Assembly (NCBI GenBank): GCA_024763035.1
Contig: JANTGG010000016.1
Coordinates: 1 to 34,774, forward strand
Direction of reading: 5' to 3'
DNA from: Desulfocapsa sp.
GTDB taxonomy: Bacteria > Desulfobacterota > Desulfobulbia > Desulfobulbales > Desulfocapsaceae
DNA length: 34,774 nucleotides
Both the position numbers and the translations under genes were made by a program. Shown in pieces: positions 1 to 34,774 of this stretch (position 1 is the stretch's first letter; the number at the start of each line of letters is the position of its first letter). A model generated the notes under the pieces. It saw only the letters and a list, made by a program, of their open reading frames with translations, was not told the origin of the DNA and did not search any database.

Positions 1-402
1 GCAGTGCAGGCTTGTGGCTGGGGAAATGATTACGTTATCCGGCTCTATAATCGAACCCTTACAAGGTACAGCGATGCCAAAGTGCATGAGGGGATAATCA
101 GTGAAGGAATGAACATTCAGACTCTGCGGGCGTCCCTCTATCATTATCCGTTTAAATCGATTAGAGAGCTGATTAAAAAAGCGGATTACTATTCAACGCT
201 CTATGCAGAATCCACCGGGGGCAGAGCATCTGTTATGAAGGCTGTGACCCATTCGCAGTTTATGTTTTTTAAATCCTATATTCTGGAGAAGGGAATTTTC
301 TACGGTTATGAAGGATTTATTATCTCCTTTTTTAATGCTTTTGGCAGTGCCTTGAAATATCTCAAAAAAGTGGAATCAGACAAAAAGAAAACTGTTCCTT
401 AG
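1..402 (+). CDS. WaaE/KdtX-like LPS core glycosyltransferase, 3' end (partial)
   Basis: This is the C-terminal 133 codons of a GT2-family glycosyltransferase; the reading frame is open to the left edge, so the start and the nucleotide-sugar binding half are missing. The visible part has the arrangement usual after the GT-A fold in WaaE/KdtX-type enzymes: an R-L-Y-N-R-T segment, then a V-H-E-G motif (about 28-31), an H-Y-P-F stretch and a hydrophobic, aromatic-rich tail (F-F-K-S-Y, Y-E-G-F, N-A-F-G-S) that probably lies on the inner membrane. Family members add a sugar to the LPS inner core. It reads right and converges with the leftward LPS block, separated by only 8 bp. The family call is fairly firm; the exact sugar cannot be read. 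Confidence 0.75.
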   Translation, partial: AVQACGWGNDYVIRLYNRTLTRYSDAKVHEGIISEGMNIQTLRASLYHYPFKSIRELIKKADYYSTLYAESTGGRASVMKAVTHSQFMFFKSYILEKGIFYGYEGFIISFFNAFGSALKYLKKVESDKKKTVP

Positions 403-410
403 TCTTTCCC

Positions 411-1220
411 TTAAAGGACTTCTCTGCCAACATCTTTTTTGTGCAGGGTAAGCCCCCTGTTGCACCAGGTGAGTCTGTTGCTAATGGTGTTGGAAAGAAT
501 TTTGTCGTTTATCGGCAGGTGCTTACGGGAGTTGAGCGGATGATGCAGGTGATAGGCAACTGCTTTAAATTTCAGGTTCTTCCTCTGTATTCCAAGGTTC
601 AGCATTCGTACTGTAAATTCAGAGTCTTCCCGTCCCCATCCGAGAAAGTCCTCATTGAAGCCGTTGACCCGTTCGGCGTGTTTGCGCCAAAAGGCAAAAT
701 TACAGGTTTTGATGCCGGAAATGCGTTTGCTCTGGAAACTGAATAGTCTTGAGAGAAGGGTGGAGCGGATACAGTTCTTTCTGTTTTCGACTCCCGGATC
801 ACTAAGGCAGACGCAGAGCCTCATTGTCTCAAGGGCTTTCCTGGTGGATGCAGTATTAAGTAATGCGCGGGATCCCTGGATAAAGAAGTTTTCCCGTGAT
901 GCCCGGATGTGATCTGCAACAAAATGTTTTTCCACAACGATATCACCGTCTATCAGAATAATATAGTCGCCTTTGGCGATGGCCAATGCCTTGTTTCTGC
1001 TTCTTGCCAGGCGAAAGCCCTTATTTTCCTGAAAGGAATGAATAAGTGGGATGGGAGAGAATTGTTGTAATGATTTTACGAGGACGCCGGTATCCGGTTC
1101 GGATCCATCGTCTGCTATGATAATTTCGGAGGGCAGTACTGTCTGGTTGAAGACGGAACGAATGGCGAGTTCCAGGGCCTCTTTCCAGTTGAAGGTGGTG
1201 ATGATAAGTGAAGTTTTCAC
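411..1220 (-). CDS. GT2-family glycosyltransferase with GT7-type C-terminal domain
   Basis: A 269-residue cytoplasmic glycosyltransferase. The N-terminus has the GT2 start (S-L-I-I-T-T-F-N) and A-D-D-G-S at 36-40. The metal-binding D-x-D is I-D-G-D-I at 90-94. A galactosyltransferase-like C-terminal motif, G-W-G-R-E-D-S-E-F, begins at about 194 and supplies the acidic pair E198/D199. This two-part design is common in surface polysaccharide enzymes. It is the last gene of the leftward LPS block, 18 bp after the heptosyltransferase gene, so it probably adds a core or O-chain sugar. Donor and acceptor cannot be read from sequence. Confidence 0.85.
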   Translation of the reverse strand: MKTSLIITTFNWKEALELAIRSVFNQTVLPSEIIIADDGSEPDTGVLVKSLQQFSPIPLIHSFQENKGFRLARSRNKALAIAKGDYIILIDGDIVVEKHFVADHIRASRENFFIQGSRALLNTASTRKALETMRLCVCLSDPGVENRKNCIRSTLLSRLFSFQSKRISGIKTCNFAFWRKHAERVNGFNEDFLGWGREDSEFTVRMLNLGIQRKNLKFKAVAYHLHHPLNSRKHLPINDKILSNTISNRLTWCNRGLTLHKKDVGREVL

Positions 1221-1238
1221 GATAAATGCGGGCGGATG

Positions 1239-2288
1239 TCAGGGGATCCGTTGAATGTTTTTTTTAATAATGGCAAGAACCTTGTCAGCAGTGAGGTCGT
1301 TCATGCAGCGCCAGTTGTACTTGCTGCATGGTTTTCGGGCGTAGCAGGGACTGCAGGGGAGTTGTTCCTGAATAATTGTATGGTTTGAGCCGTATGGTCC
1401 GGTTCGGGTGGGGTTGGCAGGCCCAAAGAGTGCGAATACCGGTATCTTCAGAGCAGCAGCAATATGCATGGGACCTGTATCGTTGCAGATAAAGTAACTG
1501 CTTTTCCGGATAAGGGCAACCAGTTCTTTCAGATTGGTTTTTCCTGCCAGGTTGACAGCCTTACCGTTACTGGCGCTAGCGACAGCCTCAGCTATATGAG
1601 CGTCAGCAGAACTGGCAATCACAACCGTTGGCAGCTCTAATTGTGCTGCGAGTTGCCCGAAACGTCTGGCGGGCCACCGATTTGCCTCTTTGCCCGCAGA
1701 GGGTGCCATAATACAGAATTCATCTGCCAGGCTCGTGAGTATATCATCGATTTCCGGAAGGGGCGGGAAGGGGTAATTGATGGCAGAGATATCACAATCC
1801 AGCAGGCGGGCAAGTTTCAGATAGCGGTCAATGGCATGAATCTGCTTTCCGCCCTCTATTTTATGCGTGTAAAAAAACGGACTGCCCTCATCGGAATCAG
1901 AAAACCCCAGTTTATATCGTGCTCCTGCTGCCCAGGTGATCAGTCCCGAGCGCAGAAGACCTGAGAGGTCTATGGAGATATCAAAGTGTTCCTTGCCAAG
2001 CCCTTTGCGAAAAGCATTTATCTCCGGGAGAATCTGCTGGAAATTTCCTATCTTTTTCCAACCCTCTTTATCCATAATCCACAGTTTGTCGATCAGCGGG
2101 TGACCTTCGAGGAAGGTGTGCAGACCCCTGGCTATTACCCAGTGGATTTCAGCTTTGGGATAGCGTTTTCTGAGGGCGGCAAGAAAAGGCAGGCTGTGTA
2201 CCACATCCCCCCAGGCACTGGGTTTGATGATAAGTATTTTGTCGATGTTACCCTGTAAAGTGAGGGGAGAAATGGGAGCGTCAGACAT
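1239..2288 (-). CDS. LPS heptosyltransferase (GT9 family)
   Basis: A GT9 transferase of about 349 residues; family members transfer heptose from ADP-heptose to the LPS inner core. The first strand reads I-L-I-I-K-P-S-A-W-G-D-V-V-H-S-L-P, the typical WaaC/WaaF opening. The C-terminal half has the N-D-T-G-P-M-H-I-A-A-A motif followed by F-A-L-F-G-P, which binds the nucleotide sugar. A cysteine-rich tail (C-S-P-C, then C, C-M) resembles that of many GT9 proteins. The frame is open upstream to 2486, but I place the start at the ATG at 2288: the family domain begins just after it, and it overlaps the preceding gene by 8 bp as expected for coupled genes. WaaC versus WaaF specificity is not resolved. 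Confidence 0.88.
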   Translation of the reverse strand: MSDAPISPLTLQGNIDKILIIKPSAWGDVVHSLPFLAALRKRYPKAEIHWVIARGLHTFLEGHPLIDKLWIMDKEGWKKIGNFQQILPEINAFRKGLGKEHFDISIDLSGLLRSGLITWAAGARYKLGFSDSDEGSPFFYTHKIEGGKQIHAIDRYLKLARLLDCDISAINYPFPPLPEIDDILTSLADEFCIMAPSAGKEANRWPARRFGQLAAQLELPTVVIASSADAHIAEAVASASNGKAVNLAGKTNLKELVALIRKSSYFICNDTGPMHIAAALKIPVFALFGPANPTRTGPYGSNHTIIQEQLPCSPCYARKPCSKYNWRCMNDLTADKVLAIIKKNIQRIP

Positions 2289-3570
2289 GGTGTTTTTTGA
2301 GGCAGCTTTTGGCAATACAGAGGAGCTGGTCGACGGCACGCCCGGCAGTCCATGGCGAGGGAGAGTGGGGCTGTTGCAACTGTCCTGATTGCTGACGGTT
2401 CGTAATAGTGGTGATGGCAGTGCAGATAGCGTCCATGTTATCTGCAGCCACAGAAAAATGACCTTCTGCCAGGAGCAGCCTGTCAATTTCCCTGTTATGA
2501 TAGGTCAGCCCCAGCACCGGTCTTCCTGTGAGCATGTATTCATACAGTTTTGAGGGAATGGTTTCACTGGAATAAAATTCGGTATTTTGAATGAGTACCA
2601 GACAGCTGGAAAGGGCCATCAGCTGCAGAGCCTTTTCCCGCGGAATCTTTCCATGGAAGGTTATAATATCCGGAAACGGAAAGTTTGCAATGAACTTATG
2701 TGATTTCGTGTCACAGGTGCCGTACAGGTTCAGTTTGATGATATTGCGGAATTCGGGATTCTGCTCAATACTTTTTTGCAGAGCCGGGATGAGAAATTCG
2801 GCACTGCGGCTTCCTCCGAGTGACCCGAAGTGACTGAAATTACATATATTGTCCTTGGCGGCGAAGGCGGCGGGGGGAAGGGCATGTTCTTTTGCTCCCG
2901 GATACACGGTATGGCTGTTTGCTTTGATTCCCGTACGGGCATTGCAGTTTTCTTTTGCAGAATCACACATGAAAAGGGTGGCACAGCTGTTTTTACGAAT
3001 CATCGTTTCCAGGTTATGATAGTAGCGAAATGCACGTTTATTCCTGTGGTATTCTTTGTCATGGATAAGAGGATCCTGTAATTCTGCAATCCACGGGAGT
3101 CCTGTGGCCTTTGCAATATGGAAAGCGGCAATATGGGCACTGGCGGAGCCTCCAGTGGAATAGATAAGTTCCGGATGATATCTGTCGCAGAGCATTTTTC
3201 CTTTTTGCCGGGCACGAACAAACCAGGACCAGTCATCATCTCGATCAAGAAAGATCTTTTCCAGAAGATAGAAGGGGAGGATGGGGATGAGCAGGGGGGT
3301 TTCAAAAAGTTTAAATGTGAATTTGTTTGTGCAGCGGGTTCTCAAAAAGCTGCGCAATTCATTACGCAGACCGGACGGAGCGATGGAGAGTGCGGTTTCA
3401 TGGGGGAATGCGGTATATTTTTTTCCACCGACTCCTGAGAGGAGAACGGGCTCTACATCTCTGTCAAGAAGGGGTTGCAGCTTGTCGTCAATATGCTGTG
3501 AACAGGCATTGGCATCCCGGTTTGCCAGGTAGCTGAGAATAAGCCATTTCTTTTTTGGGTATGTTGTCAT
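2281..3570 (-). CDS. GT4-like glycosyltransferase
   Basis: A 429-residue GT-B fold glycosyltransferase. The N-terminal half has a P-E-L-I-Y-S-T-G-G-S segment and a W-I-A-E-L-Q-D-P-L motif, as in WbuB-type GT4 enzymes where an aspartate-rich loop follows the first Rossmann fold. The C-terminal half has F-S-H-F-G-S-L-G-G, I-T-F-H-G-K-I-P-R-E, then E-T-I-P-S-K-L-Y-E-Y-M-L-T-G-R-P-V-L, the donor-binding region that replaces a strict EX7E motif. It overlaps the GT2 gene before it (4 bp) and the GT9 gene after it (8 bp), so the three are translated as a unit. It probably adds a core or O-unit sugar; the specific sugar is unknown. Confidence 0.82.
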   Translation of the reverse strand: MTTYPKKKWLILSYLANRDANACSQHIDDKLQPLLDRDVEPVLLSGVGGKKYTAFPHETALSIAPSGLRNELRSFLRTRCTNKFTFKLFETPLLIPILPFYLLEKIFLDRDDDWSWFVRARQKGKMLCDRYHPELIYSTGGSASAHIAAFHIAKATGLPWIAELQDPLIHDKEYHRNKRAFRYYHNLETMIRKNSCATLFMCDSAKENCNARTGIKANSHTVYPGAKEHALPPAAFAAKDNICNFSHFGSLGGSRSAEFLIPALQKSIEQNPEFRNIIKLNLYGTCDTKSHKFIANFPFPDIITFHGKIPREKALQLMALSSCLVLIQNTEFYSSETIPSKLYEYMLTGRPVLGLTYHNREIDRLLLAEGHFSVAADNMDAICTAITTITNRQQSGQLQQPHSPSPWTAGRAVDQLLCIAKSCLKKHHV

Positions 3571-4544
3571 CGTTCCTGTGGATTTCCGGTTTTTCGGAAG
3601 TTATGAAAAAACCGGGAAAGAGGTCTGAGTTTTCTGAGGTAAAAATATCTCTTTAGAAGACTGTTGGGTCGCAGTTCTTCTGCAGTTTGTAAGCGAACGT
3701 GAGCTCTGTGCTGCAGTATCCCGGTGTTTTTCCCCTGTTGCACTGCAGTTCGATATTGACTCAGGATGTGAAGATTTTTTTCACGCACATGAACAGCAGC
3801 AGGCGATGAGCCGTGGAGCTTTTTGAAAAGCTGACGGTTTTTTTTCATCAGCTTTCGGGTTTCATCTTTCATTTTCGAAAATGTCGATGAACCCTGATGG
3901 TAGATAAACACGTCTTCCGTGATGACCAGTTTCATTCCAGCTGCCACTGCACGATAACAAAAATCGGTGTCTTCGTAAAAGCCAAGGCCAAAGGCTTCAT
4001 TGAGTCCGGACAGACTGTTGTAGACTTTTCTGGGCATGGCAACTGCAAAAAAACCCAGGATATCCGTCTCTATGGCGAACTCTGCCGCCTCACTGCACCA
4101 TGCATCACCTTCCCTGAGAATTTCTCGACTGTTTGTGCCGCTGCAGAAAATTTGCTGTTCATTGCCGCAGCTGTTTGTCACCGGACCCAGCATCTGCCAA
4201 TGCGGATGCTGGTGGAGAAGGCTTGTCAGCTTTTCTATACTGCCAACTGGTACAATCGTATCATTGTTGAGGAGGATGATACTCTTTGAGGATGCCAGTT
4301 CCACCCCGTCATTATTGCCACCGGCATATCCTCTGTTTGTGGAATTCAATGCCAGTTGGATACGTTGGTCTGCTGCGGCAGATTGTTGAAGTTTTTTCCT
4401 GGTCTCCGCTGTTGAGTTGTTGTCGACAACAATGATCTCAAAATTTCCCGGCTGCTCTCTCAGGCTTTGCAGGCAGGGGGCTGTGCTTACGTCAAAATTA
4501 TTGTAGCTGACGATAATAACTGAGCAGAAGGGATCAGCAGTCAT
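3567..4544 (-). CDS. GT2-family glycosyltransferase (rhamnosyltransferase-like)
   Basis: A 325-residue GT2 enzyme. The N-terminus reads C-S-V-I-I-V-S-Y-N-N, followed by V-V-D-N-N-S, then N-R-G-Y-A-G-G-N-N, and L-L-N-N-D-T at the D-x-D position, a pattern common in WbbL-like rhamnosyl- and related transferases. An acidic catalytic segment, G-F-Y-E-D-T-D-F-C-Y-R, follows. The last roughly 80 residues are basic with no clear membrane span, suggesting peripheral association with the inner membrane. Its start overlaps the acetyltransferase gene by 11 bp and its end overlaps the next transferase gene by 4 bp. Role: a sugar-adding step in LPS core or O-antigen assembly, by context. Confidence 0.85.
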   Translation of the reverse strand: MTADPFCSVIIVSYNNFDVSTAPCLQSLREQPGNFEIIVVDNNSTAETRKKLQQSAAADQRIQLALNSTNRGYAGGNNDGVELASSKSIILLNNDTIVPVGSIEKLTSLLHQHPHWQMLGPVTNSCGNEQQIFCSGTNSREILREGDAWCSEAAEFAIETDILGFFAVAMPRKVYNSLSGLNEAFGLGFYEDTDFCYRAVAAGMKLVITEDVFIYHQGSSTFSKMKDETRKLMKKNRQLFKKLHGSSPAAVHVREKNLHILSQYRTAVQQGKNTGILQHRAHVRLQTAEELRPNSLLKRYFYLRKLRPLSRFFHNFRKTGNPQER

Positions 4545-5106
4545 GTTTAGAGAGGAGTGCTTCTATGTCTGCGCCGCAGATCAGTTGAACATTTTCCCGG
4601 ACTTTTGTTTCCGGCCAGTTCCACCACGCCAGTTTCAACAGACGTCTCACGATATCCTCTTCAAAACGCATTCTCAGCAGTTTTGCCGGATTACCGCCCA
4701 TGATGCTGTATGGCAGGACATCTTTACAGATCAGCGCACCTGCCCCTATCACGGCTCCGTCACCGATGGAGCAGCCCGAGAGGATCGTTGAGCCGTGACC
4801 TATCCAGACATCATTGCCGATGCTGATGTCACCCTTCGATGTTGTCATACCGGTGATAGATTCTGTTTCCTGCCAGGGATCCGGTATCTCGGGGAAGGGG
4901 TAGGTGGTTGCCAGATCAGTACGATGCTCGCCACCGAGGAGAATACTGACATGTGCTCCAAAGGAACAGTATTTGCCCACAGTGAGTTTTGTTTTGTTAT
5001 CAAAATTTCGTATTTCAGGCATCCCGTAGGTGAACTCTCCGATGGAAAACTGTTCCCCTGAAAGTTGATCTCTGGTGAAGAAAACCCGTTTGTTAAAGAG
5101 TCGCAT
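4534..5106 (-). CDS. Hexapeptide-repeat O-acetyltransferase (CatB/Vat-like)
   Basis: A left-handed beta-helix acyltransferase of about 190 residues. Imperfect hexapeptide repeats are visible (I-G-N-D-V-W-I-G-H-G, then C-S-I-G-D-G-A-V-I-G-A-G-A). Xenobiotic/saccharide acetyltransferase hallmarks are L-G-G-E-H-R, with the likely catalytic histidine, and Y-P-F. The C-terminus has G-N-P-A-K-L-L-R-M-R-F and W-W-N-W-P, as in CatB-related enzymes. The frame is open to 5178, but I choose the ATG at 5106 because the conserved domain starts there and overlap with the ligase gene falls to 14 bp. Between waaL and glycosyltransferases it most likely O-acetylates a core or O-antigen sugar. Drug acetylation is possible for the family but unlikely here. 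Confidence 0.82.
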   Translation of the reverse strand: MRLFNKRVFFTRDQLSGEQFSIGEFTYGMPEIRNFDNKTKLTVGKYCSFGAHVSILLGGEHRTDLATTYPFPEIPDPWQETESITGMTTSKGDISIGNDVWIGHGSTILSGCSIGDGAVIGAGALICKDVLPYSIMGGNPAKLLRMRFEEDIVRRLLKLAWWNWPETKVRENVQLICGADIEALLSKHDC

Positions 5107-6319
5107 GGTTGTCAGAGTCCAATTTTGTTGATGGAAAGGCGGCAAAATCCTTGAATAAAAAGGATGAGAGGAGGGCAAAGAGAAATCCGGTGGCTGCGAC
5201 CTGCAGATATGATTCTGCGAGCATGATAACGAGAAAAAAGAGTGGAAATGCCTGGCGCAGAGGAGTGAGCCGATCTTTTATTGTAAATGCTGTTTTGAGC
5301 TGTACAGCAAAAAGCATAAGCAGGGTGATGAGTCCTGCCAGTCCAAACTGAGCGGTAATGATCAGATACTGGTTGTGCGGGTTGTCGGTGTTTGGCATGG
5401 CAGGAGAGTGAAGCATGTTTATTTTCTGATACTCAGCAGGAAAATCACCCGTTCCGGTACCTAAAAGCCAGTTCTGTCTGATAAGCAAAAGGGTGTTTTG
5501 GTAGAACCAGATCCGGCAACCCATGGAGGTAATCTGCTGGGATTGCATATTTTGCACTTCTGTTATTGCCGTGTTGATCCGTTTGTGGAAAGTGGGACAG
5601 TAGTGAAAGATGGCGAGAGTCAATAATGGTACGAGCAGCAGACCGGCGAGCAGGAGTTTTTTTGATCGTTTGAAAAAATATTGGAACAGGGAGACAATCA
5701 GTAAAACAAAAAATGCCGCCTGTCCGGTTCTGCCGACTGTTACAAACATATTGAAGGAGAGGAAGAAGAGCAGGAAAATTTTTAGTGTGCGACTGTGCAA
5801 AGGATTTTGGCTAAAAAGGATATCCTGCAGAAGAATATAAATGGCAAATGCCAGCATGGGGTTATACACTACGTGGGTTGTCCCCCGGGTTGTGAAGATT
5901 GATGCTTCGGGCAGGTGAATAAAACCAAGCCAGACAAGATACGCCTTGCATGCCATAAGAAAGATGGCAGCCACAAAGGCATAGAGATAGTAACGGATAT
6001 GTTTTTTCTGCACCAGAGCGAGGGAAATGGGGAAAAGGAGTAACTTCCACTGTTTACAGAGCATGTCCATTCCCCACACCATATTGTCAGTCCAGAGGAG
6101 ACCAACAGCATGCAGGAGAAGGTAGCAGAGTACAGCAACTGCTGCGGGAGTATGGAGGATCTCTGTAATCTGTTCCCTTTTATTGCCACAGACCAGCCAC
6201 ACTGCAATAATCAGGATGGCGAGTACGGAGCTCGCCGAGGTCGACAGGGGGATGGCGAACGCAAACAGGATGAGCAGTGGTGAGCTGATGCGAAGAGCTG
6301 TTTGCCGGATTGAGTTCAT
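5093..6319 (-). CDS. waaL: O-antigen ligase family membrane protein
   Basis: A 408-residue polytopic inner-membrane protein with about ten or more hydrophobic segments and a large extracytoplasmic loop in the second half. That loop carries G-T-G-T-G-D-F at its start and D-N-P-H-N-Q-Y-L, the Wzy/WaaL-type H-N-x-[YF]-L signature with the functionally important histidine. WaaL transfers undecaprenyl-linked polysaccharide to the lipid A-core on the periplasmic side. Similar folds occur in Wzy polymerases, which cannot be excluded, but the position between msbA and core glycosyltransferase genes favours ligase. It lies 59 bp downstream of msbA on the same strand with no terminator between. Confidence 0.8.
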   Translation of the reverse strand: MNSIRQTALRISSPLLILFAFAIPLSTSASSVLAILIIAVWLVCGNKREQITEILHTPAAVAVLCYLLLHAVGLLWTDNMVWGMDMLCKQWKLLLFPISLALVQKKHIRYYLYAFVAAIFLMACKAYLVWLGFIHLPEASIFTTRGTTHVVYNPMLAFAIYILLQDILFSQNPLHSRTLKIFLLFFLSFNMFVTVGRTGQAAFFVLLIVSLFQYFFKRSKKLLLAGLLLVPLLTLAIFHYCPTFHKRINTAITEVQNMQSQQITSMGCRIWFYQNTLLLIRQNWLLGTGTGDFPAEYQKINMLHSPAMPNTDNPHNQYLIITAQFGLAGLITLLMLFAVQLKTAFTIKDRLTPLRQAFPLFFLVIMLAESYLQVAATGFLFALLSSFLFKDFAAFPSTKLDSDNHATL

Positions 6320-6378
6320 AGGGGATGCGGGACAGATGGCTTTTTAAAAGAACAGTGGTTAACCGTTTGTCACCGGTG

Positions 6379-8109
6379 TTAGTTTTGGTACTGCATATTG
6401 TAAAGGGTTTCATATTCACCGTCCAGCTCAAGCAGAACGTCATGGGTTCCCTCTTCAACAATCCTGCCGTTTTTGATAACGATGATCCTGTCGGCATTTT
6501 TGATGGTGGAAAGCCGGTGGGCAATAACAAATGTGGTTCTGTTCTTCATCAGATTTTCCAAAGCCTTCTGTACCTCCCGTTCCGATTCTGTGTCCAAGGC
6601 GGAAGTGGCTTCGTCAAGCACCAGGATGGGGGCATTCTTCAGGATTGCCCGGGCAATGGACAGTCGCTGTCTCTCTCCGCCCGAAAGTCTGATACCGGAT
6701 TCTCCAATAACTGTATCAAAGCCTTCCGGCAATTCCTCAATAAATTTGAGGGCATAGGCAGCATCTGCGGCCTTTTTGATCTCGTCCTCACTTTTGTTCT
6801 GATCACCATAGGCAATATTTTCACGGATGGTGTCATTAAAGAGGATGGTCTGTTGAGTAACGATGGCGATCTGGCGGCGCAGAGACTTCAGGGTTACATC
6901 TCGAATATCTACACCGTCGATTAGAAGAGAACCCTGCTCAATATCAAAGAATCTTGGGATCAGATTGGCAAGTGTGGATTTCCCGGATCCGCTTGGCCCG
7001 ACAATGGCAAGTATCTCTCCTGCCGGAACCGTCAAGTTGATATCTTGTAGAACCGGATGCTCTCCGTCATAACTGAAATGCAGATTCTGCAGGCTGATAT
7101 CGTTTTGAAAGGGAGCCAGATCCGCTGCGCCGGGTTTGGAGGTAATCTCGGGATGCTGATCAAGCAGACTGAAGACCCTCACAGCTGCAGCGAGTCCCTG
7201 CTGTACCGTGGAGTTGATTTTGCTGACGGCTTTAATGGGTTCATAAATCATAACAAGAGCGGTGAGGAAGGCAAAAAAGGTTCCCGGTGTTGAGTTCCCG
7301 GCGATTACCTCACTGCCGCCAAACCAGATAATCAGTGCCATCCCCATACCACCGATTACTTCCATCAGCGGATGTTGGATACGTCTGTACCTGGCATCTT
7401 CTATAATGGTGTTGAAAAGTTTCCATACCTGGGAGGAAAAACGTTTGGACTCGTAACGTTCCATAGTAAATGCTTTCACCACAGGTGCACCGGTGATGGA
7501 TTCGTGTATGATATTTGAAATTTCGGCAGTCTCTTCCTGCATCCTGGTGCTGAGACGACGAAACAGTTTGCCGAATTTGACGATGGGAATGGCTGCGGCA
7601 GGAAGGAAGACAAGGGAAAGTGTCGCCAGTTTCCAGTTCATGGAAAAGATGACGACAAGGAGAAAGATAACCTGTAGAAAGTCTCGCAGGAGTCCGACAA
7701 CTACTGTGGATATTGCACCCTGCATATAGTTGATATCAGAGATGATCCGTGATATGAGCTCGCCGGTTGGAGTCTTGTGGAAAAACGAGAGCGACTGCAG
7801 GTGGATGTGTCCAAACACTTTGATGCGCATCTCCCGAATAACAGTCTGTCCGATTTTCTCCAGTAAAAAGAAGTTGAGACCATAAAAGAATCCTTTTACG
7901 GCAAACAGGGCGACAAGGGCAAAGGGCAGAATTGCCAGAAAGTAGGAGTTCTTTTCAAAGAAAATCTTATCCAGCAGGGGTTTTACCATGTATGCCTGAG
8001 CACCGCTTAGCCCGGCAACAACAAGGGCGGCAAACATGGCAATCATAAACTGATACTTGTAGGGGAGGATAAGCCCGTACAGACGTTTAAAAACAATTTT
8101 GTTGGACAT
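6379..8109 (-). CDS. msbA: Lipid A export ABC transporter, MsbA-like
   Basis: A 576-residue half-transporter that works as a homodimer to flip lipid A-core across the inner membrane. Residues about 1-310 form the six-helix exporter domain (coupling-helix region F-F-H-K-T-P-T-G-E-L). The nucleotide-binding domain follows, with Walker A G-P-S-G-S-G-K-S-T (371-379), Q-loop I-V-T-Q-Q, signature L-S-G-G-E (475-479), Walker B I-L-V-L-D-E (495-500) and the switch histidine in I-A-H-R-L. Length and order match MsbA; a general lipid or multidrug exporter is the alternative. It heads the leftward LPS block, so its promoter should lie in the 405-bp gap to its right. Confidence 0.92.
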   Translation of the reverse strand: MSNKIVFKRLYGLILPYKYQFMIAMFAALVVAGLSGAQAYMVKPLLDKIFFEKNSYFLAILPFALVALFAVKGFFYGLNFFLLEKIGQTVIREMRIKVFGHIHLQSLSFFHKTPTGELISRIISDINYMQGAISTVVVGLLRDFLQVIFLLVVIFSMNWKLATLSLVFLPAAAIPIVKFGKLFRRLSTRMQEETAEISNIIHESITGAPVVKAFTMERYESKRFSSQVWKLFNTIIEDARYRRIQHPLMEVIGGMGMALIIWFGGSEVIAGNSTPGTFFAFLTALVMIYEPIKAVSKINSTVQQGLAAAVRVFSLLDQHPEITSKPGAADLAPFQNDISLQNLHFSYDGEHPVLQDINLTVPAGEILAIVGPSGSGKSTLANLIPRFFDIEQGSLLIDGVDIRDVTLKSLRRQIAIVTQQTILFNDTIRENIAYGDQNKSEDEIKKAADAAYALKFIEELPEGFDTVIGESGIRLSGGERQRLSIARAILKNAPILVLDEATSALDTESEREVQKALENLMKNRTTFVIAHRLSTIKNADRIIVIKNGRIVEEGTHDVLLELDGEYETLYNMQYQN

Positions 8110-8154
8110 GGTGTCGTGGGGTGTCAGGTTTTGTGGAAGCAGTCACTTCGCTTA

Positions 8155-8172
8155 CGCCGGTCGTTACCGGCG
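8155..8172. promoter_or_regulatory. Perfect 18-bp dyad, possible enhancer or leader hairpin
   Basis: The sequence CGCCGGT-CGTT-ACCGGCG is a perfect 7-bp inverted repeat around a 4-base centre. It lies about 108 bp upstream of the sigma-54 element, the distance usual for NtrC-type activator sites, and 46 bp upstream of the msbA start on the other strand, where it would form a stable hairpin in the leader RNA. Either role is inference; both could hold. Confidence 0.45.
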
Positions 8173-8277
8173 GTGTTAAATGTCTGCAGTACATTTACAA
8201 TATGTTGGCATGTTTTTCCACTCCCACCTTGTTTTAAACGGATAAAATTGTCCGTCTTTTGCCCCGGATTATTGTTT

Positions 8278-8294
8278 CTGGCGGGTTATTTGCT
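8278..8294 (+). promoter_or_regulatory. Predicted sigma-54 (RpoN) promoter
   Basis: The 17 bases CTGGCGGGTTATTTGCT match the RpoN consensus (YTGGCACG-N4-TTGCW) at all but two defined positions. They have the required GG (8280-8281) and GC (8292-8293) exactly ten bases apart. Transcription would start near 8305 and run right, away from msbA and toward the 3' end of the response regulator gene. It lies next to an NtrC-family activator gene and downstream of a dyad at enhancer distance. The match is seen directly; activity is inference. Confidence 0.6.
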
Positions 8295-8341
8295 GATTTT
8301 GTGTGTAATTTTACACTGTTTATCAGAGCTGCAGCTGTCTG

Positions 8342-8370
8342 CAGCAAACTGTTTTGCTGAGATTCTTTTC
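8342..8370 (+). terminator. Weak hairpin with U-rich tail, possible end of a short sigma-54 transcript
   Basis: The segments CAGCAAA (8342-8348) and TTTGCTG (8353-8359) pair perfectly around a 4-base loop and are followed by a moderately U-rich stretch (gattcttttc). If the sigma-54 promoter at 8278-8294 is active, this would end an RNA of about 60 nt. The tail is not a clean U run, so the call is weak. Confidence 0.3.
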
Positions 8371-8475
8371 CTGTTCAAAGAAAAGCTGAGGGTGAAGGAT
8401 GGAGTCGAAAGGGATCCATAAATCAATTTTGGCAAAAACAGGGGGATAATCAGCAGGAGAATTTTGTACGACTAT

Positions 8476-8513
8476 AAAAAAAAACTGAAGGGCAGAGGGA
8501 AACGCATCTACCC
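8476..8513 (-). terminator. Probable rho-independent terminator of the kinase/regulator operon
   Basis: Directly after the regulator's stop codon, the minus-strand RNA reads GGGUAGA, a 10-base spacer and UCUGCCC, a 7-bp stem with one G-U pair. Five bases later comes an uninterrupted run of nine U (complement of 8476-8484). The stem is modest but the U run is strong and the position is right. Leftward readthrough into the msbA block would be limited. Confidence 0.55.
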
Positions 8514-8514
8514 G

Positions 8515-9888
8515 TTAAACCATATACTCTTTTATTTTGGCAAGCAGGGAAGGGTAACTGATCTCAAGCATCCGCGCGGCCATACTCTTGTTGCCGTTGC
8601 TGGCTGCAAGAGCCTTTGCAATCAATTTCTTTTCGATAATCTTTTTTGCCTGTTTTAAAGAGAATGTTCCAAACATCTCGTTGATCTGTTCGTTGCACGG
8701 GTTCTCCAGATGCGCCCCTTCAAGATCAGTTGCGAGGATTTGTGTCGTCTCCGCTACGATGGCAGCCCGTTCCAGACAGTTTTTCAGTTCACGTATATTT
8801 CCCTTCCATTCCCGTCCGAGAAGCAGTGACATGGCATCGGGGGCAATCTCTTCTATGGAGAGTCCCATCTGTTCGTTGAGCATGGAGAGAAAATGTGCGC
8901 AGAGATGGGGGATGTCCTCCTTTCTTTCCCGTAGGGGGGGGAGTTTCAGAGTGAGGACATTCAGGCGGTAGTAGAGGTCTTCCCGGAATCTGCCGTCTTT
9001 CACTTCTTTTTCCATATCTCTGGCTGTGGCAGTCAGTACCCGCACATCTGTTTTTCTGCTCCTGGTACTGCCCACAGGCCGGATTTCTTTTTCCTGGAGT
9101 ACCCTCAGGAGTTTAACCTGCAGTCCAAGCGGCAACTCGCCAATCTCGTCCAGAAAGAGTGTGCCGCCGTCTGCTTCCTCAAAGAGGCCCTTGCGGTCAT
9201 GATCTGCACCGGTAAATGCCCCCTTTATGTACCCGAAGAACTCACTCTCCAGGAGATTCTCGGGGATGGATGCGCAGTTGATGGCAATAAAGGGCTTGTC
9301 TTTACGCTGGGAGTTCTGATGAATGCCATTGGCGATGAGTTCCTTGCCTGTCCCGGATTCGCCGGTGATGAGCACGGTTGTGTCATATTTTGCTACTTTC
9401 TCAGTGAGTTGCAGCAGAGAACACATTTTCTTTGAATGGGCTATGATCTCACTGAACGAGTTAGTACCCTGAAGTTTTCTGACCTGTTCTTTCAGCTGCA
9501 CGTTTTCATTTCGTAATGCGTAATGTTCCCGTGCTTTCTCCAGAACCAGTAGAATTTCAGCAGTCTTGAAGGGTTTGGCGATAAAATCGTAGGCGCCGGC
9601 TTTCATCACCTCTACGGCGTCATCAATGGTGGCATAGGCGGACATCATGATGATAACGGGTTTTTCTTCACCTTTATTCAGAGCCTGGATAAACTTGAGA
9701 CCGTCCATTTTTGGCATTTTCAGGTCGCAGAGGATGAAAGGAAAAGGGGCTTTGCTTTGAATGGCAAGTGCTTGTTCGCCGTTTTCGGCGAGGGTAACCT
9801 GATAACCCGCTTTGGACGTAACAACGGAAAGCATGTGCCGCATGTTCTCCTCATCGTCAATAATGAGAAGGCGTTTTTTGTCGGTCAT
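8515..9888 (-). CDS. Sigma-54-dependent response regulator, NtrC/ZraR family
   Basis: A 457-residue enhancer-binding protein with the full three-domain layout. The receiver domain (about 5-120) has acidic residues D11/D12, phosphoacceptor D55 in L-C-D-L-K-M-P and K106. The AAA+ domain has Walker A G-E-S-G-T-G-K-E (176-183), the sigma-54 contact loop G-A-F-T-G-A (223-228) and Walker B around L-F-L-D-E (244-248). A Fis-type helix-turn-helix occupies the last roughly 45 residues (S-M-A-A-R-M-L-E-I). It should be phosphorylated by the kinase encoded 27 bp upstream and activate RpoN promoters; a matching promoter lies just beyond its 3' end. The regulated process is unknown, and ZraR or HydG naming would be overreach. 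Confidence 0.93.
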   Translation of the reverse strand: MTDKKRLLIIDDEENMRHMLSVVTSKAGYQVTLAENGEQALAIQSKAPFPFILCDLKMPKMDGLKFIQALNKGEEKPVIIMMSAYATIDDAVEVMKAGAYDFIAKPFKTAEILLVLEKAREHYALRNENVQLKEQVRKLQGTNSFSEIIAHSKKMCSLLQLTEKVAKYDTTVLITGESGTGKELIANGIHQNSQRKDKPFIAINCASIPENLLESEFFGYIKGAFTGADHDRKGLFEEADGGTLFLDEIGELPLGLQVKLLRVLQEKEIRPVGSTRSRKTDVRVLTATARDMEKEVKDGRFREDLYYRLNVLTLKLPPLRERKEDIPHLCAHFLSMLNEQMGLSIEEIAPDAMSLLLGREWKGNIRELKNCLERAAIVAETTQILATDLEGAHLENPCNEQINEMFGTFSLKQAKKIIEKKLIAKALAASNGNKSMAARMLEISYPSLLAKIKEYMV

Positions 9889-9915
9889 TCTATTTATCCT
9901 GAGTAAGCTGGAGTG

Positions 9916-11433
9916 TTATTGAGCAATCGGCAATTTGACACGGATTGTTGTTCCTTCATGTAATACAGAAGAAACGCTTAGATGTCCACCTGACTTATTT
10001 ATCAGGTTGTGCGCCACGGAAAGACCGAGGCCTGTGCCTTTTCCCACTTCCTTGGTGGTGAAAAACGGATCAAAGACAGCATCGATGTTTTCTTCCGATA
10101 TTCCGGCACCATCATCTAACAGACTGATAACAATAAAACATTCTTTATCTTTTGTCTCTATGTTTTCTGTGCGTATGTTGATACAGCCGTGATTTTTTTC
10201 CTGCTGCTCCTCAATGGCATCGATGGCATTTAAGATACAATTTAAAAAGACCTGGCGCAAGCCGTCACTGTCAATCAGTACTGCAGTCTGTCTGGCATTG
10301 AACTCTGTTTCGTATCGGATTTCCATGCTTGTCTTGCGAATGGTGACGGTCTCAAGAAGATCCGTAAGGAGATCATGTATATTTACGAGACGTACTTCTG
10401 ATTTGACGGGGGACCTGGAAAAATCGAGGAGGTTGCGGATCAGACTGTTGATCCTGGTCAGTTCCTGGATGGCTCGCTCGCTGAAGAGTTTTCTCTCCTG
10501 GTCCCCAAGGGAAGTGCCGGCAAGCAGGTCGATATATCCCTGGATGATGCCCAGAGGATTCCCGATTTCATGGGCAAGTCCTGCGGCAAGTCTGCCCACT
10601 GCTGCAAGTTTTTCGGTGCGGATCATCTCTTCTCTGTTTTGCTGGAGCTCGTCGTTTGCTCTTTTCAGACGTTTAACCGTGGAACGGAGTTCCTGCTTGT
10701 CCCCGTCGATACGTGTAATCAGTCGGTTAAGGCTGAGAGAGAGCTGGGTGAATTCTCCCCAGCGCTCACCGGGGAAGAAACTGGAATCATCCTGGTCGGT
10801 ACGGGAATCGGCGAGAAGGGCCAGTCTCTGTATTGGACGCACCACCAGATGGATAAGGCGGGTAAAGCCGATGGTGGCAAAAATAAGAACATTGATGGCG
10901 AGGTAGGCAAAGAAAATTTTCTGTACATTGTGAATGACAGTAGCACCCTTCTGCAGGGGATGGATCATTCCCACTGCCCCTGTCTGAGTTGTGCCGGATG
11001 GGTGATATGGCAGTGGTTGAGCAAGCAGGAGATTTTTTTTAGTAAAGAAAAATCCGTTCCAGAGCATTCCGGTGTATGTCTTTTGTTCACTGTTGCGGGA
11101 GATGGATTTCTCCATAAGGGCGCTGAGAGCATCCGCATTGTGGCAGTTTCCGTGGAGTTGCAGATGGTCAGAGCCTTCTGTATTGTATTGCAGGCAGGTG
11201 ATGTCGGCTTCGTTGAGAAGGTTTTGTACGGCAGGAGAAAGGGTTGCCTCACCGGCATCATTAGCACTGGAAAGGGAGAGTGCGGCAATATGCAGGATAT
11301 GCCGGCTGCTATCAGTCTCGCGGCTGATGATATTTCGCTGCCAGAAGGTGAGCAAAACCATGCCAAACAGCAGCATGCTGAGGAAGAGAAGAACCGAGAG
11401 GGTGAGCCCCAATTGAACTTTTAGGGTATGCAT
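9916..11433 (-). CDS. Membrane sensor histidine kinase (NtrB/ZraS-like)
   Basis: A 505-residue inner-membrane kinase. Transmembrane helix 1 is about 10-32 and helix 2 about 172-194, enclosing a periplasmic sensor region of about 140 residues that contains C80, H90, H94, C97 and H98. A HAMP-like linker (about 195-245) and a coiled segment lead to the HisKA domain with phospho-histidine H288 in L-A-H-E-I-G-N-P-L. The HATPase domain shows N-C-I-L-N-A-I-D-A-I (N box), D-D-G-A-G-I (G1), F-F-T-T-K (F) and G-K-G-T-G-L-G-L-S (G2). It is the first gene of a two-gene leftward operon with the regulator. The signal sensed is unknown; the Cys/His cluster suggests a metal or redox cue. Confidence 0.92.
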   Translation of the reverse strand: MHTLKVQLGLTLSVLLFLSMLLFGMVLLTFWQRNIISRETDSSRHILHIAALSLSSANDAGEATLSPAVQNLLNEADITCLQYNTEGSDHLQLHGNCHNADALSALMEKSISRNSEQKTYTGMLWNGFFFTKKNLLLAQPLPYHPSGTTQTGAVGMIHPLQKGATVIHNVQKIFFAYLAINVLIFATIGFTRLIHLVVRPIQRLALLADSRTDQDDSSFFPGERWGEFTQLSLSLNRLITRIDGDKQELRSTVKRLKRANDELQQNREEMIRTEKLAAVGRLAAGLAHEIGNPLGIIQGYIDLLAGTSLGDQERKLFSERAIQELTRINSLIRNLLDFSRSPVKSEVRLVNIHDLLTDLLETVTIRKTSMEIRYETEFNARQTAVLIDSDGLRQVFLNCILNAIDAIEEQQEKNHGCINIRTENIETKDKECFIVISLLDDGAGISEENIDAVFDPFFTTKEVGKGTGLGLSVAHNLINKSGGHLSVSSVLHEGTTIRVKLPIAQ

Positions 11434-11703
11434 AGTGCTTCACAATATCAGATTGTACGATGAAAAGAAAGGTTGAGGAGAACTATCGGATATAATCCAT
11501 CCTTGTGCTATACTATTGTTTCTTTCAGGTACACCGGAAGGTGCTTGTTGCCGATGGTTTATGGCTGAGATGCAAAAGAGTGTATTGTTTCCTCCTCTTT
11601 TAAAATCGTTCAGGGCGTCGTAAAAGATCCGGGTTTGAAGCATAAACAGAACTCTTAACAATAAAGAACTATTTTGCAGGACAACAAAACCCACAGGAAC
11701 GAT

Positions 11704-14058
11704 TTGGAATTACTGGCACCGGCAGGTTCGCTGCAGGCTTTTTTTGCGGCGATGGAACACGGTGCCGATGCGGTTTTCTGCGGATTGAAAACCTTTTCAG
11801 CCCGTGCCAGGGCGAAGAACTTCAGTCTTGCCGAAATCGAACGGTTAAGCGGATACGCCCACAGCAGGGGAAGAAAAATTTATGTTGCCTTAAATACCCT
11901 TATTAAAGAGCAGGAACTGGAATCTCTTGTGGATGTTCTTTCAGCACTGGAAAGTTTTCACATTGACGGAGTTATCATTCAGGATCTTGGTCTTTATCAT
12001 CTTGCCAGCCAATATTTTCCGGGGTTGCCCCTCCATGCGTCGACCCAGATGGCCATCCATAACAGTGCAGGTGTCCGTACCCTTGAACAGATGGGGTTTA
12101 AACGGGCGGTATTGGCACGGGAGCTCAGTCTGCAGGAGATCGATTGTATTCGTCGGCAGACGACGATGGAGCTGGAGCATTTTGTGCACGGAGCACTCTG
12201 CTATTCTATCTCCGGACACTGCCTCTTCTCTTCATATCTTGACGGACGGAGTGGTAACCGGGGCGGTTGCGTGCAGCCCTGCAGACGGCGCTACTCCCAT
12301 TCAAAAGAGTCCGGGTTTTACTTTTCCACCAGTGATTTTTCTGCCATTAGGCTGATTCCCGAATTGATTGCAGCGGGGGTGATGAGCTTTAAGATTGAGG
12401 GAAGGATGAAAAGTCCGGAGTATGTGGCAACGGTTGTGGCTGCGTACCGATCTGTTATAAATGCTTCCAGAGAGGAAAGGCGGGTGCTTGTGGCAGAGGC
12501 TGAGTCGTGTTTGAAACAGGCCCTGGGAAGAGAGACCAGCCAGGGCTTTCTTGGCGGTTCTGATGGCTCCGATATTGTTCTTTCCGGAAAAAAGGGTGGA
12601 CTTGGTAGGGTTATAGGGAAAGTGGAACAGTCTCGGGGGAGGAGCATCTCCTTTCGAACCGGTGACGTTTTGCATGTCGGTGATCGCCTGCGTATTCAGC
12701 CCGGCAATGACAGACCGGGAAAGGGATTTACTGTCAGGAAGCTCAGTGTTGGCAGAAAGAGGGGGAAGAGGGCGAAAAAGGGCAGTTTTGTAACTGTAAT
12801 GCTGCCGGAAAAGATCTATGTGAAAGGTGGGGACACGATTTTTAAACTGTCCACAGGAAAAGTGTTCAGTATGAGTGAAGAACGGGCTGTCAGACAACTC
12901 TCTTTTGCACCTTCCCTGCAAAACGATGTGGATCTTTCTGTGCAGTGTTCGGAGTCCTGCCTTTCGATTACGGCGGTAGTTTCCGGGAAAACATTTCGAA
13001 AGAACGCCTGCATTGAGACGCAGCCGGCTGAACATTCTCCGCTCAGCGAAGAAACATTGCATAACGTTTTTCGCCGCACCGGGCAGAAACAGTTGTTTTT
13101 GAAACGGTTTCGCGCCGGGCATCTTCCGCCTGTGGTTATTAAGCCCAGTCGTTTAAAAGAAATCAGGCGGGATTTTTATAAAGATCTGCTGGTGTATGTC
13201 CTTTCCCGTCAGCAGGTTCAAAGAGATGAACATCTGGACCGGGCCAGGAAAGGGCTGGTGCCCGGGCAAAAGACAGGTGTGGCTGAGGGGACGGAAAGTC
13301 TGCTGCTGCACAGTGAGCATCCGGATGATCTGCTGCTGATACCTGATGGAAATGTCTATTGTCTTCTGGATATTGACCGGAATCGTATCTTGCAGTGTCT
13401 GCAGGGGCATTCCTCAAGATCACAGATTATCTGGAATCTGCCGTCGATCGTTTTTGATGCTGACTGGAATGATCTGCAGCAAAGGGTAGCGGAGGCACTT
13501 TCTGCAGGGTTTTATAAATTCCGCCTCAACAATCTCTCACATCTCGAACTTTTCAAGGGGGCGGAGGATGTGCAGTTGTCGGCAGGACCATGGCTCTATA
13601 CACTGAATAACCAGTGTAAGAAGACCATGCGGCAACGTGGTGTCAGGTATTTTTGTGCCGGGCTTGAGGATGATAGAAAAAACCTGGAGGCACTGCTCAC
13701 GGAAGGGGCGAACGAAAAGGTGCTGGTGACTGTTTACAGCCCGGTGGATCTGTTTACTTCACGTATTTGCCCGAATCCTGGAAAGAAAGAGAAAGGGCCA
13801 TGCATACTGCATAATGAAAAAGGAGAGCAGTTTTCAATTGTTACGATGGGTGAGGTGAGTGTTACCAGAGCTCTGAAGCCATTTTCCCTGCTTGGCAGTA
13901 TTGGAATGTTACGGCAGATGGGCTGTACTGATTTTATACTGGATTTAAGAGGAGAAGAGATGAGTCATGAAAAGAAGAAGGCTGTGATTCAGGCGTTTTA
14001 TGACGATACCCCAATCCCGGCAACAAGTCGCTTTAACTTTAACCGGGGACTGCAGTAG
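11704..14058 (+). CDS. rlhA: U32-family protein, RlhA-like (23S rRNA hydroxylation)
   Basis: A protein of about 784 residues of the peptidase U32 family, longer than the E. coli YdcP/RlhA that it resembles. RlhA hydroxylates C2501 of 23S rRNA and U32 proteins of this type carry an iron-sulfur cluster. Visible marks are E-L-L-A-P-A-G-S at the N-terminus, H-A-S-T-Q-M, the U32 core F-V-H-G-A-L-C-Y-S-I-S-G-H-C with cysteines at about 166 and 173, two more at 189 and 193 (C-V-Q-P-C), and F-K-I-E-G-R-M-K-S-P-E-Y. The long C-terminal part matches the DUF3656-type extension in layout. I chose the TTG at 11704 because AGGA lies 5 nt upstream and the family starts at this point; TTG 11674 is the alternative. 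No ATG start exists at the 5' end. Confidence 0.85.
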   Translation: MELLAPAGSLQAFFAAMEHGADAVFCGLKTFSARARAKNFSLAEIERLSGYAHSRGRKIYVALNTLIKEQELESLVDVLSALESFHIDGVIIQDLGLYHLASQYFPGLPLHASTQMAIHNSAGVRTLEQMGFKRAVLARELSLQEIDCIRRQTTMELEHFVHGALCYSISGHCLFSSYLDGRSGNRGGCVQPCRRRYSHSKESGFYFSTSDFSAIRLIPELIAAGVMSFKIEGRMKSPEYVATVVAAYRSVINASREERRVLVAEAESCLKQALGRETSQGFLGGSDGSDIVLSGKKGGLGRVIGKVEQSRGRSISFRTGDVLHVGDRLRIQPGNDRPGKGFTVRKLSVGRKRGKRAKKGSFVTVMLPEKIYVKGGDTIFKLSTGKVFSMSEERAVRQLSFAPSLQNDVDLSVQCSESCLSITAVVSGKTFRKNACIETQPAEHSPLSEETLHNVFRRTGQKQLFLKRFRAGHLPPVVIKPSRLKEIRRDFYKDLLVYVLSRQQVQRDEHLDRARKGLVPGQKTGVAEGTESLLLHSEHPDDLLLIPDGNVYCLLDIDRNRILQCLQGHSSRSQIIWNLPSIVFDADWNDLQQRVAEALSAGFYKFRLNNLSHLELFKGAEDVQLSAGPWLYTLNNQCKKTMRQRGVRYFCAGLEDDRKNLEALLTEGANEKVLVTVYSPVDLFTSRICPNPGKKEKGPCILHNEKGEQFSIVTMGEVSVTRALKPFSLLGSIGMLRQMGCTDFILDLRGEEMSHEKKKAVIQAFYDDTPIPATSRFNFNRGLQ

Positions 14059-14081
14059 CACCTCTGCTTCTGCGGTGCCGC

Positions 14082-15164
14082 TTAACTGATAAATTCTGCG
14101 AGGAACTCTTTCCTCCATCCCCTGCGGGTTCGTCCCGTATCGGCAGACGGGTTTTGTATCAGTTCCTTGAGTTCGTTTTTGTTGCCCACAAGGGGAGGGT
14201 CGATCCCGTGGACGTCACTTTTTAATATGATAAAACTGTGGAGCTTCTCCATGGTCTCTTTTTCACTTTTATTCAGTTTTATGTGTCGCACCAGACCCGG
14301 GCAGTCAGCCGCTGGCTGCGCCAGACTGGTGGAGATGATATCCATAACGGCATCGCCGTAGCTTTCTACACTTTTCCCCGAGATCTCTCCGCAGTCCTGA
14401 ATCTGGGATTTCTTGTTTATCTGCCTCCTGGCGATTGTAAGCAGAACCGAATCTTTTATGATATGTCCCCGGGGACGGTTGCGTTTTTTTGCCTCTTTTT
14501 CCCGCCAGATTACAAGGTTCTGCAGGATGGTAAGGGAACGCTGATTGAGTTTGCCCGCACCTTTGATTTTCAGATAGCGTTCATTCGGGTCCATTCCTGT
14601 ATAACTTTTGGGAATATCATAACGGGCCATCTCTTCTTCCAGCCATTTGGCAGTATTTGGAAGGACACGAGAGAGCAGCAGGACTCTTATTGCCCGTAGA
14701 TAACGGACATCATCAAGGGCATATTCCTCCTGTTTGGGGGCCAGAGGTCGTTTGAGCCAGTTCGTTCTGGTTTGGGTCTTTTCCAGTTTGATGTCGAGCA
14801 GGCGTTCAATAAGAACGGCAAGGGACAGGGTGGATGACAGTCCTGCAAAACCGGCAGCCAGCCTGGTGTCGAATATGTTTTTCGGATCTGCTCCTGTTGC
14901 TGCACGAAGAATTGACAGATCCTGCGGTGCATCGTGAAATATTTTGACAACGCTGCTGTCAGCGAGTAATTCTCCTAATGGGGAAAGGTCGTCAATGGCA
15001 CAGGGATCTATCAGAAAGCATTCTTCGTTGGAGAGTGCCAGTTGAATAAGCCCCAGACGCGGGTAATATGTTCGTTCCCAGACGAACTCAGTGTCCAGAG
15101 CTACTGCATCTGTGGTGTGTGCTCGTTCCATCAGGCTTATCAGATCTTCAGTGGTGCTTATCAT
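14082..15164 (-). CDS. rnd: Ribonuclease D
   Basis: A 3'-5' exoribonuclease of about 360 residues that trims tRNA and other stable RNA ends. DEDDy residues are visible: D24 and E26 in A-L-D-T-E-F, D82 in H-D-A-P-Q-D-L, and Y148 and D152 in E-Y-A-L-D-D-V-R-Y-L. An HRDC domain follows (about 200-285) and there is a C-terminal extension, as in RNase D. A GTG at 15203 would add 13 residues with no Shine-Dalgarno sequence; I use the ATG at 15164, where the domain starts, although its own ribosome site is also weak. It is convergent with rlhA (23 bp apart) and divergent from yejB. Confidence 0.9.
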   Translation of the reverse strand: MISTTEDLISLMERAHTTDAVALDTEFVWERTYYPRLGLIQLALSNEECFLIDPCAIDDLSPLGELLADSSVVKIFHDAPQDLSILRAATGADPKNIFDTRLAAGFAGLSSTLSLAVLIERLLDIKLEKTQTRTNWLKRPLAPKQEEYALDDVRYLRAIRVLLLSRVLPNTAKWLEEEMARYDIPKSYTGMDPNERYLKIKGAGKLNQRSLTILQNLVIWREKEAKKRNRPRGHIIKDSVLLTIARRQINKKSQIQDCGEISGKSVESYGDAVMDIISTSLAQPAADCPGLVRHIKLNKSEKETMEKLHSFIILKSDVHGIDPPLVGNKNELKELIQNPSADTGRTRRGWRKEFLAEFIS

Positions 15165-15278
15165 TTGGGCGGTCTCATTTAAATGAAGGTACTTATCCCC
15201 CACGGGGGTGTCAGGCGTTTGCGGCTTCCTTAGAACAAGACATATTAATGAATAAAATACAAGTTATAAACGCATAAT

Positions 15279-16325
15279 ATGCTGTATTATATTTTAAAGC
15301 GTATCACGTTGATGGTTCCCACTCTTCTCGGGGTGATGCTGATAACTTTCACTGTTACCCAGTTTGTTCCCGGTGGACCGGTTGAACGGATGATTGCCGA
15401 GATGGAGGGCTTGAGCAAGGGCGGTGAGGTTGCCGGAGACACATCCTTTTATCGGGGGGATTCAGGTCTTGATTCCAGCCGAGTTGAGAAACTGCGGGAG
15501 TTATATGGTTTCGATAAGCCGCCTCTTATTCGTTTCCTCTCCATGATGAAGAGTTATCTCGTCTTCGATTTTGGCGATTCATATTATTATCATCAGTCTG
15601 TGGTACAGCTGGTAGTTTCCCGAATGCCTGTCTCCATGTCACTGGGACTCTGGAGTTTTCTTATTGTCTATGGGGTCTGCATTCCCCTGGGTATCTCCAA
15701 GGCGGTTCGGGACGGTTCCCGTTTTGATGTTATCAGCAGCAGTGTGATCCTTGTGGGCTATGCCATTCCGGGATTTGTGCTGGCGATTGTCCTTATTGTC
15801 CTTTTTGGAGGTGGTTCGTTCTGGAACATATTTCCCTTAAGGGGGATTGTCTCCGAAGGCTGGGCGGATATGGGGCTTGTGCAGAAGGTACTCGATTACC
15901 TCTGGCATATGGTTCTGCCCATTGTTTCCGGGGCAGTGGGAAGTCTTGCGGTGATGACCATGCTTACCAAGAATTCATTTCTGGAGGAGATCCGAAAGCA
16001 GTATGTACTGACCGCCCGGGCAAAAGGGCTCAGTGAGAAGCAGGTTCTTTATAAACATGTCTTTCGAAATGGCATCATCCCGATCATAACAGGTTTCCCC
16101 GGATATTTTATCGCAGCTTTTTTTACAGGCAGTCTTCTTATTGAGACCATCTTCTCGCTGGATGGTATGGGACTGCTTGCCTATCAGTCGGTTCTGAATC
16201 GGGACTACCCGGTGGTTCTCGGGACGCTGTATTTCTTTACCATTATCGGTCTGCTTTCCCGCCTGCTTTCCGATCTGAGTTATGTCTTTGTTGACCCGAG
16301 GATCAGTTTTGACAGTGTTGAATAA
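15279..16325 (+). CDS. yejB: Peptide ABC transporter permease YejB
   Basis: A 348-residue permease of the DppB/OppB class. The N-terminus (helix about 9-30, P-T-L-L-G-V-M-L-I-T-F), the insertion with V-P-G-G-P-V-E and the segments Y-G-F-D-K-P, F-D-F-G-D-S, G-S-R-F-D-V, I-F-P-L-R-G, L-T-K-N-S-F-L-E-E and R-D-Y-P-V-V follow E. coli YejB closely. The cytoplasmic EAA-type loop reads T-A-R-A-K-G-L-S. In E. coli, YejABEF imports peptides including microcin C. No Shine-Dalgarno sequence precedes the ATG. The neighbouring yejE confirms the call, but yejA and yejF are absent from this locus. Confidence 0.9.
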   Translation: MLYYILKRITLMVPTLLGVMLITFTVTQFVPGGPVERMIAEMEGLSKGGEVAGDTSFYRGDSGLDSSRVEKLRELYGFDKPPLIRFLSMMKSYLVFDFGDSYYYHQSVVQLVVSRMPVSMSLGLWSFLIVYGVCIPLGISKAVRDGSRFDVISSSVILVGYAIPGFVLAIVLIVLFGGGSFWNIFPLRGIVSEGWADMGLVQKVLDYLWHMVLPIVSGAVGSLAVMTMLTKNSFLEEIRKQYVLTARAKGLSEKQVLYKHVFRNGIIPIITGFPGYFIAAFFTGSLLIETIFSLDGMGLLAYQSVLNRDYPVVLGTLYFFTIIGLLSRLLSDLSYVFVDPRISFDSVE

Positions 16326-16347
16326 GGAAACGACAGACACCGGCTCC

Positions 16348-17361
16348 ATGAGCCTCTCCCGCAGGCGCTGGAACCGGTTTCGCCGGAATCGCAGGGGGTT
16401 TTACAGCTGCATTCTTTTTGCCTGTGTCTTCTTTGTCAGTCTCTTTGCAGAAGCCATCAGTAATGATGTCCCCCTGCTTGTAATATATGAGGGGGAAGCC
16501 TATTTCCCCCTCTTTGTGAGCTATCCGGAAACCACCTTCGGCGGGGATTTCGATACGGAAACGGATTATCTTGACCCCTATATCCAGGAGATCCTGACAA
16601 CTGACGGTAATAAGATCTTTTTTTCTCTGAGCCGTCACAGTTTTCAGTCCATTAATTTTGATATTGATGGCCCCGTTCCGTCACCACCCACCCGTGAGAA
16701 TCTCCTTGGTACCGATGACAGGGGACGTGATGTCTTTGCCCGTCTGCTCTACGGTTTCCGGCTCAGTGTACTCTTCGGTTTTGCCCTGACCTTTGTGGGG
16801 ACAGTGGTGGGGATTGTTGCTGGGGCACTGCAGGGCTATTTCGGTGGAAAAACCGATCTCCTTTTTCAGCGGTTCATTGAGATCTGGGGTGGGATGCCGG
16901 AACTCTACCTGCTTATTATCTTTGCCTCCATCTTTAAGCCGTCTGTGCTGCTTCTGCTGGTCCTTCTCTCTTTGTTCAGCTGGATGGGGCTCTCCGATTA
17001 CGTTCGGGCGGAGTTTCTCAAAGGCCGGAATATGGAATATGTAAAAGCGGCCAGGGCCCTTGGAGTTTCAAACACCACAATCATGTATCGTCATCTCCTG
17101 CCAAATGGTATGACTCCGGTAATTACCTTTCTTCCCTTCCGCATGTCCGCTTCCATTCTGGCCCTTACAAGTCTTGATTTTCTGGGGCTGGGTGTTCCTC
17201 CGTCCACACCGAGTCTCGGAGAGCTGCTGGCGCAGGGAAAGGCCAATATTGATGCCTGGTGGCTGTCATTGTCTACATTTACCGTGCTGGTTGGTACCCT
17301 GATTTTACTTATCTTTATCGGGGAGGCACTGCGCGAGACCTTTGATCCGAGGAAAAATTAA
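16348..17361 (+). CDS. yejE: Peptide ABC transporter permease YejE
   Basis: A DppC/OppC-class permease of about 337 residues, partner of YejB. Features matching E. coli YejE are the basic start (R-R-R-W-N-R-F-R-R-N-R-R-G), one helix, a periplasmic stretch of about 90 residues with W/Y-F-P-L and F-G-G-D-F, then P-S-P-P-T-R-E-N-L-L-G-T-D-D-R-G-R-D-V. The EAA loop reads A-A-R-A-L-G-V-S, and the end is I-G-E-A-L-R-E-T-F-D-P. The frame is open upstream through yejB (ATG at 16282). I use ATG 16348 because it begins the conserved part; GTG 16315, overlapping the yejB end, is an alternative. No ribosome site is good, suggesting translational coupling. No yejF ATPase gene follows. Confidence 0.88.
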   Translation: MSLSRRRWNRFRRNRRGFYSCILFACVFFVSLFAEAISNDVPLLVIYEGEAYFPLFVSYPETTFGGDFDTETDYLDPYIQEILTTDGNKIFFSLSRHSFQSINFDIDGPVPSPPTRENLLGTDDRGRDVFARLLYGFRLSVLFGFALTFVGTVVGIVAGALQGYFGGKTDLLFQRFIEIWGGMPELYLLIIFASIFKPSVLLLLVLLSLFSWMGLSDYVRAEFLKGRNMEYVKAARALGVSNTTIMYRHLLPNGMTPVITFLPFRMSASILALTSLDFLGLGVPPSTPSLGELLAQGKANIDAWWLSLSTFTVLVGTLILLIFIGEALRETFDPRKN

Positions 17362-17526
17362 TGGAGATTATGGAAAAGTATGGAAGATGGAGAGATGCCG
17401 CCCTGTTGGGCTGAAAAGATGGATGGCTACATGTTTCAGAAGTGATTCTCAAGTGTTGACAATCGCAAGGGCAGCTTCTATCATAGGGAAGTCAGTGGGT
17501 ATGTATACTATTTCTACAATGATTTG
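17362..17526 (+). other. 165-bp intergenic leader of the mla operon
   Basis: The gap between yejE and mlaE holds no gene I trust. A 61-codon open frame runs through it from inside yejE but matches nothing I know and contains the mla promoter. No terminator for yejE is evident; a short GCCC/GGGC stem near 17400 lacks a U tail. Confidence 0.5.
17456..17484 (+). promoter_or_regulatory. Sigma-70-type promoter of the mla operon
   Basis: A perfect -35 TTGACA (17456-17461) is followed, after 17 bp, by TATCAT (17479-17484), five of six matches to the -10 consensus. Transcription would start near 17491, leaving a leader of about 36 nt before mlaE. It is the best housekeeping promoter match seen in the window. 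Confidence 0.72.
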
Positions 17527-18330
17527 ATGGTACAGGGAATGCGGCAAAACTCCATAACACAACTCGGCAGCTTCGCTCTGAATGTGGTCAGTGACCTCGG
17601 ACGTATGGGGCTTTATCTGTTGCGCGCCGTTCGCGGCTGCTTCGGACGACCGTTTCGTTTCGCTGAGTTTCTGCGTCAGATGAACTTTATCGGTGTGGGC
17701 TCACTGGTGGTTATTTTTTTTACAGCCGCCTCCACCGGGATGGTTCTCGGGTTGCAGGGATATTATTCCCTCAATAAATTCGGTGCAGAGGGGATGCTTG
17801 GTTCTGCCGTTGCCCTTACTCTTATCATGGAGCTCGGACCGGTGCTTACTGCTTTGATGGTTGCCGGTCGTGCGGGCTCCGCCATGTGTGCAGAACTTGG
17901 TATTATGCGGATCTCCGAGCAGTTGGATGCTCTTGACTGTATGGCTGTCGATCCTTTTCGATACCTAATTTCACCAAAATTTCTGGCTGCCCTGATCTCT
18001 GTTCCGCTTCTTACTGTTGTTTTTGATGTTGTGGGGATTGCCGGCGGCTATATCGCCGGGGTACACCTTATGGGAGTCAGTCCCGGCAGTTACTACGACG
18101 GAATGCGGAGCAGTGTGACAAACCACGATATCTGGCTTGGAGTGGTCAAATCTTTTGTCTTCGGGCTGCTGGTTGTCTGGATCTGTACAGGACGCGGCTA
18201 TTTTGTCCACCAGATCAGAGGGGTTGGTTTCGGGGCGCAGAGTGTTTCCAAGGTAACCACACAGGCGGTTGTTTTTTCATCTATTTCCGTACTCGTTTTT
18301 GACTATCTGCTGACGGCTGTGCTGTTATGA
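17527..18330 (+). CDS. mlaE: Phospholipid-trafficking ABC permease MlaE
   Basis: An inner-membrane permease of about 267 residues of the Mla system, which moves mislocalised phospholipid between the outer and inner membranes. The MlaE/YrbE core is clear: G-M-V-L-G-L-Q-G-Y, M-E-L-G-P-V-L-T-A-L-M-V-A-G-R-A-G-S-A, A-E-L-G-I-M-R-I-S-E-Q-L-D-A-L, then M-A-V-D-P-F-R-Y-L-I-S-P. Five or six helices follow. I give the ATG at 17527; ATG 17539 aligns better with the E. coli MlaE N-terminus, and neither has a well-placed Shine-Dalgarno sequence. It is first in the operon after the 17456 promoter and overlaps mlaF by 4 bp. No STAS-domain MlaB is fused or adjacent. Confidence 0.92.
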   Translation: MVQGMRQNSITQLGSFALNVVSDLGRMGLYLLRAVRGCFGRPFRFAEFLRQMNFIGVGSLVVIFFTAASTGMVLGLQGYYSLNKFGAEGMLGSAVALTLIMELGPVLTALMVAGRAGSAMCAELGIMRISEQLDALDCMAVDPFRYLISPKFLAALISVPLLTVVFDVVGIAGGYIAGVHLMGVSPGSYYDGMRSSVTNHDIWLGVVKSFVFGLLVVWICTGRGYFVHQIRGVGFGAQSVSKVTTQAVVFSSISVLVFDYLLTAVLL

Positions 18331-19112
18331 GTGATATTGCAATAGAGTTTAAAGATATTGACAAGGCCTTTATGAAGGGCGATGGCAGCAGGCAGGTTAT
18401 CCTCGACCGGGTGAATTTTGCCATTCCGGCAGGAAAAACAACTGTTATTGCCGGAGGCAGCGGGCAGGGGAAGAGTGTTACTCTCAAGTTGATTTTAGGA
18501 CTTATGCAGCCTGATGCCGGACAGATATTTGTGGCTGGCAATGATTGTACCGGAATCCGGGGGCGGGCTCTTGCTGAGCTGCGTACTCGATTTGGCGTTC
18601 TTTTTCAGGGGGCTGCCCTGTTTGATTCGCTCACCGTTTTTGAAAATGTTGCCCTGCCCCTTCGGGAACGCACGAAAGGGTCTGAGGTGAAAATAAAAGA
18701 GCAGGTGCTGGCGTCACTGGAGCAGCTTGAACTTCTGGGGCATGAAGAAAAGTTTCCGGCACAGTTGAGCGGAGGCATGAAAAAGCGGGTCGGTCTGGCA
18801 AGGGCACTGCAGCTCAAACCTGAGATTATGCTTTTTGATGAGCCGACAACAGGGCTGGATCCCGTTATGACAACGGAGATCTATCACCTTTTTGCCAGGA
18901 CACAAAAGCAGGTCGGTTTTACTGCTGTTATTGTCAGCCATGATATTCCCAAGGTGTTTAATCTCGCTGACCAGGTTATTGTGCTGAATAACGGGGTGAT
19001 GGATGTGTTCGCGTCACCTGAGGCTATTCAGTGGTCGGAAAAACCCCACATTAAAGAGTTTGTGAAGACCACAATGGGGGAAATTTATCAGAGTCATTTG
19101 GTGGAACCATGA
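18327..19112 (+). CDS. mlaF: Phospholipid-trafficking ABC ATPase MlaF
   Basis: A 261-residue ATPase powering the MlaFED complex from the cytoplasm. Walker A is G-G-S-G-Q-G-K-S (43-50), the Q-loop region is L-F-Q-G-A-A-L-F-D (a typical MlaF/Ttg2A run), the signature is L-S-G-G-M (147-151) followed by K-K-R-V-G-L-A-R-A, Walker B is I-M-L-F-D-E (167-172) and the switch histidine is in V-S-H-D-I. Signature L-S-G-G-M-K-K-R-V is characteristic of the MCE-associated ATPases. ATGA overlaps at both ends couple it to mlaE and mlaD. Confidence 0.94.
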   Translation: MSDIAIEFKDIDKAFMKGDGSRQVILDRVNFAIPAGKTTVIAGGSGQGKSVTLKLILGLMQPDAGQIFVAGNDCTGIRGRALAELRTRFGVLFQGAALFDSLTVFENVALPLRERTKGSEVKIKEQVLASLEQLELLGHEEKFPAQLSGGMKKRVGLARALQLKPEIMLFDEPTTGLDPVMTTEIYHLFARTQKQVGFTAVIVSHDIPKVFNLADQVIVLNNGVMDVFASPEAIQWSEKPHIKEFVKTTMGEIYQSHLVEP

Positions 19113-19558
19113 AAAATAATGGTCTTGAGTTTTTAGTCGGTCTGTTTCTTATCGTCGGATTTGCAGCATTTGGGTATCTGGCACTGCAGCTCGGTGAAGT
19201 GTCATTTCTGGGAAGCAGTAAAAACTATACTATTACTGCTCAGTTTGATAATGTGTCCGGAGTGAAAAAAGGTGCCTCTGTTCAGGTTGCCGGGGTTGTC
19301 GTCGGGCAGGTCAGCAAAATATGGCTGGATGACGCCGGAGTTGCCAATGTTGATCTGTTTATAGGGAAAAGTCTTCAAGTGAGTGTTGATTCCATGGCTT
19401 CAGTGAAGTCTCAGGGGCTTATCGGTGACAAGTATATCCAGCTCACTCTGGGAGGGGATGATGAAAACTTTGCAGACGGTGGGGTCCTGACCGATACCGA
19501 GTCTTCCCTTGATATTGAGTCGTTAATCAGTAAATTTGCCTTTGGCGGTGTTGAGTAA
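19109..19558 (+). CDS. mlaD: MCE-domain lipid-binding protein MlaD
   Basis: A 149-residue protein anchored in the inner membrane by one N-terminal helix (about 5-28), with a single MCE domain (about 38-118) in the periplasm. The start, N-G-L-E-F-L-V-G-L-F, and the domain motifs Y-T-I-T-A-Q-F-D-N-V-S-G-V-K-K-G-A-S-V, V-A-G-V-V-V-G-Q-V and G-L-I-G-D-K-Y-I are typical of MlaD. Hexamers form the phospholipid channel above MlaE. Its length is a little short of E. coli MlaD (about 183), the difference falling at the C-terminus. It overlaps mlaF by 4 bp. Confidence 0.92.
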   Translation: MKNNGLEFLVGLFLIVGFAAFGYLALQLGEVSFLGSSKNYTITAQFDNVSGVKKGASVQVAGVVVGQVSKIWLDDAGVANVDLFIGKSLQVSVDSMASVKSQGLIGDKYIQLTLGGDDENFADGGVLTDTESSLDIESLISKFAFGGVE

Positions 19559-19606
19559 ACAAAATTACCAAATAAAAATAAACTCTGTGCTTGCTGTTAC
19601 GAACAA

Positions 19607-20425
19607 ATGAAAAAAATCTTTTTCTGCCTGATATTTCTGACCCTGTTTTTTGCTTCCGGCTGTGCCCGTAATGAAGGGGGGACAGTTCCCGATTCTGCTC
19701 CGGAACTCACTGCGGGAGAAATTGATGAGGACTTCGATGTTCCTGATGATACATTTTTCGATGACGAACCGGCGGAAACAGCTGCTGCGTACAATGACCC
19801 GCTGGAGCCGATGAACCGGGTGTTTTTTGAGTTCAATGACAAGCTCTATTTCTGGGTCTTAAAGCCGGTGGATAAGCTTTACAGTGCGGTCCTGCCTGCA
19901 GATGTCCGATTTTCCATCGGACATTTTTTCAGCAATCTCTCCTCGCCCATCAGTCTGCTGAACAACCTGCTGCAGGGGAATTTCACCGATGCAGGTATTG
20001 TTTTTTCCCGCTTTGTTATTAATTCAACCCTTGGAGTGCTTGGTCTGGGGGATCCGGCACTGATTGATTTCGGCTTGCAGCCAAAGCCTGAAGATTTCGG
20101 GCAGACGCTGGGGGTCTGGGGTGTGGGTGAGGGAGTGTATCTCTGCTGGCCTGTAATCGGACCTTCAAATGTCCGGGATTCATTTGGTTTTGCAGCTGAT
20201 GCCTATTCCCATCCAATTGTGTATTTCTATGACGACTTTGCGGTAACAATGTCTTCGTATACAGTAAAACAGGTGAATTTACTTTCATTAAATTCAGGGG
20301 CGTATGAAGAGTTGAAGAAGTATTCGCTCGATCCGTATATTTCCATGCGCCAGGTCTATCTTGATTACCGGAGACAAAAAATTCAGAACAAAACACCAAA
20401 GCAGAAGACAATCGATGGGTTTTGA
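19607..20425 (+). CDS. mlaA: Outer-membrane lipoprotein MlaA (VacJ)
   Basis: A 272-residue lipoprotein. The signal peptide ends in a lipobox F-A-S-G-C with the lipidated cysteine at 19. The mature protein begins with about 45 acidic residues (E-I-D-E-D-F-D-V), then the MlaA domain: Y-N-D-P-L-E-P-M-N-R-V-F-F-E-F-N-D, F-F-S-N-L-S-S-P, N-L-L-Q-G-N, R-F-V-I-N-S-T-L-G-V-L-G-L-G-D-P-A, and E-D-F-G-Q-T-L-G-V-W-G-V-G-E-G. MlaA removes phospholipid from the outer leaflet and passes it to MlaC. Co-location with mlaEFDC contrasts with E. coli, where mlaA is elsewhere. The 48-bp gap before it shows no clear ribosome site. Confidence 0.93.
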   Translation: MKKIFFCLIFLTLFFASGCARNEGGTVPDSAPELTAGEIDEDFDVPDDTFFDDEPAETAAAYNDPLEPMNRVFFEFNDKLYFWVLKPVDKLYSAVLPADVRFSIGHFFSNLSSPISLLNNLLQGNFTDAGIVFSRFVINSTLGVLGLGDPALIDFGLQPKPEDFGQTLGVWGVGEGVYLCWPVIGPSNVRDSFGFAADAYSHPIVYFYDDFAVTMSSYTVKQVNLLSLNSGAYEELKKYSLDPYISMRQVYLDYRRQKIQNKTPKQKTIDGF

Positions 20426-20461
20426 TTCGTTGTAATAAGAACCATCAATGAGGATTTGCCG

Positions 20462-21067
20462 ATGAACATAAAAGGTGTGACCTGCTTTTTCTTTTTTCTG
20501 ACTGTCATGAGTAGTGTTTATGTCAGCGGCGCAGCGGGACCGACGGATGTGCTGAGGCCTACGCTTACTCAAATTGCTGCGCTGATTGATGATCAGGAAC
20601 TTGCCGGAGATGAGCATAAGGATGAGCGAAGAGCGAACATTATGGCAGTGGTGTCTGAGGGTTTTGATTTCGCGGAAATGGCAAAACGAACAGTGGGGCG
20701 TACCTGGAAGTCCGTAGATAAACAGCAGCGGGCTCATTTTGTGGAGCTCTTTACCAAGCTTCTTGAAAACGCCTATATAGGAAAACTTGAGAGCTATACC
20801 GGCACAACCACGGAATATGTGGGGGAGAAGATAAAAGGCTCAAAGGCAAAAGTTTCCACAATACTCAATGAAAAGGGTGCTGCCATTCCTGTGAATTACA
20901 TCATGCTGAAGAAAGGTGCGGTCTGGAAGGTATATGATATTAATATTGAAGGAGTGAGCCTGGTCAGGAATTACAGGGAGCAGTTTAAGTCGATTCTCAG
21001 AAAAAATAAATTTGACGGGCTTGTAAAGACACTGGAAGAAAAGAATGCCGGTTTTGCGGCTGAATAG
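20462..21067 (+). CDS. mlaC: Periplasmic phospholipid carrier MlaC
   Basis: A protein of about 201 residues with a cleavable signal peptide (helix about 7-24, ending near S-G-A-A-G). The mature part is a Ttg2D/MlaC domain: P-T-L-T-Q-I-A-A-L, V-S-E-G-F-D-F-A-E-M-A-K-R-T-V-G-R-T-W-K, F-V-E-L-F-T-K-L-L-E-N-A-Y, and at the end W-K-V-Y-D-I-N-I-E-G-V-S-L-V-R-N-Y-R. MlaC shuttles phospholipid between MlaA and MlaD. I start at ATG 20462, where GAGG lies about 8 nt upstream, and not at the TTG two codons earlier. Confidence 0.92.
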   Translation: MNIKGVTCFFFFLTVMSSVYVSGAAGPTDVLRPTLTQIAALIDDQELAGDEHKDERRANIMAVVSEGFDFAEMAKRTVGRTWKSVDKQQRAHFVELFTKLLENAYIGKLESYTGTTTEYVGEKIKGSKAKVSTILNEKGAAIPVNYIMLKKGAVWKVYDINIEGVSLVRNYREQFKSILRKNKFDGLVKTLEEKNAGFAAE

Positions 21068-21075
21068 GATGATGT

Positions 21076-21507
21076 ATGACTGATTCTTCCATCACAGTTT
21101 TTCCGGATCCGCTGAAGTTTTCATCCCTTGTCCCGTTGTTTTATAAAAAAACAGTGCTGCCGGGAGAGTCTCTCTATGATTTTGACGAGCCAGCAGACAC
21201 ATTGTATTACCTTGAAGATGGACGCCTTTGCGTGTACAAACATACCGGTTTTGAAGAAAAGATGCAGGTGATAGCTCTGCTTGATTCGGGGGCAATAGTC
21301 AGCGAAGCGTCTTTGCTGGACGGGCATCGCCATCAGACACGGGTGGCTGCCGTCGACCGGTGTCAGCTGCTCTGTCTCGATCGGGAAAAATACCTGGGGC
21401 TGAAGAAAGACCATGCTCAGACGGCGGGCCTCTTTTTGGAATATATCCTTCGAATCGTCTCCCTTCGTCTGGAGAAAACATCTGAGCGCCTTGCTCGTAT
21501 CCTGTAG
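21076..21507 (+). CDS. Single-domain cyclic-nucleotide-binding (Crp/Fnr effector-like) protein
   Basis: A 143-residue protein made only of a cNMP-binding jelly-roll domain: L-P-G-E-S-L-Y-D-F-D-E-P-A-D-T-L-Y-Y-L-E-D-G-R-L, then E-A-S-L-L-D-G-H-R-H-Q-T-R-V-A-A-V-D and C-Q-L-L-C-L-D-R, followed by one helix. There is no helix-turn-helix, so it cannot act as a usual Crp regulator. The phosphate-binding cassette is degenerate (E-A-S-L-L-D-G-H-R-H where classical domains have G-E-x-A-L), so cAMP binding is doubtful. It follows mlaC by 8 bp and is probably co-transcribed. A role sensing or regulating Mla function is possible but unproven. Confidence 0.75.
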   Translation: MTDSSITVFPDPLKFSSLVPLFYKKTVLPGESLYDFDEPADTLYYLEDGRLCVYKHTGFEEKMQVIALLDSGAIVSEASLLDGHRHQTRVAAVDRCQLLCLDREKYLGLKKDHAQTAGLFLEYILRIVSLRLEKTSERLARIL

Positions 21508-21691
21508 TTGTCTGTCAGATAATTCTCACTCAATTCACTTTTTTCTGGCGATTATTCTTAAAATTGGGTATTTCTGGAAAATTAATAAATTTGAAATGGT
21601 GTTTTTTGCAGTCTTCAGCCGAAGACTGATTGGATATGATCAAACTCTATCCTGTTAATAAATTGTAGCAGTTGATACGTAGGAGAAAATT

Positions 21692-21880
21692 ATGGCTCTG
21701 CCAAAAAGAAGACATTCACACGCGCGTACCCGCCGAAGAAGATCCCATGATGCATTGAAGGCACCAGGTCTTTCCACATGTTCAGAATGTGGTGAACCAA
21801 AACAGGCCCATCGTCTCTGCCCGAGTTGTGGTATGTACAAGGGACGTTCGGTGTACAGTCTGGATGCTGAATTAGAGTAG
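21692..21880 (+). CDS. rpmF: Ribosomal protein bL32
   Basis: A 62-residue large-subunit protein. The start A-L-P-K-R-R-H-S-H-A-R-T-R-R-R-R-S-H is diagnostic and a zinc ribbon is formed by C30, C33, C43 and C46. A good ribosome site (TAGGAG) lies 7 nt upstream. It begins the rpmF-plsX-fabH arrangement widely conserved in bacteria. The yceD (DUF177) gene that often precedes rpmF is not here; a 184-bp gap takes its place, so the promoter should lie in that gap. The zinc-binding form implies no zinc-independent variant at this locus. Confidence 0.97.
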   Translation: MALPKRRHSHARTRRRRSHDALKAPGLSTCSECGEPKQAHRLCPSCGMYKGRSVYSLDAELE

Positions 21881-21890
21881 GAAGTCAGTT

Positions 21891-22910
21891 GTGCATATTG
21901 CCTTGGATGCCATGGGAGGAGACCATGGACCTGAAAAACTGATTGCCGGGGCAATACAGGCCGTGCAGGAGGAGGATCTGCAGGTAAGTCTTGTGGGAGA
22001 TGAGCAGGTTATCAGGGAAACTCTCAGAGGATTGTCCCCCGATCCTGCTCTGTTAACGAGACTGCCCGTAGTCCACACATCCGAAGTGATCGAAATGGGG
22101 GAATCCCCCGTTGAGGCCATCCGCAAGAAAAAGAATGCGTCTGTAATGGTCGCGTTTGACCTTGTCAGGAAAAAAAAGGCTGACGGGGCAGTCAGTGCCG
22201 GAAATTCTGGTGCGACAATGGCAGCCGCCGTCAGAAAACTGGGAAGGATAAAATCAGTATCCAGACCTGGTATCGCCAGTGCTTTTCCAACCCTGAAACA
22301 ACCCGTCGTCATGATGGACGTGGGTGCCAATGTGGACTGCCGTCCCCAGCACCTGCTTCAGTTTGCCATCATGGCATCAGCTTTTTCTCAAATCTTTAAA
22401 ATCAAGACGCCCCGTGTCGGACTGCTGAGTATCGGTGAAGAAGCCGGAAAAGGAAATCAGCTTGTCAAAGAAACCCACGCCATGCTCAGGGAAAGTTCTT
22501 TGAACTTTATTGGGAATGTTGAGGGGAGAGATATCTGGCAGGGCAATGTGGACGTGATTGTCTGTGACGGATTCATCGGCAATGTTTGTTTGAAAGTCAG
22601 CGAAGGTCTGGTTGAAGCTGCAGGGCAGATGATACGTGAGGGCATTATGAGCTCACTATCTGCTAAACTTGGGTACTGGTTTGCCCGCCCTGTGTTTCGT
22701 CGTCTGAAAAAACGGGTCGATTATGCCGAATATGGCGGGGCACCGCTTCTTGGCATTAACGGGACAGGGCTTGTCTGCCATGGAAAATCCAGCAGTGCCG
22801 CCATCAAGAATGCCCTTTTGGAAGCTACCAAAATTGTTGAGATAAAAGTGAATGAAAAGATAGAAAGCACCATTGCCGCAAACTTGAACATTACTCTGGA
22901 GAATATCTGA
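21891..22910 (+). CDS. plsX: Phosphate acyltransferase PlsX
   Basis: A 339-residue soluble, membrane-associated enzyme that converts acyl-ACP to acyl-phosphate, the donor for PlsY in phospholipid synthesis. Family marks are I-A-L-D-A-M-G-G-D-H-G-P at the N-terminus, A-V-S-A-G-N-S-G-A-T-M-A (about 103-114), M-M-D-V-G-A-N-V-D-C and Y-G-G-A-P-L-L-G-I-N-G. Its start is a GTG with AGGA 8 nt upstream. It begins 10 bp after rpmF and shares one base (TGATG) with fabH, so it is tightly coupled to fatty acid initiation. Confidence 0.96.
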   Translation: MHIALDAMGGDHGPEKLIAGAIQAVQEEDLQVSLVGDEQVIRETLRGLSPDPALLTRLPVVHTSEVIEMGESPVEAIRKKKNASVMVAFDLVRKKKADGAVSAGNSGATMAAAVRKLGRIKSVSRPGIASAFPTLKQPVVMMDVGANVDCRPQHLLQFAIMASAFSQIFKIKTPRVGLLSIGEEAGKGNQLVKETHAMLRESSLNFIGNVEGRDIWQGNVDVIVCDGFIGNVCLKVSEGLVEAAGQMIREGIMSSLSAKLGYWFARPVFRRLKKRVDYAEYGGAPLLGINGTGLVCHGKSSSAAIKNALLEATKIVEIKVNEKIESTIAANLNITLENI

Positions 22911-23884
22911 TGGGTGCGGTTATTCTCGGAACCGGCTCGTGCCTTCCCCGGCGTGTCCTCACAAATCAGGATCTCGAGGAAATTGTTGATACCAATGACG
23001 AGTGGATTCTCAGTCGGACAGGGATTTCCACAAGACGCAAAAGCAGTAAAGGGGAAGAAACCTATCGCCTGGCCACAGTTGCCGCCGAGAACGCCATGCA
23101 GATGGCAGGAGTTACGGCAGATGAGATTGATCTGATTATTGTTGCCACAATCAGTTCCCATATGACCATGCCTTCCTGTGCCTGTTTTGTGCAAAAAGAG
23201 CTTGGTGCGAATAAGGCCTTTGCCTACGATGTGAATGCGGCGTGTTCCGGTTTTCTCTTTGGTATGGATAATGCCGACAAATATCTTCGTTGCGAAAAGG
23301 GAGCAAAAATATTGCTTATTGGTGCTGAGACCCTCTCTGGTCGGACGAACTGGGAGGATCGTAATACCTGTATTCTTTTTGGAGATGGTGCCGGTGCGGT
23401 GGTAATGGAATACGAGGATGGAGCACGGGGAATAATAGGCTCCAACCTTCGTTCAGACGGCAGCCTCTGGAATCTTCTGTATATGCACAGTGCCCCCTCA
23501 AGTAATCCCGATATCTTTCAGGCAGACAATCCCGGTTCCCATATTATGATGGAAGGGCGCGAGGTCTTTAAATATGCTGTGAAGGCAATGGAGGGTGCTG
23601 TGCAAGAGTTGCTTGAACGGGAGAATGTGAGTATCTCTTCAGTGGGACTTATGATTCCGCATCAGGCAAATATCCGCATTCTTAAAAAACTTGTTTCCCG
23701 AATAGGAATTGAGGAAGAAAAAGTATTCATAAACGTTCAGAAATATGGTAATACTTCCGCTGCCTCAATTCCCATAGCCCTTGATGAAGCAAACAGGGCA
23801 GGACGATTGCAACCCGATGATTTACTCTTGGTCTGTTCCTTTGGTGGCGGATTCACCTGGGGAGCGGCTTTGCTTAGATGGTAA
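22910..23884 (+). CDS. fabH: 3-oxoacyl-ACP synthase III (FabH)
   Basis: A 324-residue condensing enzyme that starts fatty acid synthesis from acyl-CoA and malonyl-ACP. The catalytic triad is complete: C112 in N-A-A-C-S-G-F, H251 in I-P-H-Q-A-N-I-R-I and N281 in Y-G-N-T-S-A-A-S. The N-terminal G-T-G-S-C-L-P and W-I-L-S-R-T-G-I are typical. Straight- or branched-chain primer preference cannot be read from sequence alone. It shares one base with plsX and is followed after 12 bp by an acyl-CoA dehydrogenase gene and not the usual fabD. Confidence 0.96.
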   Translation: MGAVILGTGSCLPRRVLTNQDLEEIVDTNDEWILSRTGISTRRKSSKGEETYRLATVAAENAMQMAGVTADEIDLIIVATISSHMTMPSCACFVQKELGANKAFAYDVNAACSGFLFGMDNADKYLRCEKGAKILLIGAETLSGRTNWEDRNTCILFGDGAGAVVMEYEDGARGIIGSNLRSDGSLWNLLYMHSAPSSNPDIFQADNPGSHIMMEGREVFKYAVKAMEGAVQELLERENVSISSVGLMIPHQANIRILKKLVSRIGIEEEKVFINVQKYGNTSAASIPIALDEANRAGRLQPDDLLLVCSFGGGFTWGAALLRW

Positions 23885-23896
23885 ATAGGAGACCCG

Positions 23897-25051
23897 ATGG
23901 ATTATTTTCTTTCTGAAGAACAGGATATGATTGTTGAGATTGCTCAGCAGATCACCAATGAACGTATTATCCCCAATCGTGCAGAGCTTGATGAAAAAGA
24001 TGAATTTCCCCGTGAAATTCTTAACAGCATGGCGCAGGCGGATCTCTTTGGAGTGCCGATTCCCGAGGAATACGGCGGATTCGGTGGCGGTTGCATGGAG
24101 ATCGTTCTCGCCCTTGAACAGCTTGGACGCGGTTGTATCGGTATCGGCACCGCATTTGCTGCCAGTGCTCTTGGTATCTATCCCATTATTATCTCCGGCT
24201 CCGAGGAGCTAAAACAAAAATATCTCCCTCCTGTTGCAGAAGGAAAAAAGTTTGCAGCATTTGGTCTGACCGAGGCAAATGCCGGTTCGGATGCTTCAGG
24301 TATCCAGACAACAGCTGTTCTTGATGGTGATGAGTGGGTGTTAAACGGCACCAAGCAGTGGATTACAAATGGCGGAGAGGCTGAAATTTACACGGTGGTT
24401 GCCATCACGGACCGCTCAAAAGGACCACGTGGCGCTTCCATGTTTGTTGTAGAGGCGGGAGATCCGGGATTCACCTGTGGACCCAAGGAAAAGAAAATGG
24501 GGATTCGGGCATCGTCCACCACAGAGCTGATTTTCAAGGATTGCCGGATTCCAAAAGACCGGCTCATCGGCAGAAAGGGAACCGGATTTATTACAGTGAT
24601 GAAAACCCTTGACTCATCGCGTCCGGGAATCGCTGCCCTCGGGCTCGGTATCGGTCAGGCTTGTGTTGATGAAGCGGCATCGTATGCCAAACAGCGTGTT
24701 CAGTTCGGCAAGCCGATCATCTCTTTTCAGGCAGTACAGCATATGCTGGCAGATATGGCGATCCAGCTTGAAGCATCCCGGGCGCTGGTGTATGCCTCGG
24801 CAAGGCACATAGACGCTCATCCAAAGGATATGTCCAAGGTGTCATCCATGTGTAAGGTGATGGCAACGGATATGGCAATGAAGGTGAGTACTGATGCTGT
24901 GCAGGTAATGGGCGGATATGGGTATATGCGGGAGTATCCCGTTGAAAAAATGATGCGGGATGCAAAAATTCTGCAGATTTATGAAGGGACGAATCAGGTT
25001 CAGCGAAATGTTATCGGGCAGGAACTCAATAAAGAGTACTCCCGCAAGTAG
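23897..25051 (+). CDS. Acyl-CoA dehydrogenase
   Basis: A 384-residue FAD enzyme of the short/medium-chain acyl-CoA dehydrogenase type. Visible are the FAD/substrate motif F-G-L-T-E-A-N-A-G-S-D (about 122-132), K-Q-W-I-T-N-G, and the C-terminal V-Q-V-M-G-G-Y-G-Y-M-R-E-Y-P with catalytic E363 in I-Y-E-G-T-N-Q-V-Q-R. The full family length is present. Such enzymes exchange electrons with ETF, and etfB follows 14 bp later. It lies within a fatty acid synthesis operon, so it may run as an enoyl reductase, or take part in an ETF-linked side reaction; ordinary beta-oxidation is the default. Acyl-CoA or acyl-ACP substrate is not resolved. Confidence 0.92.
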   Translation: MDYFLSEEQDMIVEIAQQITNERIIPNRAELDEKDEFPREILNSMAQADLFGVPIPEEYGGFGGGCMEIVLALEQLGRGCIGIGTAFAASALGIYPIIISGSEELKQKYLPPVAEGKKFAAFGLTEANAGSDASGIQTTAVLDGDEWVLNGTKQWITNGGEAEIYTVVAITDRSKGPRGASMFVVEAGDPGFTCGPKEKKMGIRASSTTELIFKDCRIPKDRLIGRKGTGFITVMKTLDSSRPGIAALGLGIGQACVDEAASYAKQRVQFGKPIISFQAVQHMLADMAIQLEASRALVYASARHIDAHPKDMSKVSSMCKVMATDMAMKVSTDAVQVMGGYGYMREYPVEKMMRDAKILQIYEGTNQVQRNVIGQELNKEYSRK

Positions 25052-25065
25052 CAGGAAAGAGACTT

Positions 25066-25845
25066 ATGAAAATTATTGTTTGTGTAAAGCAGGTCCCTGA
25101 TGCAAAGGATGTTCGCCTGGACCCGGAAACCAATACCCTTGCACGGGAAGGGGTTCAGTCCATTATGAATCCCTACGACCAGCATGCCGTTGAAGAGGCT
25201 GTCAGTCTTAAAGAGCAGCTTGGCGGAGAGGTGACAGTTCTGACCATGGGACCTCCACAGGCTGAAGAGGTTCTGAAACAAGCGATTTCCTGTGGTGCAG
25301 ATCACGGAGTGCTGGTTTCAGATCGAGCCTTTGCCGGTGCTGACACATGGGCAACATCCTATACCCTTGCCAAGGCAGTTGAAAAGATAGGCACGTTTGA
25401 TCTTATCCTCTGCGGCAAACAGGCAATAGACGGAGATACGGCACAGGTTGGACCTGGTCTTGCCGTTCGACTCGGCATCCCATTTATCACCTGTATTCAG
25501 AAGGTGCGGGAAGCCAGTGAGACTGAGATTGTCATGGAACGGATGATGGATGACGGATACGATGTTGTAGCTGTTTCCTATCCTGCCCTGCTAACGGTGG
25601 TAAAAGATCTGAATGTGCCGCGGGTGCCTTCTCTGAAAGGAAAGATGAAGGCCAAGAAAGCCGAGTTCACTGTTCTCTCAGCAGCGGATATCGGAGCTGA
25701 AACTGCCTGTATCGGGCTTGCAGGATCCCCAACTCAGGTTGTCGATGTCTTTCCTCCGAAACCGCGTGGTGAACGTTCCATATTAACCGGTACTCTGGAA
25801 GAACAGATCGAGCAACTTGCCGAAAAACTGGCAGTATATCTCTGA
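25066..25845 (+). CDS. etfB: Electron transfer flavoprotein beta subunit
   Basis: A 259-residue ETF beta subunit. The N-terminus reads I-I-V-C-V-K-Q-V-P-D, and N-P-Y-D-Q-H-A-V-E-E-A follows. The nucleotide-site motif is D-G-D-T-A-Q-V-G-P (122-130) within G-K-Q-A-I-D. In ETFs such as human and Paracoccus this site departs from D-G-D-T-A-Q-V-G-P and holds AMP; the form seen here resembles electron-bifurcating ETFs, where it binds a second FAD. It pairs with the EtfA encoded 154 bp downstream. A bifurcating role is an inference from this motif and the ferredoxin domain on EtfA. Confidence 0.93.
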   Translation: MKIIVCVKQVPDAKDVRLDPETNTLAREGVQSIMNPYDQHAVEEAVSLKEQLGGEVTVLTMGPPQAEEVLKQAISCGADHGVLVSDRAFAGADTWATSYTLAKAVEKIGTFDLILCGKQAIDGDTAQVGPGLAVRLGIPFITCIQKVREASETEIVMERMMDDGYDVVAVSYPALLTVVKDLNVPRVPSLKGKMKAKKAEFTVLSAADIGAETACIGLAGSPTQVVDVFPPKPRGERSILTGTLEEQIEQLAEKLAVYL

Positions 25846-25999
25846 TACCGGCGGTGATGAACGGTAAACCCGCACTTTTTTCAGTATCCCCTTGAGGGAG
25901 CGGATAAGTAGCTTCGTACCGGTTAGGCAGCATGGATAAAGTACACTGCAAAACTTTTATAAAATATACCTTGTCTTGAGTAAGGTTAAGGGTTGAATC
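25846..25999 (+). other. 154-bp gap between etfB and etfA
   Basis: This is an unusually long break between two genes that normally touch. It holds no gene (longest start-to-stop frame 12 codons), two TACCGG copies (near 25847 and 25917) and an AT-rich tract near 25955-25970. No clear promoter or U-tailed hairpin is present. An AGGG ribosome site precedes etfA. Confidence 0.5.
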
Positions 26000-27187
26000 A
26001 TGTTAATTGTAAATAGTGAACTGTGTGTGGGCTGCGGTCTATGCGAGGATACCTGTGCTTTTGGTGCCATTGAAGTTCAGGACGGTCTTGCTGTGGTTGG
26101 TGATGCCTGTACACTGTGCGGATCGTGTGTTGATGTCTGTGAGGTCGAGGCACTTGTTCTTGAGGATGTGGAAAAAAGTGTGCAGGTGGATCTTGACAGC
26201 TGGAGCGGTATCTGGGTGTACTGTGAATTCAGGGCCGGACATCTGGCACCTGTTTCCCTGGAGTTACTCGGCGCTGGTAGAAAACTGGCAGATGCCCGGG
26301 GGGTGAAACTTTCCGCGGTTCTCATCGGAGCAGATACAAAAGAAACGGCCGAACAGCTGATCGGCTATGGTGCAGATGTCGTTTATCGAGTGGATTCTCC
26401 TGCACTGCAGTATTTCACAGACGAAGCCTACGGTGCGGTACTGACTGATCTTATTCAAATCCATAAGCCGGAAGTCGTTCTTGCGGGTGCAACAGCCATT
26501 GGTCGCTCATTTATCCCGGGAGTGGCAAACAGTCTTGGTGCAGGTCTTACCGCGGATTGCACAGAACTTGCCATTCGCGAAGATGATGGGGCGCTTTTGC
26601 AGACCCGTCCGGCATTTGGCGGCAATATCATGGCGACCATTGTCTGTCCCAGTTCCCGTCCACAGATGTCCACGGTGCGGCCCAAAGTGATGAAGCCCCT
26701 TGAGTTTGATGCAGCACGGACCGGTGTTATTGAAGATGTTGAACCTGCACCGGAACAGCTTGCAACGAAAGTCAGGGTGCTGGAGTCTGTACTCTCTGAT
26801 CAGGATGATGTGAATATTCAGGAAGCAGATATTCTGGTTGGTGGCGGCAGGGGGCTTGAGAGTGAAAAAGGCTTTGAGCTGATCCGGAATCTTGCAGAAT
26901 CCATGGATGCTGCAGTGTCTGCCAGTCGGGCAGTGGTGGATTCGGGATGGATAGGGTATCCCCACCAGGTGGGGCAGACCGGTAAAACTGTAGCCCCCAA
27001 ACTCTATGTTGCCTGCGGCATCTCCGGAGCTATTCAGCATGTTGCCGGTATGCAGTCATCAGAAACCATCGTTGCCATTAACAGAGATAAGGAGGCACCG
27101 ATATTTGATGTCGCTGATTATGGCATTGTAGGAGATCTGTTTGAAATCATCCCCCTGCTTATTACAAAAATTGAAGGAAATCGCTGA
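26000..27187 (+). CDS. etfA: ETF alpha subunit with N-terminal 2[4Fe-4S] ferredoxin domain
   Basis: A 395-residue fusion. Residues 1-60 are a bacterial ferredoxin domain with two complete cluster motifs: C9, C12, C15, C19 and C37, C40, C43, C47. A standard EtfA follows: an N-terminal domain (W-V-Y-C-E onward), then the FAD domain with V-G-G-G-R-G-L, S-R-A-V-V-D-S-G-W, Q-V-G-Q-T-G-K-T-V-A-P and A-C-G-I-S-G-A-I-Q-H. Plain EtfA is about 315 residues. Ferredoxin-fused EtfA is known from anaerobes, for example CarE of the bifurcating caffeyl-CoA reductase complex. It probably links acyl-CoA dehydrogenase to low-potential electron carriers. fabG follows after 2 bp. Confidence 0.94.
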   Translation: MLIVNSELCVGCGLCEDTCAFGAIEVQDGLAVVGDACTLCGSCVDVCEVEALVLEDVEKSVQVDLDSWSGIWVYCEFRAGHLAPVSLELLGAGRKLADARGVKLSAVLIGADTKETAEQLIGYGADVVYRVDSPALQYFTDEAYGAVLTDLIQIHKPEVVLAGATAIGRSFIPGVANSLGAGLTADCTELAIREDDGALLQTRPAFGGNIMATIVCPSSRPQMSTVRPKVMKPLEFDAARTGVIEDVEPAPEQLATKVRVLESVLSDQDDVNIQEADILVGGGRGLESEKGFELIRNLAESMDAAVSASRAVVDSGWIGYPHQVGQTGKTVAPKLYVACGISGAIQHVAGMQSSETIVAINRDKEAPIFDVADYGIVGDLFEIIPLLITKIEGNR

Positions 27188-27189
27188 AC

Positions 27190-27933
27190 ATGAGTGATGA
27201 AAAAAAAGTTGCACTGGTGACCGGTGGAAGCCGTGGAATAGGCAGGGCAATCTGTATCAGGCTCGCAGCAATGGGCATACATGTCTATATTAATTACGTG
27301 TCAAACAGCGATGCTGCTGATGTCACCCGGAAAATGATTACTGATGGTGGTGGAACTGCAGACACTATCGCCTTTAATGTCTCCGATACTGCTGAAACTG
27401 AAGCTGCGATAAAGGGGCTTATCAAAGAAGCCGGGGCGTTGAATATCTTGGTCAATAATGCAGGAATTACCCGGGATGGTTTGATGGCCCGGATGAAGGA
27501 AGCTGACTGGGATGCAGTGATTGATACCAATCTCAAAGGTTCTTTTATCTGTGCAAAAGCTGCTGCCCGTTCCATGATGAAAAAGCGATGGGGACGCATT
27601 GTAAATATAAGCTCTGTTATTGGTTTTGCAGGAAATGCGGGACAGGTGAATTATGCTGCCGCAAAAGCGGGAATGACCGGATTGACAAAATCCATGGCCC
27701 GCGAATTTGCCGCTAGAAATATCACGGTCAATGCCGTGGCACCCGGCTATGTTGTAACTGATATGACAAAAGATCTGCCGGAAGCAATTCAGGAAAAGAT
27801 TAAAGCTGAAATTCCCCTTGGCAGTCTGGGGAGTCCCGAAGATATCGCTGCGGCGGTTGCTTATCTTGTAGCGGATGAAGCGTCTTATGTCACGGGCAAC
27901 ACCATTCATGTGAACGGCGGCATGTATATGTGA
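27190..27933 (+). CDS. fabG: 3-oxoacyl-ACP reductase FabG
   Basis: A 247-residue short-chain dehydrogenase that reduces 3-oxoacyl-ACP with NADPH. It shows the nucleotide motif T-G-G-S-R-G-I-G (11-18), N-N-A-G (89-92) and the catalytic set N114, S142, Y155 and K159 (Y-A-A-A-K). The end, V-T-G-N-T-I-H-V-N-G-G-M-Y-M, is the common FabG C-terminus. It starts 2 bp after etfA, so it shares that transcript, and precedes acpP by 111 bp. Confidence 0.95.
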   Translation: MSDEKKVALVTGGSRGIGRAICIRLAAMGIHVYINYVSNSDAADVTRKMITDGGGTADTIAFNVSDTAETEAAIKGLIKEAGALNILVNNAGITRDGLMARMKEADWDAVIDTNLKGSFICAKAAARSMMKKRWGRIVNISSVIGFAGNAGQVNYAAAKAGMTGLTKSMAREFAARNITVNAVAPGYVVTDMTKDLPEAIQEKIKAEIPLGSLGSPEDIAAAVAYLVADEASYVTGNTIHVNGGMYM

Positions 27934-28044
27934 TTTACAGTTTGTCTGCAGTCTGGTAAGAAGAGATACGAAAGGTCAAATTTAGTGAAAGAGTCGCCTG
28001 GCGACATTATCCATACAAATAGAAATACCCACAGGAGATAGAAA

Positions 28045-28275
28045 ATGGCAATTGAACAGCAGATGGTTGATATTATTGTTGAGCAGTTGAGCGTTGATAA
28101 GGAAAAAGTTGTCCCCGGAGCATCTTTTGTTGATGATCTTGGTGCCGATTCCCTTGATCTGGTTGAGCTGATTATGGCGATGGAAGAAGAGTTTGATGTT
28201 GAGATTCCTGATGAGGAAGCTGAAAAAATCGCAACGGTTCAAAACGCAATTGATTTTGTAAATAACCTGAAATAA
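28045..28275 (+). CDS. acpP: Acyl carrier protein
   Basis: A 76-residue acidic protein that carries growing acyl chains on a phosphopantetheine arm attached to S36 in the motif [10 protein letters not shown]. Length, charge and helices match AcpP; the N-terminal A-I-E-Q-Q-M-V-D is a minor variant. A strong AGGAGA ribosome site precedes it, fitting its high abundance. It sits between fabG and fabF, and a hairpin follows its stop codon. Confidence 0.97.
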
Positions 28276-28282
28276 ATTTTTC

Positions 28283-28302
28283 AGGAACGCTGAGTCGTTC
28301 CT
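28283..28302 (+). other. Intercistronic hairpin after acpP
   Basis: AGGAACG (28283-28289) and CGTTCCT (28296-28302) pair perfectly around a 6-base loop, 7 nt after the acpP stop. No U run follows, so it is not a standard terminator. It may protect the 3' end of a processed acpP message or lower expression of fabF relative to acpP; either is inference. Confidence 0.5.
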
Positions 28303-28340
28303 CGAAACTCCCCAATCAGAGAATTATTAAAGAGGAGTTC

Positions 28341-29585
28341 ATGGTGAAACGAAGAGTTGTGGTCACCGGTATAGGTCTGGTGACCCCTTTGGGCACAGGA
28401 ACAGAAAAAACCTGGAACAATATCTGTGCCGGCGTCAGCGGTGTGGGGACCATTACCCGATTTGATGCGAGCAGTTTTGCAGCTCAGATCGCAGCAGAGG
28501 TACGGGATTTCCGGCAGGAAGAGTATTTTGACAGGAAGGCTGCCAAACATCTCGATCTGTTTGTTCAATATGGGATTGTTGCCGCAAAGTTTGCTGTGGA
28601 AGCTTCCGGGGTGGAGATTACGGATGAAAACTGCGAACGTGTTGGCGTTATAACCGGTTGCGGAATGGGTGGTTTACCGACCATTGAGAAAAATCATAGT
28701 GTCTTTCTCGATCGTGGAGCAAGGAGAATTTCTCCTTTTTTTATTCCCATGGCAATTCCAAATATGCCTTCGGGGCATATTTCCATGCAGATTGGAGCCA
28801 AAGGGCCGAATCTTGCTCTTTCCACAGCCTGTGCTGCGGGAACGCATGCCGTTGGTGAAGCGTATCGCTCGATAGTATACGGAGACAGCGATGTTGTGGT
28901 CACAGGCGGGACTGAATCGGTTGTCTGCCCCACTGGAGTTGGCGGATTTGCCGCAATGAAGGCACTTTCAACCCGGAATGATGAGCCGGAGAAAGCTTCC
29001 CGTCCCTTTGACAAAGATCGTGACGGCTTTGTGATGGCGGAAGGATCCGGGATGCTGGTGTTGGAAGAACTGGAACATGCTCTGGCACGGGGTGCTGATA
29101 TCCATGCCGAGCTGATTGGATTTGGTGCAAGCAGTGATGCCTATCATATTGCTGCTCCTCCCGAAAACGGGGAGGGGGCGGTTCGCTGTATGCGGATGGC
29201 GTTGCGTGATGCCGGTATGGTTCCTGAGGATATTGATTACATTAATGCCCACGGAACGTCCACACCGTTGAATGATCGCGGTGAAACCCAGGCGATCAAA
29301 ACAGTTTTTGGCAAGCATGCTGCAAAACTTGCGATCAGTTCCACAAAATCAATGACTGGACATATGCTTGGTGCTGCAGGTGGTATTGAAGCCGCCTTTA
29401 CGGCGCTGAGTATCAGAGATCAGATAGCTCCGCCTACAATTAATCTTGACACCCCCAGTCCAGAATGTGATCTTGATTATGTTCCCAATCAGGCAAGAAA
29501 GATGACAATACGGGCGGCGCTCTCCAACTCCTTCGGATTTGGTGGAACGAATGGTGTTATTATAATGAAGCGGTTTGCTGAATAG
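28341..29585 (+). CDS. fabF: 3-oxoacyl-ACP synthase II (FabF)
   Basis: A 414-residue elongating condensing enzyme. The catalytic C164 lies in S-T-A-C-A-A-G-T-H-A, with H304 in N-A-H-G-T-S-T, K336 in S-T-K-S-M-T-G-H and H341. The C-terminus N-S-F-G-F-G-G-T-N-G is typical. The ATG at 28341 is only 3 nt from AGAGGAG, and the next codon, GTG 28344, has better spacing (6 nt), so the protein may start one residue later. This is the last fatty acid gene of the run, 32 bp before rpiB. Confidence 0.96.
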   Translation: MVKRRVVVTGIGLVTPLGTGTEKTWNNICAGVSGVGTITRFDASSFAAQIAAEVRDFRQEEYFDRKAAKHLDLFVQYGIVAAKFAVEASGVEITDENCERVGVITGCGMGGLPTIEKNHSVFLDRGARRISPFFIPMAIPNMPSGHISMQIGAKGPNLALSTACAAGTHAVGEAYRSIVYGDSDVVVTGGTESVVCPTGVGGFAAMKALSTRNDEPEKASRPFDKDRDGFVMAEGSGMLVLEELEHALARGADIHAELIGFGASSDAYHIAAPPENGEGAVRCMRMALRDAGMVPEDIDYINAHGTSTPLNDRGETQAIKTVFGKHAAKLAISSTKSMTGHMLGAAGGIEAAFTALSIRDQIAPPTINLDTPSPECDLDYVPNQARKMTIRAALSNSFGFGGTNGVIIMKRFAE

Positions 29586-29617
29586 CTGGCTGACGTGCCT
29601 GCAGGAGGGAGCGTAAC

Positions 29618-30049
29618 GTGAGAGTTGCAATTGGATCGGATCATGGTGGATTTTTTTTAAAAAAAATCGTCGTCGCCCTTGTTGCAGAACTTGGTCATGA
29701 GGTTGATGATGTGGGATGTGTCAACGGTGAGTCTGTTGATTACCCGCAATTTGCTGAGCAGGTCTGTGAGAAGGTTCGTTCCCAGAATGCGGATAGGGGG
29801 ATTCTTATCTGCGGTACAGGGATAGGTATGTCGATGGCAGCAAATAAGCATGCATCCATTCGTGCTGCTCTGTGCAGTGAACAGTATACTGCCAGAATGA
29901 GCCGAGAACATAATGATGCCAATGTGCTCTGTCTTGGAGAACGGGTCACAGGACCCGGGGTTGCGGAGGATGTTGTACGCACCTGGCTTGCCACCCCATT
30001 TGAAGGGGGCAGGCATCAACGTCGAATTGAGTTGTTCAGCACATTATAA
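29618..30049 (+). CDS. rpiB: Ribose-5-phosphate isomerase B
   Basis: A 143-residue RpiB/LacAB-family isomerase interconverting ribose 5-phosphate and ribulose 5-phosphate. The N-terminus I-G-S-D-H-G-G-F and the active-site C65 in I-C-G-T-G-I-G-M-S-M-A-A-N-K are diagnostic, with H98 in S-R-E-H-N-D-A-N-V. It starts at GTG with GGAGG sequence about 9 nt upstream. It is followed by a strong terminator and then glyA, an order (rpiB-glyA) seen in several bacterial groups. Confidence 0.95.
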   Translation: MRVAIGSDHGGFFLKKIVVALVAELGHEVDDVGCVNGESVDYPQFAEQVCEKVRSQNADRGILICGTGIGMSMAANKHASIRAALCSEQYTARMSREHNDANVLCLGERVTGPGVAEDVVRTWLATPFEGGRHQRRIELFSTL

Positions 30050-30076
30050 TCTTTTGTGTCACATGGATCTGTTATA

Positions 30077-30112
30077 AACCGGCATTCCAGTTTTGGGCAT
30101 GCCGGTTTTTTT
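30077..30112 (+). terminator. Strong rho-independent terminator after rpiB
   Basis: AACCGGCAT (30077-30085) and ATGCCGGTT (30099-30107) form a 9-bp perfect stem with a 13-base loop that can pair further inside, and the stem runs directly into a seven-base U run (30106-30112). It ends the fatty acid-rpiB transcript and separates it from glyA. Confidence 0.88.
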
Positions 30113-30147
30113 ATCTGTTTTATTTATCGAAGGAAGAGGAGTAAAAT

Positions 30148-31392
30148 ATGTCGTCCCTGCAAAATACCGATCCCGATGTTCTGAATTTTATCGGTAAGGA
30201 ATATGATCGTCAGGATAGTCAGCTGGAGTTGATTGCCTCTGAAAATATAGTTTCTGCTGCAGTTCTTGAGGCACAAGGGTCAATTTTTACCAATAAGTAT
30301 GCAGAAGGTTACCCCCGGAAACGGTATTACGGCGGCTGTGACTATGCCGATGAGGTTGAGACTCTGGCCATCACGCGGGCAAAAGAAATATTTGGCGCCG
30401 AATATGCAAATGTTCAACCCCATTCAGGATCTCAGGCGAATATGGCAGTCTATTTTGCCACATTGAAACCCGGAGACAAGGTTCTGGGTATGGATCTCGC
30501 CCATGGCGGGCATCTGACACACGGCAGCGGCGTGAATTTTTCCGGACAGCTGTTCAACTTTATCTCCTATGGTGTTGACAGGAAAACGGAACAGATCAAT
30601 ATGGAAGAGGTGGAACGTATCGCCTTTGAGAATCGTCCGAAGATGATTGTGGCAGGAGCAAGTGCCTATTCCCGTTTTATTGATTTTGAAGGATTCAGGA
30701 AGATTGCCGATCAGATCGGTGCACTTTTTATGGTTGATATGGCGCATATTGCAGGGCTTATTGCCGGGGGTGTGCATCCTTCTCCTGTTCCCTATGCGGA
30801 TTTTGTTACATCCACAACGCACAAAACCATGCGTGGTCCTCGAGGCGGACTTATACTTGCCAGGGGAAAGTGGGAAAAAGCGATTAACTCCAAAATTTTT
30901 CCGGGTATTCAGGGCGGTCCCCTTGTCCATGTCATAGCTGCCAAGGCTGTAGGTTTTAAAGAAGCTGGTATGGATACCTTTAAGCGGTATCAGCAGCAGG
31001 TTGTTGCAAATGCGGCTGCTCTTGGTGAAAGTCTGGCGGCAAAAGGATTCAGACTTGTGTCAGGCGGAACAGACAATCATCTGATCCTGCTTGATCTGTC
31101 CAGCAAGGATATTACCGGCAAAGATGCTGAAGAGTTGCTTGAGAAGGCCGGACTTACCGTGAACAAAAATGCCATTCCATTTGACAGTCAGCCCCGCTTT
31201 GTGACATCTGGCGTGCGTGTGGGGACTCCAGCCGTTACAACAAGAGGGCTGAAAGTACCGGAGATGGAATTAATCAGTGAGTGGATAGAGCGTGTTATCT
31301 CCACCCGGGATGATGCGGTAATTGCAGCTGTTCGTCAGGAAGTGCGGTCCTTGTGTGAAAAGTTTCCCCTGTCTACTGTAATCAGTGACTGA
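30148..31392 (+). CDS. glyA: Serine hydroxymethyltransferase
   Basis: A 414-residue PLP enzyme converting serine and tetrahydrofolate to glycine and methylene-tetrahydrofolate. PLP lysine K226 lies in [14 protein letters not shown]. Other marks are L-E-L-I-A-S-E-N at the N-terminus, [14 protein letters not shown] and [10 protein letters not shown] strong GGAAGAGGAG ribosome site precedes it. Only 35 nt separate it from the terminator, so its promoter must be within or before the terminator unless readthrough suffices. Confidence 0.97.
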
Positions 31393-31410
31393 TACCTGTC
31401 TGGAGTTGAT

Positions 31411-31893
31411 ATGAAGTGTCCCTATTGTGGTCATCTGGATAATAAAGTAATCGATTCCCGTTTAAATAAAGATGCGACGATTACACGACGACGACGATCC
31501 TGTTTGTCATGCGATCAGCGGTTTACCACCTATGAGCGACTTGAGGTTATGTTTCCCATGCTTGTCAAGAAAGATGGGCGTCGTGAGATATGGGACAGGC
31601 AGAAAATGGTTATCGGTCTTGAAAAAGCTTGTGAAAAGCGGCCGGTCAGCTGTGATGATATAGACAGTTTCGTTGATGACATCGAAAAGAAGCTGCAGGA
31701 TTTTGGTTCCAAGGAAGTACCTGCAGAGGTGGTTGGGGAATGGGTCATCGAAGAACTTCCCAAGCTTGATGAAGTTGCATACGTGCGTTTTGCTTCTGTC
31801 TACAGACAGTTTAAAGATGTGAATGAGTTTATGGACGAGTTGAAGGTTCTGCTCGATTCGAGGGATGAACAGGCAGCAGAAGAAAAATATTAA
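31411..31893 (+). CDS. nrdR: Transcriptional repressor NrdR
   Basis: A 160-residue nucleotide-sensing repressor of ribonucleotide reductase genes. The N-terminal zinc ribbon is complete (C3, C6, C31, C34, with R-R-R-R-S-C-L-S-C between) and an ATP-cone domain follows at about 49-139 ([10 protein letters not shown]). The length is standard. It lies 18 bp after glyA and 2 bp before ribD, a conserved neighbourhood. No NrdR box pair was evident near it and no ribonucleotide reductase gene is in the window. Confidence 0.95.
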
Positions 31894-31895
31894 CC

Positions 31896-33002
31896 ATGAT
31901 TTCGCCTGATCCTGACGATATCCGCTTCATGCATATCGCCCTGCGGGAAGCACGGAAGGGGGTTGGGCGAACTTCCCCCAATCCCTGCGTTGGCGCCGTG
32001 ATTGTTAAAGACGGTGTTGTAATCAGTCGCGGATACCATAAAAAGGCCGGTACGCCCCATGCTGAAGTGCATGCCATAAGACGGGCAGGACGAGATGCAG
32101 AGGGGGCAACAATCTACGTCACCCTTGAACCTTGCAGCCATACCGGGAAGACGCCGCCCTGCTGCCATGCCGTTGTTAAGGCTGGTATTAAACGTGTTGT
32201 GGTTGGTATGGAAGATCCCAATCCCCTTGTCAGTGGCAGTGGTAATCGCTATCTGCGCGAACATGGACTTGATGTTCAGTGCGGGGTTCTTGAAGAAGAA
32301 TGTTATGAGTTGAACCGTCCGTTTTTAAAACATATTGCAACAGGACTTCCCTTTGTTGTCATGAAAGCCGGTATAAGCCTTGACGGAAAGCTCAGTTATC
32401 AAAAAGGATGTCCTGGCAGAATAACAGGCAGGTGCAGCAGTAAAAGGGTGCATCGCCTACGCGACAGTCTCGATGCCATCCTTGTCGGCATCGGTACAGT
32501 AGTTGCGGATAATCCTTCGTTGACAACCAGGGTACCCGGAAAAAAAGGCAGGGATCCCGTACGTGTTATTCTTGACAGTTCCCTGAAGATCCCCCTTCAG
32601 TCAAAGGTTATTCAACAGGAAAGCTCTTCAACACTGGTATTTTGCTCTAACGTGGCAAGTGAGGGGAAAAAAGAACGACTTCGAAACCAGACAAACGTGC
32701 GGGTGATAGAAGTTGACAGTGACGAAAGCAGGGGCCTTGACCTGGAAACTGTTCTGCAGAAACTTGGTGGCTTAGGACTCTGTTCTGTTCTTGTCGAGGG
32801 CGGCGCCGGTGTACACGGCAGTTTTTTACGAAAAAATCTAGTGGATAGGGTCATGCTGTTTCAAGCACCGATTTTTGCCGGATCTGCCGGAACACCACTG
32901 CTGGAAGGATTTCGTGTCGAGGACCGGGATTCGGCTCCCAGATTGAAAAAGATGCACTACCGGCGCTGTGGGCAGGATATTCTGATCCAGGGCGATTTGT
33001 GA
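31896..33002 (+). CDS. ribD: Bifunctional pyrimidine deaminase/reductase RibD
   Basis: A 368-residue two-domain riboflavin enzyme. The N-terminal deaminase has zinc ligands H55 and C80, C89, with catalytic E57 (H-A-E-V-H-A; P-C-S-H-T-G-K-T-P-P-C). The C-terminal reductase (about 150-368) shows K-A-G-I-S-L-D-G-K, G-I-G-T-V-V-A-D-N-P-S-L-T-T-R and V-E-G-G-A-G-V-H-G-S-F. It starts 2 bp after nrdR. No FMN riboswitch precedes it, and ribE/ribBA/ribH do not follow: a convergent gene begins 27 bp later. Confidence 0.95.
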   Translation: MISPDPDDIRFMHIALREARKGVGRTSPNPCVGAVIVKDGVVISRGYHKKAGTPHAEVHAIRRAGRDAEGATIYVTLEPCSHTGKTPPCCHAVVKAGIKRVVVGMEDPNPLVSGSGNRYLREHGLDVQCGVLEEECYELNRPFLKHIATGLPFVVMKAGISLDGKLSYQKGCPGRITGRCSSKRVHRLRDSLDAILVGIGTVVADNPSLTTRVPGKKGRDPVRVILDSSLKIPLQSKVIQQESSSTLVFCSNVASEGKKERLRNQTNVRVIEVDSDESRGLDLETVLQKLGGLGLCSVLVEGGAGVHGSFLRKNLVDRVMLFQAPIFAGSAGTPLLEGFRVEDRDSAPRLKKMHYRRCGQDILIQGDL

Positions 33003-33029
33003 TAGCTGGACAATCTTGAAAGCACTATG

Positions 33030-33998
33030 CTACGCCCGGGATTCCGTTTTGGTCTTAGCTATTATATCTTTTATTCCGGCAATCGAGGCAGTAAGACTGC
33101 TCAGTTCCGGAAAACGAATGCTAAGTGTTACCTCGTCCTTTTCAAATGCGTCACTGTGCGATACCGAGAATCTGTCAGGGATGTTCATGTTCCTGACAGA
33201 TTGCTGAAAGTTTTTTTCCGCCTGGATACTCTCCGGCATTAAACTGTTTTGTAAAAAAGAAAAAAGAGATGCGAGCTTTTGAGGTTCGTTCATTTCCCGG
33301 TGGGTCAAGATTTCAGAGCAGGGATCTTCTGTGAGTAGTTTACTGATAGTACACTGCTTTCTTGCTGCGAGTTCTTTGCTCAGTGTTACCAGTCGTTTCT
33401 GTTTTCCCCCTCCCAGTTCAAATCTTCTGATGATATCGTGCAGTGTCCTCCGGTCTTCCAGGGAAAGCGTTAAAAGTTCAAAGGCAGTCTTGTCACCAAC
33501 TATTCCCCGGTGGATACTTTTCTGTATTGCCTGCTCGAGGTTCAGTAAGGGGAGAATCTTCCTGATTATATGTGCCTGGGGTTTTCTGCTCAGGAGCGGG
33601 AGGAAGTATTCAGCTGTTTTTTCAAGGCTGAAATGCTGAAGGCAGGTATTGAAAAAAAAAGCCTGCTCCATCAGAGACAGTGGTGCTGAGAGGAGTTGTT
33701 CTGAAAGTATAAGGGTTAGAATTTTTTTTGTTGAACAGTCGTCCTGGAGGACAAGGACAGAGACATCTGCGTCGGGGCGCGAGTGGGCGAGAAGGGCTCT
33801 GAATCGAAAACGTCCGCAAATCAGGTGGAATGTCCCGGAAGATTTTTTCTGCACTATCAACGGGTGCAGTAGTCCCAGTGATTGAATGGAGTCTGTTAAT
33901 TCATTTCCCGGTTCCGGATTCAGAAAGGGGTGAATGTTCCATTGGCTGGAAAGAGTAATCTGTGACAGTGGAATTTGCCGGGCTGTAGTGATCTGCAT
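33030..33998 (-). CDS. Lone ParB-like (ParB/Srx N-terminal domain) protein
   Basis: A 322-residue protein with a ParB/sulfiredoxin-type N-terminal domain: I-P-L-S-Q-I at 9-14, S-I-Q-S-L-G-L-L-H-P-L-I-V at about 37-49, and C-G-R-F-R-F-R-A at 61-68, where canonical ParB has G-E-R-R-x-R-A. A second conserved region (S-E-Q-L-L-S, 99-104) lacks the arginine of the usual E-N-x-Q-R. A helix-rich middle (about 105-240) may be a helix-turn-helix domain, and there is a divergent C-terminus. No parA or parS-like array is nearby. It is probably not the chromosomal partition ParB; function unknown. The start ATG has no Shine-Dalgarno sequence and sits 11 bp from a terminator hairpin. Confidence 0.65.
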   Translation of the reverse strand: MQITTARQIPLSQITLSSQWNIHPFLNPEPGNELTDSIQSLGLLHPLIVQKKSSGTFHLICGRFRFRALLAHSRPDADVSVLVLQDDCSTKKILTLILSEQLLSAPLSLMEQAFFFNTCLQHFSLEKTAEYFLPLLSRKPQAHIIRKILPLLNLEQAIQKSIHRGIVGDKTAFELLTLSLEDRRTLHDIIRRFELGGGKQKRLVTLSKELAARKQCTISKLLTEDPCSEILTHREMNEPQKLASLFSFLQNSLMPESIQAEKNFQQSVRNMNIPDRFSVSHSDAFEKDEVTLSIRFPELSSLTASIAGIKDIIAKTKTESRA

Positions 33999-34000
33999 AG

Positions 34001-34054
34001 CTAAAGAAAAATGCCCATACTGTGTTACATGAATAACACTGGCGTATGGGCATT
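34001..34054 (-). terminator. Bipartite terminator hairpin between the IHF/HU gene and parB-like gene
   Basis: A perfect 11-bp outer stem (AATGCCCATAC, 34010-34020, with 34044-34054) encloses a 6-bp inner stem (34022-34027 with 34034-34039). On the minus strand the outer stem ends in a U-rich run (TTTTTCTTT, complement of 34003-34011). It should end the IHF/HU transcript. Its end is only a few bases from the start codon of the parB-like gene, so it may also control that gene. Confidence 0.8.
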
Positions 34055-34102
34055 AAAGAGAGAAAAAGAGGACGTCAGATGGTGTTTCGGTATCTTTTCT
34101 GA

Positions 34103-34390
34103 CTATGCTTCGTTTATCTTATTACGCAGGATACCGGATGGTTTAAAAGTAACAACACGTCTGGCATCCAGGGTCAGTTCGTCACCTGTCTGTGGATTGC
34201 GACCTCTTCTGGATTTTTTATCTTTCACATTAAATTTACCGAACCCGCTTAGAAGAAGGTCTGTGCCTCCAATAAGGGAGGATTTGGAAATACGGAGAAA
34301 GGCTTCAACAGAGTCTGTAGCCTGGGCTTTTGTGAGAGAACCGTGTGTTTTGTATACCTGCTGCACGAGGTCAGCTTTTGTAAGGGTCAT
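34103..34390 (-). CDS. ihfA: HU/IHF-family DNA-binding protein (IHF alpha-like)
   Basis: A 95-residue nucleoid protein that bends DNA as a dimer. The HU/IHF fold is complete: T-K-A-D-L-V near the N-terminus, L-S-G-F-G-K-F at about 47-53, and the arm G-R-N-P-Q-T-G-D-E at 63-71 with the DNA-intercalating proline at 66. The arm sequence and length favour IHF alpha, though a generic HU cannot be excluded, so the symbol is tentative. GGAGG lies 8 nt before the ATG. It has its own promoter (34445-34472) and terminator (34001-34054), making a single-gene unit. IHF often assists sigma-54 promoters, such as the one at 8278. Confidence 0.85.
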   Translation of the reverse strand: MTLTKADLVQQVYKTHGSLTKAQATDSVEAFLRISKSSLIGGTDLLLSGFGKFNVKDKKSRRGRNPQTGDELTLDARRVVTFKPSGILRNKINEA

Positions 34391-34444
34391 ATTGAAACCT
34401 CCACTGGATAATATAAGTTCAAGGGGAATAAATAACTTTAATTA

Positions 34445-34472
34445 ATGATATGCCTCGAGAGAATAAAGTCAA
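34445..34472 (-). promoter_or_regulatory. Sigma-70-type promoter of the IHF/HU gene
   Basis: On the minus strand TTGACT (34472-34467) and TATCAT (34450-34445) are separated by 16 bp, each five of six consensus matches. The start would be near 34438, giving a leader of about 48 nt. The same TATCAT -10 hexamer occurs in the mla promoter. Confidence 0.62.
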
Positions 34473-34486
34473 CATTTGTTTTGTAT

Positions 34487-34774
34487 TTAGCCGATGGCAC
34501 CAGCCATGGAGAAAATTGGGAGATACATGGCAATAACGAGCCCACCAATCATACCTCCAAGCACCACCATCATCAACGGTTCAATCATAGCCGTTAAATT
34601 TTCTACCGCCTGATCAACTTCTCCATCATAAAAGTCGGCTATTTTAGCAAGCATTGTATCCAGGGCACCAACAGATTCACCGACATTTATCATTTGCACA
34701 ACCATGTTTGGAAAGACGCCGCTTTCCTCTAGGGGTTCGGCAATGGGGCGTCCTTCGGCAATACTGTCCGCAAC
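34487..34774 (-). CDS. pilC: Type IV pilus inner-membrane platform protein PilC, C-terminal end (partial)
   Basis: The last 96 residues of a GspF/PilC-family protein; the frame stays open to the right edge, so the N-terminal three quarters lie outside. The visible part has the second GspF domain end: G-V-F-P-N-M-V-V-Q-M-I-N-V-G-E-S-V-G-A-L, then Y-D-G-E-V-D-Q-A-V-E-N-L-T-A-M-I-E-P and a final hydrophobic helix (G-G-M-I-G-G-L-V-I-A-M-Y-L-P-I-F). PilC anchors the assembly ATPase in type IV pilus biogenesis. A type II secretion GspF is possible, but E-P-L-M-M-V-V-L-G-G and the ending suit PilC. It lies 96 bp upstream of the IHF/HU gene. Confidence 0.88.
   Translation of the reverse strand, partial: VADSIAEGRPIAEPLEESGVFPNMVVQMINVGESVGALDTMLAKIADFYDGEVDQAVENLTAMIEPLMMVVLGGMIGGLVIAMYLPIFSMAGAIG

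Follow-up and report, generated by a model that had tools for sequence, protein, structure and literature searches.

Each round of fatty acid elongation ends with enoyl-acyl carrier protein (ACP) reduction, for which four enzyme classes are generally listed; FabI, FabL and FabV have the SDR fold, and FabK is a TIM-barrel flavoprotein. The Acd protein discussed here is proposed to take the same step but is unrelated to FabI, FabL, FabV and FabK in fold and cofactor chain, and together with its Etf it forms the kind of pair that saves energy in fermenting bacteria. The caffeyl-CoA reductase-Etf complex CarCDE (6fah), which serves respiration by reducing an aromatic acrylate bound to CoA, has the same three-part make-up, and its CarD and CarE subunits are the best solved matches of our EtfB and EtfA, whereas CarC is not the closest relative of Acd and CarCDE lies outside any fatty acid operon. 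Closest to Acd is the Bcd of the bifurcating butyryl-CoA dehydrogenase EtfAB/Bcd of C. difficile (5ol2), and the two have in common the catalytic glutamate and the Etf-docking acids, the latter as given in the accessible text of PMC5691135; Bcd, however, acts on crotonyl-CoA, whereas our Acd falls in a separate group and sits among ACP genes. H. pylori FabX is likewise a flavoprotein wired to Fe-S in fatty acid synthesis but differs, according to the accessible text of PMC8626469, in having an NMO/FabK fold and in oxidising acyl-ACP with O2. Precedent for the Acd fold on carrier-protein-bound substrates comes from MbtN, RedW and PigA (acyl-ACP/PCP dehydrogenases by their NCBIfam names), although their models score 84-265 bits on Acd, far below cut-offs of 500-700. 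To our knowledge, dehydrogenases of this last type stand outside primary fatty acid synthesis and serve secondary metabolism.

Among the titles and abstract openings listed in the openly accessible literature, we found no prior description of the module analysed here, which lies in a contig of a Desulfocapsa sp. assembly (GCA_024763035.1, JANTGG010000016.1, 34,774 nucleotides, the whole stretch being called the window below). On the basis of gene context and phyletic pattern, acd-etfB-etfA probably specifies an enoyl-ACP reductase of the acyl-CoA dehydrogenase type that draws its electrons from a bifurcating-type Etf; the ACP-bound substrate, the reductive direction and bifurcation are all three properties that we infer.

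Layout of the locus

The block runs on one strand in the order rpmF-plsX-fabH-acd-etfB-etfA-fabG-acpP-fabF, as the sequence-only reading had described it and as open reading frames, sequence and family scans bear out:

21692..21880, + strand: rpmF, ribosomal protein L32, heading the block (PF01783, 87 bits)
21891..22910, + strand: plsX, phosphate acyltransferase (TIGR00182, 373 bits, cut-off 243)
22910..23884, + strand: fabH, ketoacyl-ACP synthase III (TIGR00747, 380 bits, cut-off 292)
23897..25051, + strand: acd, 384-aa acyl-CoA-dehydrogenase-fold flavoprotein, proposed enoyl-ACP reductase (PF00441/02771/02770)
25066..25845, + strand: etfB, Etf beta subunit of bifurcating type, motif DGDTAQVG (CarD 6fah, 248 bits)
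25846..25999, + strand: etfB-etfA gap of 154 bp (raw predicted fold energy -34.6 kcal/mol)
26000..27187, + strand: etfA, Etf alpha subunit, N-terminal domain with two [4Fe-4S] Cys motifs (CarE 6fah, 435 bits; Fer4 and ETF domains)
27190..27933, + strand: fabG, ketoacyl-ACP reductase (TIGR01830, 325 bits, cut-off 298)
28045..28275, + strand: acpP, acyl carrier protein (NF002149, 118 bits, cut-off 106)
28341..29585, + strand: fabF, ketoacyl-ACP synthase II (TIGR03150, 655 bits, cut-off 494)

The fabH start and the plsX stop overlap by one base, and the gaps agree with those reported earlier (fabH-acd 12, acd-etfB 14, etfB-etfA 154 and etfA-fabG 2 bp); rpiB, glyA and nrdR come after fabF, all on the + strand, by open reading frames and family scans of the window. 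The window had also been read as free of a malonyl transacylase, a dehydratase and any known enoyl-ACP reductase (fabI/K/L/V), and tblastn with E. coli FabD, FabZ and FabI queries (E 1e-5, overlapping weaker matches removed before the verdict) gave no separate match in it. No Rfam family scored above its gathering score in the window, the 154-bp gap included.

Conservation of acd among fatty acid genes

The sample of the phylum comprised 197 genomes from 79 families, 97 of which, spread over 32 families, carry a close Acd ortholog (acd+) and 100 do not (acd-). A locus was counted as linked where at least two core fatty acid genes lie within 9 kb of acd and share its strand, and by this measure the comparison across Desulfobacterota that the sequence-only reading had called for shows the insertion to be strongly conserved, with 88 of 96 fetched loci linked. 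Among named genomes, 55 of the 80 Acd loci were linked as well, some of them in records titled Nitrospirota, Omnitrophota, Margulisiibacteriota and Dehalococcoidia, and the gene order is conserved well beyond chance. The gene is nearly single-copy: of the 97 carriers, 96 show a single match at E 1e-125, with up to nine candidates scored per genome. Since acyl-CoA dehydrogenases are common beta-oxidation enzymes, acd might be a conserved neighbour with no part in elongation, such as a gene of beta-oxidation carried along in a housekeeping operon; its recurrence in 32 of 79 families and several phyla, for the most part at the same site, near single-copy and with the catalytic residue intact, makes this the least probable of the readings weighed here.

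The module had further been placed in the usual position of fabD, as though fabD were replaced. The insertion is real and conserved, but that wording is misleading because fabD and acd occur together in 31 of 88 linked clusters; this co-clustering, and the finding of FabD in 79 of 80 genomes, rule out acd as a fabD replacement. FabZ was likewise found in 79 of these 80 acd+ genomes (of the 97: the window's, eight others of its order, 52 without a FabI-like or FabK-like match, and 19 others).

Genes for the elongation cycle are the more constant neighbours, with fabG or fabF within 9 kb of acd in 85 of 88 linked loci and fabH in only 34 of 88, a count that divergent FabH proteins could escape. 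This bears on the earlier suggestion that the dehydrogenase tunes acyl-CoA primers for FabH or recycles acyl chains. Spelled out, Acd-EtfBA would reduce short enoyl-CoAs such as crotonyl- and acryloyl-CoA to primers, or recycle chains, while FabL, a FabI-like or a FabK-like protein elongates. The suggestion draws on the position of acd after fabH, seen in the window as in its close relatives, and on the short acyl-CoAs used by the closest characterised Acd relatives, to judge by the names of the best matches, but it is weakened by the scarcity of fabH nearby, and we regard it as unlikely. An etf gene lies within 52 of 88 linked clusters and is missing from 36, and acd-etfBA stands outside the fatty acid cluster in six genomes, all of one family; both observations were counted against the reductase reading.

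Protein features and proposed electron path

The predicted acyl-CoA dehydrogenase fold of Acd is clear from its sequence, which matches no FabI, FabK, FabL or FabV family, and at the thresholds used acyl-CoA dehydrogenase families alone; the NCBIfam cut-offs for the acryloyl-CoA reductase AcrABC are not reached (AcrC 418 of 640, AcrB 239 of 475 and AcrA 375 of 600 bits). The best solved relative is C. difficile Bcd (5ol2, 409 bits), with CarC at only 313 bits. By residue alignment, Glu363 occupies the catalytic-base position, so that Acd has both the Pfam domains and the catalytic glutamate of bifurcating Acd-EtfAB complexes of the Bcd/Car type; this residue is kept in 159 of 159 Acd-group members and also in 40 of 41 other Acds. 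Glu198 and Glu346 occupy the Etf-docking positions of C. difficile Bcd (E198 and D345 in the accessible text of PMC5691135), a further trait of such complexes, though one common in other Acds, with acidic residues at both positions in 159 of 159 group members and at the respective positions in 35 and 38 of 41 others. The group differs from these 41 at 20 positions by a frequency difference of at least 0.8; group-specific residues and net charge (-2.5 versus -4.8) were considered as a sign of ACP binding, and nothing firm emerged. In a midpoint-rooted tree of 139 of the 144 linked Acds (five left out for length, as were Acd-like matches with stops), the branch support of the Acd group was weak (0.374). 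The nearest families of Acd are CoA enzymes, which was also counted against the reductase reading.

The EtfB motif DGDTAQVG marks bifurcation, and the EtfB of the window, with this motif and a best solved match to CarD (6fah, 248 bits, versus 102 bits for human ETF), is of bifurcating type; in the form DGDT(A/G)QVG the motif recurs in 93 of 97 EtfB of linked loci. EtfA matches CarE (6fah) over residues 5-391 with 435 bits, including the [4Fe-4S] N-terminal domain, and two [4Fe-4S] motifs are present in 84 of 84 full-length EtfA of linked loci. An enoyl-ACP reductase operating without bifurcation, its Etf reduced by NADH or ferredoxin in two-electron fashion, or another donor serving where the operon has no etf, is a possibility that we consider doubtful: it would suit the 36 of 88 linked clusters without etf, the four of 97 EtfB without the motif, and the 11 of 95 EtfA recovered as fragments alone, some of which may be without the [4Fe-4S] domain, but the window's EtfB and EtfA fit CarD and CarE best, far over non-bifurcating Etf, and the invariance of the two motifs in full-length EtfA speaks against it as well.

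For the bifurcating enoyl-ACP reductase, we propose that FabH and FabF condense, FabG reduces and FabZ, encoded elsewhere in the genome, dehydrates, whereupon Acd would reduce trans-2-enoyl-ACP to acyl-ACP, its own FAD supplying the electrons and being reloaded by EtfBA. Since EtfBA belongs to the CarDE type, NADH is the most likely electron source, by flavin-based bifurcation: alpha-FAD would hand one electron on to Acd, and the second would reach ferredoxin through beta-FAD and the two [4Fe-4S] clusters of EtfA. Each elongation round would therefore recoup some of the energy lost as heat by FabI-type reductases. A reverse role, in which Acd, much like FabX, would supply unsaturated fatty acid synthesis by oxidising acyl-ACP to 2-enoyl-ACP, would meet the need of anaerobes for an oxygen-free route to unsaturated chains, and a FabX-like protein is also encoded in the window's genome, but oxidation with a low-potential bifurcating Etf is energetically uphill and the scarcity of FabI in carriers would be left unexplained, which leaves this role very improbable.

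Other enoyl-ACP reductases in the phylum and in the window's genome

Clear FabI and acd come close to excluding each other: FabI was found in 2 of 97 acd+ versus 34 of 100 acd- genomes (Fisher p 1e-9) and, counted by family, in 1 of 32 versus 17 of 47 (p 7e-4), at a cut of 237 bits set after viewing the score gap (237 to 169.5 bits) and with up to 9 Acd, 12 FabI and 11 FabK first-look candidates scored per genome. On this scoring, 36 of 97 acd+ versus 55 of 100 acd- genomes have a FabK-like match at 1e-45, and stronger ones (1e-85) appear in 13 of 97 versus 15 of 100, which is no association. In 51 of 97 acd+ genomes the candidates scored include no FabI/FabL-like, FabK-like or FabV match, and in 43 of these 51 acd lies in a fatty acid cluster; four of the 43 (G072, G126, G214 and G222) are single contigs, 99% complete, and G019 and G029, chromosome-titled records of unstated completeness with linked acd, show no recognised reductase either. 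In G205, a single contig of the window's order that is 100% complete and carries linked acd-etfBA, a FabX-like match is the only one, while the chromosome-titled G016 was rejected as a reductase-free case, FabV being present. As 23 of 100 acd- genomes are likewise without any such match, absent matches are no proof of an absent reductase; the 30 Acd-like loci in these 23 genomes include none in a fatty acid cluster, and three adjoin a fabG-like gene.

That many relatives share the arrangement and have no recognised last-step enzyme suggests that the module does that step, and the earlier idea of a dehydrogenase run backwards as an Etf-fed enoyl reductase thus gains comparative support from operon conservation, the near exclusion of FabI and the carriers without another reductase. 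A primer enzyme would not be expected to exclude FabI, and the 51 carriers without a recognised elongation reductase also tell against primer tuning; in its favour, a FabL ortholog is found in 14 of the 18 genomes nearest the window (38 genomes searched; one such ortholog was checked against families and PDB). In those of these close relatives that have FabL, enoyl reduction is probably divided between FabL and the acd-etfBA module. The presence of FabL in the nearest genomes was counted against the reductase reading, as were the FabI-like and FabX-like proteins of the window's own genome.

If true, an Etf-fed Acd class would explain how many anaerobes without recognisable FabI, FabK, FabL or FabV make lipids, and would give a better annotation to many genes now labelled 'acyl-CoA dehydrogenase'; if bifurcating, it would place energy conservation inside the lipid synthesis of energy-poor organisms, an anabolic pathway being partly energy-conserving. 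We regard it as an even call whether a bifurcating enoyl-ACP reductase, reducing ferredoxin in every elongation round, serves membrane synthesis in a large part of the anaerobic Desulfobacterota-type bacteria, as well as in lineages of Nitrospirota, Omnitrophota, Margulisiibacteriota and Dehalococcoidia.

In the window's own genome (92% complete) neither FabI nor FabK was found above curated cut-off, nor was a FabL ortholog or FabV; outside the window there is a partial FabD match (G000:C73:16047-16730, 195.6 bits, cut-off 260.9). The genome encodes a divergent FabI-like SDR with Y-x6-K (133.5 bits, cut-off 337) and a FabX-like relative of FabK (178.5 bits, cut-off 453), the latter matching the FabK entry 7l00 (138.6 bits) and 7e1q (137.4 bits), whose entries we take to be H. 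pylori FabX, about equally. Its Cys spacing, C-x3-C-x3-C, is that of C300, C304 and C308 in H. pylori FabX (accessible text of PMC8626469), and together with the score this led us to reject it as a normal FabK. The sequence-only reading would have given way to a normal fabI or fabK elsewhere combined with no conserved insertion; the insertion is conserved, and what this genome holds are these sub-cut-off FabI-like and FabX-like proteins. The FabI-like protein of this genome is of a 'type A' and may itself be its enoyl-ACP reductase. Type A lies, in four of eight fetched regions, within a cluster of OleABCD-like, phytoene-desaturase-like and KS/ACP genes, a setting that hints at a specialised pathway; in the window's genome it is not so placed.

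The acd-etfBA module and its proteins

A bifurcating-type Acd-Etf complex has apparently been recruited to primary fatty acid synthesis, where it would form an additional enoyl-ACP reductase class. On the forward strand, open reading frames, family scans and the sequence itself give the order rpmF-plsX-fabH-acd-etfB-etfA-fabG-acpP-fabF-rpiB-glyA-nrdR, with glyA and nrdR identified by reading the sequence rather than by family scans. The gene order, single strand and successive module spacings (12, 14, 154 and 2 bp) reported in the sequence-only reading were reproduced, as was the absence of malonyl transacylase, dehydratase and FabI, with E. coli FabD, FabZ and FabI queries giving no separate match in the window. 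The module's sole long gap, the 154 bp between etfB and etfA (25846-25999), has no Rfam match and may fold, according to prediction. Upstream of the block, at 17524-21067, lie the phospholipid-transport genes mlaE, an ABC ATPase, mlaD, mlaA and mlaC.

Acd (384 aa) carries three acyl-CoA dehydrogenase domains in the family scan, and its top match among solved structures is Bcd, the butyryl-CoA dehydrogenase of the bifurcating C. difficile complex (PDB 5ol2; 409 bits), whereas CarC of the caffeyl-CoA reductase-Etf complex CarCDE (PDB 6fah) is more distant, at 313 bits. A midpoint-rooted FastTree tree places together, with weak support (0.374), 139 Acds linked to fatty-acid genes (at least two core genes, same strand, within 9 kb) and 20 unlinked ones, leaving 41 others, including Bcd, outside. 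The catalytic glutamate is present in 159/159 members of this group and 40/41 of the others. Mutations of Bcd E198 and D345 show importance for EtfA contact, according to PMC5691135; the matching positions are acidic in 159/159 of the group and in 35/41 and 38/41 of the others, respectively.

The electron-transferring partners resemble those of CarCDE. The nearest solved relative of EtfB is CarD (248 bits), and the lactate dehydrogenase Etf 7qh2 and entries 4kpu, 5ol2 and 7koe, all from bifurcating systems, score 220-242 bits, versus 102 bits for human Etf and 75 bits for entry 5ow0. EtfA aligns to CarE over residues 5-391 of 395 (435 bits), including the N-terminal part with its two C-x2-C-x2-C-x3-C motifs. 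In linked loci of the named-genome and phylum sets pooled, a DGDT(A/G)QVG motif occurs in 93/97 EtfB, and both Fe-S motifs in all 84 EtfA of at least 280 aa; the remaining 11 of the 95 EtfA recovered are fragments, some of which (e.g. in genomes G194, G173, G126 and G099) may lack the Fe-S domain. Acd, EtfB and EtfA all fall below the NCBIfam acryloyl-CoA reductase model cut-offs and are thus not members of those named families.

With an Etf of the CarDE type, the donor would most likely be NADH, with simultaneous reduction of ferredoxin. NADH donates electrons near -300 mV, and enoyl thioesters take them up near 0 mV; such coupling would make energetic sense, as FabI wastes this potential drop. 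We infer an ACP-bound substrate, the reductive direction and bifurcation for Acd-EtfBA.

Conservation of acd in fatty-acid clusters

Among 197 genomes drawn evenly from the phylum at a required completeness of 90%, 97 carry an Acd ortholog at E 1e-125 (acd+), the sole such match in 96 of them. Neighbourhoods were fetched for every carrier except the window genome, and 88 of these 96 are linked to core fatty-acid genes, so that the insertion is strongly conserved among the carriers. The linked loci include etf in 52 cases (four also with fabD) and lack it in 36 (27 with fabD), a pattern suggesting an invariant Acd whose electron donor can be encoded elsewhere. Nearby genes include fabH in 34, fabG in 82, fabF in 81 and either of the latter two in 85; many loci read rpmF-plsX-acd or rpmF-acd, leaving no space for fabH. 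The eight unlinked loci comprise those of G202 and G077, where rpmF adjoins and the fetched stretch stops shortly after etf, and six from family f28 (G062, G098, G125, G149, G193, G233; loci L205-L210), in which acd-etfBA stands alone outside the fatty-acid cluster; no recognised enoyl-ACP reductase was found in these six genomes, which are small at 1.6-1.8 Mb and have a listed completeness of 100%.

In a scan of genome contigs, 55 of the best 80 of 592 confirmed Acd loci are linked, spanning Desulfobulbaceae, other 'deltaproteobacteria' and records titled Nitrospirota (L048, L050), Omnitrophota (L054, where acd follows acpP-fabF), Margulisiibacteriota (L056) and Dehalococcoidia (L065, L068). 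Among the 25 unlinked loci, some of them on short contigs, are further Nitrospirota as well as Clostridia, Bacteroidales and an Elusimicrobium.

Enoyl-ACP reductases across the phylum

FabI scoring 237 bits or more with model NF005717, counted as clear, occurs in 36/197 genomes, 2/97 acd+ versus 34/100 without acd (p 1e-9); since the sampled genomes are related, FabI was also counted by family, giving 1/32 with acd versus 17/47 without (p 7e-4). FabK exceeds its curated cut-off in 3/197 genomes, none acd+, and FabV is found in one of the 197, an acd+ genome. FabK-like matches number 36/97 acd+ and 55/100 acd- at 1e-45, 28/97 and 53/100 at 1e-60, and 13/97 and 15/100 at 1e-85, the last threshold showing no association. 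Many of these matches may represent nitronate monooxygenases, and because true FabK can fall below the cut-off, genomes with such matches were not assigned either way. The FabI model should also detect FabL, having matched all 14 FabL genomes among the close relatives.

No clear FabI, FabI-like, FabK-like or FabV match was found in 51/97 acd+ genomes, 43 of which have acd in the fatty-acid cluster; the rest of the cycle is present, with FabD and FabZ each in 79/80 acd+ genomes tested. As 23/100 acd- genomes likewise lack these reductases (FabI-like 1e-34, FabK-like 1e-45, FabV), the absence of matches supports, and does not prove, the module's proposed role.

Reductase-less acd- genomes
G050, G052, G055, G057, G067, G069, G074, G092, G104, G111, G127, G153
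G165, G170, G176, G183, G189, G204, G210, G215, G218, G226, G229

Acd-like proteins at 1e-60 occur in 17 of these 23; none of the 30 Acd-like loci returned (2.7-4.1 kb each) lies within a fatty-acid cluster, and three have a fabG-like gene beside the Acd-like gene. Further unrecognised enoyl-ACP reductases probably exist.

The window genome and its close relatives

We searched 38 genomes, the window's and 37 from the best 80 of the 592 scan loci. All of the 18 whose Acd is closest to the window's (at least 75% identity), mostly titled Desulfobulbaceae or Desulfocapsa, match the FabI model at 1e-30, and none of the other 20 does. In 16 regions read, the matches are of two main kinds, plus one other SDR. 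The first is FabL (one tested: 370 bits with NF005975, cut-off 328; 289 bits with the B. subtilis FabL structure 3oic). Orthologs (at least 62%) occur in 14 of the 18, the window genome, G001, G004 and G031 having none, so that in most close relatives the module would be a second reductase, much as B. subtilis has FabI plus FabL.

The second kind is a divergent FabI-like SDR with Y-x6-K (133.5 bits in the window genome), whose best PDB match is FabI (119 bits). In 4/8 fetched regions it is clustered with OleABCD-like, phytoene-desaturase-like, KS and ACP genes, named from reading the sequences rather than from family scans. These clusters resemble those of Desulfotalea and Kuenenia, which PMC2649909 ties to polyunsaturated hydrocarbons; that paper places D. 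psychrophila FabI in an unrelated gene cluster and does not contain the words 'electron transfer'. The window genome also carries a FabX-like FabK relative with a C-x3-C-x3-C motif; similar-scoring matches (172-194 bits) occur in 16/18 close relatives' genomes, with none in G001 and a partial one in G031.

Other candidate reductases (locus; genome, contig and position)
L089:7806-8621 (G000:C5:31814), divergent FabI-like SDR, window genome
L092, L093, L097, L101, divergent FabI-like SDR, further loci
L001:1447-2448 (G000:C9:22943), FabX-like FabK relative, window genome

These organisms are presumed strict anaerobes, in which O2, the acceptor of H. pylori FabX, would be lacking.

Given the FabI-like SDR and the FabX-like protein, the module is the best, and not the sole, enoyl-reductase candidate of the window genome. 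The proposal that Acd runs backwards as an Etf-fed enoyl reductase for chain elongation has good comparative support, from linkage, FabI scarcity and reductase-less carriers, and is tempered by these other candidates. In G205, a genome of the window's order (one contig, 100% complete), acd-etfBA is linked and a FabX-like match is the only one found, FabI/FabL-like and FabV matches being absent. FabD-like acyltransferase domains lie in window-genome frames of 1886, 1587 and 2718 aa (contigs C28, C159 and C3), possibly large synthases of the polyketide or polyunsaturated-acid type.
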